NCBI GenBank assembly: GCA_943788935.1
Contig: CALSSE010000009.1
Location: 124,001 to 188,000 of the forward strand
Source of the DNA: an uncultured bacterium
Lineage (GTDB): Bacteria; Myxococcota_A; Bradymonadia; UBA7976; VGTA01
DNA: 64,000 nucleotides
Reading direction: 5' to 3'
The position numbers and the translations under genes are program-made. Shown here piece after piece: positions 1-64,000 of the stretch (its first letter is position 1; each line of letters begins with the position of its first letter). Under the pieces are notes generated by a model, which saw only the letters and a program-made list of their open reading frames with translations, was not told where the DNA came from and did not search any database.

Positions 1-1
1 A

Positions 2-1357
2 CGCTGGTCAGTGGCGAGCTTTGAGATCGCTTTCTCCACTATGCATACGGCGGGGCAAGCCTTTATGCTCGCTTTTGCGGGGAGTGGCGCGAGCTCATTA
101 GATCGTGGATTAGAGGCGCTCTGTGCCGCTTGGTTAGCGCTAGAATCTATCCCCTCTGAAGCGCAATATGAGAGGCGATTTGGTAAAGGAGAGCCTGCTC
201 AGCTCCTTAAGCGGTATCATCGAGTTCCAGTGGGAGCAGCGGTGATTTTCTCTTGTGGTAGCTATCCGGCATGGAATGCTTACCCCGCGATGATGGCTAA
301 CTTGGCGACTGGTAATCCAGTGGTGATTAAGCCTCACCCTGACACTATTTTACCTATGGCTATCGCTATTGATATCGCTCGTGAGACGATGAGAGAAGCA
401 GGATATGACCCCAATATAATCACGATGGCTCCCGACACTTGGGAGAATCCGGTCGGTCTTAAGCTCGTTGATCATCCTCAGACTAAGATTGTAGACTTTA
501 CCGGAGGACAACGCTTTGGAGCGCTCCTTGAGCGACGAGATCCTCAACTTCAGGTATATACGGAGACTGCAGGCTGTAACGCGGTCTTACTTGAGTCTAC
601 TGATGACCTTGACGCTACGCTCAACGCTTTAGCTCAGGGACTCTCGTTATTCTCAGCTCAGATGTGTACCGCTCCGCAGAATCTCTGGGTCAGCGCGAGC
701 GGATTTAAGGTTTACACTCGCCCAACTCATGACTCACCGAGGGAGCTCTCTCAGTGTCTGTCTCCTAGTGAATTGGCAAAGCTCCTCAAGGACCGTGTCG
801 ACCATCTCCTCTCTGATCCTCAGAGAGCGGCGGGTATATGTGGTGTCTTACACTCTGAGCAGAGCATAGAAGAGATGAAGAGAGTGGGGCGTGAGGTATT
901 AGCCCTCGGTGGGTCAATCATTCGGGAGGGACGAGGCTATGATCACCCTGATCACCCTCGAGCGCGAACCGCTACCCCTCTGATCTGTGCCCTAGACAGT
1001 GCGAACAGAGCGCCCGCTCAAGCAGAGCGCTTTGGTCCTATTAGCTTTGTGATCACCGCTGATGATGAAGAGAGCTTGTTTAGGTTAGCGGCAGGAGATG
1101 CAGGTCGTTTTGGCTCAATCGCCGCATATGCCTACAGCGTGAACTCATCTTGGGTAGATAAGGCGGAGAGAGCCTTTATCACCTCAGGGGCCTCTTTAGG
1201 GATCAACTTACATCGTCAGAGTCCGATGCATTATACCGCCGCCTTCAGTGACTTTCATGTGACTGGACTTAACCCTGCGGGGAGCGCGAGTCTCACCGAT
1301 CTCGCCTTCGTGAGCCGAAGGTTTCGAGTTGTCCAGAGCAAGCGAGAGCTCTCTTAA
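2..1357 (+). CDS. PaaN-like aldehyde dehydrogenase, 5'-truncated by window edge
   Basis: NAD(P)-dependent aldehyde dehydrogenase fold. The sequence resembles the phenylacetic acid degradation PaaN family, whose proposed role is oxidation of the ring-cleavage semialdehyde. The opening STMHTAGQAFMLAF block, the AYPAMMANLATGNPVVIKPH block, the glutamate in YTETAG (codon 563-565) and the candidate catalytic cysteine in SAQMCTAPQ (codon 665-667) are visible. The frame is open to the window start with no stop, so the GTG at position 11 is probably internal and roughly 100 N-terminal residues lie outside. Substrate is inferred from family resemblance only; no other paa genes are visible. The downstream gene is convergent, 40 bases away. 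Confidence 0.75.
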   Translation, partial: RWSVASFEIAFSTMHTAGQAFMLAFAGSGASSLDRGLEALCAAWLALESIPSEAQYERRFGKGEPAQLLKRYHRVPVGAAVIFSCGSYPAWNAYPAMMANLATGNPVVIKPHPDTILPMAIAIDIARETMREAGYDPNIITMAPDTWENPVGLKLVDHPQTKIVDFTGGQRFGALLERRDPQLQVYTETAGCNAVLLESTDDLDATLNALAQGLSLFSAQMCTAPQNLWVSASGFKVYTRPTHDSPRELSQCLSPSELAKLLKDRVDHLLSDPQRAAGICGVLHSEQSIEEMKRVGREVLALGGSIIREGRGYDHPDHPRARTATPLICALDSANRAPAQAERFGPISFVITADDEESLFRLAAGDAGRFGSIAAYAYSVNSSWVDKAERAFITSGASLGINLHRQSPMHYTAAFSDFHVTGLNPAGSASLTDLAFVSRRFRVVQSKRELS

Positions 1358-1397
1358 ACGTCTAAGGAAGCCTCTCTAGGCAACTTAGAGAAACGGC

Positions 1398-2376
1398 TTA
1401 AACGACGACGCGAAGCTCGGCGAGGTAACCTGAATCAGCAGGAGAAACGCTCGCCATTAAACTCTGCTTGGCATCTCCTGCGTTTAAGAAGAATCGATCA
1501 GTATCTACCGGGGTATCTTGTTCACCTCGGTCAAGATAGGTTTCGTCTTGATAGACTTCACGGCTTATCTCATCGGGTAGATAGAACTGAGAGGTCACTC
1601 GGACGACGTCCCCCACACTTATTTTGAAGTGTACATGAACCGCTCGACCGGGGTACCAACCTGGATAAACAGAAGAGAAGGAAGCTAAGCCGTCAGCATT
1701 TGAGCGGACTTCACCACGAAGGAAATCTAGCCCCGTGGTGTCTTCGCTTTGACCGCTAAAGCCTGAGTACACCCCTTGAGAGTCAGCATGCCAGACTTCA
1801 ACCAAGGCATTAGGGATGATCTCACAGTTTTCATCTGTGACTTCTATCTTGATCGCTAAGGAGATACCCTCTCGACCTTCAGTGATGTCTACTCGATCAT
1901 CACTTAACGCGATATAATAAGGACCTTCAACCTGGGGAGGGGTGAGCTCACAGCTTTCTATCGGAGTCTCAGCACCGGCCTCAGCACCGGCCTCAGCACC
2001 GGCCTCAGCACCGGCCTCAGCACCGGCCTCAGCACCGGCCTCAGCACCGGCCTCAGCACCGGCCTCAGCACCGGCCTCAGCACCGGCCTCAGCACCGGCC
2101 TCAGCACCGGCCTCAGCACCGGCCTCAGCACCGGCCTCAGCACCGGCCTCAGCACCCGGCCGCTAAAGGTTTACTTTGTTCGCTCCCTCCACAGCCGATC
2201 AAGCCTAAGACGCTAACCGCACCGAGATGACTGAGAGCGGTACGACGGCCATAAGCGGTATGTGATGGTCCTTGTGAGACCTGTGACGTAGCAGGGAGAT
2301 CTTGGGCGAGAGAGCTTAGGGATTCTTCTCGCTGGGCCTTAGATTGACCTTGGCTCTGTTTATAATCATAGTCCAT
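1398..2376 (-). pseudogene. Intradiol dioxygenase-like Tat lipoprotein, split by a 1-base frameshift
   Basis: The gene starts at the ATG at 2376. An N-terminal segment carries twin arginines (GRRTALSHLG) and a lipobox (GLIGC), suggesting Tat export and lipid anchoring. This frame hits a stop just inside a 12-bp repeat array. If the 13-base terminal unit (2149-2161) is read as 12 bases, the frame continues through a long AGAE linker into EGPYY, a DI..G..G core, VEVWHADSQGVYSG and YPGWYPGRAVHVHFK. The last is the PGWY-x-GR-xx-HxH signature of intradiol (protocatechuate/catechol-type) dioxygenases, holding Tyr and two His iron ligands. As written, only the pieces 2149-2376 and the region below about 1980 are translatable. 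It is either a sequencing indel or a real inactivation. The substrate cannot be read from the sequence. Confidence 0.7.
1969..2161. repeat. 12-bp coding minisatellite, 15 perfect units plus one 13-base unit
   Basis: Unit TCAGCACCGGCC repeats perfectly from 1969 to 2148. It is followed by TCAGCACCCGGCC, which has one extra C and breaks the reading frame of the dioxygenase-like gene. On the minus strand the unit encodes Ala-Gly-Ala-Glu. Copy-number change alone would keep frame. Confidence 0.97.
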
Positions 2377-2421
2377 GTGATTCTCCCTATTCTCTTAATG
2401 AATATCGTCCAAGCAAATCAT

Positions 2422-3912
2422 TTACTCGCAACGGGCGGCGATTCGATGACTCATCCCATCACGGACAGAGTCACAGGTATTACCATAAAATTCTAATACT
2501 CCTCGCTCGGCCCACCAGCCGTTCATTCGGTTTTCATCCTTGGGCACGACATCTCCATCGAGATAAACCACTAAGCGATCATATAAGGCCTCGGGGATAT
2601 CAGCGATATCAAAGACACAGGGAGCGACGCTTGCTGTTGCACGAGTGATTTGAGCCTCGATCTCGTTGAGGTTATCAACGCTATAATACTGCCCATTGGG
2701 GTCGCCTCCTGCTCTCGCCATGTTGCTGAGAACGCTTGGGGCTAGATTGACACATCCTCCATTCATGCAGGCTTGTCCACCAGACGCGCACTCATTGTTA
2801 CTGATGCATGGCCCTTCGGTGGGGAGACCAATCGTCATCCCAACCACGATCGTTTTGATCCCAAGCCCAGTGAGTCGAGTGACCTCTTGAACCGTCCGAT
2901 TATCATCAAGACACATCCCGGCAAAGTTATCGAATTCGCAGAAGAAGGGAGCAGAGGTTAAACAAGTGCAGGTGGTCGGGTTATTTTGGAAGTTACAGCC
3001 GGGCATACCGTCAGTTACCAAGATCACGACCTTCTCTGCTGAGTCACTCTGTTCCATTAATAAGGCCTCAGAGGCAGCTTGAAGCGCTGAGTAGGTAGGA
3101 GTCGCTTGATTGGGGACAGGAGGATAATTATTGAGCGCCTCACGAACCGAGAAAGAGTTATTGACTTCAGTCTGAACAAGGACCCGACCGGGCGAGCAGG
3201 CGGAGACATCCTCTTGGCAGTTATAGAGGTCTCTCCCCCATGATTGACACATGTTCACTTCGGTGGAATCAACGTTATTACTCGTTGGGTCAGGGAAGAG
3301 AGTGAGGCCAAAAGAGACCTCTGCCTCAAGCGCTTGTGTCACCTGACTGATCGCACGTAACGCAGGGCTCCATCGGTCTTCAGTATTGATCATACTATAG
3401 GAACGATCGACGACGAGCATGACATCGGGAATATTCGCTGCAGCTGGCTTTAAGATCGTGTTAAAAGTCCCGCACGCCACCGCCTCTGTTCCGGCATCAT
3501 CACCGGCTGAGATCATTTCCCCAGCGGGAGTCTCACCAGCGGGAGTCTCGCCAGCTGAAATCTCACCAGCAGGAGTTTCGCCAGCAGGAGTCTCGCCAGC
3601 AGGAGTCTCGCCAGCAGGAGTCTCCCCACCGACAGACCCTCCTGTCATTTGACCCGCCTCAACAGAGGCACCAGCCGTCGGGGGCCCTCCGCCGATGGGG
3701 GGATCAGCGATCGGAGCACAAAATGCGTTACCTAGTGCGTCTACATCACATTGAGTACCCGTAGGACATGATTCAGCAAGCGCTTCACATCCCTCTTCTT
3801 CTGGTGGAGAAATGTTGACGACCTCATCACACGCTGAGGCGATAAGTAGTGAAGTACTGATCACAAAGAGTGAAGAGAGGATCCATCGTTTGGTAATATA
3901 TTTTGCCTTCAT
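2422..3912 (-). CDS. vWA-domain lipoprotein with AGETP-repeat linker
   Basis: Probable surface or periplasmic lipoprotein. The N-terminus has a basic, hydrophobic signal ending in LLIASAC (Cys28), then a short Cys-rich segment (GCEALAESCPTGTQC), a low-complexity linker of GETPA units, and a von Willebrand A domain starting near residue 160. Its MIDAS motif is seen in VVDRSYSM, and VILVTDGMPGC fits the later strand. The C-terminal half is Cys-rich, suggesting disulfides outside the cytoplasm. vWA domains typically bind ligands through a divalent metal; the ligand here is unknown. No functional link to the neighbouring dioxygenase-like gene is evident. Confidence 0.8.
   Translation of the reverse strand: MKAKYITKRWILSSLFVISTSLLIASACDEVVNISPPEEEGCEALAESCPTGTQCDVDALGNAFCAPIADPPIGGGPPTAGASVEAGQMTGGSVGGETPAGETPAGETPAGETPAGEISAGETPAGETPAGEMISAGDDAGTEAVACGTFNTILKPAAANIPDVMLVVDRSYSMINTEDRWSPALRAISQVTQALEAEVSFGLTLFPDPTSNNVDSTEVNMCQSWGRDLYNCQEDVSACSPGRVLVQTEVNNSFSVREALNNYPPVPNQATPTYSALQAASEALLMEQSDSAEKVVILVTDGMPGCNFQNNPTTCTCLTSAPFFCEFDNFAGMCLDDNRTVQEVTRLTGLGIKTIVVGMTIGLPTEGPCISNNECASGGQACMNGGCVNLAPSVLSNMARAGGDPNGQYYSVDNLNEIEAQITRATASVAPCVFDIADIPEALYDRLVVYLDGDVVPKDENRMNGWWAERGVLEFYGNTCDSVRDGMSHRIAARCE
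3520..3625. repeat. 15-bp coding repeats (GETPA linker)
   Basis: About seven imperfect copies of a 15-bp unit (CCAGCAGGAGTCTCG and variants) sit within the vWA lipoprotein and encode the Gly-Glu-Thr-Pro-Ala linker on the minus strand. Units differ by single substitutions, so this array is older or less homogenised than the one at 1969-2161. Confidence 0.9.
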
Positions 3913-4024
3913 AAGTCATCATCCATATTCTAATAAAGTAGCATATCTTAGACTTAATGAGTGACGGTATAAAAGACTCTTATGCGCTTTTGATAGAATT
4001 CTTTACTTTGATATTGAAAAGTAT

Positions 4025-4564
4025 TTATTTCGTTTGGTGAGCTTTTTTTGCTCTCTGTATGAGCCGATCAATGGCGTTTAAGAACTGACTCTTTGCCCGG
4101 TCATCCATGGGAGGAGGTCCGCTTGTTGGTAATTCCATCCCACCCCAATCCTGTTCCCTCAGTGAGGTCATCAGGTCGCGCTTTGCGAGCGCTGCCCCGA
4201 CGGTGTCTTCTGTCCACTCTCGACCCCTTGGAGAGAGTACGAAGGCTCGGGCATCTACACATTTTGCCGCTAAGGGGATGTCGGAGGTCACACAGATGTC
4301 ATAGGGCTCTATATGTTCGACGATCCATTGATCAGCGACATCAGCTCCTTCGCTAACGGTAATAATTTTCACCCTCAGCCCTATCTGATCAGGGGCGCGC
4401 ATCCGCTGATTACTCACTAAATAAACGAGCGCATTATTACGGATCGCGACTCTATATACTTCTGACTTTACCGGACAAGCATCAGCATCAACATAGATAC
4501 TGAAGGGAGCGGGCTCAGTAGGTAGAGGTCGTTGTCGCTTAATCTTTTTTTTCCCATATACCAT
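4025..4564 (-). CDS. YaiI/YqxD (UPF0178, DUF188) family protein
   Basis: The product is 179 residues. Family hallmarks are IYVDADACPVKSEVYRVA near residue 23, a VSNQRMRAP block, SEGADVADQWIVE, YDICVTSDIPLAAKCVDARAFVLSPRGREWT and a C-terminal SQFLNAIDRLI. The fold is PIN/NYN-like with acidic residues typical of metal-dependent nucleases, but the biochemical role of this family is not established. It starts 5 bases after the glycosyltransferase stop on the same strand, so it is probably the last gene of the 12.4-4.0 kb minus-strand cluster. Confidence 0.88.
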   Translation of the reverse strand: MVYGKKKIKRQRPLPTEPAPFSIYVDADACPVKSEVYRVAIRNNALVYLVSNQRMRAPDQIGLRVKIITVSEGADVADQWIVEHIEPYDICVTSDIPLAAKCVDARAFVLSPRGREWTEDTVGAALAKRDLMTSLREQDWGGMELPTSGPPPMDDRAKSQFLNAIDRLIQRAKKAHQTK

Positions 4565-4569
4565 CTGAT

Positions 4570-5805
4570 TCAGCTCTCTTTCGAGGGAGACGCGTTGATC
4601 CCTCGTCCTTGTATAAAGGTGATTATTTTTTGTGCCCGACTATCCCAAGAGAGTGATTCAGAGGTCACCTTCGCGCCTTGGGCGAGTCTCTCTCTAAGTT
4701 CGGGTTCACTCTTTAAGGCGTGGATACCTCGCGATGCCGCTTCTAAGTTATCAGCAGGTACTAGGTAAGCGTTATCTTGATCCTTGAGTAGCTCAGCGGT
4801 ATCAGGTGCAGCAGGGGCGAAGATCGTTCTACCTGCGGCGAGATATTGGAAAAGTTTCATGGGGAGGACGGTATTACCGACTTTAGCGAGAGGCCCTTGC
4901 GAGGGAGGAACCATTAAAATATCGGCAGCGAAGAGATAGGCGGGGAGCTCATCATAGGTCGCCCAAGGCTTAATGATAACGTTATCGATCGCTTGGGCGC
5001 GGCGCTCTACCTCACCTTCACCCTCTGAGCCGACAATCAAAAAGGTGACGTCGGGGTGAAGCTCAGCGAGTTCAAGAACGATGCCTAGACCTTTATTCAT
5101 GTTGACTCGTCCGGTGTAGGCGACCACGAGCCCACTGATCGGCTCATCTTCCTGGGTGAGACCACAGAGGCGTCGAGCTTCATCAACGCCTGGGTCTTCA
5201 GAGAAGCGAATCGGATCAAAGCCATTGTGGATTACTGCTAACCGGTGAGGATCAACCCCGAGTTCGACATAGGTCTGTCTAGCGAAATCGCTGTGGAAGA
5301 CACCGCCTATAAATCGTTTATGCTTCATCGCCCATCGAAAGAGTCCTCGTAGCGCTCGAATTTGAATTGGCCATGGTCTATATGTCTCATAAATAACAGG
5401 GAGTCCAAAGAGGAGCGCAGTGACCATTGCCGGAGCGTTACGAGTATAGAAGAGGTGATATTTATCCTTTGAGAGTCGACCAAAGAGCGCTGCTCGAAGA
5501 GCGTGAGCGGGTTTAACTAACCATCTAGGCCCTGGTGATAGGCTACGTAACCGTTTGACGGTTAGAGTGGGGCAACTGACCTGATAATACTCTTGGAGCG
5601 CCTCGCTATTTACATCAGCCCGCACCCAATCCCGAGGGAGGGTCAGGGTGACCTCGACGCCGGCACGAGAGAGCGCGGCGAGTGTGTTTAGCACTTGCTC
5701 AGTGTCCGTCGCAGTGCAGGGTAGGCGTTGATCAAATAAGTAAGCGAGTCTCAGCGAGGGGTCAGTCATGGATGTCTCGAGGGGGCTAAGTGATGGATCG
5801 GTCAA
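4570..5805 (-). CDS. GT4-type glycosyltransferase
   Basis: GT-B fold glycosyltransferase of about 410 residues. The C-terminal half has the GT1/GT4 hallmarks: VVAYTGRVNMNKGLG, FLIVGSEGEGE, IIKPWATYDELPAYLFAADILMVPP and KLFQYLAAGRTIFAP. The N-terminal half is a Rossmann-like acceptor domain with HNGFDPIRF at its end. Two starts are possible because MTDPSL occurs twice: 5805 (overlapping the previous gene by 20 bases) and 5769. It could build a glycan or act on maltodextrin-derived sugars given the GH13 genes upstream; donor and acceptor are unknown. Confidence 0.85.
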   Translation of the reverse strand: MTDPSLSPLETSMTDPSLRLAYLFDQRLPCTATDTEQVLNTLAALSRAGVEVTLTLPRDWVRADVNSEALQEYYQVSCPTLTVKRLRSLSPGPRWLVKPAHALRAALFGRLSKDKYHLFYTRNAPAMVTALLFGLPVIYETYRPWPIQIRALRGLFRWAMKHKRFIGGVFHSDFARQTYVELGVDPHRLAVIHNGFDPIRFSEDPGVDEARRLCGLTQEDEPISGLVVAYTGRVNMNKGLGIVLELAELHPDVTFLIVGSEGEGEVERRAQAIDNVIIKPWATYDELPAYLFAADILMVPPSQGPLAKVGNTVLPMKLFQYLAAGRTIFAPAAPDTAELLKDQDNAYLVPADNLEAASRGIHALKSEPELRERLAQGAKVTSESLSWDSRAQKIITFIQGRGINASPSKES

Positions 5806-6427
5806 GGGTCTGCTGCTCCATATACATGGCGACGGTCTCGCGAGCCCTCTTATCGAGCCACCAGCGAGTGATCAGATAACTCAAGAGCCAATAACACAGA
5901 ATGGGGAGGATCGCTCCTAGTAATGAGAGAGAGAGCAGTGAGTCTAATGTTACGGGCGCCGATACCGGGTTAGCCACCCCCTGCGCGAGGGCTCTTGATT
6001 GCGCTCGGTTTTTTTTGACCTGTTTCTTTAAATAATCCGCCAAAGTGCGATCGACGCTCGCTGATAATTCGCTAGTCTTAGAGCGTACCTCAGCCACATA
6101 AACGATGAGGTCAAGGTCATCGACGCTGTCTTCCCGCTCAAGGCTCAAGAGGATCTCGGTAGAGAGCTGCAGGAGATGAGCTTGAGTTTGATAAGTCTCT
6201 GAGGTCGCTTTCGCTACTAGTGAGACGTTCTTAAAGGCTTCTGACCAAGACGACCCTAGCTCGATACTCGCCCCGACGATCACCCCGCTCAAGATCGAGG
6301 GGATAAGGAGCAGATACAAGATCCATCGTAAGCAGATTAGGGTTAATCTAGACCTAAAGTTACTCGCTCGACTCAGCTCTGAAATCCGTCGATAGCGACT
6401 AGTCGAGTGGAGGTTCGCTCGGCTCAC
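5786..6427 (-). CDS. Two-helix membrane protein of unknown function
   Basis: The protein has 213 residues. A basic N-terminus leads to a transmembrane segment around residues 30-52 (CLRWILYLLLIPSILSGV), then a helical, probably periplasmic region of about 110 residues, a second hydrophobic segment (LLSLSLLGAILPILCYWLL), and a short basic tail. The topology resembles the sensory half of a chemoreceptor-like protein without the signalling domain, but no family is recognised. Its start overlaps the upstream GH13 gene by 29 bases and its end overlaps the GT4 gene, implying translational coupling. Confidence 0.7.
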   Translation of the reverse strand: MSRANLHSTSRYRRISELSRASNFRSRLTLICLRWILYLLLIPSILSGVIVGASIELGSSWSEAFKNVSLVAKATSETYQTQAHLLQLSTEILLSLEREDSVDDLDLIVYVAEVRSKTSELSASVDRTLADYLKKQVKKNRAQSRALAQGVANPVSAPVTLDSLLSLSLLGAILPILCYWLLSYLITRWWLDKRARETVAMYMEQQTLDRSIT

Positions 6428-8732
6428 TGTTTAGCTCCTGACAGAAGAGGTGAAGGCGTCGGGGAGCGATTAACATAACATGATAAGCGCTCATGACCGG
6501 AAGAGAAAATTGAAGGACCTTCTCTTCGCTAGTGAGCGCCGCTGTTAACTCGGTTTCTTTGACTGTTACTTCAACGGGCGCTCCGCTCAGTAGATCGACC
6601 CACGAGTCTTGGAGTGATGAAGCGTTCGAGAGAGGGACGAGTAGCTCTGTCGGCGTTGCGGAAGGTCTACGCTGAATGACGGCGATCACCTCTTCACCCG
6701 CGTTTCCACGAATCAAGCTTAACCGCTCCTCATCACTCGCCAAAAATGTAAGCTGTGGAGGAGTCTCGCTGAGCCCATCTAGACAGGCTCTGAGCTTACC
6801 GAGCTGAGCGACCCGCTGAAAGTGTTGGGCTCTCGGTCCGTCAAGGTTCAGGGGAGCATCAGCGCCAAGAGGCCAGTAGGGACGACGGTTATCGGGATCA
6901 TTCGCGCCTGAGAGTCCACTCTCATCTCCGTAATAGAGAACGGGGATACCGGGGAGTAGATAGTTGAGAGCGGTGGCGATCCATAAACGGCCGAGCGCCT
7001 CGGGACTCTCTATTTGGGGTGGCGGTCTCTCCCAAGGGTCGCTGAGGTCGCTCCCGGCGGCTTCACTCACAAATCGACTTACGTCATGGTTACCGGTAAA
7101 TAGACCCATGAGCGGCGCGGCGTTTGACCATTGAGCCTCACCTGATCGCCATGCTTCTATGAGGGTCCACATCGGGGCCGCTTCCCAAGCGATCACTTCT
7201 CGTAGTGCCCACATCCAAGGGAAGTCAAACTGACCATCTAGACCCTGCGGACCAATGTACCATCCGATACGGTCCCACTCTTGAGGACCGGTAAAGGTCT
7301 CTCCTAATAATAAATGTCGCTCACGTAGACCCTCGAAGCGTCGATGAGACTCAGCGCTGAGGAGGCGAGTCACTCGTCGAGGCATCATGGGAACCGCGTC
7401 TACTCTTAGTCCATCGAGATCAAAGCGCTCTAACCACCACAGCGCATCATCGACTTGAACTCGCATCGCCTCGATCCCTTGCCATCTGAAGTCAGGGAGA
7501 TAAGTGGTGAAGCGGCAGGTCTCGATATAACGTCCCCAATCGCATCCTGGTCGTCCACACAGACAACCCGGTGGATAAAACCACTCAGGGTGATCCTCTA
7601 CATAGGGGTGTGACTCATGGACGTGATTAAGGGCGACATCTACGATCACTCTTAAGCCTCTCTCATGAGCGCGAGAGATGAGACGTTCGAGCGATTCTTC
7701 GCCTCCCCATTCAGATCCAACGCTCCTCGGAGCAGCGGCCCAATAGCCATGATACCCTTCATAGCGTGGCGCTCCCCCCTCTACGCCTGTCCACTGCCCA
7801 GGTGGATTTGGGGCGAGCGGAGAGATCCACAGCGAGCGCACTCCAAGACGCTCAAAATAACCACTCTCGATCATCTCTGTCACTCCATCGAGCTGCCCAC
7901 CCCAGCGAGCGCCGATACTCGGTGTGTCTTCGTCTATGGCCTGTGAGCCCTCTCTTTGTGGGGGAGAGAGGCGGTCGAGGACGACTTGATACATGATCCC
8001 TCGTGTCCAGCGGTGTGATCGCGTCTCTACCCAAAATGGGGCTTGAAAGACCTCCGCCGCTGTTCCACGTTCATCAGAGGCGGAGAGGGTGAGGAGGTGT
8101 TTACCATCGCTTAAGCCTGAGGTTGAAACAATCACTCCCTCACCATCGAGTGAAGCGGGATATTTTATCCCATCGACCTCTATCCTGAGGCTCTCTGAGT
8201 CTAGGGGTATCCCCATCACCTCTTCCCCACGCTTGGCTCGTTCTTGTTGCTCTGCAGAGAGTCCTCGCTCGAAGGCGAGGAGGAAGCGTCGCTCTCGCCC
8301 CGCGCCCTCGGTAGAGACTCGAAACCATCGACCACGAGTGCAGTCGGGGACCCTCACTAAGGAATACTCATCTCCTGACTCAGCTATGCTGAGCGGTTGA
8401 TTTGGGTCGAGGATCGCTCTTCCATCTAAGAGAAGACGATAAGACCTCAGCCCCGGTGTAGTCCACACGTCAGCGCCCCATAGACCAGCGATTCCTCGGT
8501 TGGACTCGAGCAAGCTGAGCTTGGCTGCTTGGCCTTCGACCTCTACGCTGAGCTCACTCGGGAAATAAGGAGGCTCATAGCGAAGCTCGATGACACATCG
8601 TCTCACCGATGGTGTTCGAAGAGGAACGGGGTCATCACAAGCTGAGCTAATGAGCGTAGACAGAGATAAAAGCCATATCGCGAGCTGTCGCTGACCAATA
8701 ATGAACTCTCTCCATTTACCTTTAGAGAACAA
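6399..8732 (-). CDS. GH13 alpha-amylase-family lipoprotein
   Basis: Exported glycoside hydrolase of 777 residues. The N-terminal signal ends in a lipobox, LISSAC. Residues of roughly 45-240 look like beta-sandwich (carbohydrate-binding or Ig-like) modules. The catalytic barrel follows, with region I VIVDVALNHVHES, region II GLRVDAVPM (nucleophile Asp), region III LLLGETF (acid/base Glu) and region IV FTGNHDVSRF, so all three catalytic acids are present. A CLCGRPGCDW insert is Cys-rich. It probably cleaves alpha-glucans at the cell surface or in the periplasm. It lies 12 bases downstream of a second GH13 gene. Confidence 0.9.
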   Translation of the reverse strand: MFSKGKWREFIIGQRQLAIWLLSLSTLISSACDDPVPLRTPSVRRCVIELRYEPPYFPSELSVEVEGQAAKLSLLESNRGIAGLWGADVWTTPGLRSYRLLLDGRAILDPNQPLSIAESGDEYSLVRVPDCTRGRWFRVSTEGAGRERRFLLAFERGLSAEQQERAKRGEEVMGIPLDSESLRIEVDGIKYPASLDGEGVIVSTSGLSDGKHLLTLSASDERGTAAEVFQAPFWVETRSHRWTRGIMYQVVLDRLSPPQREGSQAIDEDTPSIGARWGGQLDGVTEMIESGYFERLGVRSLWISPLAPNPPGQWTGVEGGAPRYEGYHGYWAAAPRSVGSEWGGEESLERLISRAHERGLRVIVDVALNHVHESHPYVEDHPEWFYPPGCLCGRPGCDWGRYIETCRFTTYLPDFRWQGIEAMRVQVDDALWWLERFDLDGLRVDAVPMMPRRVTRLLSAESHRRFEGLRERHLLLGETFTGPQEWDRIGWYIGPQGLDGQFDFPWMWALREVIAWEAAPMWTLIEAWRSGEAQWSNAAPLMGLFTGNHDVSRFVSEAAGSDLSDPWERPPPQIESPEALGRLWIATALNYLLPGIPVLYYGDESGLSGANDPDNRRPYWPLGADAPLNLDGPRAQHFQRVAQLGKLRACLDGLSETPPQLTFLASDEERLSLIRGNAGEEVIAVIQRRPSATPTELLVPLSNASSLQDSWVDLLSGAPVEVTVKETELTAALTSEEKVLQFSLPVMSAYHVMLIAPRRLHLFCQELNSEPSEPPLD

Positions 8733-8744
8733 CGTGATCAGCGC

Positions 8745-10922
8745 TCATGGAGCGAGGGTAAGGAGTCGAGCGCTACGAGGAGGAAGGGCTATGATAACTC
8801 TTCCATCATTATTCACAGTGAATCGCTCTTCTCCTGAACCGTTGAGGACATCGACGAGGACTGAGCCGGGAGGGAAGCTGACCGCCATCCCTTGGCTTTC
8901 AGAGTCAACAGTCTGACCGAGGGCGCGCTCAGCGCCAGTCTCATCGGTGGGGTCGTTGGTATTCAAGACCACTAGAACAGTCTGCTCTTCACTGACTCTC
9001 TCATAAGCGAGTAAACCGGCACCAGCCCCTTGATCACCCGCTTCGCTTGTCCATCGAAATACGACCTCGCCTCTGCGTAGCGCTGGATGAGCTTTGCGAG
9101 CCTGAATTAGAGCCTTGAGGTACCTATAGGTCTGACCATCTTGAGCGAAGCCAACGCGCCACATATCCTCGCGATTAGAGGGATCAGGCCCCCCGCTTAA
9201 ATTCTGCTCGGTGCCATAATAGATGCAGGGAATGCCATCGATGGTCATCAAGTAGGCGAGCGCATTTCGCAAGCGGAGGTGACCAAGCTGCTTCTTGGCG
9301 GTCTTTGTCGCCTCATCATCGCTAGGGGTGAGCGCTGGAGTAGCGCTATATAGAAATCGGGGGACGTCATGGTTATCGATGAAATTGATCAAGAGCTGTG
9401 TGGTGGTCAACCCCTGTCCCTGAGCATCGGTGGGTCCTTGGCGTTTAGCGACTTGACTGTAGCGAGGGAGACCCTCTTCGGTGAGTTGACTTACACATCC
9501 ATCATAGCCTGAAGCGCAGCGGGGATCAGCGCCCTCTACCTGGCAGCTGAGACGACACACTCGATTGATGGTCTTCGAGACCAGTGAGGGTTCGCTGATT
9601 TTAGCTTGACGCTCATCATAGAGACGCTTCGCTTCAGAGGTGGCGCCGCTATAAGCGAAGATGTTCATAAAGACTCGGTAGTAGGCTGAGAAATAGAAGA
9701 CCGAGTCGACACCCTCACCATGGGAATAGCTCCCTAAAAGCTCATCATTACCGTCGAAGGCCTCTCCAAACATAAGGAAGTTTCTTTTACCGATTTGAGC
9801 AGCGAATTCTCTGATTTTAGGCGAGAAAACATCAAAGAAGCCTGCCTCTTGATGCTTAAGAGTATCAATACGGAATCCATCAAACCCTGCCTCCTTAATC
9901 CAATAGGCGAAGACCTCGGTAAGCGCTTGTCTAACGTCACTGCGATGGGTCGCGAGGTCCTTTAAGCCACCGGGGAAGTCTCCCTTAATTTCTTGCTCTC
10001 GTCGGTACTCAAAGCTCGCCGCTCCTTCATCCTCCCACACGGTGACTCGCCCTTTACGATTATACCAATCGGGGTTTTGGAAAGCGACGGGTTCAGGCGG
10101 GGTACGGTTGATGTGAGGCATCTCTACCCACTCCACAGGAGCGAGTCCATTCTCACCGAGCGCGGTAAAGGCTTGAACGCCTCGGCTATCATATTCCGGA
10201 TCCCACTCGCTTGATCTCCTCAGACCCGAAGATTGGTCAGCGTTTTGACTCCCCGAACCGGGACCACCGCCGCCAAAGAAAACGATATCAGGTTGTCCGT
10301 TACGATTGATGTCATAATAAAAGAGCTGACCGATGTGATTGGTGACTACGTCGAGTATTACTTTGATCTCTCGACGGTGACAGGCGTCGACGAGTCGCTG
10401 AAGCGCTGCGAGATCACCGAAGTGAAGGTTAGTGTCGATAAAACTCTGTGTCCAATAGCCATGATAGCTGGCAAAACCAGCGTCTTCTTCGACATTACGA
10501 ACCACTGGGCTGATCCACAGCGCGGTCACCCCTAAGTCATCAAGATAATCGAGTTTATCGATAATTCCTTGCCAATCTCCTCCATGATAGGAGGCCTCTT
10601 TGCGGAGGTCGACGTTGAAATTATTATTAGGGTCTCCATCGGAGAAGCGATCGACGACGATCTGATAGATCACCTCATCTCTCCAATCGCTGACGAAGGT
10701 CTGACGATTGTAGTTCATATCAACCCCACTAGGAGGAGTACACTGTATCAGCGACAAGGCGGTGATCACTATACAGATGAAGAGACTTATATGAGCGGTG
10801 TGAACTGTCGTTCTGTTCGATGCGAGTGTGGACATAGGTTGAGGGTCTCGGGAAAGAATAGATTGAGAGGGGAGCGCGCGCTCGAGGCGCGCTGCTAATC
10901 CTAGGCGAGGTCGAGCGTTCAT
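8745..10922 (-). CDS. GH13 alpha-amylase-family lipoprotein
   Basis: Exported GH13 enzyme of about 725 residues from the chosen start. I choose the ATG at 10922 because it overlaps the porin stop (TGATG) and is preceded by GAGGAGGGGG. The ATG at 10835 would give a more conventional signal peptide. The hydrophobic stretch ends in SLIQC, a plausible lipobox. Catalytic regions are VILDVVTNHIGQ, GFRIDTLKH, LMFGEAFDG and INFIDNHDVPRF, all with the expected acids. An internal Cys-rich insert (CRLSCQVEGADPRC) resembles those in secreted proteins of this genome. It is likely alpha-glucan hydrolysis outside the inner membrane, coupled to the LamB-like porin. Confidence 0.9.
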   Translation of the reverse strand: MNARPRLGLAARLERALPSQSILSRDPQPMSTLASNRTTVHTAHISLFICIVITALSLIQCTPPSGVDMNYNRQTFVSDWRDEVIYQIVVDRFSDGDPNNNFNVDLRKEASYHGGDWQGIIDKLDYLDDLGVTALWISPVVRNVEEDAGFASYHGYWTQSFIDTNLHFGDLAALQRLVDACHRREIKVILDVVTNHIGQLFYYDINRNGQPDIVFFGGGGPGSGSQNADQSSGLRRSSEWDPEYDSRGVQAFTALGENGLAPVEWVEMPHINRTPPEPVAFQNPDWYNRKGRVTVWEDEGAASFEYRREQEIKGDFPGGLKDLATHRSDVRQALTEVFAYWIKEAGFDGFRIDTLKHQEAGFFDVFSPKIREFAAQIGKRNFLMFGEAFDGNDELLGSYSHGEGVDSVFYFSAYYRVFMNIFAYSGATSEAKRLYDERQAKISEPSLVSKTINRVCRLSCQVEGADPRCASGYDGCVSQLTEEGLPRYSQVAKRQGPTDAQGQGLTTTQLLINFIDNHDVPRFLYSATPALTPSDDEATKTAKKQLGHLRLRNALAYLMTIDGIPCIYYGTEQNLSGGPDPSNREDMWRVGFAQDGQTYRYLKALIQARKAHPALRRGEVVFRWTSEAGDQGAGAGLLAYERVSEEQTVLVVLNTNDPTDETGAERALGQTVDSESQGMAVSFPPGSVLVDVLNGSGEERFTVNNDGRVIIALPPRSARLLTLAP

Positions 10923-12454
10923 CAGTAGCCCCCTCCTCGTCCAAACCACCATTCAGCGCGGGCTCCTAGATAGTGAGCGATCTCTCCTTGAGAGCGAGGG
11001 TCACGCTCTGGATAGCGAGAAAGAGCGGCGTCATTTAGGAAGCTGACCGCATAGATCAAGCGGAGCTGAGGACGAGTATAGGCGTCTAAATGAGCGCCTC
11101 GACCAAAGCTGATGGCGGGAATGAGGGCAAGTTGGTAGACTTGAGCCGCTTGGGTAGAGAGAGTCACCGGATGATTACCGCCTGCTTGGCTCCACTGCGC
11201 AGAGGCTTCTACTGCAGGAGTAAAGAAGCCGTTGAGATTAAGCTGTGGTCGTACAACGACACTCCCCTCTACTCGGTCATCATAGTCTACAGAGAGCTCA
11301 TCAGCGTCTCGGTAGTGTCTGATATAACTTCCCCATTGCACGCTGAGACCATGAGCAGTGCTCAGTCCCCAATTACCAGCGAGTGCAAGTCTCCACTCCT
11401 CGGCATCCCAAGAGCGCTTATCACGGTTGACAGCGCTCGGTGACCCTAGCTCATCATAAATCGCTAACCCACGGCCATAGCGAGCCCAGAGATTGAGGTG
11501 GTTACTTGGATGTCCTACCCCCCACATGCCGAGCTGGAGACCAGCGATTAAGCCTGCGTCATCAGGGAGTGTTCGCTGGTCAGTGAAGCTCCCCTCGAGA
11601 GTCTCTTCTCCAGATGGGAGAGCATGATATTCAGTGTAGAGCTTCCATTTCCATCCACCGCGTTTACCAAGAGAATAGCGGCGCTCATAGAGGCTGGCGA
11701 TGATGAGTCGCTGCCGGTTGAGCATCAGCACTGATTCAGCGCCAAAGTTGTTGGCGGAGGGAACATCGACATATTGTGTCTGAGATCTATGATTAAGGCG
11801 ACTCACGCCGGCATGGATCCATGCCTCATGTCGCTTTCCGCTGTGTCCTAGCGTCAAACCTAAAGTATTTAGATCATCGAGCGGCCAAAAGTTCATCAAA
11901 TAGATATCATTTCCACGAAGCCATCGACTGCCTAGCGAGGTCCAGACTTGGGTACCACCAATATCACGTACCTCGGCATACATACGACGTAGCGCGAGCT
12001 GAGCGTCAGCGTTACCGTTGTAATGGAACAGCTGGTCGAAGGCAGAGATCGTGGTCACTACATCGACTTGGCCATGGCGGCCGCGATAAGCTCGATAGCC
12101 GAGGTCAAGCTCTAGGTAGTTATCCTCGATGAGTCGTGGCGCATAAGGCGTAACTTGTCGTTTTTGCCCCTCTCCTCCTTGGTCATCGGTAGAGAGACCG
12201 ACTCTGCCATAAGAGCCGAACCAAAAGGGAGTATGAGCAGACTTTGAGGAGGTAGAGAGTGGTTTGGAGGGAGTCGTCTGCTCGGAATCTTGAGACCATA
12301 CTGGTGAGTGAGTGATCATCATGGAGCATAGAGTTAATAATAGAGCACGAGAGGTCTTTGTACAGTGGACGCTAAACGGAGCAGGGCTAGAGGTCACCGC
12401 CTGTCGATCGCGTAAACACAGTCTTCTCACGCAGAATGTAGAAATGAAATGCAT
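10922..12454 (-). CDS. LamB-like (maltoporin-type) outer membrane porin
   Basis: The protein has 510 residues with an N-terminal export signal (hydrophobic LLLTLCSMMI, then polar residues after SPVWSQ). The mature region has alternating aromatic beta-strand patterning. SYGRVGLSTD, NYLELDLGY, ALRRMYAEVRDIGG and SRWLRGNDIYLMNFWPLDD resemble the LamB blocks that contain the GKRYYQRHDVH-type segment. It ends in an aromatic-rich tail (AEWWFGRGGGY). Its position immediately upstream of two GH13 enzymes supports uptake of maltodextrins. The exact start is uncertain because the first 40 residues are not signal-like. Confidence 0.7.
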   Translation of the reverse strand: MHFISTFCVRRLCLRDRQAVTSSPAPFSVHCTKTSRALLLTLCSMMITHSPVWSQDSEQTTPSKPLSTSSKSAHTPFWFGSYGRVGLSTDDQGGEGQKRQVTPYAPRLIEDNYLELDLGYRAYRGRHGQVDVVTTISAFDQLFHYNGNADAQLALRRMYAEVRDIGGTQVWTSLGSRWLRGNDIYLMNFWPLDDLNTLGLTLGHSGKRHEAWIHAGVSRLNHRSQTQYVDVPSANNFGAESVLMLNRQRLIIASLYERRYSLGKRGGWKWKLYTEYHALPSGEETLEGSFTDQRTLPDDAGLIAGLQLGMWGVGHPSNHLNLWARYGRGLAIYDELGSPSAVNRDKRSWDAEEWRLALAGNWGLSTAHGLSVQWGSYIRHYRDADELSVDYDDRVEGSVVVRPQLNLNGFFTPAVEASAQWSQAGGNHPVTLSTQAAQVYQLALIPAISFGRGAHLDAYTRPQLRLIYAVSFLNDAALSRYPERDPRSQGEIAHYLGARAEWWFGRGGGY

Positions 12455-12641
12455 GTATCACTCTGTAAAGAGAAGGATGGATGAAGGGAATTTATGCACC
12501 TATTTTGAAACATAAATATCTCTTATACTCAACCCATCTTAAAGATAAGGTTCAATAAATGAGAGTCGCATTACCGAGTGATACATTGATTTTTAGCTCA
12601 TCTCTAGGCAGAGTGGCGTCTCAAAACGAGAGGAACTAGCG

Positions 12642-13850
12642 ATGAGCGAACAGATTGGGGTTCTAATAATCGGCGTCAAAGGCGCTGTATCTACTACACT
12701 CATAGGGGCAGGGATCGCTTCACAGGTTGGACTCTCAGGAGGTTTTGATCTACCCTCTGAGCAAGATGCCGCTTTTGCAGAGTTGAACCTCCCTTCTCTC
12801 GCGGAGTTTCGATTTGGTGGGTGGGATGTCGCCTCAGCTTCTCTTCTGGATTCTCTCTTACACCATGGGGTGATCCCCGAGGAGGTGATCTCGGCTGTCG
12901 CTCCTGCTCTTGATCAGGTGTGGCTCGCGCCGGGAGTTACCTTGAGCCCCGCTCCGATCCATGACGAGCTAGATGCTCAACTCAAGACTCCGCAGAGCGT
13001 AGATTCACTTAGACGTTTGGTGGAAGTTCTTCGTGGAGATATTCAACGCTTTCGCATTGAAGCCAAGGTAGAGCAGGTCGTAGTGCTTGATTTATCGAGC
13101 ACCGCTCCTTCCATTAAGCAGACTGTTCACCATGAGACGCTTGATCGGTTCAACACCTTACTCGATCTCCCTGTAGAGGAAGCATTGAAACTCAATGCGG
13201 TTCATGAGGGGATGCTCTACGCCTATGCTGCGATCAGTGAGGGGTGTCCTTGCATTAATTTCACCCCCTCAATGACATTTGATATCCCAGCCCTCATCGA
13301 ATTGGCGGTACAGGAGAGGGTTCCATTGTGCGGAAAAGATGGGAAGACAGGGCAAACTCTCTATAAAACCGCTTTGGCGCCGCTTTTACGACAGCGAGCC
13401 CTTAAAGTCTCAGGGTGGTACTCTACTAACATCCTTGGGAATCGTGATGGCGAAGTCCTCGATCACCCTGAGCATAGGAAGACCAAGATCGACAGTAAGA
13501 GGGCTGTGCTCGCCGATATTCTTGGTTACGATGACTTCGATCATCAAGTACATATTCACTACTACAAGCCTCGGGGAGATGCTAAAGAGGCGTGGGATAA
13601 TATTGACTTTGAGGGGTGGTTCGGGGTCCCAATGCAGATGAAGATTAATTGGCTTGGCTCAGACTCTATTCTTGCCGCGCCTCTCGCTGCTGACCTCGTA
13701 CGTTGGATGTGCTACTATCACCGTCGAGGTGAAGCAGGATTGATCTCGGCTCTCGCTTCCTATTTTAAGAGCCCGCTCGGCGCCCCTACCCATGATTTCT
13801 TCGAGCAGGTGAATATTCTCCGCTCAGAGATCGATAAACATCGTGGTTAG
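12642..13850 (+). CDS. ino1: Inositol-1-phosphate synthase (Ino1)
   Basis: NAD-dependent conversion of glucose-6-phosphate to 1L-myo-inositol-1-phosphate. The N-terminal Rossmann region (VLIIGVKGAVSTTLIGAG) and the highly characteristic GKDGKTGQTLYKTALAPLL, GWYSTNILGNRDGEVL and HPEHRKTKIDSK blocks are present. Length (402) is in the range of the shorter prokaryotic enzymes. The start has a good ribosome-binding site (AGAGGAAC, about 5 bases upstream). Product use (inositol lipids, compatible solutes) cannot be told from neighbours. It is divergent from the porin cluster, sharing a 187-base intergenic region. Confidence 0.93.
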   Translation: MSEQIGVLIIGVKGAVSTTLIGAGIASQVGLSGGFDLPSEQDAAFAELNLPSLAEFRFGGWDVASASLLDSLLHHGVIPEEVISAVAPALDQVWLAPGVTLSPAPIHDELDAQLKTPQSVDSLRRLVEVLRGDIQRFRIEAKVEQVVVLDLSSTAPSIKQTVHHETLDRFNTLLDLPVEEALKLNAVHEGMLYAYAAISEGCPCINFTPSMTFDIPALIELAVQERVPLCGKDGKTGQTLYKTALAPLLRQRALKVSGWYSTNILGNRDGEVLDHPEHRKTKIDSKRAVLADILGYDDFDHQVHIHYYKPRGDAKEAWDNIDFEGWFGVPMQMKINWLGSDSILAAPLAADLVRWMCYYHRRGEAGLISALASYFKSPLGAPTHDFFEQVNILRSEIDKHRG

Positions 13851-13911
13851 TTTGATGAACTCTAACAATAAAGCGGTATAAATACCTTCACCGACTGAAG
13901 CTAAATAGAAG

Positions 13912-15936
13912 ATGATGACCTCTAGATCACCACATTCCCAAAGTCCTCTGTCTTTCTTCTCAAGGAGCCTCTGCGCTCTTCGGTTGATAAGGATAAGAGC
14001 GGCGATTCTCTGCTTAGCTGTTAGCGTTGTAGCCTGTAGTCAACCTCCCTACAGCTATGAGGTACCACTTCCCCCCAATGACCCCAATGTGAGCGCCGCT
14101 CGTCAAGCCTTTCTAAAGGGTGATTGGAGTACTCTAAAGGCTTTGATTCGCCGTCTCCCTGGAGAGGGCTCTAAGCTCTCCGACTCTCTGTTTTATCAAG
14201 CGGTGATCTTAGGACTTGAGGAGCCAAAACAGGGGGCAAAGAAGATGAAGGAACTGCAGGTCAACTCTTCTACCAAAATCAGAGAGAGAGCGACGCTGCT
14301 ACACTTAATTTTTGGTGCTCGCGGCGGCGACTGCCTACTGACAGAGGGACCTCTGCGGAGAGTTTATTGGCCTAAGGCGAAGCAGCTACCTATTGGTACT
14401 CGTAAACTTCTGGAAGAGTCTCTCCGTCAGTGTGATGACTTAAAACGTCGAGAGCATGATCAAGTCGTGGCGATCAACAACACCCTAAAAGCAAAGCAGA
14501 AGCCAGCGAGTGAGCCCAAATCTTCTTTGGAGATAACGGCGGGAGTGATAAGCGATCAGGCTAAGAGCGCTAGAGAAGAGTTAGCAGCGGAACCGGCGGC
14601 GACGACCCCTCATCTAGCGACTCTCACTATCACTGAGCGACAGAGCGCTTCACCGTACATCCAGTTATGGCTACCGCTCGTCGCTCCTCAAGGGGGAGTA
14701 AGGAGCAAGCCAGCGGGGATCAATCTCTTGCTCAGTGAATCGACACCTCTGCTCGTGAATGAGAGAGAATCGCGAGGAGAGAGGCTCAATTTAGAGCGTC
14801 TTGATATCGCTACAGAAGGAGATCAGTCAGTCAGTCAGCGAGTCGCGGAGATGAGGAGCGAAGTCGACGCAGTGATCGCGGTTACTCCTAATAAAGAGCT
14901 TCATGATGCGGTGGTCTCTGCTTCGAAGACCTATCAGCGCCCCTTGTTCATCATGACCCCCTACAGAATCTCTTCAGTCGAGAATAGCGAAGCAGAGAAG
15001 AGCGAAGCAGAGAAGAGCGAAGCAGAGAAGAGCGAAGCAGAGAAGAGCGAGAGCAATACTGATCATTTGTGGAGAATCTACACCGATCAGTCCATGATCG
15101 CCGATCATCTACTACAGGTCGCGGTGGAGGCAGAGAGCCAAGGTATCGGAATTCTCCTACCAGAGGGTGATCAAGGAGCCTCGATGCTGAACTTATTTAA
15201 GCGATCACTTAAAAATAAAGGGCTCAAGCTCCTTCGTCATCGAGCGGTCTCTGAGGAGGATGATTGGTCAAAAATCGCCTCCGAGGTCAGGAGCTGGCCG
15301 ACTGACACTTTGATCTTCGCTAACCTCTCTTCAGTGAGCGTCACCTCCTTAGTGACTCACTTTGCCTCTAAAGGGCTATGGTCGGTAGACTCCAAGAAGT
15401 TCGATGACCCCTTAACCCTTAAGGCAGAGCGGGCTGACCAAGATTTATATCGACGGATTCTCCTTTGGCCGAGCGCTTATGATCAAAGGGTATTAGATCA
15501 GGCGGGCCGCTATTTGGAGGGAGCGAGGACCGTGACCCCAGTAGTGAAAGAGTCTCCGGCCTTCCGAGCGCTCGATAAGAGGCTTCGTCGCGAGGTCGGC
15601 CGAGGTGCTGATCTCCTCGACGCGATCGCTTTGGACCTCCTCACTCATATTGACGAGGCGATGCGGATCAGCGAGGTCAAACAACGAGAGGTCAGCGAGG
15701 TCATTCGCACCTTAAAAGCTCAACCTAAATATTTAGCGAGCCTCTCTTTTGACCGGCTAGAACCCATCCATGAACTGTTTACGGTCGAAGTGTTTGAGCA
15801 AAGTTTTAGACGATTAGCGATAGGCAAAGGTAGCAGACAAAGTAGCAGACAAAGTAGCAGACAAAGTAGCAGACAAAGTAGCAGACAAAGTAGCAGACAA
15901 AGTAGCAGACAAAGTGGTAGAGCCCAAAAAGTCTAA
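13912..15936 (+). CDS. Lipoprotein with PBP1-fold (receptor-like) region; frame breaks at 3' end
   Basis: A signal peptide ends in the lipobox SVVAC. After about 250 residues of helical, low-complexity sequence, residues of roughly 240-600 (LWLPLVAPQGGVRSKPAGINLLLSE onward, with VDAVIAVTPN and GIGILLPEGDQGASMLNLFKR) resemble a periplasmic type-1 binding fold, as in LpoA-like penicillin-binding-protein activators and branched-chain amino acid receptors. The match is by pattern only. A SEAEK repeat interrupts the middle. In the annotated frame it ends with seven SRQS units and stops at 15936. An extra G at 15829-15830 probably displaces the natural frame, which continues to 16162. Confidence 0.7.
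   Translation: MMTSRSPHSQSPLSFFSRSLCALRLIRIRAAILCLAVSVVACSQPPYSYEVPLPPNDPNVSAARQAFLKGDWSTLKALIRRLPGEGSKLSDSLFYQAVILGLEEPKQGAKKMKELQVNSSTKIRERATLLHLIFGARGGDCLLTEGPLRRVYWPKAKQLPIGTRKLLEESLRQCDDLKRREHDQVVAINNTLKAKQKPASEPKSSLEITAGVISDQAKSAREELAAEPAATTPHLATLTITERQSASPYIQLWLPLVAPQGGVRSKPAGINLLLSESTPLLVNERESRGERLNLERLDIATEGDQSVSQRVAEMRSEVDAVIAVTPNKELHDAVVSASKTYQRPLFIMTPYRISSVENSEAEKSEAEKSEAEKSEAEKSESNTDHLWRIYTDQSMIADHLLQVAVEAESQGIGILLPEGDQGASMLNLFKRSLKNKGLKLLRHRAVSEEDDWSKIASEVRSWPTDTLIFANLSSVSVTSLVTHFASKGLWSVDSKKFDDPLTLKAERADQDLYRRILLWPSAYDQRVLDQAGRYLEGARTVTPVVKESPAFRALDKRLRREVGRGADLLDAIALDLLTHIDEAMRISEVKQREVSEVIRTLKAQPKYLASLSFDRLEPIHELFTVEVFEQSFRRLAIGKGSRQSSRQSSRQSSRQSSRQSSRQSSRQSGRAQKV
14986..15045. 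repeat. 15-bp coding repeat, 4 perfect copies (SEAEK)
   Basis: AGCGAAGCAGAGAAG repeats four times without mismatch, encoding Ser-Glu-Ala-Glu-Lys inside the PBP1-fold-like region of the lipoprotein. A charged helical insert would be accommodated in a loop. Confidence 0.95.
15832..15915. repeat. 12-bp repeat, 7 perfect copies (SRQS or KVAD depending on frame)
   Basis: AGCAGACAAAGT repeats seven times. It reads Ser-Arg-Gln-Ser in the upstream gene frame and Lys-Val-Ala-Asp in the frame that continues into the downstream tail. The base before the array (extra G) determines which is used. Confidence 0.95.
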
Positions 15937-15967
15937 AAAACTAAAGAAATCTACAAAAAACAAGAAG

Positions 15968-16102
15968 CCTGCTGAGCCTGCTGAGCCTGCTGAGCCTGCT
16001 GAGCCTGCTGAGCCTGCTGAGCCTGCTGAGCCTGCTGAGCCCGCTGAGTCTGCTGAGCCTGCTGAGCCCGCTGAGCCTGCTGAGCCCGCTGAGCCTGCTG
16101 AG
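15968..16102. repeat. 9-bp repeat, about 15 units (PAE)
   Basis: CCTGCTGAG units, with a few CCCGCTGAG variants and one TCTGCTGAG, encode Pro-Ala-Glu (one Ser-Ala-Glu). Pro-Ala-Glu tails can form extended periplasm-spanning rods, as in TonB-like linkers; that role is inferred. Confidence 0.95.
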
Positions 16103-16205
16103 CGAGATGAGATGACTCCTCCTCGTCTATTCGAGCCTCCCTCAGAAGTCTCTTCACGTTAGAGAGTACTTCCCTGCGCTCTCTATCCGAAAGGGTTATC
16201 GCTAT

Positions 16206-16775
16206 ATGATCACCGATCTAAACCCCACCGAGATTGAGAAGCGAGAGCTTAAAGAGGCGATCGCCTGGCTAAGACCTGATCCTCGAAAGCGTCTTTATCC
16301 TGCGTGGGCTTTGGGAGTGCTCTTAGTGGTGAGCGGTAGCGGTTGTTGTGGGATCTTCTTCCATCAAGCGATCCCTGACTCGGTGTTATTACTCTTGATT
16401 GGTTTGGGAGCTGTCTTGTTCGGTATGCTCACTATGGTGATAAGCGCCCTCAAGGTCCTCAGCGATGATACGAGCATTTTGTGGACAGCGACAGCGTTGA
16501 TTTATCGTGATCAAGACGCTAGGCGCACTGAGATCGCTTGGGAAGATATACTCTCTCTACGCTGTGAGCCGGCGCTTGAGTATATAGAGCTCCGCTTCCC
16601 CACCGGTGAGTTGAAGCTCCACCTCCAATGTATGCAGCTAGATCCTCAAACTCTCTGTGAGGTTCTGACCGCTGAACGACGTAAAGCTCTTATGGGGATT
16701 AAGCTCAGCACCCCCCAAGAGCTGAGGGCGATGAAGATCCCAGTCTCTTTACCTCGTAACCAACACAAGAAGTAG
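16206..16775 (+). CDS. Small membrane protein with two helices and a possible PH-like domain
   Basis: The protein has 189 residues. Two adjacent transmembrane helices (about residues 36-56 and 60-82; YPAWALGVLLVVSGSGCCG and VLLLLIGLGAVLFGMLTMV) are followed by a cytoplasmic-looking domain with beta-strand pattern ILWTATALIYRDQDARRTEIAWEDILSLRCEPALEY. That arrangement is reminiscent of bacterial PH-like membrane proteins (bPH). No family is firmly recognised. It lies 43 bases after the repeat tail of the previous gene, possibly in the same transcript. Confidence 0.7.
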   Translation: MITDLNPTEIEKRELKEAIAWLRPDPRKRLYPAWALGVLLVVSGSGCCGIFFHQAIPDSVLLLLIGLGAVLFGMLTMVISALKVLSDDTSILWTATALIYRDQDARRTEIAWEDILSLRCEPALEYIELRFPTGELKLHLQCMQLDPQTLCEVLTAERRKALMGIKLSTPQELRAMKIPVSLPRNQHKK

Positions 16776-16778
16776 ACA

Positions 16779-16826
16779 GTGAGTGAAATCTATAGTGAGT
16801 GAATTCTATAGTGAGTGAAATCTATA
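16779..16826. repeat. 16-bp tandem repeat, 3 copies, between convergent genes
   Basis: GTGAGTGAAATCTATA, with one A-to-T change in the middle copy, repeats three times in the short gap between two convergent genes. The last copy contains the stop codon of the sahR-like gene (TAG on the minus strand, 16822-16824). A period of 16 would not be tolerated inside a reading frame. Confidence 0.9.
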
Positions 16827-17739
16827 GAGTTAAAGTCGCTGCGAATAGCGTAGGTCCGGAGGCATTGAGGTCAGGAGGGAGTGGTCGATAACTTTGAAGT
16901 TGAAGACCTGCTCGAACGGCTGCTTCTTCAATGTTGATTTCGCTGAAACCTAAGGAGACATGTCCCATAGTCTGCCGATATTCTTCTCGGTCATGCGCCA
17001 TCATATCGATGATCAATAGCCGCCCTTGGGTCTTGAGTGAGCTCCTCACTGCGCTCAACACTGCCACGGGAGATTCTACTAAGTGTAATACGAGGTTGAG
17101 GAGGGCTAAGTCGACCTCTCCCTCATCGAGAGGAGGAGACTCTAGTTCACCGATCCGAATCTCGACATTTTCAAAGCGACTGGTCTTAGTATACGCAGCC
17201 TCGATCATAGCGGGCTCTCGATCAACACCAATAACGCGATCGATTTGTGGGGCGAGGAGCGCTAAGACCCCTCCTGAACCACAACCGAGATCAGCGACAG
17301 TGAGATGGGTAGGAATCATAGAGAGAGCGAGATGAGTGAGCGAATGCTCACCATAGAGCTCTCGTCGTACTTCTTCCCAACGAGCGCCTAGTCGCCCAAA
17401 GTAATCTCTACTAGTAGGGCTTCGCTCTCTGATGGTGGCCGCTAGGCGTAGGGAGTCATCAGACCAGCGATCGCTTAGCTCTAGCTCTAGCGCCGACCAC
17501 AGCGCTTGGTCAGCATCGCTGAGCTCACGGGAAGCGCTGAAGATAACCGTTGTCCCTACTCGTCGATTGACGACCCACCCACTCTCGGTGAGGATCTTGA
17601 GGTGTCTGCTGGTTGTCGATTGAGCCCCTTGAGTGATTCGAGTCACCTCTCCTCCACTCAACTCTTCTTGACGGAGTAACTTAAATATCCGAGTTCGACT
17701 AGGGTGAATTAGTGCGCTATATCGCTCATGTAGGTCCAT
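16822..17739 (-). CDS. sahR: SahR-like regulator: ArsR HTH fused to SAM-methyltransferase-like domain
   Basis: Residues 1-85 form an ArsR-type winged helix (HPSRTRIFKLLRQEELSGGEV, then QSTTSRHLKILTESGWVVNRR). Residues 130-305 are a class I methyltransferase fold with motif I VADLGCGSGGVLALL and VIGVDREPAMIEAA. ArsR regulators with this C-terminal ligand domain include SahR, described as sensing S-adenosylhomocysteine and controlling ahcY and methionine-cycle genes in Proteobacteria. Here the gene is divergent from ahcY with a 20-bp palindrome between, which strongly supports that assignment. Whether the domain is catalytic or only ligand-binding is not visible. Confidence 0.82.
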   Translation of the reverse strand: MDLHERYSALIHPSRTRIFKLLRQEELSGGEVTRITQGAQSTTSRHLKILTESGWVVNRRVGTTVIFSASRELSDADQALWSALELELSDRWSDDSLRLAATIRERSPTSRDYFGRLGARWEEVRRELYGEHSLTHLALSMIPTHLTVADLGCGSGGVLALLAPQIDRVIGVDREPAMIEAAYTKTSRFENVEIRIGELESPPLDEGEVDLALLNLVLHLVESPVAVLSAVRSSLKTQGRLLIIDMMAHDREEYRQTMGHVSLGFSEINIEEAAVRAGLQLQSYRPLPPDLNASGPTLFAATLTL

Positions 17740-17786
17740 TTAGTGACTCCTCTTGATTAATTTTTTAAAAATATTCTCGACTATAT

Positions 17787-17806
17787 CCATTTATCTAGAT
17801 ATATGG
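17787..17806. promoter_or_regulatory. Candidate SahR operator palindrome
   Basis: CCATTTATCTAGATATATGG is a near-perfect 20-bp palindrome centred on TCTAGA, with one mismatched pair. It lies 48 bases upstream of the sahR-like start and 70 bases upstream of ahcY, where a regulator shared by both divergent genes would bind. The assignment rests on position and symmetry, not on a matched consensus. Confidence 0.6.
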
Positions 17807-17875
17807 AATAAGTAACTTCAATCATTTGTTCTAGCCCTTCTAAGACTCTACTCACTATAAATAAGGAGTGACCTG

Positions 17876-19441
17876 ATGAACGCAATGACTACCGCGACCT
17901 TTATGGATACAAACCTCCCTCTCTTCGCCAATCTCCCTCACAAGGTGAACAGCCTCGACGCAGACACCGTCCGTTTTGGTCGTAAAGAGCTCGATCTTGC
18001 GCTGCATGAGATGCCGGGCCTCGCAGCGCTCCGTGAAGAGTATGCAGGGCAAAACCCTCTCGCAGGTGCTCGCATCATGGGCTCATTACACATGACTGTT
18101 CAAACCGCTGTTCTCATCGAGACCCTCGTTGAGCTTGGCGCCGATGTCCGTTGGGTAAGCTGTAACATCTTCAGCACCCAAGATCATGCCGCTGCGGCTA
18201 CCGTCGTTGGTCCTAACGGAACTGTAGATAACCTACAGGGTATACCAGTTTACGCATGGAAGGGTGAGACTCTGCCTGAGTACTGGTGGTGTACTATGCA
18301 GGCGCTCATGTGGCCTGGACAGAGCGGAGCAAACCTCATCCTCGATGATGGTGGTGACGCGACTCTCCTCGTTCACCTTGGTCATGAGCTAGAGAAGAAA
18401 GGCGAGATGCCTGACCCAAGTAGCACTGACAACGAAGAGTTCAAATGTGTACTCAGCGTGCTCCGTGACGTCCGCCTCACTAAGGGCGACAAGTTCTGGA
18501 CCACTATGGCCAAGGAGATCCGTGGCGTCTCAGAGGAGACTACTACAGGTGTACATCGACTCTATGAGCGTACACAGGACAACACTCTCCTCTTCCCAGC
18601 GATTAATGTGAACGACAGCGTAACCAAGTCTAAGTTCGACAACGTCTATGGCTGCCGACACAGTCTCGTCGATGCGATCATGCGCGCTACCGACTTCCTC
18701 ATTAGCGGCAAGCGAGCTTTGGTCTGTGGCTATGGCGATGTAGGCAAAGGCTCTGTGCAGTCTCTCCAAGGTCAGAACGCTCGAGTCGCGATCACTGAGA
18801 TCGACCCAATCTGCGCTCTTCAGGCATGTATGATGGGCATTGAAGTGACCACCGTAGAGCAGGCGATCGAGAGTGGCTTTGATATCTTCTGCACCGCGAC
18901 CGGTAACTTCAACATTATCTCCGCTGACCACATGAGCCGTATGAAGCACAACGCCATCGTCTGTAACATTGGTCACTTCGACAATGAGATCGATATGGCG
19001 GGTGTTGAGCAGCTAGTGCGCGAGGGTAAAGTTGAGCACATCAACATCAAGAGCGAGGTTGACGAGTATCGCTTCTTAGACAGCACACATGGCCCGAATA
19101 ACGGACCTCACAGCGTGATCATTCTCGCTAAGGGACGCTTGGTTAACCTCGGCTGTGCAACAGGTCACCCATCGTTGATTATGTCAGCGAGCTTCACTAA
19201 CCAGACCATTGCTCAGATCGAGCTTCATAATAGCGCCGAGAGCTACGGCGATAATATGATCCAAAACCCAGAGGGTAAGAAGCCTGAGGTGGTCACCCTC
19301 CCCAAGCATCTCGATGAGAAGGTCGCCCTCCTCCATTTGGAGAAGTTTGGCGCACAGCTCACTGCTCTCAGCGATGAGCAAGCGAAGTACATTGGCGTCG
19401 CTTCTGAGGGTCCATATAAGCCAGAGCACTACCGCTACTGA
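17876..19441 (+). CDS. ahcY: S-adenosylhomocysteinase
   Basis: Reversible hydrolysis of S-adenosylhomocysteine to adenosine and homocysteine. It carries the N-terminal [41 protein letters not shown], the Rossmann NAD site [22 protein letters not shown] and the C-terminal [10 protein letters not shown] ending. At 521 residues it is longer than the common 430-470, with an enlarged segment around [21 protein letters not shown] through [11 protein letters not shown] in the substrate domain. The start has a strong ribosome-binding site (AAGGAGTG). Regulation by the divergent SahR-like protein is likely. Confidence 0.95.
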
Positions 19442-19461
19442 GCCGTTAACCCACATCATTA

Positions 19462-20370
19462 GTGATGAATAAGACCGGCCGAACCTTACGTTTCCCCGCT
19501 TGGCGATATGGCCAGAGACTCCTCTGGCATGGCCGTGACCAATGGGGGAGCGTAGAGGTCGTCAAGGGCCCGCTTGGTCGAGGTTTACACTTCGGATCGA
19601 GCGCACTCCAAGGACGCATCAACCTCGATTATCCTTGGTATCCAGTCGCCGAATATGCGTTCTCTATGAGCGCTCTCGCGGCCTTACCTTCTCCTCAAAA
19701 ACGAGTTCATGATCAGAGCTTACCTGAGGTACCGATGGTGTGTCTCCTTGGATTGGGCACTGGGTCGCTCGCTTGGACCTACCACCATCTTATACCGAGA
19801 GCACAGCTGACCGCTATCGAGCTACGACCATCGGTGATCGAGGCGGCGACAGCGATGTGTGGTCTCGGCGACCTCTCTTCGCTACAGATCATGAACGGTG
19901 ACGCGCTCGAGCGGCTGAGTGAGCTCTCTAGTCGTTCACAGACCCTCATCGCGATTGACCTCTTTAACGCTGAGGGCATGGCGCCTTGCTTGATGGCGCC
20001 TAAATTTTGGCGAGAGGTTTCCCGAGTGCTTCATCCTTGTGGAGCGATCTGCGTAAACGCTTGGAGCGGAGATCAAGAGCGATATCACAGCATGCTCTCT
20101 CTCATTACCGAGCATTTTAGTTCAGCGGGTGATCTCTTGATCATTGACCATGAGGGCTTTGGTAACCTCGTCCTCTTGGTTAGCCCACGATCGCTTAATC
20201 GATCTGGGTGTTTAGAGCGAGCGCAAAAGATAGACGAGCGGCTGACCGCGCCACGACTCAAGACGAAGGGTCAGCGGCGCCGTTGGGAGAGAGCAGCAGC
20301 GAGCGCAGGTCTAAGCGGAGAGAGCGTCCATGATCGCCTCAAGAGAGCTTTTACCAACGCTGAGCACTGA
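19462..20370 (+). CDS. Spermidine-synthase-like methyltransferase-fold protein
   Basis: The product is 302 residues, starting at GTG 19462 or ATG 19465. The core has SAM/dcSAM-binding motif I CLLGLGTGSLAWTYH, the acidic strand LTAIELRPSVIEAA and the spermidine-synthase-like NGDALERLSE then TLIAIDLFNAEGMAP. The N-terminal strand region (DQWGSVEVVKGPLGRGLHFGS) also matches the polyamine synthase fold, but the typical catalytic DGG/YDVI residues are replaced. It could be a fused-family relative rather than a true aminopropyltransferase. It follows ahcY by 20 bases, so co-transcription and a methyl-cycle role are plausible. Confidence 0.75.
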   Translation: MMNKTGRTLRFPAWRYGQRLLWHGRDQWGSVEVVKGPLGRGLHFGSSALQGRINLDYPWYPVAEYAFSMSALAALPSPQKRVHDQSLPEVPMVCLLGLGTGSLAWTYHHLIPRAQLTAIELRPSVIEAATAMCGLGDLSSLQIMNGDALERLSELSSRSQTLIAIDLFNAEGMAPCLMAPKFWREVSRVLHPCGAICVNAWSGDQERYHSMLSLITEHFSSAGDLLIIDHEGFGNLVLLVSPRSLNRSGCLERAQKIDERLTAPRLKTKGQRRRWERAAASAGLSGESVHDRLKRAFTNAEH

Positions 20371-20373
20371 TGG

Positions 20374-20389
20374 GCTTATGTTAATAAGC
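20374..20389 (+). terminator. Weak hairpin followed by T-rich tract
   Basis: GCTTATGTTAATAAGC folds into a 6-bp stem with a 4-base loop just after the previous stop, followed by TTGCTGCTTTTCTC. The stem is AT-rich and the T tract is interrupted, so this is a weak candidate terminator between convergent genes. Confidence 0.35.
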
Positions 20390-20453
20390 ATTGCTGCTTT
20401 TCTCTACAAATTCAGAGGGAACACCCACGCTTTATCAGTATTCGATCTATCTC

Positions 20454-21470
20454 TTATACAAGTGATGACACAATGAAGATGTACTCCTTATTTCTCAGAT
20501 GACTCACTTCTCCCACTCGCTCACCGCTGGGCGAGTGAATTCCAATTTGCGCCCCTACATATCTCTTGAAGTCGTTCTCAACGACTAACACCTCACCTCT
20601 TCGAGAGAGAATCTCTATCATATCATCTTTGGAGATATAGCCTTCATTATTGAAGGACACGATCAGATGACTGACGTCTAGATGACGCACAATATCTGAC
20701 ATTGCTTCGGTAATTTTTTTCTTTTGATTGAAGACGCTTCTATGCCCCTTAATATCAACTCGTTTACAGGCGACGCCGTAATACTCAGGCTTGTCCCAAA
20801 GGATTAAGCTGTCCCAAATATGGTAGTTCCCCCGATACTTATGTTGATTATAAGGAGGGTCTAGGTAAGCTGCATCAGCAGATAGTGTATGAATCGCCTC
20901 TAAAGCATCAGACTGATGGGCTGTCCCTTTACCAAAAACAGATCGCTCTCTCATGTTCGGAATTCTGAGCTTAATATCATTATGAGACCGCTTCGCCCAT
21001 GCCTTTAGATAGGCCATCTGAATACCGCAAGTTGAGTCTACTCTATCCGCGGCCTCCATAAGAGACACCATCAAGATAGACTTGAGCTCCCAATCAAAGT
21101 CTTGACTCTCGATCCACTCTCTTATGGCGTCTACTTTCATGCCATTCTTAGGTTGGAAGAATCTAGACTGCCTACAGAAAGTCTCTGTAAAGTATCCATC
21201 TACAGGCTCTAATGTGTTCATCTCATCGATTAGACGAGAGACTCTATCGTAATGGTCAGAGCGATCCGCGGCGACATAACATGTGGCTAAAGCATGCGCG
21301 TATGAGTTGAGGTCATTGGAATGAACTTGATAGCCCAAGCCTTTCAGATGATGTCCTACTCTACTAGTCCCAGAGAAGAGGTCGATCACTGATCGAACCT
21401 TAGATATCGATTGAAAGGTATCCCCAAGAACACTGAGCAGTGTTTTTTTTGAGCCTAAATACTTAATCAT
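20454..21470 (-). CDS. D12-class N6-adenine DNA methyltransferase (orphan)
   Basis: The protein has 338 residues. The N-terminus IKYLGSKKTLL is motif X, DLFSGTSRVGHHL is the SAM-binding motif I, and AYLDPPYNQHKYRGNYH carries the catalytic DPPY motif, in the order typical of alpha-class Dam/D12 enzymes. The target is unknown. No restriction endonuclease is recognisable beside it; 615 bases upstream are gene-poor. Codon choice looks more AT-rich than in neighbours, suggesting transfer. It could be the remnant of a restriction-modification system or a solitary epigenetic methylase. Confidence 0.85.
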   Translation of the reverse strand: MIKYLGSKKTLLSVLGDTFQSISKVRSVIDLFSGTSRVGHHLKGLGYQVHSNDLNSYAHALATCYVAADRSDHYDRVSRLIDEMNTLEPVDGYFTETFCRQSRFFQPKNGMKVDAIREWIESQDFDWELKSILMVSLMEAADRVDSTCGIQMAYLKAWAKRSHNDIKLRIPNMRERSVFGKGTAHQSDALEAIHTLSADAAYLDPPYNQHKYRGNYHIWDSLILWDKPEYYGVACKRVDIKGHRSVFNQKKKITEAMSDIVRHLDVSHLIVSFNNEGYISKDDMIEILSRRGEVLVVENDFKRYVGAQIGIHSPSGERVGEVSHLRNKEYIFIVSSLV

Positions 21471-22085
21471 ATTGTTTTTTTAATCTAACATTAGCTAAAA
21501 TAATCAAATGACAGCCGATCAGAGCTCTTTCTCATAAAGAAAAGAGAGGGTAGTTGAAGTGGGGAATCTCAAGGATCAGATATCTTCGGTCTTTAGAGTA
21601 TCTACAAAAGACAATAGATGAAATGGGGTGATGTAAATATCTCGCGGCGTCATTGTATGCGTCTGAGTTTTTGATCGATGGGTCGTGGTACGATCCATAT
21701 TTTGATCCACTCTCTGACTTGTTTTCGCCCTGAGGCTGAGGAAGAAATGAAGAGCCCTGCTCGACCAAATGATCATCAATAGTGAGAAGATATAAAGAGC
21801 TTGTTCGTATTATAATGATTGTTATATTAAGATCTCATCAGTCACATCACCGCTCAGCGCACAATCTTATGATGAGGTTTGTCAATGACTCGGCATGTGC
21901 AGAGGGGACCATGGCTCCATATCGAGTCCTCAGTCTCATCGCAGATTTCGCTAGTGACTTCTTCGCTTTCCATCTCCTAGGAGAGACGACTCGCGAAGCA
22001 GAGCTCACCGTTGCGCCAAGCGCTGATGTTAATGTTCGTCAGTAGGCACTTCTAGATCAGCGAGGCGTTCGCCCTACCTGAGTGC
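21471..22085. other. Gene-poor AT-rich stretch
   Basis: Only short overlapping frames (under 90 codons) on both strands occur here, none with a recognisable domain, signal peptide or good ribosome-binding site. The stretch follows the start of the orphan methyltransferase. It could be decayed sequence from a lost partner gene, but no fragment is identifiable. Confidence 0.5.
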
Positions 22086-22436
22086 TCAGCGGAGACACTC
22101 ATGACTAAGCACTTCAGCGGTCTTGGCGGTGTGGATACAAGTCATCGCGTCATCGGGGAGCGATCGGCCGACACATTCGCTCAGTTCAGCGCGGTAACGT
22201 CTCCGTAAGCGTGTGACCCAGCGTTTGGCGAGGGCGGGATCATGATAACCCATCTCTTGAAGCTCAAGGACGATTAAGCGCTCAAAGATCTCCTCGCATT
22301 GGGCTCGAGTAGATTCTCTCTCCTGACAGCCGAGTAGCGAACAGAAGAGAGCGCTGCTTAATAGGACGCCCCGTAGACTGAGCAGTGGTAATGTCAAGAA
22401 GAGAGATCGGAGGTGAGTATACTGAGTGTCTTTCAT
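22086..22436 (-). CDS. Small lipoprotein, function unknown
   Basis: The protein has 116 residues. A hydrophobic signal (LSSALFCSLLGC) ends in a lipobox. The mature part is helical with four cysteines (RAQCEEIF, SECVGRS, MTCIHTAK, HECLR), spaced like a small disulfide-bonded helical hairpin. The start overlaps the TonB-like stop by 4 bases (ATGA), placing it as the last gene of the exbB-exbD-tonB unit. Confidence 0.7.
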   Translation of the reverse strand: MKDTQYTHLRSLFLTLPLLSLRGVLLSSALFCSLLGCQERESTRAQCEEIFERLIVLELQEMGYHDPALAKRWVTRLRRRYRAELSECVGRSLPDDAMTCIHTAKTAEVLSHECLR

Positions 22437-23401
22437 CGGGTGAATCTTACTCTGATCGGAGGAGATGAAGAGGACACCGGTTTTCCTAATTGATCTAAGG
22501 CAGGGGTGAATCGAGTACGCAATGCGCAGGCGACGGCTGCGTCTCCAAAACCATCACCCGGATCCTTGACCGCCCTCGCTCGTGAGACGCTCCCATCGGA
22601 GCGTACTACGACTTTTAAGATCACTGATTGCTCATAGATATCACGATTCATGGCTTGGCTAGGCCACTCACATCGCCAATTTTTAGCCGAAAGACTTACC
22701 CCTCGAGCCTTTGAGGGACCTCTCGATGGAGGAGTCACTTGAGGAGAAACTTCAGCTTCAGCGACATATCCTTTACTCGTCCCTTGAGCGGTACTCACAC
22801 CACCGGCATAACGTTGGCCTTGACCAGTGATGAATACTGAGTCGGTAAGGTCTACAGGGGCTTTGGGCTGGACGGTAGCGGCAATAATGGTCGCTGTTTC
22901 AGCGGGCGCAGGTTTAGTCGGCTCACTCTCAGCTTTAGCTTTAATATTGGTTTTGACTTTGTTTCGTTGGCTCTTGAGTCGGCGTTTTTTTACGCGGTTT
23001 CTCACCCTCTTTGGTGGAGAAGGGGGGGGAGGAGGCTCAGGCTCAACCGTTGGAGGCGGCGGAAGTTCAGCAGGAGGAGGAGCGACGACCGGTGAGGGAT
23101 CTACCTTAATCGGGGCTTGAGCGGCGAGATCATTATGGATAAGAGTCGCCATACGCGCGCCCCAGCTCTCTAGGGAAGGCTCAGTGTGGATCGCGAGCCA
23201 AAAGAGGATAGCGTGAACACCCAAGGCGGCGATCCAAGGCCATAAGCGCGACCATTGCAGACCTCTCTTAAGGAGAGGAGCGGTGCCTTCTCTTCCCTGA
23301 AATATGACATGAAAGATCGGCTCATCTGTGTCTCGATCACGATGTTGAGGAGAGTGTTGAGGAGAGTCTTGAGGGGGCAATGCTGGCGGTAGGTCGCTCA
23401 T
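22433..23401 (-). CDS. TonB-like energy transducer
   Basis: The product is 322 residues. One transmembrane helix lies near residues 52-70 (LWPWIAALGVHAILFWLAI). A Pro-rich periplasmic linker (PPPAELPPPPTVEPEPPPPP then basic KRVRNRVKKRRLK) precedes a C-terminal TonB-type domain (EQSVILKVVVRSDGSVSRARAVKDPG, ACALRTRFTPALDQLGKPV). It is expected to transmit proton-motive energy from ExbB/ExbD to outer membrane receptors. The start overlaps the exbD stop (ATGA). Confidence 0.85.
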   Translation of the reverse strand: MSDLPPALPPQDSPQHSPQHRDRDTDEPIFHVIFQGREGTAPLLKRGLQWSRLWPWIAALGVHAILFWLAIHTEPSLESWGARMATLIHNDLAAQAPIKVDPSPVVAPPPAELPPPPTVEPEPPPPPSPPKRVRNRVKKRRLKSQRNKVKTNIKAKAESEPTKPAPAETATIIAATVQPKAPVDLTDSVFITGQGQRYAGGVSTAQGTSKGYVAEAEVSPQVTPPSRGPSKARGVSLSAKNWRCEWPSQAMNRDIYEQSVILKVVVRSDGSVSRARAVKDPGDGFGDAAVACALRTRFTPALDQLGKPVSSSSPPIRVRFTR

Positions 23402-23811
23402 GGTGACTCCACGGGGAGCGCTCCGAAAGCGATACGAGTCACTCCTGCCCGCTTCAGGGTATCCAAGACCTTGATCACCTGTCGATGAGGTACAGCGCCA
23501 TCAGCTTGGATCACTGCACGAAGCGTCTCATTGGAGGTGAGTGTCTGCCGAGCTCTATTCTCTAGCTCTGCTACTCCCGCGATGACCGCTCCATTGACCA
23601 AAATACTCCCATCCACAGGCAAGAGCACTGAGAAGATCATTTGAACTTCTTGGCCCTCACTGGCGGTAGGGAGATCTAGAGGGACCGCTGGGGTCACCAC
23701 GATCTTGGCGGTGACGATAAAGACCACTAATAAGACCAAGGTGATATCAACGAGAGGGGTGACATTGATCCCGACAATCATCCCCTTCTTACTAGTGGCT
23801 CCTCCCGCCAT
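23398..23811 (-). CDS. exbD: ExbD/TolR-family proton channel subunit
   Basis: The protein has 137 residues. The signature NVTPLVDITLVLLVVFIVTA carries the conserved membrane aspartate, followed by a short periplasmic domain (VDGSILVNGAVIAGVAELE, VIQADGAVPHRQVIKVLDTLKRAGV). Together with ExbB it forms the stator that energises the TonB-like protein. Start and stop overlap both neighbours (TAATG and ATGA), indicating tight translational coupling. Confidence 0.92.
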   Translation of the reverse strand: MAGGATSKKGMIVGINVTPLVDITLVLLVVFIVTAKIVVTPAVPLDLPTASEGQEVQMIFSVLLPVDGSILVNGAVIAGVAELENRARQTLTSNETLRAVIQADGAVPHRQVIKVLDTLKRAGVTRIAFGALPVESP

Positions 23812-24617
23812 TAACTCTCTCCTAGAAGAGGGTCATCCTCTTTAGTCATCAAGGGAGTAGAGATAGAGCGTTGCTCGCTCTTATTGTCTGAGCGTTGCTC
23901 GCTCTCGAGATAGGCCAAGACGAGGCTAGAGAGTACTTCAGCGCCAGAGAGGATATTCTCTACCTGTCGCTGTAGATAATTATAGGCTGCTACTGCGGGG
24001 AGAGCGACGGCGATCCCTACAGCGGTGGCGACTAATGCTTCGGCGATCGCCGACATCACCGCGCCCGAGGCGACTTGACTGGCAGCGCCTGAGCCAGCGT
24101 GACCAGCGGCGCTATGTCCTAGCTCTTCAAAGGCTTGAATGACCCCAATCACTGTCCCAAAAAGACCGATAAAGGGAGCGTTATTCCCTAAGGTTCCTAA
24201 GAAGGCGAGCCGTCGATCAAGATCTTCCCGTTCGAGCGCAGTTCTGCTCTGGATTGATCTCTGCACTGAGACCGAGCCATGGGTCGCGAGTCGTAACCCC
24301 GCCGCGGCGATTCGAGCGGCGACCGTCCCTGAGCTCTCCAGCCACTCTGCAGCTACGACCTGAGCTCTCTGAGCATGGGGTGAGTTACCGGTAGGAAGAG
24401 CTGTCAAATGACGGTGTAGACCTTCAGCGAGCCGATGAAGGTCACCTTGAGCGTGTCGATAAAAAACCCATCGCTCAACAGCGACCGCGAAGCTGATCAC
24501 CGATAGCGCGATGAGCAACCACATCACCCAGCCGGCGCCAGTATCGAGGAAGAGGTGTTTGATCGATTCGACTGTATTATTCATAGAACTCGAGTAGATG
24601 TAGAGAGTTTCGCTCAT
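23811..24617 (-). CDS. exbB: ExbB/TolQ-family proton channel subunit
   Basis: The protein has 268 residues with three predicted transmembrane helices: WVMWLLIALSVISFAVAVE, then LGTLGNNAPFIGLFGTVIGVIQAF and SAIAEALVATAVGIAVALPAVAAYN. These last two are the ExbB/TolQ/MotA pore-lining signature. It forms the pentameric channel with ExbD. It is the first gene of the motor operon and is divergent from a Fur-family gene. Confidence 0.92.
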   Translation of the reverse strand: MSETLYIYSSSMNNTVESIKHLFLDTGAGWVMWLLIALSVISFAVAVERWVFYRHAQGDLHRLAEGLHRHLTALPTGNSPHAQRAQVVAAEWLESSGTVAARIAAAGLRLATHGSVSVQRSIQSRTALEREDLDRRLAFLGTLGNNAPFIGLFGTVIGVIQAFEELGHSAAGHAGSGAASQVASGAVMSAIAEALVATAVGIAVALPAVAAYNYLQRQVENILSGAEVLSSLVLAYLESEQRSDNKSEQRSISTPLMTKEDDPLLGES

Positions 24618-24670
24618 TAAGCATAAACTAAAGGCTTAACAGCGATTTGTGAGTAGCACCCTATACTTGT

Positions 24671-24691
24671 AAGTGCAAGTAGTTTGCATTT
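24671..24691. promoter_or_regulatory. Candidate Fur-family operator
   Basis: A 21-base near-palindrome has half sites AAGTGCAA and TTGCATTT around the spacer GTAGT. It lies in the 139-base region between divergent exbB and the Fur-family gene, where a metal-responsive regulator would control both. It is not the classical GATAATGAT Fur box, so Zur- or PerR-like binding is equally possible. Confidence 0.5.
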
Positions 24692-24756
24692 GAAACTCTT
24701 GAAGAGATCATGTACAAATAACTATACCATTGTCTACATAAATGAGGTGTGAATAG

Positions 24757-25194
24757 ATGAGCTTAAGTAAAGACGAAGCGAGAGATTGTCTAAAGCGTCA
24801 TGGTCTACGCTCAACAGGACCTAGAATCGCTGTCTTGAGGACCTTAGCCGATGCGAATTCTCCACTCTCTTACACCGATGTTATTGAGAGTCTTGGAGAG
24901 ACAGACTGGGATCCTGCTACCGTTTATCGTAACCTTATTAAACTCCGAGATACAGGGATTGCCACCATTGTAAGCCGAGTAGAGGGAATTAGCCGTTACG
25001 CGCTGAAGAGTGATGAGACAGATGATCATCAACACCCACACTTTGTCTGTGATAACTGTAGCCGAGTCTCTTGTTTACCGGTAGAAATTAGCGCTTCAAT
25101 ATCGATCGCTGGCCAGTGGGCTGACTCGATCTCTAAGGCGATGATTCAGCTGAGGGGAGAGTGTCCCGACTGCATAAAGCCTAGTATGGGCTAA
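24757..25194 (+). CDS. Fur-family transcriptional regulator
   Basis: The protein has 145 residues. The N-terminal winged helix has RSTGPRIAVLRTLADANSPLSYTDVIESL and WDPATVYRNLIKLRDTGI. The hinge/metal region is HQHPHFVCDNCSRVSCLP, with a second CxxC at the C-terminus (ECPDCIKP), forming a structural zinc site. Which metal or signal it senses (iron, zinc or peroxide) is not certain. The start has a GAGGTG ribosome-binding site. It probably controls the divergent exbB-exbD-tonB operon through the shared intergenic region. Confidence 0.9.
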   Translation: MSLSKDEARDCLKRHGLRSTGPRIAVLRTLADANSPLSYTDVIESLGETDWDPATVYRNLIKLRDTGIATIVSRVEGISRYALKSDETDDHQHPHFVCDNCSRVSCLPVEISASISIAGQWADSISKAMIQLRGECPDCIKPSMG

Positions 25195-25271
25195 GCGCGT
25201 AACACATTATATTGAGACCTTAACATAAAGAGATCCTCATATAAGGGAGAGTCGAGCTCGTCAAGTACGGC

Positions 25272-26246
25272 TTATGGGGCTGGAATGACTGAGAAAGAAC
25301 ACTGGCATAAAGCTCTACCTCCCTGCTGATCACATCTTCTTTCGCGCAGTCGATTACAGCTGTTAAGACTATACCAGGCCTGTTGACAACGACCATTAAG
25401 ATCTTGGCAAAAGTCATCACAGTGTCGATGAGTGACCCACCCTTGTCCAAATATGAAATCAGCGCTGAAGGTACATATTCCTTCGTTTAAGTTATCTTCA
25501 CAGATGTCGTTTGAGCTGATCTCTCGACATGACCTATTGCTCATGGGAGAGTGGACGCATTGACCCCTCTGATCGCAGGTGCCTCGGCCATTCTCACAGG
25601 ATTCACCGGGTTTGAATAGAATTTCTGGTTCGATTGAGTTTTGGCAGCCAACGATGTGTTGACACTCTAAATTACCGCTGATCTCTAGTCTAGTCTCAGA
25701 AGCCGAGATACAGTATCGGTCGGGGTTATTGACACACTCTCCCTCTCGGCAGAGAGAGCCGTTAGAGATAAATAGACGCTCGACACATGTCCTGTCGTCG
25801 ATGAGTTCATAACGATTAAGGTCTTCGCAGTTGATTGTTGGGCAGAGGGAGTCATCATCGTTGAAGCTAGACTCACCGGAAGAGGGATCACACTCCTGAC
25901 AGGGGACCACTCCCTCCTCACAAGTAGTGATCATATCCATCGTAGAGGTCTCCTCATCAGGGGCGAGCGCATCGGAGCTATCAGCCATATTGAGTGGAGG
26001 TATCGTCTCTTCAGATGGGTTGAGCATCATATCTACCAATGGAAGAGGTGTATCGAGGAGATCTTCACTCGAACTAGAATCTCCACAGCCACCCTCTGCT
26101 TTGAAACAGTCAAATTTTGAGAAGTCTCGGCAGCTCGTCATCATAAAAGTGAAGCAAAGAATATTAGTGATGAGAGCGCTTCTGTTTAATCGATACTTGA
26201 TTGACCTTTGGTTGGAGGTCATTAAGTTGGCTTTAAACAGGTTCAT
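25272..26246 (-). CDS. Cysteine-rich lipoprotein
   Basis: No enzyme family is recognised. From the ATG at 26246 (preceded by GAGTGAG) there is a basic N-terminus, a hydrophobic segment and the lipobox FMMTSC. The next ATG, 26222, is also possible; the longer frame from 26297 begins upstream of a TATAAT at 26277-26282, so it is unlikely. The mature part has an acidic linker (MMLNPSEETIPPLNMADSS) followed by about 25 cysteines in short-spaced pairs, typical of small disulfide-rich repeats. A surface or binding role is inferred. Confidence 0.7.
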   Translation of the reverse strand: MNLFKANLMTSNQRSIKYRLNRSALITNILCFTFMMTSCRDFSKFDCFKAEGGCGDSSSSEDLLDTPLPLVDMMLNPSEETIPPLNMADSSDALAPDEETSTMDMITTCEEGVVPCQECDPSSGESSFNDDDSLCPTINCEDLNRYELIDDRTCVERLFISNGSLCREGECVNNPDRYCISASETRLEISGNLECQHIVGCQNSIEPEILFKPGESCENGRGTCDQRGQCVHSPMSNRSCREISSNDICEDNLNEGICTFSADFIFGQGWVTHRHCDDFCQDLNGRCQQAWYSLNSCNRLRERRCDQQGGRALCQCSFSVIPAP

Positions 26247-26351
26247 TCTATGCTCACTCGTTAACGATATCTTATCATTATATGAGAGTGATCTCATGTG
26301 TTGCTGTCAAGATAGATCATCGAGTTGACAGATGATTTGGATATTTACCGT

Positions 26352-27305
26352 TCAAACTTGACAGTTAAAGCCTCTAAGCACTTTTAATCGATCATCTCGT
26401 AGCGTGAGTAGCGCGATGAGCTCTCCGGCGGGACTTTGACCGCGACATAGACTTAAGTCATCGGTCGCGGTGAAGCTCTGAGGGAGAGGTAGAGAACGAC
26501 CCAAACGTATCTCATGAGTCTCCTCAGGGCTGAGAGAGATCAGCGGGACATGGGGGAGAGCTTCTACGAGCGAGAGGAGCTGATCATCGAGAGTTTCGCT
26601 GGTCACCGACTCCACAGGCGAAGCGTCAGCGATCTTAAACGAACCGGCCGCTGTCCGTCTCAGCATGGTGAGATGGGCTGAGACTCCTAAGCGGGCGCCA
26701 AGATCTGCGGCTAAACTTCGGATATACGTCCCTTTAGAACACTTCACTCGAAGGCGAGCTTTAGGGAGTGGGGTCTCGGTGGTCGCTGGGAGAAAGTCTA
26801 AGAGCTCTAGGGTGTGAAATGTGACTGTTCGAGTGGGGACCTCGACGACTTCGCCACGCCTCGCTTTTTCATAGAGTCGCTCTCCATTGACGCGGATCGC
26901 TGAAAAAGCAGGAGGGGTCTGCTCCTGCATACCGAGGAAACTCGACAAAGCCTCCTCAACTTGACTAAGGTGGAGAGGGGTGAGCATCGCCAAGTCATCT
27001 CGTTGGGTGACCTCTCCCTCAGCGTCATAGCTATCGGTAGCGACCCCAAAGGTGACCTCTGCCTCATAGCTCTTATCGTCGGCGGTGAGATAGGGGACGA
27101 GCTTAGTACCTTCACCCACGCAGATCACCATTAATCCTGTGGCCATGGGGTCAAGGGTCCCGGTGTGACCCATCTTTTTGACTTGAGTCGAGCGTCTGAG
27201 ATCTCTGATGACATCAAAGCTAGAGCAACCTTGAGCTTTATCGATGAGCAGGACTCCGTGAGCGATTCGCCCTGGAGACCGTGTGCGTCTTGATGTCTTA
27301 CCCAT
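26352..27305 (-). CDS. truB: tRNA pseudouridine-55 synthase
   Basis: Makes pseudouridine 55 in tRNA T loops. The N-terminal block GVLLIDKAQGCSSFDVI, GHTGTLDPMATGLMVIC (catalytic Asp in the TLDP motif) and YEAEVTFGVATDSYDAEG are present, as are the RVKCSKGTYIRSLAADLG block and a PUA-like C-terminus. Length 317 fits. It is the last gene of the rimP-nusA-infB operon. Confidence 0.95.
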   Translation of the reverse strand: MGKTSRRTRSPGRIAHGVLLIDKAQGCSSFDVIRDLRRSTQVKKMGHTGTLDPMATGLMVICVGEGTKLVPYLTADDKSYEAEVTFGVATDSYDAEGEVTQRDDLAMLTPLHLSQVEEALSSFLGMQEQTPPAFSAIRVNGERLYEKARRGEVVEVPTRTVTFHTLELLDFLPATTETPLPKARLRVKCSKGTYIRSLAADLGARLGVSAHLTMLRRTAAGSFKIADASPVESVTSETLDDQLLSLVEALPHVPLISLSPEETHEIRLGRSLPLPQSFTATDDLSLCRGQSPAGELIALLTLRDDRLKVLRGFNCQV

Positions 27306-27327
27306 CAGCGATCTAGCCGATCAGTCA

Positions 27328-27825
27328 TCAGCAGGTAGAGCCTTCAGCGGTAGAGCCTTCAGCGGTAGAGCCTTCAGCGGTAGAGCCTTCAGCGGTAGAG
27401 CCTTCAGCAGTAGAGCCTTCAGGTGACTCGCTGAGGCGAGATTTGCCGCCGCGATGTGCTACCGCGAAGGCTTCATCCCGCTCTTTTACTTGATTAAGCA
27501 GCTCTTCGATGTAAGCCCCTCGCTCTATAGAATCATCATAGTAAAAGGCTAAATCAGGAGTAATTCGAGCGCGAATCTCTTGACCTACTCTTCGTCGGAG
27601 GAAGCCCCGAGCTCTGTCTAGACCTTCGCTTATTGTCTGCAGATCTGCCTCATCACCACGAGCGTAGTAATAGACCTTGGCGTGACCTAGGTCAGGACTC
27701 ACTACTACATCGGTGACGTCGACAGACTTTAACCTTGGATCTTTGACCTCTTTCAAGAGACATTGAGCGATGACCGCACGAACCTGTCCTCCCAATCGAT
27801 CTCTTCGGTTCTTAGCGCCGCTCAT
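27328..27825 (-). CDS. rbfA: Ribosome-binding factor A with a repeat tail
   Basis: Small-subunit maturation factor with a KH-like fold. Typical blocks are VRAVIAQCLLKEVKDPRL, VTDVVVSPDLGHAKVYY, ARGFLRRRVGQEIRARITPDLAFYYD and an EELLNQVKERDE helix. I choose the ATG at 27825 because the upstream ATG at 27840 overlaps its ribosome-binding site (AAGGAGGAG). The protein ends with an unusual run of five GSTAE units encoded by 15-bp repeats, extending the family's normal C-terminus. Confidence 0.93.
   Translation of the reverse strand: MSGAKNRRDRLGGQVRAVIAQCLLKEVKDPRLKSVDVTDVVVSPDLGHAKVYYYARGDEADLQTISEGLDRARGFLRRRVGQEIRARITPDLAFYYDDSIERGAYIEELLNQVKERDEAFAVAHRGGKSRLSESPEGSTAEGSTAEGSTAEGSTAEGSTAEGSTC
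27331..27421. repeat. 15-bp repeat, about six copies, in the 3' end of rbfA
   Basis: GTAGAGCCTTCAGCG-type units repeat with at most single changes up to the stop codon of rbfA, encoding Glu-Gly-Ser-Thr-Ala. This is one of the cleanest cases of a recent repeat expansion inside a conserved housekeeping gene. Confidence 0.95.
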
Positions 27826-27907
27826 GCTCTCCTCCTTCATCAGCTCAATGAGCGTGACTTTGCGTCATCGACCGAGTCAAAGTCGACCGAGTCAAAGATC
27901 GACTTGA

Positions 27908-30742
27908 TTAAGCGCGAGCCTCATCATCGATGCGTCGTCGGATCTCTTTATACTCAATAATCTCGAGCATATCACCCTCTTGTACATCTTTATAGCCATC
28001 GATAGCGATACCACACTCATAGCCACTAGAGACCTCTTTAACGTCATCTTTGAAGCGTCTTAGAGTATTGATTGGGCCTTCGTGTACCTGCTCACCATCT
28101 CTCATAACTCGAGCATGAGAGTTGCGGTTGACCTTACCATCGAGGACGAAACTACCAGCGATCGAGCCCACCTTTTGGATATGGAAGACTTGACGTACCT
28201 GAACTTTACCGAGCTTCTCTACGATGATCTCTGGCTCGAGTAGCCCACTCATGAGATCTTTCACCCGGTCGATAAGCTCATAGATGATCGAATAAGTGGA
28301 GACGAAGATATCATTACGCTCAGCGACCTTCTTCGCTTTGTTATCAGCGCCGACATTGAAGCCGAGGATCGTTGCTTCTGAGGCTTGAGCGAGGGTAATA
28401 TCAGACTCGTTAATGAACCCGATCCCTGAGGTGATGACCTTCACTTCAACCTCATCAGTGCTCAGAGCCTCAACCGAGGCGCGGATCGCTTCGAGTGAGC
28501 CTGATACATCAGCTTTAATGATGAGGTTTTGATATTTCTTAATAGTGGTGTTCCAAGGGTCGCTAGGTAGAATAGAGACAGGTTTGTTAGCCTCTTTCGC
28601 CTTAACTTCGCGGTTACTCACGATACGCTTTGCGTCTCGCTCGTTCTTTACGAGGTAGAATTCTTCCCCTGCAGCGGGCACACCATTGAGACCGGCGAGC
28701 TCTACTGGGGTTGAAGGTCCTGCTTCCTTAATGGACTCACCGATATGATTACTCATCATCCTCACTCGACCATAATTTTGGCCGACGAGCATGTAGTCAC
28801 CTTTTTTGAGTGTTCCCTCTTGAACAAGGACAGTGACTACAGAACCACGCCCTTTATCTACTCGAGCTTCGACGACTCGCCCATAAGCAGGCTTTGTCTG
28901 GTTAGCTTTGAGATCAAGAACTTCTGCTTGTAGGGCGAGATTCTCTAATAGCTCGTCTACTCCATCACCTTGTAAGGCGCTGATATTGACGAACATCGTA
29001 TCTCCACCCCACTCTTCAGGGATCACTTCATGTCCAGAGAGCTCTTGGCGAATACGGTCGAGATTAATCCCTTGCTTGTCACATTTATTGACAGCTACGA
29101 TGATCGGGACCCCAGCGGCCTTAGCGTGATTAATCGATTCTACAGTCTGTGGCATGACGCCGTCATCAGCTGCGACGACTAAGACGATCAGATCAGTGAC
29201 CGAGGCTCCGCGAGCGCGCATCGCCGAGAAGGCAGCGTGACCAGGGGTATCTAAGAAGACGACAGGACCATTCTCGGTGATTACTTTATAAGCACCAATA
29301 TGCTGAGTGATTCCCCCTGCCTCACCTGAAGCGACATTCGCTTCTCGGATTCGGTCTAGCAGAGTAGTTTTACCATGATCGACGTGACCCATAATGGTGA
29401 CTACAGGAGCACGTAGAATAGCGTTTGGATCCTCGGGGGTATCATCTTCATTAGCAGATTCTACCGGACCTGAGAGAAGTTCTTGCTCGTCAAAAGTGAC
29501 GTTCTTTGCTTCGAACTTAAATTCAGGTGCGATGAGCTCAATGGTGGCGAAGTCGAGCTGTTGGTTAATCGTCGCCATGACTCCGAGGTCCATCAGCTTA
29601 CGAATAACTTCCGCTGACTTAGCTCCCATAGTCTTACTCAGTTCACCGACGCTCATGGTCTCATCGACTCGTACGACTCGTTTATGAGCTGCAGGCGTGG
29701 TGAGGACGATCTTTGAACCTTTACGACCCTTGGAGCGGCGTCGGGCCCGATGATGATTGTAGCGGCTGCTGCCGTATATATCATTCTGGTGGACTTCTTG
29801 ACGACGTCGAGAGGCTCTTTGAGAACGCTGCTTATCGTTAACATCTTCCGGTTTAGGAGTAATCCGGATGCGTCGCCGACCCTCTTTGTTTGGATTGGCT
29901 GCGTCCACGGGGACTTGCGGAGCAACCGGGGTAGCCCCAGCATCTGCACGAGGTGGCCTTGGAGAGCGTGTACGCGGAGCTCCTGCTCCACGGTCTGGAC
30001 GCTCACCACGGGCACCACGAGGAGCACCACCACGGCCTGTTCTCGCTTGCAATTGCTCTAGGGAGATACTTCGGCCAGTCATTGTCGCCATTTGGCTCTC
30101 ACCGGACTCACCGGGTCGTTTGACGACGATTTCTCGCTTTGTAGAGCGGACAGGCTTGACAACCTCAGCGGTCACAGGCTCTTCAGCGGTTACCTCGGGG
30201 CTGGCTTCGCTCTTGGCGGCCACACCTTCAGCGGGCGCAAGCTCAGGACTCACCTCGCTCTTGGCGGGCGCAGTCTCAGGACTTGCCTCACCCTTGGCAG
30301 GTGTCGCCTCAGCAGTCGAGGTTTCAACGCTTGCGGGGCGCAGGCTCTCCTCATCGCTCTCTGCTTTGGTATCAACCGCTTGCGGGTGATCTACATTAGT
30401 CGCCGAGCTTTGCTCGGAAACGTCAGCAGAGCTCGGAGTTGTGGCGTTAGAGGTACTCTCCGTCGACTCTTGAGCATTACTCTCTGCTGATTCACTGAGG
30501 GTCGCTGCCATTTCAGCGCTTGAAGCCTCAGCATCCTCTTTCATAGAGGTAGCTTGAGCTTCGCGAACGCGTGCCTTATGCTCCTCTGCTGATTTAAGGA
30601 TCTTCTTTAGGTGACGAGATGTAACCTCGGTATTGGGACTTTTAATCACGTTAATCTTAGCTGACTTGGCGATCTCAACGATCGTCTCATAATCAACTCC
30701 AAGATCACGCATGATCGCGAAGACTGTTTTTTTGTCGCTCAT
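27908..30742 (-). CDS. infB: Translation initiation factor IF-2
   Basis: Places initiator tRNA on the 30S subunit. I choose the ATG at 30742 (MSDKKTVFAIMRDLG) because GGGAG lies just upstream and the frame above it is not conserved-looking. Residues of about 80-300 are a low-complexity, Ala/Glu-rich then Arg/Gly-rich linker (GRGGAPRGARGERP). The GTPase core has GHVDHGKTTLLD, DTPGHAAF and NKCD. Domains II-IV follow (VEARVDKGRGSVVTVLVQ, LIIKADVSGSLEAIRAS). It lies downstream of nusA/ylxR in the conserved operon. Confidence 0.97.
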   Translation of the reverse strand: MSDKKTVFAIMRDLGVDYETIVEIAKSAKINVIKSPNTEVTSRHLKKILKSAEEHKARVREAQATSMKEDAEASSAEMAATLSESAESNAQESTESTSNATTPSSADVSEQSSATNVDHPQAVDTKAESDEESLRPASVETSTAEATPAKGEASPETAPAKSEVSPELAPAEGVAAKSEASPEVTAEEPVTAEVVKPVRSTKREIVVKRPGESGESQMATMTGRSISLEQLQARTGRGGAPRGARGERPDRGAGAPRTRSPRPPRADAGATPVAPQVPVDAANPNKEGRRRIRITPKPEDVNDKQRSQRASRRRQEVHQNDIYGSSRYNHHRARRRSKGRKGSKIVLTTPAAHKRVVRVDETMSVGELSKTMGAKSAEVIRKLMDLGVMATINQQLDFATIELIAPEFKFEAKNVTFDEQELLSGPVESANEDDTPEDPNAILRAPVVTIMGHVDHGKTTLLDRIREANVASGEAGGITQHIGAYKVITENGPVVFLDTPGHAAFSAMRARGASVTDLIVLVVAADDGVMPQTVESINHAKAAGVPIIVAVNKCDKQGINLDRIRQELSGHEVIPEEWGGDTMFVNISALQGDGVDELLENLALQAEVLDLKANQTKPAYGRVVEARVDKGRGSVVTVLVQEGTLKKGDYMLVGQNYGRVRMMSNHIGESIKEAGPSTPVELAGLNGVPAAGEEFYLVKNERDAKRIVSNREVKAKEANKPVSILPSDPWNTTIKKYQNLIIKADVSGSLEAIRASVEALSTDEVEVKVITSGIGFINESDITLAQASEATILGFNVGADNKAKKVAERNDIFVSTYSIIYELIDRVKDLMSGLLEPEIIVEKLGKVQVRQVFHIQKVGSIAGSFVLDGKVNRNSHARVMRDGEQVHEGPINTLRRFKDDVKEVSSGYECGIAIDGYKDVQEGDMLEIIEYKEIRRRIDDEARA

Positions 30743-30825
30743 GCCTACTCCCACCCTCTCATAAAAAGAAACAAACACACGAGGGTGATTCAACGGTTAT
30801 GGTTGCGATGTTGGAACTACTTTTA

Positions 30826-31554
30826 TCACGGCGAACTTGCAACTAAAACTTGAGATATCCGAAGAATTTCAAGTGACAACTGCTGAGACATCTCTCTCTC
30901 GGTGATCCCGATAGCCACCCGATGAGCTTTACCAATCAGCGCTCCAAGAGCGTTTCCGGTCCAAAGTTCACCAAGGCTATCTATCCATGATTTATGCACT
31001 TTATTGAATTCGGTCGAGATCTTGAACTCTGCGGGCACATAGGGCGCCTGAGCGATCAATGTGTGATCCTGATGACGGAAAGTCCGAGTTAAATTTTCTT
31101 TGGTCTGGTCGCTCATATCAGAGGCTAAAACAAGCAACAAGACTTGCTCATGAGATCGCTCAAACATGTTAAGACCTGAGATCAACTCTCCTCGACGACG
31201 CGCCAAGCTGATCAAATTGGAAATCTTGAGTAGCTGAGCGTTGACTATAATGTGTGTCAGGCTGAGCTCATCAGGTAAGATCACTGGTCTTTTGAAGGAG
31301 GCATTAAAGCTCTTCCGTTTTTGGGCTAGCTCAAGACAAGACTTGGAGTAGCAGAGATGAGCTCCTCTCCCCGGTGCCTTAAGATGGGGATCAAGCCAAG
31401 CATGCCCTTTATCATCAATAACAAAACGTAAGAGCTCATCTCTTGGTGCTCGCTCTCGACAGGCACAACATTGACGAGTCCCCTTATCTTGAGGAGTTTT
31501 ACTTCGGGGGGCTCTACGTCTCTTCAATCTATCTATCACCTTAAACGCCATCAC
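30826..31554 (-). CDS. YlxR (RnpM-like) fused to an L7Ae-like domain
   Basis: The N-terminal 95 residues match YlxR/DUF448 (RQCCACRERAPRDELLRFV, GRGAHLCYSKSCLELAQKR). The remainder (residues 100-242) looks like the YlxQ/L7Ae-type alpha/beta RNA-binding module (LISLARRRGELISGLNMFERS, VLLLVLASDMSDQTKENL, ALGALIGKAHRVAIGI). In Firmicutes these are two small separate genes at the same place between nusA and infB, so this is a fusion. It probably binds structured RNA. Starts at GTG 31554 or ATG 31551. Confidence 0.85.
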   Translation of the reverse strand: MMAFKVIDRLKRRRAPRSKTPQDKGTRQCCACRERAPRDELLRFVIDDKGHAWLDPHLKAPGRGAHLCYSKSCLELAQKRKSFNASFKRPVILPDELSLTHIIVNAQLLKISNLISLARRRGELISGLNMFERSHEQVLLLVLASDMSDQTKENLTRTFRHQDHTLIAQAPYVPAEFKISTEFNKVHKSWIDSLGELWTGNALGALIGKAHRVAIGITEREMSQQLSLEILRISQVLVASSP

Positions 31555-31640
31555 CTTAGGCGTTGCTATCCGTGACGCTCTCTCAGAGTGAGCGTCTATG
31601 TTTAATCTACGATCTCATCTGACCTCGAGCGAATGATCGC

Positions 31641-33395
31641 TCAGAGAGACTTGATGGCATTAAAAACTCGGCGAGCTTGATCTTGAGTGAGCGCAAACTC
31701 AGCGCTAATCTCGGTGACGCTCAAACGGCTTAAGTCATTAATTCCTATTGACTTGGACTTGGCGATTTGATGAAGGTCTGCGGTCAAGATATGATGATTT
31801 CTAGGCCAACGACGATTAGTGGTACGAGCGGATTGACTCGCCTCTTCTTCAAGCCGGTAATACTCACTCGCGACATCAATGATGACTTGTGCCTCTTCAA
31901 CGTTAACACCAGGTAGCTCGGCAAGCTCTTCAGCAGAAGACTCATGGAACTGATCGAGAGAGCGGAAGTTGTTCTTGTTCCAGATGATCTCAAGTATCTC
32001 TTCGTTTACGTCCTCATGGGCGGCGAGTTGACTAAAGACCATCCTCTCTCGCTCCATCATCTTGCTCTCACCATAGATATTGAGCGTCCATCCCGTAAGC
32101 ATACTCGCGAGTCGAACATTCTTTCCATGTCGGCCGATGGCCTTACTTGTCTGATCATCAGGGACGGTGACGTCCATGGTGTTTTTAGCAGAGTCGATGA
32201 GGATACGAGAGACCTGAGCAGGCTGAAGCGCCTTACACACATAGATATAGTCCTCAGAAGAGTAAGGAACGATCTCTATCTTATCGCCACCGATTTCGGC
32301 CTCAACAAGTTTTACTCGACTTCCATTAGGTCCAATACAGGCACCGGCGGGGTCTACATTTGGATCTTTGCTAGAGACTGAGATCTTGACCCCTCTGCTC
32401 TCTCCAAAGATCCGAGCGACATGTTTAATCTCCACGATCCCGTGATAGATCTCGGGTACATTCTGCTCAAATAGCTTACGGATAAAGTTTTCATGACGCT
32501 GGGAGACCTTAATGGAGGTCGTCTTCTTATCGGTCTCTTTACGAACTTCGGTGATCACGCAGCGGATCTGTTTACCGAGTCGATATGTCTCATGGGGGAT
32601 CTGTTGATCACGAGGCAAGGTCGCCTCGACGGTCTGCTCTTGGTCAGAGGTCTGCAGAGCGACGATGATATTTCCGCCTCTTTCAAAGCGACGGATCTCA
32701 CAGGATTCGATCTCTTCGCGACCTTGGAAGTCCTCAAAGATCTTGTCTCGTTCGGCCTCTTTAAGTTTTTCTCTTAGAGCGCTCTTCGCTGCTTGAGCAG
32801 CAATGCGACCGAAACCTTGATTACGATGATCGAGGAGCAGGAGGTCCCCAAAACGCTCAGTGTATCGTTGAGACTGCTCTCTCTCCTCGGCTAGGCGAAG
32901 TTCGACTTCTCTGATCGCGCTATCTATCGCGTCTCGCTCAGGTCCTTTTTTACCACGCCGCTCTGATTTGAGGTTGGCGAGTTGACGACCGAGGAGCTCA
33001 CTCTTATAGAGGATAGGGAGTCGGATATATTGGCCCACTTGTAGATCGAGGGCATATTCGTTACGCGCTACCTCAACGTCAAGTTGGTTCTCAGAGTAGA
33101 TGAGGGTCAGGCGCTGAATCTCATTTTTTCTATTCTCGCTCTGTCCGCTGTGAAGTGACTCATACTCTGGTTCTTCAATCTCATCGTCATCATCACTGAT
33201 GATACGCATAACGTGAGCGAGTGTAACTTCTCCACGTTCTTCATCAAAGATCGCTTCGATCGCTTTGTTGATACCAAAGACCTTCTTGGCGGCCTTTAGC
33301 ATAGCGGTCTCGAGCGCTTCATGGAGACGCTCTTGAGTGATGCCTTTGTCTTTGGCGACTTGGGCGATGAGCTGTCGTAGGTCGAATGCGTTCAT
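31641..33395 (-). CDS. nusA: Transcription termination/antitermination factor NusA
   Basis: The N-terminal RNA-polymerase-binding domain begins NAFDLRQLIAQVAKDKGI. An S1 domain (IESCEIRRFERGGNIIVAL) and two KH domains (GESRGVKISVSSKDPNVDPAGACIG; DVTVPDDQTSKAIGRHGKNV) follow, and a helix-hairpin-helix tail includes LAELPGVNVEEAQVIID. An insertion of about 60 residues (roughly 128-192) separates the N-terminal domain's VGQYIRLPI from the conserved GFGRIAAQAAK. That insert is predicted helical and charged (SERRGKKGPERDAIDSAIRE). The ribosome-binding site is GGAGCGAAG just before the ATG. Confidence 0.95.
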   Translation of the reverse strand: MNAFDLRQLIAQVAKDKGITQERLHEALETAMLKAAKKVFGINKAIEAIFDEERGEVTLAHVMRIISDDDDEIEEPEYESLHSGQSENRKNEIQRLTLIYSENQLDVEVARNEYALDLQVGQYIRLPILYKSELLGRQLANLKSERRGKKGPERDAIDSAIREVELRLAEEREQSQRYTERFGDLLLLDHRNQGFGRIAAQAAKSALREKLKEAERDKIFEDFQGREEIESCEIRRFERGGNIIVALQTSDQEQTVEATLPRDQQIPHETYRLGKQIRCVITEVRKETDKKTTSIKVSQRHENFIRKLFEQNVPEIYHGIVEIKHVARIFGESRGVKISVSSKDPNVDPAGACIGPNGSRVKLVEAEIGGDKIEIVPYSSEDYIYVCKALQPAQVSRILIDSAKNTMDVTVPDDQTSKAIGRHGKNVRLASMLTGWTLNIYGESKMMERERMVFSQLAAHEDVNEEILEIIWNKNNFRSLDQFHESSAEELAELPGVNVEEAQVIIDVASEYYRLEEEASQSARTTNRRWPRNHHILTADLHQIAKSKSIGINDLSRLSVTEISAEFALTQDQARRVFNAIKSL

Positions 33396-33473
33396 CTTCG
33401 CTCCATATGGTGTAAAGGATCTGTTTGGATCGTTAGTGGGTCATTTAAGGGGGGGATAGACGGTGGGATGCGT

Positions 33474-34061
33474 TCAGCGATCTTCACTGTGCTTATCTTT
33501 AACTTTTGACGCCTCTTTTTGGGCATCACGACGAGTTCTGAAAATAGCTCTGATCTCATCATCACTGTAGTGAAGACGAGCTCTCAAGATAAGTGCTAGC
33601 GGAACTTGATGCTCTCCGTCATCACAGGCGATCTTTACATCAGCCTCACCATCTACAGCGCCGCTGACGACCTCGATGACTTTACCTTGGAATTTTCTCC
33701 GCCCCCTCAAAGGGCTGAGCAAGCGGAGCTTCACAGGGTGTTGTTGGTGAGCCTGAAAGTCAGCATCAGACATCAGTGGTCGCTCTACACCGGGAGAGGA
33801 GACTCTCAGGTCATAAGTCTCGGGAATAGGGTCTTCTACATCGAGTACCGCTGAGATCTCTGGGCTCACCTCTCCACATTGGTCGAGCGTAATGCCATCT
33901 TTATGATCGAGATACACCCAAAGAATAGTCCGTCGACCCTCTTGACTGCGCTCTAAACCTATAAGCTGTAAGCCCGAAGCCTCAACAACGGGCATGATCG
34001 CCTCCATGGCTCGGGCGATGTTTGGTTGCCTGAGGGCACCAATATACACAGGTTTAGACAT
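33474..34061 (-). CDS. rimP: Ribosome maturation factor RimP
   Basis: Needed for 30S assembly. It has VEASGLQLIGLERSQEGRRTILWVYLDHKDGITLDQCGEVSPEIS, SSPGVERPLMSDADFQAHQ and a C-terminal SH3-like strand pattern (FQGKVIEVV). First gene of the rimP-nusA-ylxR-infB-rbfA-truB operon; nusA starts 78 bases downstream. Confidence 0.93.
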   Translation of the reverse strand: MSKPVYIGALRQPNIARAMEAIMPVVEASGLQLIGLERSQEGRRTILWVYLDHKDGITLDQCGEVSPEISAVLDVEDPIPETYDLRVSSPGVERPLMSDADFQAHQQHPVKLRLLSPLRGRRKFQGKVIEVVSGAVDGEADVKIACDDGEHQVPLALILRARLHYSDDEIRAIFRTRRDAQKEASKVKDKHSEDR

Positions 34062-34149
34062 TTAGGACGCTCAACTTAATCTGTAATAGAGGGTGAGGAG
34101 ATGGTCACGAATGATCACTTAACAAGCGAGTCAAAGATTGAGCAGAGAC

Positions 34150-34180
34150 ATAAAAAAAGGTTCTTCTCAGCGAAGAACCT
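34150..34180 (-). terminator. Rho-independent terminator
   Basis: A 9-bp perfect stem (AGGTTCTTC and its complement, 34158-34180) with a 5-base loop is followed on the minus strand by a T run (the TAAAAAAA at 34151-34157 read in reverse). It lies about 105 bases beyond the stop of the secreted protein gene (34286-34993) and upstream of rimP. It would end that transcript and insulate the translation operon. Confidence 0.85.
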
Positions 34181-34285
34181 CACCTTACAACTCGCTGTTT
34201 GGCAGAACAAAGCCGACCAAATACTAAGCAGTCATTATCATCAAAGGCTTATAAATACAAGTGCTTTATTTCCGTTAACCGATGG

Positions 34286-34993
34286 CTAGCGCGAAGCCAA
34301 CTTATAGACTTTTAAGTCATCAAATTGAGTATGTGCAGACCAGTTGTTAAACCCAAAGTAACGACCATTGATGAAGTTATGATCTCGGTAGCTCAAGGTG
34401 AAAACCCCGTCGATATACCAATCGATGCGTTGACCTCGTCTTTCTATTACCCAAACTTGTGGTTTATTTGCGGGAATACACTTTTTGCGTGGGGTTCGCT
34501 GACACCGATAATCATCATGCCGATCTTCTCCGTGTTCATCTTGCCGAGCGATCGCTCTCACGGTATTCTTCCAGCCTCCATTGATGAGGATGTATCCGCT
34601 TTGATGGTGTATACCATCTCCAAGGAACTCACATTTTACGTCACCTTCCTCAGTCAGCGCGGTCGCTACAAAGCTGACTCGTACATCTCCTTCAGGAAGA
34701 GCAGTCTTCATCCATAAGGCTGCGTTATGAACCTCTTGAGCATGTAACTTTCCATCAAGGACTCGCCAAGCCGCTGTCTCAGGCGAGCCCGCTTTATGGC
34801 CTAAGTCAGGCTCTGCTTGGGAAAACCTCTCTAATGATCTCTGCGCTTCAAAATCTTCAGAGAAGACGAGTCGGTCTTCTGGTGATAGCGGAGGGAGAGA
34901 CTGGTCTCCTCGAGAGTCGATGCCAAAGGCGATGACTAAGAGAGAGGAGGAGAGGCAGAGGAATAAAATAGACATGGGTCTCATATTGATCAC
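34286..34993 (-). CDS. Exported protein with a LamG/concanavalin-like fold
   Basis: The product is 235 residues. A signal-like N-terminus (PMSILFLCLSSSLLVIAFGI) precedes a single domain with FSEDFEAQRSLERFSQAEPDL, WRVLDGKLHAQEVHNAALWMKTALPEGDVRVSF, GDGIHHQSGYILINGGWKNT and WYIDGVFTLSYRDHNFINGRYFGFNNWSAHTQFDDLKVYKL. That pattern resembles the jelly-roll fold of 3-keto-disaccharide hydrolase/DUF1961-type proteins that bind or cleave glycans. Enzymatic residues cannot be assigned. Confidence 0.75.
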   Translation of the reverse strand: MINMRPMSILFLCLSSSLLVIAFGIDSRGDQSLPPLSPEDRLVFSEDFEAQRSLERFSQAEPDLGHKAGSPETAAWRVLDGKLHAQEVHNAALWMKTALPEGDVRVSFVATALTEEGDVKCEFLGDGIHHQSGYILINGGWKNTVRAIARQDEHGEDRHDDYRCQRTPRKKCIPANKPQVWVIERRGQRIDWYIDGVFTLSYRDHNFINGRYFGFNNWSAHTQFDDLKVYKLASR

Positions 34994-35126
34994 ACTAATA
35001 ATGGGGCTAGTGACGCGCTGCGAGAGGACTCATGACACGCTGCGAGAGGACGAATACACTACTAGGGAGCGAGCGGTGTGCTGTGAGAAGTATAGAGAGC
35101 GGCTAGAGCTTAAATGGGAAGATCAT

Positions 35127-35216
35127 CATGACTCAGAAGCGCATGACTCAGAAGCGCATGACTCAGAAGCGCATGACTCAGAAGCGCATGACTCAGAAGC
35201 TCATGACTCAGAAGAC
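35127..35216. repeat. 15-bp repeat, about six copies, spanning the stop codon of the PP2C gene
   Basis: CATGACTCAGAAGCG repeats from 35127; the last two units carry changes. Read on the minus strand in the phosphatase frame the unit is Ser-Glu-Ser-Cys-Ala, but in the first unit met after the domain a TGC is TGA (35201-35203) and ends the protein. The other copies lie just outside the gene. Confidence 0.93.
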
Positions 35217-36880
35217 TTGAGCTCACCTTCAATCATGTCTTCTACTTCATCGACGCTCACTTTAAAAGTGGGCGTCGGTGTAGGTGGGAGATCTCTCACA
35301 AAGCGCGGAAGTAGCTCTAGTGGAGTATTAACCTCATCGGTCGCAGGGCTACTATCGATCAGCTTTTGAGCTTGTTCTGTCCACTCTGTATGAATGTCAT
35401 CTCCTGCCGAGGCAGGGAGGAAGTTGAGGAAAAGCTCTTGAAGCATGCCCAGTGATCGCTGGAGTTTCTTGATCTTGCGTTGGTTAAAGAGCGCTAGACC
35501 CCACATAATTCTTGATGAGATATCAGGAGCGGTCGCCATCATCGCGTGAAGGTTATCTCGACGCCAACAGAAGAGAAGACTAGGGGTATTGGCGATCACA
35601 TTGATCGTAATAGGGGCGTTGACGAGCAGTCTCTCTTCACCAATGGTCCCTCCTACGGAGAGCTGGCCAATCTCTCGGTCATCGTTCTCGAGGCGAAGCT
35701 CCCCACGATAGAGAAAATATAAAGAATCATCTTCATCACCGATTAAGTGCAACGCTGCGTTGGACTCTAAGGAGATAATCTCACTAGCGGCGACAAAAGC
35801 CTCGAGCGTTTTTTGGTCGAGCAGGCCGAAGAGTGGAGATATCTTGAGTAAGTTAATGGGGAGCTCAGCCATCTCAGCGCTCGCGAGTCGAGGCTCTATG
35901 GGAGTACGATCGAGAGAGAGCGGTGGGATGGGTGGCGGAGCATGGTCGCTGTTCTCTAAGTCAGAGAGCGAAGCGAGTCCCTCGTCTGTGGCGCCAGCGA
36001 GGCTCTCTTCTGCCTCGATCTCATCGATGTCATCAAGATCAAGCGCTTCGTTGTTCGTTGATTTAGGGATCGGAGGGAGCATCCCAAAGCTGGTGCTCAT
36101 CTGAGGCCCCTCTACCCCATCGACTCGAACGACGATCGCGGTGATATTATCTTTCCCACCGGCGTTATTAGCGAAGTCAATGAGCTCTTGAGGGATCTTC
36201 TTGACGTCTTCACCTTTTAGGAAGTGAAGAGCGGTAGAGTCTTGAACATCATCTAGATAACCACTGAGACCATCACTGCACAACAGATAGTTATCACCCG
36301 CTTGGACTTCAAAGTCGAAGGTATCGACTTCCACAGAAGGATGGACGCCTACCGCTCGAGTGACCGCGTTCTTGTAAGGGCTATTGAAGGCCTCATCAGG
36401 TTTAATTCGTCCGCTCTTAATAAGTTCATTGACGACAGTATGATCTTCGGTGACTTGGCTGAGTTTTCCTTGTCGAGTCCGATAGATGCGGCTGTCACCA
36501 ACATGACCAACAAAGGCTCGATTACGAGAGAGCAACAAGAGCGAGAGCGTCGTCCCCATCCCATGACGCTCGCTGTCTTCTTGGGCGCATTGATAAACGC
36601 TGTGACAGGCGGTGGAGATCGCTTGGTCGATAAGAGTGAGGACTGTTTGTCGCTGAAGGACGCTTCCTGACTTCTTGAAGCCTTCTATCACCTCTCGTTG
36701 ACTTTTTAGCGCCTCACGAACCTCATGGACAGCGACTGATGAGGCGATCTCTCCAGCGGCGTGGCCTCCCATTCCATCGGCGACCACGAAGAGGCTTAAG
36801 TTAGGATCAACGAGGTAGTTATCTTCGTTATGATCACGAGTGAGACCGACGTCTGTCGCTGCCCAAAATTGTACTTGCAT
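35201..36880 (-). CDS. PP2C-family protein phosphatase fused to a cyclic nucleotide-binding domain
   Basis: Residues 1-245 form a PP2C/PPM Ser/Thr phosphatase: DVGLTRDHNEDNYL, VADGMGGHAAGEIA, VGDSRIYR, LCSDGLSGYL and GGKDNITAIVV keep the metal-binding aspartates. A linker follows. Residues of about 340-460 look like a cNMP-binding beta-barrel (LFGLLDQKTLEAFVAAS, LHLIGDEDDSLYFLYRGELRLENDDREIGQLSVGGTIGEERLL), though the usual RxA/S arginine of the phosphate cassette is not obvious (LLVNAPI follows). Phosphatase regulated by a bound nucleotide is inferred. No kinase partner is visible nearby. Confidence 0.85.
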   Translation of the reverse strand: MQVQFWAATDVGLTRDHNEDNYLVDPNLSLFVVADGMGGHAAGEIASSVAVHEVREALKSQREVIEGFKKSGSVLQRQTVLTLIDQAISTACHSVYQCAQEDSERHGMGTTLSLLLLSRNRAFVGHVGDSRIYRTRQGKLSQVTEDHTVVNELIKSGRIKPDEAFNSPYKNAVTRAVGVHPSVEVDTFDFEVQAGDNYLLCSDGLSGYLDDVQDSTALHFLKGEDVKKIPQELIDFANNAGGKDNITAIVVRVDGVEGPQMSTSFGMLPPIPKSTNNEALDLDDIDEIEAEESLAGATDEGLASLSDLENSDHAPPPIPPLSLDRTPIEPRLASAEMAELPINLLKISPLFGLLDQKTLEAFVAASEIISLESNAALHLIGDEDDSLYFLYRGELRLENDDREIGQLSVGGTIGEERLLVNAPITINVIANTPSLLFCWRRDNLHAMMATAPDISSRIMWGLALFNQRKIKKLQRSLGMLQELFLNFLPASAGDDIHTEWTEQAQKLIDSSPATDEVNTPLELLPRFVRDLPPTPTPTFKVSVDEVEDMIEGELKSSES

Positions 36881-36896
36881 AGATGGTCACTCACTC

Positions 36897-36932
36897 CATG
36901 CTTCGGCATGAGGAAGTCTCCTCACAGAGGAG
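36897..36932 (-). promoter_or_regulatory. Two hairpins in the leader of the PP2C gene
   Basis: CATGCTTCGGCATG (36897-36910) is a 5-bp stem with a tetraloop; CTCCTC-ACA-GAGGAG (36918-36932) is a 6-bp stem. Both lie within 52 bases upstream of the phosphatase start, downstream of an AT-rich TATATAAAA-type sequence. The stems contain the purine-rich strand GGAGG-like bases, so they might mask translation signals. The significance is uncertain. Confidence 0.35.
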
Positions 36933-36972
36933 GTTAGCTTTATCCTTTTATATACATTAAATGCCTTATTTC

Positions 36973-38892
36973 TCAAGGGGGAGTCAGTAAGAAATCAACG
37001 GAATCCCATTTTTCTTCAGCGATGATCTTTATCCACATATCCCTAAGGCTGAGGTGGAAGTGACGTATCTTTTCCAAAGAACGTCGATCTCCATCATGCT
37101 CAAGTGCATTGATCCATCGAGCAGACATCTCGTGATGAAGTGCCCATGAGTAAGCACTGTCCTCATCAATGATTAAGTAATGAGGGGCATCACTTCTTCG
37201 AACTGAAGACTCTTTATGGTGGGTTAAGCGAGCATCGCTGAGGAGTAGCTGTTTATAGATTTTAAGCCGCTGCTCCTCTAACACGCTAATATCCCATGAG
37301 CGTTGAGCGAGTTGAGGAGAGAGGTACGTGGTAAATAAACTTGATGAGGATCCAGGGAGTGAGAGTCGAGGCCAAAGCTGAGGGGTCATATCGATCGGCC
37401 GTTCAACCTCAAAGCGAGCACCGCTCAATATCAGACTCTCTGTCTCATGGATGGTTGTCAATGTGAGCGGACGCGAGTGGCTTTGTAAACGTTTTAGAGC
37501 CCAAGGTAGCCTTCGGTGTCCTCTAAAAATGAGGTGAAGGTCAGGGCGCCACCCTTCGGTGATTAATAAGCCGACGCTCACGAAATGAGTGGCGTAGAAG
37601 CTCGTCCAGAGACTTCCGTTGAGGGGGACTTCTGAGGTGATCGCTCTCCCCCATTGGGCAGCTCCACGGCTCTGTGGAGGTCTACTATTGGGGTGTTGAG
37701 AGATGACCCCGGTGAGAGCTAAACTTAAAATAATTACGCCGCCCCAGCGCCCAAGTGAGAGCGCAGAGAGGTAGAGTAAGTATAGTGCTCCCGGTGCGGC
37801 AGCCGCCATATAACCACTAAAGTCAGGGTTCGCTTCAGAGAAGGGGTAGGTAAGTTTGGTGAGAGCGATCAAGAGGGTCGCGAGAGCGAGAGTTGGCCCC
37901 CATGATCGCTCGATATGGTCACCAACCTTTATAGGGCGGGCGGGCGCTGAGCTGATCCACCTGCTGAGCGGGGCGGTACGCGCCCAAGTGACCAAGCCTA
38001 AGGAGAGCGACACTAAGAGAGCGAGGCTGATCAGCGCACCGACTTGGCTCATGCCATAGGCGACGAGACGAATGATATTATCGAGGAAGCTGACTTCACT
38101 CGCGCGTTGGTTCACTTGAATTTGCCAAACCTTAGCGCTTATGGTCTCCCAGAGTGACCCCCAGCTATCGATCCATCCCCAACCGCTTATGCCTCCAGCT
38201 TGACCTCTGAGCCAAAGATAAACATAGAGAGAGGCCCCTCCTGCGAAACAGGCTAAACTCCATCCCCACACTCGGCGAGGCAGCTGAAGCGTGAAGAGGT
38301 GAGGGAGGAGGGCTATTCCCAGAGCGGCGGTGAGTAAGGTGTGGTTCGCTGATAATAGGCCGAGAGAGAGGGCAGCGATGAGATAAGCTCTTTGGTCATG
38401 TGTTCGATGAGCATGAAATAGAGCGCTCCACACTACCGTGGTGAGGGCCCATTGCGGCGCATATACCTCAGCTCGGGTGACTTGAAGCCAGACCATGGGT
38501 AGACCAATGGCGGTGAGGGCACCCACCAAGGCTGACATGCGAGCGATCTTCTGTGGAATGAGGGAGGGAGTGAGCTTCAGAAAGCCGAGATAGCTGGCTC
38601 CAATCCCAAGCGCCCCCCATAAGCTACTCGCTAGATGTCCCCGCTCGGCGGCGTCAAACCACGGGAAGAGCTGACTGATATGAATACTGAGCAAGGTCAA
38701 TGGATGACCGGGCGGATGGGCGACCGCGAGAGTTCTACCCGCAGAGATGAATTCACTCGTATCATGCCAATGGAGGCCGATGAGCACCTCAGGATAGACC
38801 CAACACCACCCTAAGAGAGCGATGAGACAGGCGAGCCATGAGTCTAGCCATGAGTCGGTATGGTTCATATTGGGGGGGGGAGAAGAAGACAT
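36973..38892 (-). CDS. DUF2723-family polytopic membrane protein
   Basis: The protein has 639 residues, with many hydrophobic segments in the N-terminal two thirds. The key block near the N-terminus is LHWHDTSEFISAGRTLAVAHPPGHPLTLLS, matching the DUF2723 motif (Asp-x-x-Glu-Phe ... AHPPGYP), a GT-C-like family thought to transfer sugars from lipid-linked donors. The remaining third is soluble. It lies upstream of the PP2C gene and 6 bases after a rhodanese gene. Substrate unknown. Confidence 0.82.
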   Translation of the reverse strand: MSSSPPPNMNHTDSWLDSWLACLIALLGWCWVYPEVLIGLHWHDTSEFISAGRTLAVAHPPGHPLTLLSIHISQLFPWFDAAERGHLASSLWGALGIGASYLGFLKLTPSLIPQKIARMSALVGALTAIGLPMVWLQVTRAEVYAPQWALTTVVWSALFHAHRTHDQRAYLIAALSLGLLSANHTLLTAALGIALLPHLFTLQLPRRVWGWSLACFAGGASLYVYLWLRGQAGGISGWGWIDSWGSLWETISAKVWQIQVNQRASEVSFLDNIIRLVAYGMSQVGALISLALLVSLSLGLVTWARTAPLSRWISSAPARPIKVGDHIERSWGPTLALATLLIALTKLTYPFSEANPDFSGYMAAAAPGALYLLYLSALSLGRWGGVIILSLALTGVISQHPNSRPPQSRGAAQWGRAITSEVPLNGSLWTSFYATHFVSVGLLITEGWRPDLHLIFRGHRRLPWALKRLQSHSRPLTLTTIHETESLILSGARFEVERPIDMTPQLWPRLSLPGSSSSLFTTYLSPQLAQRSWDISVLEEQRLKIYKQLLLSDARLTHHKESSVRRSDAPHYLIIDEDSAYSWALHHEMSARWINALEHDGDRRSLEKIRHFHLSLRDMWIKIIAEEKWDSVDFLLTPP

Positions 38893-38898
38893 GGAAGC

Positions 38899-39975
38899 TC
38901 ACCGTGAGTCTATCAAAGGGTGGGCATCTGCCGTATAATTCAGCGTCCAATCCCACCATGAACCATCATAGTTCATGGCCTCATCAAAGCCCGCTTCATG
39001 GAGGGCGAGATAGATAAATGCTGAGCGAACCCCTCCGGTACAATAAGTAAAGACAGGTTGGTTCTCTAGTACTCCTAAACGTAAAAATATCGCCTTCAAC
39101 TCTTGAGAAGAACGAAGATGATGATCAGCGGTGAGTAGCGATCGCCAAGGCAGGTGAACGCTCTCTTTGAGATGTCCACCATAGCTCGATCCATAAGGAG
39201 TCTCTCCTTCAAACTCTCGCCTAGATCTAGCGTCGATAGAGAGGTGACCCGTAGAGACCAACCGCGCTGCTTTCTCTGTGTCAACTCTCAGCTCAGGTCG
39301 AGGTTGAACCTCCCATGAAGAAGGAACGATAGTCGGAGTTCGTCCCCAACTTGTTTGGACCTGAGCTGATTTGAGCGCAGCCCATCCCCCTTCTACAACA
39401 TAGACATTCTTATGCCCGAGGTACTCAAGGAGCCATAGCATTCTAGCTTCTTCTCCCCAGCCTCGCTCCCACTCTCCGTAGATGATGATCTGTTGCTCAG
39501 GGCTCAGCCCTAAGGCTCTTACTCTTTTTTGGAGGGCACCTTGAGGGATCAATACCCCAGATCTTGATTCGACCGTAAAATCTCTCCATGGGGTATGTAG
39601 AGCCCCTCGAGCGCGTGACCAATAATACTTAGGAGACAGATCTCTAGCGTCTAGTAAACTAAGCTGTGGACGATGAGTTTGACCCACAGATCTCCTCTCA
39701 GCTTTGTTTATGATGGCCACAGCCTGAGCGGCGCTTATCACTCGCTTGAACGCTCGATGATCAGCGCTTTGATGTCCGCTGGATCGTTCAACAGTGGGTG
39801 ATGATACGGATCTTCCCTCCACTTGATGAACGTTACTCATCGTCAGCGCTAGAGTGAAGAGAGCTGAGGAGAGCCAAGAGAGCTGAGGAGAGCCAAGAGA
39901 GCCAAGAGAGCTGAAGACTGAACGGGTAATGACACATAAAAGAGTGGTGAAGAGTGATCGTTCAGCGCTGAGAGC
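38899..39975 (-). CDS. Exported tandem-rhodanese sulfurtransferase
   Basis: Start uncertain: ATGs at 40032, 39987 and 39975 all lie inside the end of the phosphorylase gene. From 39975 there is a signal-like stretch (LFTTLLCVITRSVFSSLGS) that contains two 19-bp repeats. Domain 1 (about residues 70-200) has the rhodanese layout, but its active loop reads YGEWERGWG, lacking a cysteine. Domain 2 has the catalytic loop YCTGGVRSA with Cys. Such two-domain proteins transfer sulfane sulfur, with only the second domain active. Confidence 0.8.
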   Translation of the reverse strand, partial: ALSAERSLFTTLLCVITRSVFSSLGSLGSPQLSWLSSALFTLALTMSNVHQVEGRSVSSPTVERSSGHQSADHRAFKRVISAAQAVAIINKAERRSVGQTHRPQLSLLDARDLSPKYYWSRARGALHTPWRDFTVESRSGVLIPQGALQKRVRALGLSPEQQIIIYGEWERGWGEEARMLWLLEYLGHKNVYVVEGGWAALKSAQVQTSWGRTPTIVPSSWEVQPRPELRVDTEKAARLVSTGHLSIDARSRREFEGETPYGSSYGGHLKESVHLPWRSLLTADHHLRSSQELKAIFLRLGVLENQPVFTYCTGGVRSAFIYLALHEAGFDEAMNYDGSWWDWTLNYTADAHPLIDSR

Positions 39976-41260
39976 CATAGACTGTCTCATAGATGAGCTC
40001 AGGCTCATCACAGGGCGTCGCTGAGTATTCAAAAGCGCTCAGCAACTTATGCTTGGCTTCTTCTAGGCCACGGTCAGCGTGATGGATCCACAGGAGCGGC
40101 TCGCCACTCTCCACTTGGTCACCAACCTTGGCGACGAGCTCAATGCCTACTCTAGGGTCAACGCGCTCTTCTTTGACTTGACGACCGGCGCCCAGCAAGA
40201 CCGCCGCATCACCGACTTGCCTAGCATCTAATACCGAAACATAGCCTGATTGAGGAGCGAGAAGAGGAACGCGATGAGGGGCGGTCGGAAGCAGAGAGGT
40301 ATCTTTGACCATCCCTAGATCACCGTGCTGAGACTTGACCATCTTATAGAAGTACTCAAGCGCTGCGCCGCTCTCTAGTCGCTCTCTAGCTAAGTCGCGA
40401 GGTAAGCCGACCATCTCTAGAAGCTCTTCAGCGAGCTTGAGCGTGAGGTTGACACAGTCTTGAGGACCTGCTCCGCTCAAAATATCAATCGATTCTCTCA
40501 CCTCGAGAGCGTTACCGACCATGAAGCCTAGCGGTTGATCCATCTGAGTGAGTATGGCTCTTACTGATCGCCCCATCCCTTCACCGAGAGCGATACAGGT
40601 CTCAGCTAGGGTCCGCCCATCTTCTAAAGAGCGCATAAAGGCTCCTCGTCCGACCTTGACATCCAAGATGAGATGCTCGGTGCCCTCAGCTATTTTCTTA
40701 GACATAATCGAGCTAGCGATGAGCGGGATAGAGGGGACTGTGCCGGTGACATCACGCAAAGAATAAAGTTCCCGGTCGATCGGCGCGACATCTTCTGTTT
40801 GACCGATCATGCCTACATTCACTGAGCGTAGTAATCGCTCTAGTTCTTGAGGGGGGATCCGAGTCTGAAATCCTTTAATGCTCTCTAGTTTATCGAGAGT
40901 CCCCCCAGTGTGTCCTAAGCCACGACCGCTCATCATGGGGACCATGAGGTCACAAGAGGCTAAGAGCGGAGCGAGAGGAAGGCTGATCTTATCACCCACC
41001 CCTCCGGTGCTGTGCTTGTCCACTTTAGGGAGAGGGAGGTGACTTAAGTCAAGAGACTGTCCGCTGTCTACCATCTCTCGTGTCCAATTGACTAGTTCCT
41101 CGGTCTTCATCCCCTTGAAATAAATCGCCATCAAGAGAGCGCTCATCTGATATTCGGGAACGTCCCCATCTAAAAAGGATCGAAAAAGCTCCCTAATCTC
41201 TTCTCGCTCAAGTGAGCCTCCCTCTCTCTTCTTTATGATCGTTTCGACTGCGCGAACCAT
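39962..41260 (-). CDS. deoA: Thymidine / pyrimidine-nucleoside phosphorylase
   Basis: Phosphorolysis of pyrimidine deoxynucleosides for salvage. It carries the family motif SGRGLGHTGGTLDKLESI, PKVDKHSTGGVGDKISLPLAPL, LYSLRDVTGTVPSIPLIASSIMSKKIAEG and a C-terminal barrel-sandwich domain. Length 432 fits. It overlaps the rhodanese gene on the same strand. DeoA versus Pdp specificity cannot be decided by eye. Confidence 0.93.
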   Translation of the reverse strand: MVRAVETIIKKREGGSLEREEIRELFRSFLDGDVPEYQMSALLMAIYFKGMKTEELVNWTREMVDSGQSLDLSHLPLPKVDKHSTGGVGDKISLPLAPLLASCDLMVPMMSGRGLGHTGGTLDKLESIKGFQTRIPPQELERLLRSVNVGMIGQTEDVAPIDRELYSLRDVTGTVPSIPLIASSIMSKKIAEGTEHLILDVKVGRGAFMRSLEDGRTLAETCIALGEGMGRSVRAILTQMDQPLGFMVGNALEVRESIDILSGAGPQDCVNLTLKLAEELLEMVGLPRDLARERLESGAALEYFYKMVKSQHGDLGMVKDTSLLPTAPHRVPLLAPQSGYVSVLDARQVGDAAVLLGAGRQVKEERVDPRVGIELVAKVGDQVESGEPLLWIHHADRGLEEAKHKLLSAFEYSATPCDEPELIYETVYGSQR

Positions 41261-41387
41261 CGCAACACCTCTCTATATCTCTACCCACTGTAAGGGTGTG
41301 TGTGACATGAACACTCATTGATGTGAGATGTTTTGCTCTCACTGTCTCTTAGGATATGAATAGGCTCACTGCAGGCCGTTGACTGAG

Positions 41388-41429
41388 CCTCCTCTTTAGA
41401 CGCTAGAGGAGGGTCACTCTTAAGAGTGA
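41388..41429 (-). other. Two inverted repeats between the coiled-coil gene and the phosphorylase gene
   Basis: CCTCCTCT ... AGAGGAGG (41388-41412, 9-base loop) and the perfect palindrome TCACTCTTAAGAGTGA (41414-41429) lie 3' of the coiled-coil gene. Neither is followed by a T run, so intrinsic termination is not well supported; they might slow polymerase or stabilise the message end. Confidence 0.45.
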
Positions 41430-41455
41430 AACCAGTAGACCGGTAATTCGGTACT

Positions 41456-44008
41456 CTATAGCTCGCCCGACCCTGCACCCTCTTGTCCAAAGTCACTGAT
41501 CGGTTCCGCCTCTGAGGGAGTATTAGTGTGTGGCTCAGCGCTGACCTCTTTAGGCGCACCGCTGCTTAATACTGCCCCAGGGCTATTTGTCTCATCTGCA
41601 TCTTCTTCTTCATCAAAGATGAAATCGATCTTATCAGGACCCTTAGAGATACGCTCTTCAAGTTCATCTCCCTCGGGGGGGATAGGGACAGGAGTTCTCC
41701 CAGGCGCCTGAGATTCAGAGGTCGCTGGTGAAGGAGGGACTGAGGATACAGCTGAGAGAGAGAGGTCATAGTCTTCTTCACCCCTTTCGTATACTCCGTC
41801 TTCATCGCTGACACTCTGAGCTGAGATCTCTTGGGGGATCTCAAATTCTTCATTCTCGACCTCAGCATCTGCTGCCGATATGGAGGAGTGATGATCATCA
41901 TATTCAGGGATAACTAGATCGATGTCCTTGTTAACAAGCTCGTTCGTAGACTCATTAATAACTTCGTTGATAGAGGCGGTCTCTGCCTGTGAAGAGGTGA
42001 GCGCTCCGCTGTTTGCGCCCATTAAGATCACTTGAGGAACCTCGAGCTCAACATGATGCATATGCTCAAGGAAACGTTGAGCGATCTCTAAGCTCTGTCC
42101 GATTTTTTGGCTGAGCTGAGAGAACTGACTCACTTGAGCGTTAAGCTCGATAACCTGATGGTTAAGTCGTTCACGGCTCTCTCGCTCCATACTGAGCTCC
42201 CTAGATGACCTCTGACGGTAGCGCTTAAGTTCATCATCGAGAGTATTAGCGCGCTCACGCTCAAAGGAGAGGTCTTCATGCAGAGTCGCCAGAGATTCAT
42301 CTCGCTTGCGAATCTCTTCGATGTGGGTCTTAGTCTCAGTCTTTAGATCGCTGACCTCACTCTCTCGAAGACCCTGTGTCTCATCGAGACTCTCCTGAAG
42401 TGACTCTAGCTTAGCGTTGAGCTCTTCTTGAGTCTCCACGTGGCCGAGGACCTCATCCTGTACAGCGGAGAGCTGCTCTTGAGTCAAGTTGAGGGTATCA
42501 GAGAGGTCTTGGATTTGCTCTTCAAGAGTGCTGCGCTCGTCATCAAACTGTTTGATATCTTGGCTCTGAACCGAGAATTGGGTACGCAAGTCAGCGAGCT
42601 CAGCCTCTACGTTAGCCTTTTCGTTGGTGAGAGAGTCAAAGTGGTCATCACGTTGGTTGAGCTCTTCTTCCAACTCTTGCAGCTTATCGCTCTGCTTCAG
42701 ATGCTCTTCTTCTACGAGGGAGAAGGCGGCGTCACGCTCGGCGAGAGTCTCTTGGGCGAGCTTAAGTTGATCGGTGGTTTCTCGATGCTCTCCGCTGAGA
42801 GATTGATGCTCTTCTTGTAGTTCATCGAGCTCACCTCGAGCTCTCTTGAAGCCCTCTCTCTCTTGATCGAGAGTTTGACTAAGCGCGTTGAATCGAGCGG
42901 CTTCTTCACGGAGCAGCTCTTCACGATCTCCGACTTGTTCTTGTTGAGTGTTGAGCTGTTCATTGAGCTGATTGATTTGAGTCGTGAGATTTACTTGAGC
43001 TTGCTCATGATCGCGAACTTGACCCTGAACGCCCTCTAGCTGCTGGGTAAATTCTTCTTGAGCATCTATGCCTAGGCGACGTTGGTCAGCGACCTCACGC
43101 TGAAGCTCGACATTTTGCTCACGCTCTTGATCATAACGAACCTGAAGCGAGTCATAGTCTCTCTGTACTTGAGAGAGCTTAACCCGGATTTCATTGAGCT
43201 CTAAGATGCTGCGCCTCGCCTGCTCATCGTTCGCTCCAATGTTTCTATCTAGATGAGCGAGTTTTGTCTCTAGATCCTCTTCTCGTGATTGAGCTTCATC
43301 AAGCGCCAAGCGATGCTCACGCTCAAGCTCTTCGATACGCTCTTCAAAGTCTTCGGTCGCTGTGTGAAGTCGATCAGCGAGCTCACTCTTGAGGGATTCG
43401 ACTTCTTCGCTCTTTTGAACTTCGAGTTCACCTTTTAGAGAGGAGCGTTCAGCGTTGAGCGTTGACTCTAGCGTGCTTACGTTCTCTTCATAGTGGGCGA
43501 TGGTCTCTTCGAGCTTGGTCTGGAATGACTTGTCCGCTCTCTCTAGGTCTAGCTCTGAGCGCTGTTTAATCTCGCTGAGAGCTGACTCCAAGCGACTGAC
43601 TTCAGCTTGACTCTGAGTCACCTCTGATTGAGAAGAGACTTGGAGGTTTTCGAGTTGTTCGGCCAACCGCTGAGATTCACGCTCCGCCTGCTGACGAGTG
43701 AAACGCTCATTCTCTAAGCTATGGTTTGTTCGTCGCTGTTGAGTCTCGGCGACTCGGAGCTGCTCTTGCAGCTCAGTGACCATTCCATTGCTATCAACAA
43801 GATCCCCTTTGGTTCGGGTGAATCTTTTAGAGAGATCAGACAGCTTGTCCTCTGCCTCTATTAATTCTCTCTGAGCACCACGTTCACTGGTATGTACGCG
43901 CTCTAGCTGTTCTTTAAGGGAGGAGATCTCCCGCTGAAGCGCCTCGACCTCTGTTTGGAGTTGATTGCGCTCGTTTATGATGTTCGCCTCGTCCTGGCTG
44001 GGGCTCAT
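41456..44008 (-). CDS. Large coiled-coil protein with acidic disordered tail
   Basis: The protein has 850 residues. Residues of about 10-660 are nearly uninterrupted heptad-like sequence rich in Glu, Gln, Arg and Leu, typical of a long parallel coiled coil (SMC/intermediate-filament-like). No globular head, Walker motif or signal peptide is seen. The C-terminal 190 residues are acidic and Ser/Pro-rich, probably disordered (SSVPPSPATSESQAPGRTPVPI; IDFIFDEEEDADETNS). A cytoplasmic scaffold or polarity/division factor is possible. No family is firmly recognised. It is followed by two inverted repeats, then deoA. Confidence 0.75.
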   Translation of the reverse strand: MSPSQDEANIINERNQLQTEVEALQREISSLKEQLERVHTSERGAQRELIEAEDKLSDLSKRFTRTKGDLVDSNGMVTELQEQLRVAETQQRRTNHSLENERFTRQQAERESQRLAEQLENLQVSSQSEVTQSQAEVSRLESALSEIKQRSELDLERADKSFQTKLEETIAHYEENVSTLESTLNAERSSLKGELEVQKSEEVESLKSELADRLHTATEDFEERIEELEREHRLALDEAQSREEDLETKLAHLDRNIGANDEQARRSILELNEIRVKLSQVQRDYDSLQVRYDQEREQNVELQREVADQRRLGIDAQEEFTQQLEGVQGQVRDHEQAQVNLTTQINQLNEQLNTQQEQVGDREELLREEAARFNALSQTLDQEREGFKRARGELDELQEEHQSLSGEHRETTDQLKLAQETLAERDAAFSLVEEEHLKQSDKLQELEEELNQRDDHFDSLTNEKANVEAELADLRTQFSVQSQDIKQFDDERSTLEEQIQDLSDTLNLTQEQLSAVQDEVLGHVETQEELNAKLESLQESLDETQGLRESEVSDLKTETKTHIEEIRKRDESLATLHEDLSFERERANTLDDELKRYRQRSSRELSMERESRERLNHQVIELNAQVSQFSQLSQKIGQSLEIAQRFLEHMHHVELEVPQVILMGANSGALTSSQAETASINEVINESTNELVNKDIDLVIPEYDDHHSSISAADAEVENEEFEIPQEISAQSVSDEDGVYERGEEDYDLSLSAVSSVPPSPATSESQAPGRTPVPIPPEGDELEERISKGPDKIDFIFDEEEDADETNSPGAVLSSGAPKEVSAEPHTNTPSEAEPISDFGQEGAGSGEL

Positions 44009-44357
44009 AGCACTCTCTTTAGTAAACTCTTGATGAGATGATGGAGACCACGTCGCGTCTTGGCTTGTCGTGATGATCTAATTGAATAGGGCTAAGCGAG
44101 GACATCATTGTAAATACGAGTCATCGCTTATGAATAGTACGGGTCGCTCACTGCTGCTAAACAGCATTAGAGGGGTGTGACTAATAAAAATATGATCACT
44201 CCTCTACGAACTTGTAAACGTTTTTATGTTAAAGTCTCGCTCAGTTCAAGTATTTAGCGACATCATCTCATCAAAATGCGATGAACTTGCGAAATCGTCT
44301 TTTGGGATTTATGCTCCCGCATTCTCATTATTTAATTTTTTTAGGGGGACACGCTTT
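44009..44357. other. Intergenic region between coiled-coil gene and ettA (349 bases)
   Basis: Divergent spacer, probably holding promoters for both genes. An in-frame upstream ATG (44226) would add 44 residues to EttA that match nothing in the family. The conserved MAEQFIYHM start at 44358 with GGGGG upstream is preferred. No RNA gene is recognised. Confidence 0.55.
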
Positions 44358-45152
44358 ATGGCTGAACAGTTTATCTACCACATGAGAGATCTCAAAAAAG
44401 TCTATTCTGGCGGTAAAGAGGTCTTAAAAGGGATTCATCTCTCTTTCTATCCCGGTGCCAAAATTGGAGTGATCGGAGGTAATGGTTCAGGTAAGTCTAC
44501 TTTACTGAGAGTGATGGCTGGGCAGGACCAAGATTTTGTCGGTGAGGCGTGGTTGGCGGATGGCTTTACAGTAGGTTATTTACCACAGGAGCCAGTTCTC
44601 AATGAAGAGAAGGATGTCCTCGGTAACGTCAAAGAAGCGGTACAGGGGACTCAAGACCTCCTCGATGAATTTGAAGAGATCAGCATGAAGATGGGGGAGC
44701 CGATGAGCGATGATGAGCTAAACGCGCTCTTCGATCGACAAGGAGCGCTTCAGGATAAGATAGACGCTGTAGATGCGTGGACCCTCGACAGCCAATTGGA
44801 AGTAGCGATGGACGCGCTGCGACTCCCACCAAGTGACGCTGATGTTAAGATCTTAAGCGGTGGTGAGAAGAGACGAGTGGCGATTTGTAAGCTATTATTG
44901 CAAAAACCAGATCTCCTCCTCTTAGATGAACCGACAAACCACTTGGACGCAGAGTCTGTCGCGTGGTTAGAGGCTCACTTAAAGAGCTATCATGGAACGA
45001 TCGTACTCATTACCCACGATCGGTACTTCCTTGATAACGTCACCGAGTGGATCTTAGAGTTAGAGGGCGGTAAAGGTTTACCATGGAAGGGTAACTACTC
45101 GACTTGGCTAGAGCAGAAGCAAGAGAAGTTACAGCAGAAAGAGAAGAAGTGA
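44358..45152 (+). CDS. ettA: EttA N-terminal part (ABC-F translation factor), ends at a frameshift
   Basis: Energy-dependent translational throttle protein EttA: an ABC-F ATPase acting at the ribosomal E site. This part has MAEQFIYHMRDLKKVY, Walker A GGNGSGKST, the signature LSGGEKRRVAICKLLL and Walker B LLLLDEPTNHLD, followed by the linker helix WLEQKQEKLQQKEKK. The frame then stops at TGA (45150-45152). The next base phase continues the linker perfectly (SSRQRALREELDWIRSSPKGRQSKSKARVKAFEDL), so the stop results from one extra base in GAAGAAGTGAG. Start at 44358 rather than 44226, on family grounds. Confidence 0.88.
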   Translation: MAEQFIYHMRDLKKVYSGGKEVLKGIHLSFYPGAKIGVIGGNGSGKSTLLRVMAGQDQDFVGEAWLADGFTVGYLPQEPVLNEEKDVLGNVKEAVQGTQDLLDEFEEISMKMGEPMSDDELNALFDRQGALQDKIDAVDAWTLDSQLEVAMDALRLPPSDADVKILSGGEKRRVAICKLLLQKPDLLLLDEPTNHLDAESVAWLEAHLKSYHGTIVLITHDRYFLDNVTEWILELEGGKGLPWKGNYSTWLEQKQEKLQQKEKK

Positions 45153-45153
45153 G

Positions 45154-46035
45154 TCCTCACGCCAGCGTGCGCTCCGAGAAGAGTTAGACTGGATTCGCTC
45201 CTCGCCTAAAGGTAGACAAAGTAAGAGTAAAGCACGCGTAAAAGCCTTTGAAGATCTCATGAATAATCAAGCTCAAGAGCGAGCGAGAGGACTAGAGCTT
45301 CGTATTCCCCCTGGACCACGCTTGGGTGATTTGGTCTTTGAAGTAAATAATCTCAAGAAAGGCTTTGAGGAGAATCTCCTCATCGATGACTTGAGCTTCA
45401 AAGTTCCGCCTGGAGCGATCGTAGGGATCATCGGAGCGAATGGTGCAGGTAAATCAACACTCTTCAAAATGCTCATTGGGGATCAGACGCCCGATGAAGG
45501 AGAGCTTCGTGTCGGTCCTACGGTAGAGCTCGCTTATGTCGACCAGAGTCGTAGCGCTCTTGATGGAGAGAAGACGATTTGGGAAGAGGTGTCTGAGGGG
45601 GCTGAGGTGATTGAGGTGGGGCGTGACAAGATTAATTCCCGAGCTTACGTCGGCGCCTTTGGTTTTAAGGGTTCTGACCAGCAAAAAATGGTGGGTAAGT
45701 TGAGTGGTGGTGAGCGTAATCGTGTCCATCTCGCTAAACTCCTAAAGTCTAGAGGGAACGTGATCTTACTTGATGAGCCAACCAATGATCTCGATGTGGA
45801 TACGCTGAGAGCGCTTGAAGAGGCTTTACTGACATTCCCAGGATGCGCCCTCGTAATCAGCCACGATCGTTACTTCTTAGATCGTATCGCGACTCATATG
45901 TTAGCGTTTGAAGGGAACTCAAACGTAGAGTGGTTCGAGGGGAATTATCAAGATTATGACGCGGATAGAAAGCGTCGACTCGGCCCTGATGCAGATATCC
46001 CTAAGCGAATTAAATATCGGAAATTTACTCGCTGA
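45154..46035 (+). CDS. ettA: EttA C-terminal part (second ATPase), in the shifted frame
   Basis: Continues EttA after the frameshift: the arm/linker region SSRQRALREELDWIRSS, Walker A GANGAGKST, signature LSGGERNRVHLAKLL, Walker B VILLDEPTNDLD and the conserved tail DADIPKRIKYRKFTR. There is no proper start before ATG 45259, which lies inside the conserved linker, so separate translation is unlikely. Joined to the 44358 segment, the full protein would be about 558 residues, as expected for EttA. Read as an assembly indel or a real disruption. Confidence 0.85.
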   Translation, partial: SSRQRALREELDWIRSSPKGRQSKSKARVKAFEDLMNNQAQERARGLELRIPPGPRLGDLVFEVNNLKKGFEENLLIDDLSFKVPPGAIVGIIGANGAGKSTLFKMLIGDQTPDEGELRVGPTVELAYVDQSRSALDGEKTIWEEVSEGAEVIEVGRDKINSRAYVGAFGFKGSDQQKMVGKLSGGERNRVHLAKLLKSRGNVILLDEPTNDLDVDTLRALEEALLTFPGCALVISHDRYFLDRIATHMLAFEGNSNVEWFEGNYQDYDADRKRRLGPDADIPKRIKYRKFTR

Positions 46036-46082
46036 GGGTGAGGTATCACACCTCGTTGTGAGTAGGAGGAGGAGAGAATAAT

Positions 46083-47483
46083 ATGAGCGGTGATAAGAAA
46101 GAGATGGACCGACCTGAAGAGAGTCCAGCTGTCGATGAGGTACCTGTGCCAACGATTGAAGGCTTGAGTCAGAGGAGCCAGAGAGGTTTACTTGCGCTCG
46201 CTCAAGCCCAAGCGAGCGGTGGGTCGATGGCAGGAGATCTATTAGAGGAGACTCTCGAGTCGGTGAAGTCTGATCTCGATGGTCAGGCGTTAGGCTTATT
46301 GGAGGAGACCCTAGATTGGCTGAGAGAGTCTGGTCTTTACGAAGTATCGATCCCCTTACTCGAGGAGGCGTGGTCTTCTGATCTGCCGCTCGATTTTCAA
46401 GGACGAGTCGCTCAAGATTGGATCGGTTCAATCCTCTTTGGCTTGGGTGATGAGAAGGGGGCCAGAGAGGTCGCGAGGCATCTCACTAAGCGGGCTCAAG
46501 AGCTAGGAGCGACCTTCTGTAGCGACCTCTGTGACATGTGGCTCGAGTGGGGGTTCTTCGCTGAGGCAGAGTCAATCGTTCGTTTTGTACATGACAAGAT
46601 GCCTGGTGAGAGCAGCGCTCTCTTTCATTTAATGATATGCGCCAAAATGAGACTTGATTGGATAGAGGCGAGCTCTTGGCTCACTCAGCTCGATCAGCGG
46701 CGGGTCATGAGCGGAGCGAAGGGGGCGGACCCAGCGATCGAATGGAATCGTGGTCTCATCGCGGTCGCTCAAAGAAACTGGGATGACGCTCGCGCTGCTT
46801 GGCAGGGAGTCGGATTTAGCTTCCCGGAGACCGATGAGGGTCAAGAGCCATCGCAGGACTACGCTATGCCCGGTGAGCTCAGTCCGGTTCGATTAAAGAT
46901 TGACTTAGAGATCGTTGAGGCCTCTGAGGGGAGGCTACCTCGTTCTGAGGTAGTGTGGGGGAGAAGGATTGGGCCTGCAAGAGTAGAGCTCACCGGAATC
47001 CCTTACTTTCATCCACAGTATAAGAGTGGCGATACTTTACTCGTCGATGGCGTCCAAGAAGGAAAAGTTGACTTTAATGGAGAGACTTATCCGGTTTCGC
47101 CCGTCCTGGATGTTTGGTCTCCTTCTCCAGGGGAGACGATTAAGTTTTATGGTGAACAAGAGACTCTTAAGCAGGGGATCACTCTCGACCGCTTCGTTCA
47201 AGAGTTGGGCGAGAGGGGTTGGGCGATCGTTCACTGGACCCGTATGGTCCGTCGAGAGACGAGCGCCGGTAAGCCGCTCTTACAAGTCGCGCTCTATCTC
47301 CCTCCCGATCGCCAAGCTCAGGCGTTTAATGAGCTTTTGACCGCTTTCAGCAGCGCCGAAGGTACCCCGAGGCTCTACAGTCCCCGGTTTGCTCATTTAG
47401 TTGGGGAGCCAGTGAAACCTCATCGTCAGATGTGGGAAGCGCTAGGCGTTAGAGATGAGAGTCATGATGAGGTCAAGCACTGA
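46083..47483 (+). CDS. Helical-repeat (TPR-like) protein of unknown function
   Basis: The protein has 466 residues with a strong ribosome-binding site (GGAGGAGGAGAG). Residues of about 20-240 are alternating helices of TPR-like character (AGDLLEETLESVKSDLDGQALGLLEETL; WNRGLIAVAQRNWDDARAAWQGV). Residues of about 260-460 look alpha/beta, with VELTGIPYFHPQYKSGDTLLVDG and YPVSPVLDVWSPSPGE. No export signal or catalytic motif was recognised. It starts 47 bases after ettA and may be co-transcribed with it. Confidence 0.72.
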   Translation: MSGDKKEMDRPEESPAVDEVPVPTIEGLSQRSQRGLLALAQAQASGGSMAGDLLEETLESVKSDLDGQALGLLEETLDWLRESGLYEVSIPLLEEAWSSDLPLDFQGRVAQDWIGSILFGLGDEKGAREVARHLTKRAQELGATFCSDLCDMWLEWGFFAEAESIVRFVHDKMPGESSALFHLMICAKMRLDWIEASSWLTQLDQRRVMSGAKGADPAIEWNRGLIAVAQRNWDDARAAWQGVGFSFPETDEGQEPSQDYAMPGELSPVRLKIDLEIVEASEGRLPRSEVVWGRRIGPARVELTGIPYFHPQYKSGDTLLVDGVQEGKVDFNGETYPVSPVLDVWSPSPGETIKFYGEQETLKQGITLDRFVQELGERGWAIVHWTRMVRRETSAGKPLLQVALYLPPDRQAQAFNELLTAFSSAEGTPRLYSPRFAHLVGEPVKPHRQMWEALGVRDESHDEVKH

Positions 47484-47495
47484 AGCTCATGATCT

Positions 47496-48107
47496 TTAGC
47501 TTGGTTTCTCGCTTGGTTTCTCGCTTGGATCCTCGCTCCCCCAAGTCCAATAGACATTCATCGTGAAATTCCAAGCGGTGGCGATAATGATCCCTAATAG
47601 TTGGGAGAGATATACCCAGTCTCCTACCCTTGGGGGAGTGGTCATCAGCAGCTGCCATCCCTCTTGATTGAGCAGTAAACCATAGCTCGCCCAGAGGTCA
47701 CTGTTGGGTCCAACACTGATCCCAGTATAGACCCAAAAGACGTTGAGACTGATAAAACTCAACCACTGAACTAGCGCTCCGACAAGAGAGACGAGCTGGA
47801 ACCGAGTCGCTCGCTGACGAAGAGACGTAGAGAGGGAGGTCGCGGGCTCATCTCTCATCGGGTCAGACTCACTCTCCATGACCCCAGTCGTGATCCCGAC
47901 CTTGACGTCAGTGACACGATCTCTGAAGGTCCAGCGCTCATTGAGTACAAAATTAGAGAGAATAGAGATCTCTATCGCGATCGCCGAGGCGAGGTTGTCG
48001 CCTAGACCTAATGATCTTAACAGCGCTAGAGCGCCAAGGTTGACGATCACTCCTGAACCACCGACCGCCCCAAACTTGATAAAGTGAGTGAGGCGAGGTG
48101 TATTCAT
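47496..48107 (-). CDS. GtrA-like membrane protein
   Basis: The protein has 203 residues. The start FIKFGAVGGSGVIVNLGALALLRSLGL and SNFVLNERWTFRD are the GtrA family hallmarks: small four-helix flippase-like proteins associated with polyprenyl-linked sugar translocation. A charged insert between helix pairs (VTDVKVGITTGVMESESDP) is longer than usual. The C-terminus is a short repeat (PSEKPSEKPS) from 12-bp units. No gtrB-type partner is adjacent. Confidence 0.85.
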   Translation of the reverse strand: MNTPRLTHFIKFGAVGGSGVIVNLGALALLRSLGLGDNLASAIAIEISILSNFVLNERWTFRDRVTDVKVGITTGVMESESDPMRDEPATSLSTSLRQRATRFQLVSLVGALVQWLSFISLNVFWVYTGISVGPNSDLWASYGLLLNQEGWQLLMTTPPRVGDWVYLSQLLGIIIATAWNFTMNVYWTWGSEDPSEKPSEKPS

Positions 48108-48125
48108 AGAGTGAAGAGCGAGCGC

Positions 48126-49439
48126 TTACTCAGCGCAAGCAGCATACTCGGTAGCGCACTGAGGGCAATCATACGAAGTGCACATATTGTTCTGTGCACA
48201 CTGTCCGAGCGCCTGTAGTGGCATTTGCTCTGCCTCTTGAACATCTAGCTCACATTGAATGACACAATAAATGTCTTGACCACAGGTCTCGGTACAAGAG
48301 AGGAAGTCTCCGCAGGTGAGGTTACCGTCAGGGAAGCAGGCGCTATACTCCGGGCCGCAGCTTGCCTCGAGGCAGGCTGCATCTTGACACATCGCGTTCC
48401 CTCCGCAGGTGAGGAAGGCGTTAAGTGCGCCTTGCTCAGCGGCGCTGACGCCGGCGAGACATTCCTGCTGACACGCCATGTCAGTAGGTTCACAGCGCAC
48501 ACCGGCGCAGACATAAGCGGCGCCACAAGAGAGGGTACCGGCTGCGGGTGGAGGGATATTAGAGCCACTGCCACCGCCACCGCCAGCTTGACAAGCCATT
48601 AACTCAGCCTGACAAGCCTGGTTATAGCATGCGGGGTCATCTTGGGCGCATCCATCTTCGATCGCTTGCAAGAAGCAGCTGTTGGCGTCCGAGAACTGAA
48701 TTTGAGCATCGATAGTACCACTCTCGACACAACCGCTCTGGCATGCTTGATCCATAGGACCACATGACTGAAGACAAGAGAAAATGTCTCCGCAGGTCGC
48801 GGTCCCCATCGGTAGAGGTCCAAAACATGCATTGTACTCTGTCTCACAGGTAGTGAGGAGGCATGAGGTGTTACCCTCAGGGCAAGTCATGCTCGCATCT
48901 CTTAAGCAACCTTGAAAACCATTATAGAGGGATTGAGTATCACTATCAGTGTTGTTGAAGCAAGTTTGTGAACAGTTTTGGTCTTGGCAGGCGTTAATGC
49001 AGCTCAAGAAGGCAGGATCACAAGCACCCATCATGGGGTTTGTCTCGGTGCCACCGGTCACCATGGTACCACCGGTCATCATGGTGCCACCGGTCATCAT
49101 GGTGCCACCGGTTATCTCGGTACCACCGGTCATCTCGGTACCACCGGTCATCATGGTACCACCGGTCATCATGGTGCCACCGGTCATTTCGCTCGGTGTA
49201 CAGACATTTTGTGCACCCGCGGCGACACAGCTATAGCCATCCGGACAGCTCGCTGCATCAGCGGTGTCGCAGCTCTGACTACAAATCTGTGAGTTACCAG
49301 AAGCGATACAGAGCGATGAACTACAATCATTTCCATTGGAGCAGGCTTCACCTAAGAGCGCGGAACCACCTGAAGAGGAGTCATCACATCCGAAGATCAT
49401 TAGAGATGATAAGAAACAGAATAGGGGCCAATATCTCAT
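48126..49439 (-). CDS. Cysteine-rich lipoprotein with MTGGT repeat linker
   Basis: Start at ATG 49439, preceded by AAGGAGAG. Lipobox SLMIFGC, then GEACSNGNDCSSSLCIASGNSQICSQSC, an about nine-unit linker of MTGGT(M/E) encoded by 18-bp repeats, and a C-terminal region of about 300 residues with repeated CxxxC-type modules (ACDPAFLSCINACQDQNCSQTC; CGDIFSCLQSCGPMDQACQSGC). The repeating module of about 75-80 residues occurs roughly four times. This is probably a surface-displayed disulfide-rich protein. Function unknown. Confidence 0.78.
   Translation of the reverse strand: MRYWPLFCFLSSLMIFGCDDSSSGGSALLGEACSNGNDCSSSLCIASGNSQICSQSCDTADAASCPDGYSCVAAGAQNVCTPSEMTGGTMMTGGTMMTGGTEMTGGTEITGGTMMTGGTMMTGGTMVTGGTETNPMMGACDPAFLSCINACQDQNCSQTCFNNTDSDTQSLYNGFQGCLRDASMTCPEGNTSCLLTTCETEYNACFGPLPMGTATCGDIFSCLQSCGPMDQACQSGCVESGTIDAQIQFSDANSCFLQAIEDGCAQDDPACYNQACQAELMACQAGGGGGSGSNIPPPAAGTLSCGAAYVCAGVRCEPTDMACQQECLAGVSAAEQGALNAFLTCGGNAMCQDAACLEASCGPEYSACFPDGNLTCGDFLSCTETCGQDIYCVIQCELDVQEAEQMPLQALGQCAQNNMCTSYDCPQCATEYAACAE
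49048..49192. repeat. 18-bp coding repeats (MTGGTx linker)
   Basis: Units of the form CCACCGGTCATCATGGTG recur about eight or nine times with one or two substitutions each, encoding Met-Thr-Gly-Gly-Thr-(Met/Glu/Val) in the lipoprotein on the minus strand. Confidence 0.93.
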
Positions 49440-49573
49440 TTGTTCTCTCCTTAAGAGTTGAGTTTGATTAAAAATCATGTCACTGAGACCTCACTTGATG
49501 AGAAGATACAACCTAAGGATTAGGCAGTATTTACTCAATGACACTGTCTTTATTAAAGATAATGAGGGGCATA

Positions 49574-49933
49574 ATGAAACGTAACGATGTTCAGTCGCAA
49601 GGGAAATTTAAGACACCCTGTCTCACGCACTCGGTTTTGTTTATTTTTCTGCTCTCTTGTATGTTGATCGGTTGCTTTGATCTTATCGAGAGTGCCGACG
49701 CTCCTTGTGGTGGACCTGATGATTGCTCTTCCCCTCGACAATGTATCGAAGGGCAATGCATCTCTGCTTGTTATAATGATGAAGAGTGTGCGCTTAATGA
49801 GCGCTGTGATCGACAGCTCTGCGTCATAGGTGATCTACTAGAAGGCGAGTCAACAGCGGGCGAGTCAACAGCGGGCGAGTCAACAGCGGGCGAGTCAACA
49901 GCGGGCGAGTCAACAGCGGGCGAGTCTCCCTGA
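49574..49933 (+). CDS. Small cysteine-rich lipoprotein with GESTA tail
   Basis: Start at ATG 49574 (MKRNDVQ), preferred because the longer frame has no better signal. A hydrophobic segment ends in the lipobox CMLIGC. A short disulfide-type region (CGGPDDCSSPRQCIEGQCISACYNDEECALNERCDRQLC) follows, then five AGEST-type units from 15-bp repeats, and the protein ends directly at the repeat (GESP, stop). An ending right inside the repeat suggests a truncated gene whose downstream domain has been lost, or a short anchored stub. It is divergent from the larger cysteine-rich lipoprotein. Confidence 0.65.
   Translation: MKRNDVQSQGKFKTPCLTHSVLFIFLLSCMLIGCFDLIESADAPCGGPDDCSSPRQCIEGQCISACYNDEECALNERCDRQLCVIGDLLEGESTAGESTAGESTAGESTAGESTAGESP
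49844..49918. repeat. 15-bp repeat, 5 copies (GESTA)
   Basis: GGCGAGTCAACAGCG repeats five times perfectly at the 3' end of the small lipoprotein gene, followed by a diverged unit and a stop codon. Confidence 0.96.
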
Positions 49934-49953
49934 GTTATCTCGGGTCTCTATCC

Positions 49954-50889
49954 TCACATCTCCCCACGGGCGCCGATAAGCGCAGTCGCGCCCATTTGGT
50001 CACCAAGTATCCCAGCAGGAGCGTCTATGGGGACAAATAAGCTGACATAATACTCGACGTCATTTCGCAGATATGAGTAGGTCGCTTGAGCGTGGAGTTG
50101 ATCTATATCTTCAACTAAACTGGTAGGTGTGAGTGCATAGCCACCCCCAATGAGTAAGCCAGAGAGTGCTCCTTGAAACCCTAAGGCCCCGCTCGCTTGT
50201 ACGAAGACATTGGCGCTCTCGATTTCTGTAGACTCGATGACCCGATACATATAAGCCGCCCCGAGGTCGCCCTGTAGAATGAAATGGCTCCAAGTAGAAC
50301 GACCGCCCATCTCTAAAAATGCTGACGCTGTATTGGGCTCCCATAACCATCTATTTTGTCCACCAAATCGGCTAGCGAGAGCGATACGGTAGGCATCTAG
50401 TTGGGCCTCTCCTTCTAGTCCGCCTTCTCCGCTGAGAGAGCGAGTCGGCATGGAGATCCCGAGCCCAATAAAAGGGTCATGAAGCTCTCTCTCTCCCCCT
50501 CGCCATCTCCAATCAATCGCTATGTTAGCTGTATAGACTCCGCTCTCATCATCAACTAAGTTTTCGTAGCTGTGGCTGAACATTCCCCAGCTCAAGCCGA
50601 GCTCACCACTCTCGAAAGGAGAGCGAATATTGAAGAAGAAGCCTGTTTGGCTGCGACTTTGATATGGATCATCAGCGCCACCAACTCCACCCCAAAGACC
50701 TGCATCAAAGAGGGCGCTTGGAGGTGCATATCCACGCCCTAAGCCTAAGTGGTCGGTCGGATGATTAATGTCAGAAGGTCTCACCTTAGCAGATGACTCT
50801 GATGAGCAGAGTGAGGAACTTAAGGAGACCGAGACAGAGACATAAATAGAGAGGGTGATGAGGACATGTAATGAGCGAAACTTAGTCAT
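49954..50889 (-). CDS. Outer-membrane beta-barrel-like exported protein
   Basis: Start placed at ATG 50889 (MTKFRSLHVLITLSIYVSVSVS), giving a signal peptide. The longer upstream frame only translates the 15-bp repeats. The mature part has alternating hydrophobic/aromatic strands (GFFFNIRSPFESGELGLSWGMFSH, SHFILQGDLGAAYMY, GLLIGGGYALTP, QATYSYLRNDVEYYVSLFV), consistent with an outer membrane barrel of about 300 residues. No family is firmly recognised. Its upstream neighbours are the reverse transcriptases; a functional link is not evident. Confidence 0.65.
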   Translation of the reverse strand: MTKFRSLHVLITLSIYVSVSVSLSSSLCSSESSAKVRPSDINHPTDHLGLGRGYAPPSALFDAGLWGGVGGADDPYQSRSQTGFFFNIRSPFESGELGLSWGMFSHSYENLVDDESGVYTANIAIDWRWRGGERELHDPFIGLGISMPTRSLSGEGGLEGEAQLDAYRIALASRFGGQNRWLWEPNTASAFLEMGGRSTWSHFILQGDLGAAYMYRVIESTEIESANVFVQASGALGFQGALSGLLIGGGYALTPTSLVEDIDQLHAQATYSYLRNDVEYYVSLFVPIDAPAGILGDQMGATALIGARGEM

Positions 50890-50900
50890 GATAGTGCTCA

Positions 50901-50960
50901 GAGTGTGAATAATGAGAGAGTGAATAATGAGAGTGTGAATAATGAGAGTGTGAATAATGA
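50901..50960. repeat. 15-bp tandem repeat, 4 copies, in the leader between the reverse transcriptase and barrel genes
   Basis: GAGTGTGAATAATGA (second copy GAGAGTGAATAATGA) repeats four times just downstream of the first reverse transcriptase stop and upstream of the barrel protein start. It translates to LIIHT units in an out-of-gene frame, so its coding value is doubtful. Confidence 0.93.
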
Positions 50961-50974
50961 GAGAGCAGTCACTC

Positions 50975-52051
50975 TTAACCCCTCCCTTGGTAAGTATAGT
51001 GAATAAAACGAGGGATCTCTTTAGGCTTAGGCGCCTTAATCCAACCGGAGTGGGCATCAAGTAATCGTTGTAATGGCTTGATGAGTGTTCGAGGAGGAGT
51101 AGGATAGATCGAGCGCAAGAAGGAGAGGACGCCGATCAGCTGAGCGCGCTCTCGCTGATCGATCTGATCAACCGTTTTTTGAGCCACTTGGTCGATATGT
51201 GCTCGATAACGCTTAAGGGTCGCTTTGGGTAAGGCGAGTCGTTGATTATGAAGGCGAATGCCACAAATGACGATCGATTTTTGCTGATCGCTGTATGCGT
51301 GTATTTTATAAGGGTTGATCGTGAAGCCAGCACGGGTGATCGCCCGTTTGACTTGAGCGATGAACTCAGGAGGGATCGGTCCACTTGAGGTCAAGGTCAA
51401 ATCATCGGCATAGCGGGTATATTTTAGCTGAGGGAGGCGTGAGCGTAGAGCGACCGCATATATGAGCCGATCTAAGCGAGCACAAGTGAGATTCAGCAGG
51501 TACCCTGAGGTAGGCGCCCCCTGTGGCAGAGCGCCATCTCGGGTGCAGAGCTGGGCGATCAGTTGACAGGCCACTCCTCGGTCCTCGGCAGAGAGCTGGG
51601 GGGCATTGATCTTGATCAACCGACCAACCCTCCAAGTGATGACCGAAGAGACTCGCGCCTCAGAGACAGAGGGGAAGGCATCTTTTAGATCGACACTTAA
51701 TATGTGCCGAGCGCTCGGAGCATGTACGAGAGCGTTGGTGATAATGCTGCGATGAGGAACGAAACCATGGGCGAATGGGGTGACGCTCACTTGGTTCAGC
51801 AGTTGATCTAATAGGGCGCGTTGTATTTGTTTTAACTCTGCTGCAGGGGCATGAATAACCCTTACTTTGCCATTCCCCTTGGGATATTCATAGCGCTCAT
51901 ACCCGCTCTCAGAGCGAGATTGCTTGAGAGCCTCTTGGAGAATCTCTTGGGGCTCATCAAGGAGTGTGGAAAGCGCTTGGAGAACGTCTGCGCTGGGCGT
52001 TAGGTTGAGATCATGGCTCGCCTCAAGGTCTGGGGTATATTCGTCAATCAT
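50975..52051 (-). CDS. Reverse transcriptase, retron-like (second of a tandem pair)
   Basis: The protein has 358 residues. Visible motifs: YPKGNGKVRVIHAP, AHGFVPHRSIITNALVH (NALVH at 106-110, the retron NAxxH box), SVDLKDAFPSV with Asp121, ALPQGAPTSGYLLNL (177-182) and YTRYADD (YADD 214-217). All catalytic aspartates are kept. The retron VTG triplet in the thumb/Y region is replaced by VICG (261-264). It starts 3 bases after the preceding reverse transcriptase stop. It is retron-like or a defence-type (DRT/UG) enzyme; no effector domain is attached. Confidence 0.85.
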   Translation of the reverse strand: MIDEYTPDLEASHDLNLTPSADVLQALSTLLDEPQEILQEALKQSRSESGYERYEYPKGNGKVRVIHAPAAELKQIQRALLDQLLNQVSVTPFAHGFVPHRSIITNALVHAPSARHILSVDLKDAFPSVSEARVSSVITWRVGRLIKINAPQLSAEDRGVACQLIAQLCTRDGALPQGAPTSGYLLNLTCARLDRLIYAVALRSRLPQLKYTRYADDLTLTSSGPIPPEFIAQVKRAITRAGFTINPYKIHAYSDQQKSIVICGIRLHNQRLALPKATLKRYRAHIDQVAQKTVDQIDQRERAQLIGVLSFLRSIYPTPPRTLIKPLQRLLDAHSGWIKAPKPKEIPRFIHYTYQGRG

Positions 52052-52054
52052 TTC

Positions 52055-53110
52055 TTACCCCCAAAGCTCATCTGCCCAGCGAGCGGGTCGATGTTGATGA
52101 CTCTTAATTAACGCTCTTAATTCATCGGGGATCATTAACCCATTGGGGATAAGACCCCCTCCATAGACCTCATGGGTCAGGTAATCTAGCTCTCTCAAGA
52201 GCTGGGCTGCTTCGCTCCACTCCCTAGTCGTCGGTGCTCCAAATAGGAGGGCGCGGAGTCGATGAGCGCGCTGCGCTAAATGTAAAATAGAGGCGTCAGG
52301 TAAGTCGAGCTGACCATCGTTCCAGCAGAGTCCATGTATGATCGCTTCATCACGAGGTGCTCGTCGTGTCTTTGAGGTATTGAGCTCATATCCGTAGTCG
52401 GTGAGCGCCCGGGTGAGTCTAGGGAGAAGCTCTTCATGAATTTGTTGATCGTGAGAGAAGCTGAGGTCATCCACATACCTCGTGTATCTCACAGGGGAGT
52501 CAGGGCTCAGTTTATGGCACAGATGCAAGATGTCAGAGTCTAGGTCAGTCCAGACGATATTAAAGACTGCAAGACTCGTCGGTGTGCCGAGCGGTAGCCG
52601 AGGGAAACGTCCTCTCTCGGGGTTAATGACCATGAGGTGGGTCAGCCAACCGACGACCACCTTTCTCTCTTCTCGATTAAGACTAAAGGCCCACAACATA
52701 GGCTTAATCTGTTTTCGTAAGCATTTTGATATTCGCGCATAACTTGTCTCAGCGAAGGCATTCACCACATCGGTCTGTAAGATCTCTCCCGCTTGTTGTA
52801 GGTGTACTCTCGCAGCATCTAAATGAGACCTCTTTGGGACTCCCCCGAAAGCTGCTCGCGATACGGGGAGGCTATAGAGGACTCGCTTGAGGATCTTCTG
52901 TTGAACCTGATATACCGCCGGCTGAGGGGTGTGGATCTCTCTTACTTTCCCAGTAGGAGCTTGCTTTAGTCGATGAACAAAGTACCCACGTTCTCGCTCT
53001 CGACAAGCTCTCCAAGCCGAGTCAATGGTCTCACTGTCAAGGTCGAGTAGAGCTTTTAAGGCGAGCTTTATCTTAGGCGATAATAGGGCTGTGATTTCGA
53101 CGCGACGCAT
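52055..53110 (-). CDS. Reverse transcriptase, divergent (first of a tandem pair)
   Basis: ATG 53110 preferred: AGAGGTG lies about 9 bases upstream. The frame also opens from TTG 53170, adding 20 residues with no ribosome-binding site. Residue numbers here use the longer frame. Motifs: HRLKQAPTGKVREIHTP, GGVPKRSHLDAARVHL (where a retron would have NAxxH), the catalytic TDVVNAFA with Asp134, RLPLGTPTSLAVFNI (194-199) and RYTRYVDDLSFS (YVDD 232-235). The thumb block reads IIHG rather than VTG. The two proteins are diverged paralogues. Divergent from an aldo/keto reductase; no clear msr/msd structure upstream. Confidence 0.85.
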   Translation of the reverse strand: MRRVEITALLSPKIKLALKALLDLDSETIDSAWRACRERERGYFVHRLKQAPTGKVREIHTPQPAVYQVQQKILKRVLYSLPVSRAAFGGVPKRSHLDAARVHLQQAGEILQTDVVNAFAETSYARISKCLRKQIKPMLWAFSLNREERKVVVGWLTHLMVINPERGRFPRLPLGTPTSLAVFNIVWTDLDSDILHLCHKLSPDSPVRYTRYVDDLSFSHDQQIHEELLPRLTRALTDYGYELNTSKTRRAPRDEAIIHGLCWNDGQLDLPDASILHLAQRAHRLRALLFGAPTTREWSEAAQLLRELDYLTHEVYGGGLIPNGLMIPDELRALIKSHQHRPARWADELWG

Positions 53111-53277
53111 CTCGCTGTGCACCTCTAATGTGGTAACGGGGGCTAGGAAGTGAGAGAGCAAGTCACTCAAGTGAATGGGGATGTTTTATAGGACGATGCC
53201 ACTATACTTGCAATCTCAAGGAAATTCACACAACTTTATAAGCTGATTGATTAAGTGAAAAGAGAAAGTGACTATCG

Positions 53278-54228
53278 ATGCGTTATCGGAGATTAGGTCA
53301 TTCAGGGTTACGAGTGAGCGAGGTCGCTCTCGGAGGTTTCTTTAAGGATGGATATGAGCTGAGTGAGTGGTCTCTCGCCCAGCTCACAGGGGAGGCATTG
53401 GAGAGAGGAGTTAATCTGATCGACTTAGCTGATATCTACCATCAAGGTAAGGTCGAGAGCGTATATGGCAAACTCTTGAGCTCTTATCCTCGTCATCAGC
53501 TAGTGATCGCGACCAAATGTTTTTGGCCAATGTCACAAGGGATCAATGATCGTGGCTTGAGTCGTAAGCACCTTGTTGAGAGCCTTCATGGCTCACTTAA
53601 GAGATTGAACACTGATTATGTAGATCTCTTTATGTGTCAGGCCGAAGACTTAGAGACGCCGCTAGAAGAAACAGTGCGCGCGATGAGCGACCTGATCAGG
53701 CAAGGCAAGACGCTGTATTGGGGAGTGTGCGGCTGGAGTGTGAAGCGACTCTTACAGCTTAATGCGCTCTGCGAGCAGCTCAACGCTCCCAAACCGATCG
53801 CTCAGCAGCTCGCTTATAATTTGTTTGACCGATACCCTGAGCGCGAACAACTCTCTATGTGCGCACATTTAGGTTTAGGCGTGATGACGTGGAGCCCCTT
53901 CGCGGGTGGTGTTCTCGCACAGGGAGAGATCGGAGGAGAGAGCGGAGGTATAGGGCTTAATGCCCAGCTAAAGAGAGCAGAACAAGAGATGCTTGAGTCT
54001 CGATATCTTAACGCTAATGCTGCGGATAGCCTCTCTCGTCTCGAGGCGATCTCAAAAGAATATGGTCTCACCAAAGCTCAGCTCAGTCTAGCGTGGGCTC
54101 TCCGACGCTCTGAGGTCTCTTCGGTCATTCTAGGTGTGAGCTCATTAGAGCAGTTACAAGAGAACTTGAAGCTCTATGAACATTCGGTTGATGCCGCTCT
54201 TCTTAGTCGATTAGACAATATCATTTAA
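53278..54228 (+). CDS. Aldo/keto reductase
   Basis: NADPH-dependent oxidoreductase of the AKR superfamily, 316 residues. N-terminus YRRLGHSGLRVSEVALGGFFKDG; catalytic Asp and Tyr in VNLIDLADIYHQGKVE (Asp52/Tyr57-like); Lys in VIATKCFW. A cofactor-binding C-terminal SLAWALRRSEVSSVILGVSSLEQL follows. The substrate is unknown; similarity is to the Kv-beta/YghZ-like branch by layout. Not obviously linked to the divergent reverse transcriptases. Confidence 0.9.
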   Translation: MRYRRLGHSGLRVSEVALGGFFKDGYELSEWSLAQLTGEALERGVNLIDLADIYHQGKVESVYGKLLSSYPRHQLVIATKCFWPMSQGINDRGLSRKHLVESLHGSLKRLNTDYVDLFMCQAEDLETPLEETVRAMSDLIRQGKTLYWGVCGWSVKRLLQLNALCEQLNAPKPIAQQLAYNLFDRYPEREQLSMCAHLGLGVMTWSPFAGGVLAQGEIGGESGGIGLNAQLKRAEQEMLESRYLNANAADSLSRLEAISKEYGLTKAQLSLAWALRRSEVSSVILGVSSLEQLQENLKLYEHSVDAALLSRLDNII

Positions 54229-54259
54229 GGGTCAACAGATCACCCGATGAGGTAGTAGT

Positions 54260-55528
54260 ATGTCCAATGAACCACGGCTCTCTTCTTCTGATATGCCGGT
54301 CGTCGATACTGACCAGCGCCTCACCAATGAACTCATCAATGAACCGACGACTCGAGTCGCAAGACTCGAGTCTGATGACAACAGAGCGATAGGCAGAACG
54401 ATAGGCAGAGTTGCAGATATAGAACGTGAAGACCCAGGTCCTCGCCCTCTGATGGTCGCTATGATTGGCTCTGCTCTATGCGTCGTCTTGCTGGGGGGAG
54501 CCTCTCTCCTCGGAGAGTCTAGCGGGCTGTATCGCTTACTCTTTGGAGAGGGAGGAGCTCACCTCTTGAGTCAGCTATGTACGCTGATCTTGTTTAGCTG
54601 GGGGATCGCTTCTGTTGTCGCTTGGATTATCTCGCTTCGAGGTGAATTGAACGCTCTAGCGACTCATCATCGATCGCTCACCGATGTGGCTCACGCTCAA
54701 TCATCTCCTCTCATCAATCAGTATGAACAGGATACTGGCTGGGGGTTGAGACATGTTAACACTTATATAGAGTGTAGAGCGGTCATCGATGAGGCGAGAG
54801 AGCGTCTTATCGAGCGATTAGAGGTGGCCACAAGAGGAGCGTCGGCCGCCATGTGGCTGATCCCTCTCTCAGGGTTCCTAGGAACAGTGATCGGGATGAG
54901 TTTAACCATCGGTCGCTTTGACGACCTCTTCGCCAGCGCTAGCGGTGAGAACGTTAAGTTGATCGGTCTTACCGACCTCGCTCCGGCGATTCAGGGGTTG
55001 AGCACCGCCTTTGATACAACTTTATTAGCCCTAGCTTTAGTGATCCCGCTTAAGTTAGCTCTCGTCGCTCTTGAGCGGTACAGTGAAGAGCTCATAGAGG
55101 GTGTGGAGAGGCTCATTGGTGAACCTCTCTTGGCCCACAAACTCTCGAATGCTCCCGCTCAAGTGAACGCTGACAGCGCCTCCTCGTTCGCCTTAGCGCT
55201 CGGTGTGCTCAATGAACAATCGACGACTCTTAACTTACGACTCGCAGAGACTGTTCGCTATCTCTCGCAGTTACGTGAAGAGTTACTCAGCCACCCCTCA
55301 CTTAGCGCTCATGCTCAAGTGGATTTGGCGCAGACCATTGAGCGAGCGATCTCATTGAGTCAGAGAGAGCGCGGTGAGTCGCAGAGTCAGGATCAAGAGT
55401 TCTTGATCGCTCTCCAAAATCTGACCGCTCATCAGTCTCAACTCGGCGATCAGCTCCTCGCGCTCCGAGAGTCTGTGGAGGCGCCGCTGCTTGTCCAACG
55501 AGCACCTCGTCAGCCTCAGGAGAGCTGA
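54260..55528 (+). CDS. MotA/TolQ/ExbB-type proton channel protein
   Basis: The protein has 422 residues. Four hydrophobic segments (LMVAMIGSALCVVLLGGASLL; LLSQLCTLILFSWGIASVVA; AMWLIPLSGFLGTVIGMSL; LSTAFDTTLLALALVIPLKLALVAL). The last two carry the MotA/ExbB signature with FLGTVIGMS and TAFDTTLLALAL. A long cytoplasmic loop and a helical C-terminal tail follow. It is the first gene of a three-gene unit; the next gene encodes its probable MotB/ExbD-like partner with only 1 base between stop and start. Confidence 0.82.
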   Translation: MSNEPRLSSSDMPVVDTDQRLTNELINEPTTRVARLESDDNRAIGRTIGRVADIEREDPGPRPLMVAMIGSALCVVLLGGASLLGESSGLYRLLFGEGGAHLLSQLCTLILFSWGIASVVAWIISLRGELNALATHHRSLTDVAHAQSSPLINQYEQDTGWGLRHVNTYIECRAVIDEARERLIERLEVATRGASAAMWLIPLSGFLGTVIGMSLTIGRFDDLFASASGENVKLIGLTDLAPAIQGLSTAFDTTLLALALVIPLKLALVALERYSEELIEGVERLIGEPLLAHKLSNAPAQVNADSASSFALALGVLNEQSTTLNLRLAETVRYLSQLREELLSHPSLSAHAQVDLAQTIERAISLSQRERGESQSQDQEFLIALQNLTAHQSQLGDQLLALRESVEAPLLVQRAPRQPQES

Positions 55529-55529
55529 G

Positions 55530-56681
55530 GTGTTACGTCGCGGTCGAGCTAGGCGCCGAAAGCTAGGTGAGAGCGAGAGCTTTGGGATGTCACTCATGGA
55601 TCTCTTAACCGCAGCGTTAGGCTGTGTATTGCTGATCTTTATTGTCTATTCGGTGATCACTAGCGGTGATCTCGCTCGATTCCTCTCCGCCAACCAAGAT
55701 CTCATCAGCTCACTCAGAGAGCGCGACACTTTGATCGCGTTTCGTGAGAAGGAAGCGGCGGGGTTACGCACTCTCCTCGATTCCTTAGAGTCTAAGCTCT
55801 CAGCGCGAGAGCTAGAGTTGTTGAGAGAGCAAGAGAAGAGTAAAGTCGCGCTCAATGAGCGAGAGCGATCACACCGAGATTCAGTACGCGATCTTTTAGT
55901 GAAACTTAACGTTTTAAGTGAGGCCCTCGATCCACAAACCGCTCGTCCTGTGGACGTTATGTTGGTCATCGATGGGACGAACTCAATGGAGCCTAGCTTA
56001 GTCTCTGTTCGTCAGAACCTGCGAGCGATCATCGGCGCCTTACAGGTGTTGAGCCCCACAGCGAGGGTAGGGATCGCCGTCTATCGCGATCGTCGAGAGC
56101 GACCAAAAATGCGTCTTGAGTTTCAAGAGATGACCTCTAAGGCGGATCGCCTAAAGGGGTTCCTCGAAGGGATCAAAGCCAAGAGTACTCGGCGAGATAA
56201 AGATCGACCCGAGTGGATGTGTGGTGGCTTGAGGGCGGCGATTCTTGGTCAGCGCTTCGCCGACTACTCCAAGAAGAGCCGTCGCCGTAAGGGGAAGCGT
56301 GAGAGCACATCTCCGTGGCGAAAAGACGCTATTAAACTAGTCGTGATTGTCTCGGATGCTGGCGCTAACTCTAAGCGAGCGAGCGCTTGTGTAGAGGTTG
56401 CCGAAGGCTTTAAGAAAGAGGGGGGGAGAGTGCATATCGTCTCGACCCTACCTCGAGGTTATGGGAAGAGGAAAGCGGTGACTAAAGAGTATGATGAAGT
56501 GGTTCTCAAGGAGCATGCCGCTATCGCCAAGGCAGGAGGGGGAGAGCATATTCAGCGGGCGAGTGAATCTACGCTCCTCGAAGAGGTGCTCCGTTCAGCT
56601 TTCCGCTCTCGAATCGCTGAACTCGAACGCTTGCGTGAGGTGATTAAACAAGGGGAGAGGATGGCTGAGGAAGAGAAGTGA
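55530..56681 (+). CDS. Membrane-anchored vWA protein, probable MotB/ExbD-like stator partner
   Basis: Start at GTG 55530, preceded by AGGAGAGCTGAG; the TTG at 55491 is less likely. One transmembrane segment near the N-terminus, FGMSLMDLLTAALGCVLLIFIVYSV, contains a membrane aspartate as in ExbD/MotB. Then comes a coiled-coil stretch (ISSLRERDTLIAFREKEAAGL through KSKVALNERERSH), followed by a vWA domain with MIDAS LVIDGTNSM (Asp-x-Thr-x-Ser), VVIVSDAGANS and a C-terminal helix. In place of the usual OmpA or periplasmic domain it has vWA, an unusual stator architecture. Confidence 0.8.
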   Translation: MLRRGRARRRKLGESESFGMSLMDLLTAALGCVLLIFIVYSVITSGDLARFLSANQDLISSLRERDTLIAFREKEAAGLRTLLDSLESKLSARELELLREQEKSKVALNERERSHRDSVRDLLVKLNVLSEALDPQTARPVDVMLVIDGTNSMEPSLVSVRQNLRAIIGALQVLSPTARVGIAVYRDRRERPKMRLEFQEMTSKADRLKGFLEGIKAKSTRRDKDRPEWMCGGLRAAILGQRFADYSKKSRRRKGKRESTSPWRKDAIKLVVIVSDAGANSKRASACVEVAEGFKKEGGRVHIVSTLPRGYGKRKAVTKEYDEVVLKEHAAIAKAGGGEHIQRASESTLLEEVLRSAFRSRIAELERLREVIKQGERMAEEEK

Positions 56682-59092
56682 AACTGATGATTCATTGGTC
56701 TCGACTCTTTGGTTTAATGAGATCAGGTTCCATAGCCTCTGGTGTCATGACTTTAGTCTCTCTGATCTCTGTCTCTCTGATCTCTGTCTCTCTGATCTCT
56801 GTCTCTATGAGCTTAGTCTCCTGCATGGGGGGCGGACATGTATCACGCTCTCTCGAGAGAGATCATCTGCTTTCTGAGGAGAGGCAGGCGGCGCTTGACC
56901 ATTACCAACGTGTACAACATGAAGAGCTTATCCCTGATGTAGTCTGCGCTCAGTGCCACCCACGGCAAGCGCAAGAATATGGGACATCGACGATGCGCTA
57001 TGGCTTCTTTTCTCCTAGCTTTAATGCGTTGGAGATGAGCCTGAATCAGCTCAGTGATGGGGCTTTTACTCATGCGGGCGAGGCGGGGAGTTTCTGCAGT
57101 GATTGTCATGGACCACGAGCTCAAGCGATGGGCTTAGAGGTCAGCTCTACCCAGGCGAGTCGAGAACAGCTCTCTCCTCTCCAAGCTCGTGAGGCGGGAA
57201 TAGGCTGTGATCTGTGCCATAGTCAACAGCAGGGTCGTGATCCCTCGAGCGGTTTAGAGAGGAGAGGTCATCAAGATAAGCTGACTTCCCATGAACAGCT
57301 CTCCCCCAATTCCTTTCATGGGTACCGTCGACCTTCAGCACAGGTGCAGCGAGGGATTAATCTCTCGTCTAGCGAGATGTGCGCTCCATGTCATGATGTG
57401 AGACCCACCCGGCCTGATGTCGTTGAGGGGACCTCAACCTTACGCAGCGAAGATCTCTTCACGGAGTGGGAGAAGAGTCCTTGGGCGCAAGCAGAACATC
57501 CGCTGAATCCTCTTCGCGGTCAGCCGGGCATTGATGGGGTTCATGATCGACCTGAAGAGCTCGAGCGAGGAGAGCAAGTGACCTGTCAGGACTGTCATAT
57601 GAGTCTGTATCCTTGGCGATCATTCACCGACCGGGTAAGCTATCAAGAGCACTTCTCAGGGGTCGACCTCAGCGAGTTGACTCGGAAAGCTCATAAACTT
57701 TATCCGGTGGGATTCGCTGCAGAGCGTGGTCATCTCACTGATGACCGAGTGACTGATCAAGCAGTAAGCTCTTCACCCAAATTCGTTCGACGACGGGCCT
57801 CTACTCATTATTTCACTGGAGTCTCCCATCCACTTACTCCCTTCTCCTCATCCTCTATTTTTGACCCTCGCTCGATGGGTCTCGACGGAGGAGAAGAGCA
57901 AGTGGAAGAGTGGAGCGCTGAGCGATCTAGATCGACGGCTCAATGGCTCACTGAGTGGCGAGACTGGCGAGCGAGCGAGGAGAAAATAGATGTCTACCAG
58001 AATCCCACAGCGACTCATCTACGGCGTGAGGCCTTACTCCGCGCTGCGCTCTCCCTCGACCTCAATGATACCGTCGAGGAAGTCTCACCAGAGGGTCTTC
58101 TAACGATCAATGCTTGGGTTGAAAATATTGGAGCGGGTCATCATGTGCCAGCGGGGTTTAGTCAAGAGAGGGAAGTATGGGTAGCGGTTACTTTAATCGA
58201 CCAAGGTCGATCATGTTCTGCAGATCTAGACTGTGCTGACTTGACTGAAATGCCCCTTTTCTTGGACTCACCTCATCGAGAATGCATCGTTCATAATCGT
58301 TTAGGAGAGCGAGATTCGGCGCTTCCCGCTCAGGGGTCATGGCAGGCAGCCGCTCGCGCAGAGCGGAGCGGGGTGTGTGGAGAGAGTGGTCAGTGTGTAG
58401 TCTACCGCTCGGGCTACCTTGTAGATGAGGATGGAGATGGGAGACTCCAAGATGAAGAGTTGCGGCATTTACTGATAGAGCGAGATAGCGAAAGTTTCGA
58501 CGAGCGCTGTGTGATCTCAGGCCCCGATGTCGATCAGCGGTTACGAGGTATAGAGAGAGGTCTTGTTCACTTTACCAATGCTCTACAGCGAGTCGAGGTC
58601 AATGAGAATGGAGCGCCGGTTGAACACCCAAGTGTGAGCCTCTTCTCCCCTAGCGCAGAGCCCTTTGACCCTTCTCGACTTGATCGCGGACCGATATTTG
58701 ATCAAGACCCCCAGGTGCGTCGGTCCCTCTTCGCGACTCAGAGAGCGCTTTATGAGCAGAGCCGATACCGACCAGCGCCACCCGGTATACTTGGGGTCAG
58801 TCGCCGAGGTCTCGGCGTCAATGCCCCAACGCTGCTTCTCGCTAATCGAGCTTTTAATGGTCAATCGCTCGCTCCCTTTGAACCAAGATTAGCTCGTTAT
58901 GAGCTCTCTCTTCCCTCTACCATTGTCGGACCTCTCCTCCTTAATGTGAAGGTGCGCTTTCGCTTCTTCTCACCTCGTTTACTCTATACGCTGATCGACA
59001 GACACCCCCAGCTGCTCCGCGAAGAGATGATCGATGAGGGCTTAGAGATCATCGACATGGTGAACGAGAGAAAGACCATTGAAGTCAGATGA
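56678..59092 (+). CDS. Multiheme cytochrome c lipoprotein (five CxxCH)
   Basis: The product is 804 residues; GTG start overlaps the vWA stop. The signal peptide is inflated by three 15-bp repeats (LISVS) and ends in the lipobox SLVSC (Cys49). Five heme-binding motifs: CAQCH (90), CSDCH (140), CDLCH (177), CAPCH (235) and CQDCH (303). The C-terminal half, with LTINAWVENIGAGHHVPAGFSQEREVWV, resembles the beta-domain of multiheme cytochrome family proteins that have a VPAG motif. Extracytoplasmic electron transfer is likely. Coupling to the proton-channel genes in the same operon is suggestive. Confidence 0.85.
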   Translation: MKLMIHWSRLFGLMRSGSIASGVMTLVSLISVSLISVSLISVSMSLVSCMGGGHVSRSLERDHLLSEERQAALDHYQRVQHEELIPDVVCAQCHPRQAQEYGTSTMRYGFFSPSFNALEMSLNQLSDGAFTHAGEAGSFCSDCHGPRAQAMGLEVSSTQASREQLSPLQAREAGIGCDLCHSQQQGRDPSSGLERRGHQDKLTSHEQLSPNSFHGYRRPSAQVQRGINLSSSEMCAPCHDVRPTRPDVVEGTSTLRSEDLFTEWEKSPWAQAEHPLNPLRGQPGIDGVHDRPEELERGEQVTCQDCHMSLYPWRSFTDRVSYQEHFSGVDLSELTRKAHKLYPVGFAAERGHLTDDRVTDQAVSSSPKFVRRRASTHYFTGVSHPLTPFSSSSIFDPRSMGLDGGEEQVEEWSAERSRSTAQWLTEWRDWRASEEKIDVYQNPTATHLRREALLRAALSLDLNDTVEEVSPEGLLTINAWVENIGAGHHVPAGFSQEREVWVAVTLIDQGRSCSADLDCADLTEMPLFLDSPHRECIVHNRLGERDSALPAQGSWQAAARAERSGVCGESGQCVVYRSGYLVDEDGDGRLQDEELRHLLIERDSESFDERCVISGPDVDQRLRGIERGLVHFTNALQRVEVNENGAPVEHPSVSLFSPSAEPFDPSRLDRGPIFDQDPQVRRSLFATQRALYEQSRYRPAPPGILGVSRRGLGVNAPTLLLANRAFNGQSLAPFEPRLARYELSLPSTIVGPLLLNVKVRFRFFSPRLLYTLIDRHPQLLREEMIDEGLEIIDMVNERKTIEVR
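56756..56800. repeat. 15-bp repeat, 3 copies, inside a signal peptide
   Basis: GTCTCTCTGATCTCT repeats three times, encoding Leu-Ile-Ser-Val-Ser in the hydrophobic core of the cytochrome's lipoprotein signal. Copy number would change signal length and hydrophobicity without frame loss. Confidence 0.95.
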
Positions 59093-59255
59093 TGATGGTG
59101 GTGTGGTGAAGATCGAGCACGAATGATAGATTGGGGCTGACAAGAGCCCTATCGTGCGGCTATGCTTGAGCGCATTAATTACTTAAACCTTTCACTCAAG
59201 ACACAGGTAGCGTCTTGAGCTGATAACCATAAAACCAATAGGAGTGAAGCCCACT

Positions 59256-60077
59256 ATGCCTGAGATTGATCCCAGACAAGAGCTGATTGAGTCTGCCTTT
59301 AACGGAGCCCCCTTAGATGATGAGAGCTCTAGTGCTGTCTTCAGCGTGATTGAGGATTTGGATAAAGGGCGCTTGAGAGTCGCTAACCCTCCTCGAGTGG
59401 AAGGAGGAGAATGGACTGTAAATGCTTGGGTGAAGCAGTCTGTCCTCTTATATTTTCGGCTCACAAAGAACGAGTTGATGGATGATGGCGTCTGCACTTA
59501 TCTCGATAAGATCCCTCCCAAGCGTGATCTTGATGGTGTACGCGTCGTTCCACCGGGTGTGGCTCGCTATGGGAGTCATTTAGAGCCTGGAGTGATCCTG
59601 ATGCCTGGCTATGTCAACATCGGTGCGCGAGTAGGGACCGGCTCTATGGTGGACACTTGGGCGACAGTAGGCTCTTGCGCTCAGATCGGTGCCAACGTCC
59701 ACCTTTCTGGTGGAGTGGGGATCGGCGGTGTACTAGAGCCGCCGAGCGCCCAACCAGTGATCATTGAGGAGGGCGCGTTTATTGGCTCTCGATGTGTGGT
59801 CGTCGAAGGGGTAAAGGTTGGTGCTGGAGCGGTTTTAGGCGCGAATGTTGTCTTAACCGCGAGTACGCCCATCATCGATGTCACCGGCGAAGAAGAGCGT
59901 CGTTATCGCGGTGTCGTCCCTCCTCGATCTATCGTGATTCCTGGCGTCCGCGAGAAGGTCTTCCCTGCGGGTACCTATCACCTCCCTTGTGCACTAATTA
60001 TTGGTCAGCGGAGTGCTCAGACCGACCTTAAAACTTCACTCAACGACGCGCTACGCGATTTTGAGGTCGCGGTCTAG
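59256..60077 (+). CDS. dapD: Tetrahydrodipicolinate N-succinyltransferase
   Basis: Lysine/diaminopimelate pathway: succinyl-CoA plus tetrahydrodipicolinate. The left-handed beta-helix domain is recognisable by hexapeptide repeats (GARVGTGSMVDTWATVGSCAQIGANVHLSGGVGIGGVLEP, IIEEGAFIGSRCVVVEGVKVGAGAVLGANVVL), preceded by the conserved WTVNAWVKQSVLLYFRL helix. ATG 59256 chosen: AGGAGTG lies about 8 bases upstream; the GTG at 59244 overlaps it. Length about 273 fits. Confidence 0.95.
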   Translation: MPEIDPRQELIESAFNGAPLDDESSSAVFSVIEDLDKGRLRVANPPRVEGGEWTVNAWVKQSVLLYFRLTKNELMDDGVCTYLDKIPPKRDLDGVRVVPPGVARYGSHLEPGVILMPGYVNIGARVGTGSMVDTWATVGSCAQIGANVHLSGGVGIGGVLEPPSAQPVIIEEGAFIGSRCVVVEGVKVGAGAVLGANVVLTASTPIIDVTGEEERRYRGVVPPRSIVIPGVREKVFPAGTYHLPCALIIGQRSAQTDLKTSLNDALRDFEVAV

Positions 60078-60180
60078 TCGAGCCCATACCCAACCCATAC
60101 CGCTGACTCAGCTTTAACATTTATATGACTCTGCGATGAACACATCGACCAGATCACACCACATAATGGATGACACATAT

Positions 60181-61374
60181 ATGACTAATAAGACCGCTCA
60201 AGATATTGTTTTTGTCGCTGCGAAACGTACCCCTTTTGGAGCTTTTAATGGATCACTAAAGAGTCTCAGCGCTACCGACCTCGCGGTCGAAGCGTCTAAA
60301 TCGGCGCTCGTTCAAGGAGGTATATCTCCTGATCGGATCGATCATGTGATTTTTGGTAATGTACTGCAAAGCTCCCAAGATGCTATTTATCTCGCTAGAC
60401 ATGTCGGTCTACGATCAGAGGTGCCTCAAGTGGCGCCTGCCTTAACGGTGAACCGTCTCTGCGGCTCAGGTTTTGAGGCGGTGATCCTAGGCGCTAAAGA
60501 GCTCAAGTTAGGAGAGGCTGAGACGGTCTTGGTCGGCGGCACCGAGTCGATGAGCCAAGCGCCACACGTTGTTCGAGGCATGAGAGGAGGCGCTGTCTTT
60601 GGTAGGCCTCCTGAGCTAGAGGACAGCCTATGGAGCTGCCTCACTGATAGCTATACCGGCTTTCCCATGGGGATCACTGCAGAGAACCTCGCCGAGCAAT
60701 ATGAAATCAGTCGGGCCGACTGTGACGCTTATGCGCTTCGCAGCCAAGAGGCATGGGCGGCCGCGGATGAACGAGGTGCTTTTGATGCCGAGCTTAGCCC
60801 CGTAGAGGTTAAGGGGCGTCGAGCGAGCGTTACTGTGAGCAAAGACGAGCACCCCCGAGGCTCTAGTTTGGAGGGATTAACAAAGTTGCGACCAGCCTTC
60901 AAAAAAGAGGGAGTGGTGACCGGTGGAAATGCCAGTGGAATCTGTGATGGAGCGGCGGCGATGGTGATGACTACTAGGGCTGTTGCCGAACGAGAAGGGT
61001 GGGCTCCACTCGGATCTCTCCTCTCGTATGGTGTGAGTGGCTGTGACCCTACGATCATGGGGATTGGACCTGTACCTGCCTCTAAAATAGCTCTAGAACG
61101 AGCTAACATGAGCCTTAATCAAATGGATATTATAGAGGTGAATGAGGCCTTTGCCCCTCAATATATTGCGGTCGAAAAAGCGCTCGGTCTTCAGCGAGAG
61201 AAAACGAATATCAACGGAGGGGCGATCTCACTTGGGCACCCCTTAGGAGCGAGCGGGGCGAGGATTACCGCTCACTTATTATACTCACTCGCTGAGCGCG
61301 GTGAGACAATCGCTCTCGGGAGCGCCTGCATTGGTGGAGGTCAAGGGATTGCCGTCATCGTTAGCGCAGAGTAA
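60181..61374 (+). CDS. Acetyl-CoA acyltransferase (thiolase)
   Basis: Thiolase superfamily, about 397 residues from ATG 60181 (MTNKTAQDIVFVAAKRTPFG); the ATG at 60136 adds 15 non-conserved residues. Catalytic Cys in NRLCGSGFEAV, His in INGGAISLGHPLGASGAR, and the C-terminal Cys in GSACIGGGQG. ACAT versus long-chain specificity is not determinable. The plsC-like gene starts immediately after its stop, so they are probably co-transcribed. Confidence 0.93.
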   Translation: MTNKTAQDIVFVAAKRTPFGAFNGSLKSLSATDLAVEASKSALVQGGISPDRIDHVIFGNVLQSSQDAIYLARHVGLRSEVPQVAPALTVNRLCGSGFEAVILGAKELKLGEAETVLVGGTESMSQAPHVVRGMRGGAVFGRPPELEDSLWSCLTDSYTGFPMGITAENLAEQYEISRADCDAYALRSQEAWAAADERGAFDAELSPVEVKGRRASVTVSKDEHPRGSSLEGLTKLRPAFKKEGVVTGGNASGICDGAAAMVMTTRAVAEREGWAPLGSLLSYGVSGCDPTIMGIGPVPASKIALERANMSLNQMDIIEVNEAFAPQYIAVEKALGLQREKTNINGGAISLGHPLGASGARITAHLLYSLAERGETIALGSACIGGGQGIAVIVSAE

Positions 61375-62157
61375 ATGTTGGGTACGCTGTTAGCGATCAT
61401 TCGTAGTTTTTTTGCGATCATCTTCTTCGCGACCTTCCTCTCGACGATGATCATCTTCTCTGTGCTCACTTGGAGACGGTGGATCTTGCCAGTTTCGGGC
61501 CCTGTATTGAGATTTTTTGGTCGAACGACGCTCAAGATTTTAGGGATTCCACTCGTCTTAACCAACGAGTGGCCTTTCGCTGAAGATGAGGCGCGAGTGG
61601 TTATTGTAAATCACCAAAGTACGCTTGATATCATTTGGTTTTCAGCGGTCACACCTAATCGGATCGGAGCGATCGGTAAAAGAGAGCTCATTTGGGTCCC
61701 GCTGATGAATGTTGGATGGTGGGCATTCAGGCATTTTTTAATAGACCGTACAGACCGAGAATCAGCGATTCGAACCATGCGGGCGGCGACCGAAAATACG
61801 AAGAAGTATAGCCGGTCATTAGCGCTCGCTCCCGAAGGGACTCGGAGTAAAAACGGGCATATACTCCCATTCAAGAAGGGGGCTTTTCACCTCGCTATTG
61901 ACGCTCGACTGCCCATTTACCCAGTTGTGATGTGTGGTGCAGGAGAGTCGATGCCTAAACACACGTTTTGGGCCTATCCTACGCCGATTCATCTTCAATT
62001 TCTTCCCCCCATCTCGACCGTTGATTGGGAGATCGAGCGACTCGATGAGCACATCGCAGAGGTGCATGATCTAATGAGTATCGCTTATCGTGAGCTCAGA
62101 GCGAGCGCTGGCTTGCCTCAGCTTGCTCCACCCCCATCGCCCCAAGATCGTCCCTGA
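61375..62157 (+). CDS. plsC: 1-acyl-sn-glycerol-3-phosphate acyltransferase (PlsC-like)
   Basis: The protein has 260 residues. A hydrophobic N-terminus is followed by the NHxxxxD motif (VNHQSTLDIIWFSA), FLIDRT, and the substrate-binding motif APEGTRSKNG. It transfers an acyl group to lysophosphatidic acid in membrane lipid synthesis. ATG directly follows the TAA of the thiolase gene, suggesting coupling. Its 3' end overlaps a convergent MazG-like gene by 40 bases. Confidence 0.9.
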   Translation: MLGTLLAIIRSFFAIIFFATFLSTMIIFSVLTWRRWILPVSGPVLRFFGRTTLKILGIPLVLTNEWPFAEDEARVVIVNHQSTLDIIWFSAVTPNRIGAIGKRELIWVPLMNVGWWAFRHFLIDRTDRESAIRTMRAATENTKKYSRSLALAPEGTRSKNGHILPFKKGAFHLAIDARLPIYPVVMCGAGESMPKHTFWAYPTPIHLQFLPPISTVDWEIERLDEHIAEVHDLMSIAYRELRASAGLPQLAPPPSPQDRP

Positions 62158-62483
62158 TTGATTCCATTCTTACGCCTAAACGCACCTTCCAAATCAATCT
62201 CTAGGCGGTTAGCGATAGCGATGAGATAGTTCATCACATCGACGAGCTCTTCTCCGATATGTTCCACTGATTGAGCTTCAGCTTGTGGAGCATCTTCCAC
62301 ATAAAATCGTTGGTGCTTACGGACCGCTTTGAAGAGCTCTCCAACCTCCTCACCCATCAGAAAGCAGTTGTTGATCAAATCGACATCGAGCCATCCATGG
62401 AGAGCTTCTAGTTGGTGAATATATCTTTGATACTCACTCATAGGGGCATCTTTGGAGAGAGAGATAGAGAGGGGGGTAGTCAT
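62118..62483 (-). CDS. MazG-like nucleotide pyrophosphohydrolase
   Basis: The protein has 121 residues. Helical all-alpha MazG fold with CFLMGEEVGELFKAVRKHQ (the ExxE pair) and GEELVDVMNYLIAIANRL (the ExxD pair), the metal-binding signature of dNTP/NTP pyrophosphatases. It starts at 62483 (AAAGGA, 7 bases upstream), with a second ATG at 62441. It may clear non-canonical or excess nucleotides. It is divergent from the next gene (CARF-deaminase), which is also nucleotide-directed. Confidence 0.85.
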   Translation of the reverse strand: MTTPLSISLSKDAPMSEYQRYIHQLEALHGWLDVDLINNCFLMGEEVGELFKAVRKHQRFYVEDAPQAEAQSVEHIGEELVDVMNYLIAIANRLEIDLEGAFRRKNGINQGRSWGDGGGAS

Positions 62484-62629
62484 CGGATATTCCTTTATCT
62501 ATGTGCTTTGAGAATAATATATTCGTTGAAGTCATAGGGTAAGTGAAGCAAAAATAGTTTATGCTCCGTAAGTAAGAAATCTAAGTTAAGCTGAAATATA
62601 AAGGACGTATATCTCGACGAGGTCACTCT

Positions 62630-64000
62630 ATGACAAAAATTACAAGATGTGTCCTACACAACATTGGTCACCATGACCTTTTTGTGGAGCTATATAGAGA
62701 CAAGGAGATCTCTAGAGAGCTAGGGGGCGCTCCCCGGATTGGCTGGTGCCGGCCTCGTTCCGCATCAATGTCACGCCTTGGAGAGCTCTTGCTAGAGCGC
62801 TTAGATGAGAGTGGAGCCACCTATTATGGGAACAATTCTCTCCGCTTAAATGAACCGCTCCGCCTCGAAGCGGGTGAGCTGATGTTCGAGTTAAATGAAC
62901 GTCCTAAAGATGGGTTTATTTCCCGAGAGACCTTTGAAGCGCTAAACAGTCAGGTGGTGATTCACACGATCTATGCTCCGCTCGCTCACGAGGTTGTATT
63001 AAGTCATGAGCCGACTGAGCTCATCGCTTCATCTCGTAGTCGCCAGCAAAATAATCGACCATCCAAGCTAGATGAGATCGATCGGTTTTTGCTCATTTTA
63101 GTGACCGCTGGCGATGAGAAAAGTAGCCCTCGATTGATCGCTCAAGTGATCCAGAGAATCATTGAGGAGCGTTGGGAGAGTGACCTTCAGCTGCGAGGGT
63201 CAAACTATGAGGTGAGCTGTGAGCATGTAAACACTAATCCTCACTCGATCGCCCCTAGCCAATTGCTTCATTTAGAGAATAGGGTTCTCGAAGAGGCGGA
63301 GAGGGTCGCTGTGAATCATGGAGAAGATTGGAGAGAGTGTTTCAAACTTTATCTCTCAGTGAGCTCAGGGACGACGCTGATGATCTCAGCGATTACCCTC
63401 ACTTTCGCTGAGTGGTCTCCGGTGATGCAGACCATCGGTAAGGCGAGGCACCTATTGTCTTGTACCCCTGAGCATCCCTCGCGAGTCTATCGTCCAAAAG
63501 AGAGAGAACTCTCTTCCATTAAAGAGTGGGTAGCGGTTGAGGAGTCTCAACTCAACCATATCGGTTCACTCGCGGTTAGGGAGCTCAGGGAGTGGCGAGA
63601 GAGCTACTTAGGGCATAGGCCGAGGAGACCAAAAGAGCTTGAAGGACATAGCGATGAAGAGATATTTTTTCATCGTAAAGGACTCAAAGAAGTGCTCTGC
63701 GTCGTCGTGATTGAAGATCGAATCGGGGTCGAAGGTGAGGCGGGGAGTTTAGTCCCAATTCGAGGAGTGAACCTCGAGGTCTCTCTCCCGACCGGGACAC
63801 TGTGTGCGGAGCGTAACGCGATCAGTACCGCTCTTTGTCGCTTCCCTCAACTACAGAGGAGGGATATCAAAGCGGTGGCCGTCCTGAGCCTCGATTCGAG
63901 CCCTAAGCTCGCTAAGCTCGGCCCTTGTGGGGCTTGTGAGGAGTGGCTTCGCAAGGTTCACGAGGTGTCACCTGGCCTGCGAATCATCAGCTTTGGAGAT
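62630..64000 (+). CDS. CARF-like sensor fused to cytidine deaminase, 3' end beyond window
   Basis: 457 codons from ATG 62630 to the window end, with no stop. Residues 1-300 look like a CARF/Rossmann-type ligand domain: opening TRCVLHNIGHHDLFVELYRD, an alpha/beta region RFLLILVTAGDEKSS, and YLSVSSGTTLMISAITLTF (SGTT at 246-249), resembling the SGGTxxM loop of CARF domains. Residues of about 360 onward are a cytidine deaminase: GVNLE (Asn381, Glu383), CAE (Cys392, Glu394) and PCGAC (Cys433, Cys436), so the complete zinc and proton-shuttle residues are present. It suggests a cyclic-oligonucleotide-activated nucleoside deaminase. The CARF call is by pattern only; the deaminase call is firm. Confidence 0.8.
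   Translation, partial: MTKITRCVLHNIGHHDLFVELYRDKEISRELGGAPRIGWCRPRSASMSRLGELLLERLDESGATYYGNNSLRLNEPLRLEAGELMFELNERPKDGFISRETFEALNSQVVIHTIYAPLAHEVVLSHEPTELIASSRSRQQNNRPSKLDEIDRFLLILVTAGDEKSSPRLIAQVIQRIIEERWESDLQLRGSNYEVSCEHVNTNPHSIAPSQLLHLENRVLEEAERVAVNHGEDWRECFKLYLSVSSGTTLMISAITLTFAEWSPVMQTIGKARHLLSCTPEHPSRVYRPKERELSSIKEWVAVEESQLNHIGSLAVRELREWRESYLGHRPRRPKELEGHSDEEIFFHRKGLKEVLCVVVIEDRIGVEGEAGSLVPIRGVNLEVSLPTGTLCAERNAISTALCRFPQLQRRDIKAVAVLSLDSSPKLAKLGPCGACEEWLRKVHEVSPGLRIISFGD

What the first reader, a model, noticed from the sequence alone, without database searches (positions are those of the whole stretch)
62630..64000. Probable CARF-domain sensor fused to a cytidine deaminase
The N-terminal half has features of CARF-type ligand sensors (HNIGHHDL opening, SGTTxMI loop), and the C-terminal half keeps every residue of a zinc cytidine deaminase (Asn381, Glu383, Cys392-Ala-Glu394, Cys433-Gly-Ala-Cys436). 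CARF effectors activated by cyclic oligoadenylates are usually nucleases; a CARF-linked adenosine deaminase (Cad1) is described. A CARF-cytidine deaminase would deplete or edit cytidine pools during phage attack. No CRISPR array or cas gene is within the window, but the gene runs off the end and neighbours beyond 64000 are unseen.
Basis: partly seen in the sequence, partly recalled or inferred. Interest (0 to 1): 0.9.

Follow-up and report, generated by a model that had tools for sequence, protein, structure and literature searches.

The report
CARF sensor fused to cytidine deaminase
A rare bacterial protein joins the kind of sensor domain that reads CRISPR alarm molecules to a cytidine-deaminase-type enzyme, pointing to an undescribed way in which CRISPR immunity could alter a cell's cytidine nucleotides during virus attack.

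Summary
The gene is real: 471 aa, window 62630-64045 (the window holds 457 codons). The C-terminal half matches Pfam LmjF365940-deam (E=3e-30); its zinc/catalytic CAE and PCGxC motifs and the ribose-contact N-x-E pair are invariant in 12 relatives. AlphaFold models (pTM 0.80 whole, 0.87 N-domain) searched against the PDB place the N-half with CARF proteins: 49 of the top 50 hits for the N-domain (Sso2081, Can2, Cam1, Csm6, Csx1, Cami1). No sequence library recognises the N-half and the textbook CARF signature residues are missing, so it is a divergent CARF. The family is tiny: 11 loci in 84,980 species genomes, all uncultured MAGs. In one genome (G186) the gene ends a type III-D CRISPR operon whose cas10 keeps GGDD. 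The window's own genome carries the homologous III-D locus, with array and RT-Cas1, on another contig. In G032 it lies beside Wadjet genes. In the phylum sample this deaminase family occurs only in this fusion. Most likely it is a type III effector, activated by cyclic oligoadenylate, that deaminates cytidine nucleosides or nucleotides; ligand, substrate and activity are inferred. No CARF-cytidine deaminase turned up in the papers searched.

The parts
62630..64000 (+). CARF-cytidine deaminase fusion gene; 457 of 471 codons are in the window, the stop is 45 bases beyond (G000:C9:186630-188045)
62630..63529 (+). N-terminal CARF-like Rossmann sensor domain (about aa 1-300)
   Evidence: AlphaFold2 N-domain pTM 0.87; Foldseek PDB, 49 of top 50 hits are CARF proteins; no sequence-profile hit
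62657..62677 (+). HNIGHHD loop (aa 10-16) after strand 1, predicted ligand pocket
   Evidence: alignment A4 and residue table; secondary structure
63356..63382 (+). S-x-[SN]-[ST]-G-T-x-x-M loop (aa 243-251) after strand 4, predicted ligand pocket
63638..64000 (+). C-terminal LmjF365940-type cytidine deaminase domain (from about aa 337)
   Evidence: PF14421 E=3.4e-30; cytidine deaminases among fold and profile hits
63770..63778 (+). N381-x-E383, ribose-contact pair of cytidine deaminases
   Evidence: aligned with mouse and human CDA; invariant in 12 relatives
63803..63811 (+). C392-A-E394, first zinc ligand and catalytic glutamate
63923..63937 (+). P432-C-G-A-C436, other two zinc ligands
62118..62483 (-). 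Divergent neighbour, MazG-like nucleotide pyrophosphohydrolase (121 aa); conserved beside the ortholog in the same genus, a functional link is possible but not shown
   Evidence: PF03819 24.3 bits against a cut-off of 22; same arrangement in G055

Best explanation
The gene encodes an ancillary effector of type III (chiefly III-D) CRISPR-Cas immunity. When a Cas10 complex recognises phage RNA, its GGDD palm domain makes a cyclic oligoadenylate. This binds the N-terminal CARF-like domain (HNIGHHD and S-x-x-TGT-x-x-M loops) and switches on the C-terminal zinc deaminase, which converts cytidine nucleosides or nucleotides (probably CTP, dCTP or a precursor) to uridine forms, starving or poisoning phage replication and arresting the cell. 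It would work like Cad1 (CARF plus adenosine deaminase) but with an unrelated deaminase fold and a pyrimidine substrate. Shown here: intact deaminase motifs, a predicted CARF-like fold, one operon linkage to type III-D, and type III-D in the same genome. Inferred: cOA as ligand, cytidine-type substrate, activation, defence, and that the unlinked copy in this genome works in trans with the III-D locus.
For: PF14421 E=3.4e-30 with invariant zinc and catalytic residues. AlphaFold models with pTM 0.80 and 0.87 whose PDB neighbours are CARF effectors and ring nucleases, several solved with cA4 or cA6. In G186 the gene is the last of a tight same-strand run cas10(GGDD)-RAMP-RAMP-small-RAMP-168aa-fusion. 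The own genome has the homologous III-D locus plus CRISPR array and RT-Cas1, with no CARF gene directly beside that operon. Co-occurrence: this III-D variant in 3 of 9 carriers against 13 of 379 genomes (p=0.002); a Cas10 in 5 of 6 good-quality carriers against 54 of 237 (p=0.003). Defence island in G032 (Wadjet JetA/C/D, Schlafen AlbA_2). Patchy distribution and exclusive pairing of this deaminase with the CARF half.
Against: Only 1 of 11 loci is physically linked to type III genes. Four of nine carriers (G055, G225, G238, G291) show no Cas10 and no RAMP; two of them are over 90% complete by estimate. In its own genus the gene sits among metabolic genes. The CARF signature residues at strands 1 and 4 are not met. 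Foldseek E-values are modest (best 8e-4) and TM-scores low (0.2-0.5). Co-occurrence p-values ignore relatedness. Substrate and ligand untested.
Confidence: 0.62

Rival explanations
1. A CARF-like sensor of a different nucleotide signal (not a cOA from Cas10) controls the deaminase. The gene is an independent defence or stress system that merely shares genomes and islands with CRISPR.
For: The basic residue after strand 4 is missing, as in RtcR and RV2818 CARFs, which were proposed to bind other ligands (PMC4012209); four carriers lack detectable type III genes; G055 keeps one syntenic copy and two paralogs without detected Cas10.
Against: Operon linkage to III-D in G186 and enrichment of Cas10 and III-D among carriers; no SMODS CD-NTase in six of the nine carriers, including G055, G225 and G291.
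Confidence: 0.2
2. The deaminase acts on nucleic acid (C-to-U editing of phage DNA or RNA) rather than on free nucleotides, under CARF control.
For: APOBEC3G is among the top fold hits of the whole model; some deaminase-fold families act on nucleic acids (general knowledge).
Against: Three-cysteine zinc site and invariant N-x-E pair are those of free-nucleoside cytidine deaminases; the closest PDB profile hits are cytidine deaminases; long APOBEC alignments have rmsd near 19 A, so they do not fix the substrate class.
Confidence: 0.1
3. An ordinary metabolic enzyme: a pyrimidine-salvage deaminase with an allosteric nucleotide-binding domain.
For: Conserved divergent pair with a MazG-like gene and an acyltransferase in two genomes of the genus; neighbours in the window are metabolic genes.
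Against: Very patchy distribution, 10 of 379 genomes in the phylum sample and 11 loci in 84,980 species; paralogs in G055; decayed copies; III-D and Wadjet contexts.
Confidence: 0.06

Closest known systems
Cad1 (CARF plus adenosine deaminase; PMC11645235, PMC12669630)
   Same: CARF sensor N-terminal to a zinc deaminase in one chain; tied to type III CRISPR; expected to alter a nucleotide pool when a cyclic oligoadenylate binds
   Different: Cad1 has a TIM-barrel adenosine deaminase that turns ATP into ITP; here a CDA-fold LmjF365940-type deaminase, expected on cytidine compounds, and a CARF with no sequence similarity to profiled CARF families
LmjF365940 CDD/CDA-like deaminase family (PF14421)
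   Same: Family match at E=3.4e-30, far above the curated cut-off; zinc and catalytic motifs intact
   Different: The central part of the Pfam profile (about positions 108-174) is missing here, and it is fused to a CARF-like sensor; function of the family not known to me
Csm6, Csx1, Can2, Cam1, Cami1 and ring nucleases (CARF superfamily)
   Same: Predicted fold of the N-domain; best PDB neighbours
   Different: Effector domain is a deaminase; HNIGHHD after strand 1 and no basic strand-4 residue
Stand-alone anti-phage dCTP deaminases (cited in PMC11645235 and PMC12715507)
   Same: Deaminase-based depletion of a cytidine nucleotide is the likely outcome
   Different: Those are not CARF fusions gated by type III CRISPR messengers (general knowledge)

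Membership tests
CARF domain superfamily | Rossmann-like CARF fold | tested here: met
   Predicted model only: AlphaFold2 pTM 0.87, 49 of the top 50 PDB hits are CARF proteins, best E=8e-4, TM-scores low
CARF domain superfamily | Polar S/T at the end of strand 1 and [DN]x[ST]xxx[RK] after strand 4 (often present, PMC4012209) | tested here: not met
   HNIGHHD after strand 1 and S-x-[SN]-T-G-T-x-x-M without K/R after strand 4; the source says 'often', and RtcR and RV2818 families also mostly lack the basic residue
CARF domain superfamily | Sequence-profile similarity to a known CARF family | tested here: not met
   No Pfam, NCBIfam or PADLOC CARF hit; none to the genome's own Cas_APE2256 protein
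CARF domain superfamily | Binds a cyclic oligoadenylate | not testable with these tools
   Needs a binding assay
Type III CRISPR ancillary effectors | Encoded in, or co-occurring with, a type III locus with an active Cas10 palm | tested here: inconclusive
   Met in operon in G186, met in trans in the own genome and others, but not found in four of nine carriers
LmjF365940 CDD/CDA-like deaminases (PF14421) | Match above the curated cut-off with intact zinc and catalytic residues | tested here: met
   105.8 bits against 27.1; all 12 aligned relatives match; CAE and PCGxC invariant
Cytidine deaminase (TIGR01354 equivalog) | Score above the curated cut-off | tested here: not met
   26.4 bits against 113.65
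Cad1 | TIM-barrel adenosine deaminase effector domain | tested here: not met
   The C-half is CDA-fold by Pfam and fold search; no adenosine deaminase profile hit

The most novel reading that the evidence does not exclude
A CDA-fold effector class for CRISPR signalling whose divergent CARF pocket (HNIGHHD, no basic strand-4 residue) reads a messenger other than cA3-cA6, made by III-D Cas10 or by an unlinked cyclase, and triggers depletion or mutagenic conversion of cytidine nucleotides.
Probability: 0.2. Interest if true: 0.9.

Novelty: new variant of a known kind. Interest (0 to 1): 0.77.

Why it matters
Known CARF effectors are mostly nucleases, with membrane proteins, proteases, an NADase, a phosphatase and one deaminase type (adenosine) beside them. 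A CARF-gated cytidine deaminase would extend type III signalling to pyrimidine pools, mirror the stand-alone anti-phage dCTP deaminases, and give a ligand-switchable cytidine deaminase. Its unusual pocket also offers a test of whether III-D Cas10 proteins make the standard cyclic oligoadenylates.

Tried and rejected
Viral contigs: one scan, no relatives. phmmer of the protein against the PDB gave only weak CDA hits. Profile comparison of the N-domain with the genome's own Cas_APE2256 CARF protein gave nothing. A SMODS CD-NTase as alternative signal source: none in G000, G055, G032, G186, G225 or G291. CRISPR-like repeats near the G186 operon: none found in the 36 kb searched. The promoter and terminator scan was no better than shuffled sequence. 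Paper searches for a CARF-cytidine deaminase found only incidental co-mentions; the 2024 and 2025 surveys of type III effectors do not mention one in their main text. Not readable here: Iyer 2011 on deaminases and Makarova 2020 on CARF; supplementary tables were not open either, so an earlier mention there cannot be excluded. The G055:C184 copy whose C-terminus turns into a polymerase-like tail at the contig end was set aside as a probable assembly chimera.

Full report
Observation. The ORF starts at 62630 (+), is open to the end of the window and stops 45 bases beyond it (G000:C9:186630-188045; 471 aa).

Deaminase half. Residues 337 onward match Pfam LmjF365940-deam (PF14421, E=3.4e-30, 105.8 bits against a cut-off of 27.1) and only weakly the general cytidine deaminase models. 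PDB profile hits in this region are cytidine deaminases. In one search the N381-x-E383 pair, C392-A-E394 and P432-C-G-A-C436 align with the corresponding residues of solved cytidine deaminases (1zab, 1mq0). All are invariant in 12 relatives. A three-cysteine zinc site with the N-x-E ribose pair is typical of free-nucleoside cytidine deaminases (general knowledge); the substrate itself is not shown.

Sensor half. Residues 1-304 match no family convincingly in Pfam, NCBIfam or PADLOC. An AlphaFold2 model of the window protein with 11 relatives has pTM 0.80, and the N-domain alone 0.87. Foldseek against the PDB returns, for the whole protein, CARF proteins (Cami1, Sis0811, Cam1, SSO1393, Can2, Csm6, Csx1) mixed with deaminases (APOBEC3G, Vibrio cholerae CDA). 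For the N-domain alone 49 of the top 50 are CARF proteins, the best being the ring nuclease Sso2081 with cA4 at E=8e-4. Individual E-values and TM-scores are modest; the strength lies in the agreement across many different CARF families. Conservation concentrates where CARF ligand loops lie: after strand 1 (H-N-[IV]-G-H-H-[DE]) and after strand 4 (S-x-[SN]-T-G-T-x-x-M). The textbook residues at these places (S/T; [DN]x[ST]xxx[RK]; PMC4012209) are not there, so this is a divergent CARF.

Relatives. The phylum sample has the fusion in 10 of 379 genomes, counting one remnant. A scan of 84,980 species genomes finds 11 loci, titled uncultured Myxococcales, Deltaproteobacteria or Proteobacteria. The domain order is constant. 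The genus-mate G055 has an ortholog (62%) in the same place plus two more copies. The G000 and G055 orthologs show pN 0.26 against saturated pS 0.80, so the protein is under constraint, the deaminase half (76% identical) more than the sensor half (57%). L048 carries an in-frame TAG in the HHDLY loop and G050 holds a stop-ridden remnant. In the phylum sample the PF14421 deaminase was found only in this fusion or its remnant.

Context. In G186 the gene is the last of a same-strand run: cas10 (510 aa, GGDD intact), RAMP genes of 754 and about 510 aa, a 150-aa gene, an 864-aa RAMP, a 168-aa gene, then the fusion. The gaps are near zero up to the 864-aa RAMP, then 43 bp and 134 bp (L044:915-11293). 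The window's own genome has the homologous locus on contig C19 (25002-33343), matching G186 at E=1e-31 to 1e-58 for the RAMPs and 1e-42 for cas10. It types as III-D by PADLOC and NCBIfam (Cas10d, Cas7_IIId, Csx10-like, TIGR03986) and is followed by a CRISPR array with 57 repeat copies and RT-Cas1. No CARF gene lies directly beside that III-D operon, so the unlinked fusion could serve it in trans; this is inference. A 2024 survey found HD nuclease domains in only 3% of III-D Cas10 proteins and suggested that III-D acts mainly through cOA signalling (PMC11229360). Three of nine carriers have this III-D variant against 13 of 379 genomes (hypergeometric 0.002), and 5 of 6 good-quality carriers have a Cas10 against 54 of 237 (0.003). 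These numbers ignore relatedness. The G032 copy lies beside Wadjet JetA/C/D and a Schlafen AlbA_2 gene. Four carriers show no Cas10 or RAMP; all are draft MAGs, but G055 and G291 are over 90% complete by estimate, and this is the main weakness.

Mechanism. Best supported: a cOA-activated type III-D effector that deaminates cytidine nucleosides or nucleotides, confidence about 0.62. Shown: fusion, intact deaminase motifs, predicted CARF-like fold, one operon linkage, co-occurrence. Inferred: ligand, substrate, activation, defence.

Comparison. It works like Cad1 (CARF-adenosine deaminase converting ATP to ITP; PMC11645235, PMC12669630) but is not a member, because the deaminase fold differs. 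No CARF-cytidine deaminase was found in the papers searched, with the caveat that two key older surveys and supplementary tables were not readable. I rate it a new variant of a known kind.

Noticed in passing
L075:18336-19001 and L076:1-17941 (G000:C19:43335-61941): Near the CRISPR array: genes for an E2-like protein, a JAB/ThiF protein (both by eye), a second Cas10-like palm protein with GGDD (745 aa, PF22335), then on the other strand an unknown 1220-aa protein, a MoxR-like ATPase, a 1298-aa chain that joins RpoB-like and RpoC-like RNA polymerase domains, and a CARF Cas_APE2256 protein.
   Followed up: partly
L036/L011, G055:C184 end: A paralog of the fusion keeps the CARF half but its C-terminus turns into what looks like a DNA polymerase tail close to the contig end; probably an assembly chimera.
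   Followed up: partly
L048:6560-6650: The HHDLY loop of this copy has TAG in place of the tyrosine codon, so the copy is broken or misread.
   Followed up: no
L002:2081-2755 (-): A ribosomal protein L3-like gene (by eye) stands without other ribosomal protein genes beside it, directly downstream of and facing the fusion gene.
   Followed up: no
window 56678-59092 (+): Large protein with several CxxCH motifs, multihaem cytochrome-like by eye.
   Followed up: no
L031:9744-12467: Downstream of the G238 copy: a 908-aa protein with a protein kinase domain and a weak FYVE-type zinc finger match, unusual in bacteria.
   Followed up: partly
L046:5052-7655 (-): Beside the L046 copy: an 868-aa protein with a weak Macro-domain match (21.2 bits, cut-off 22), in a region with a YcjX-like GTPase gene.
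   Followed up: no
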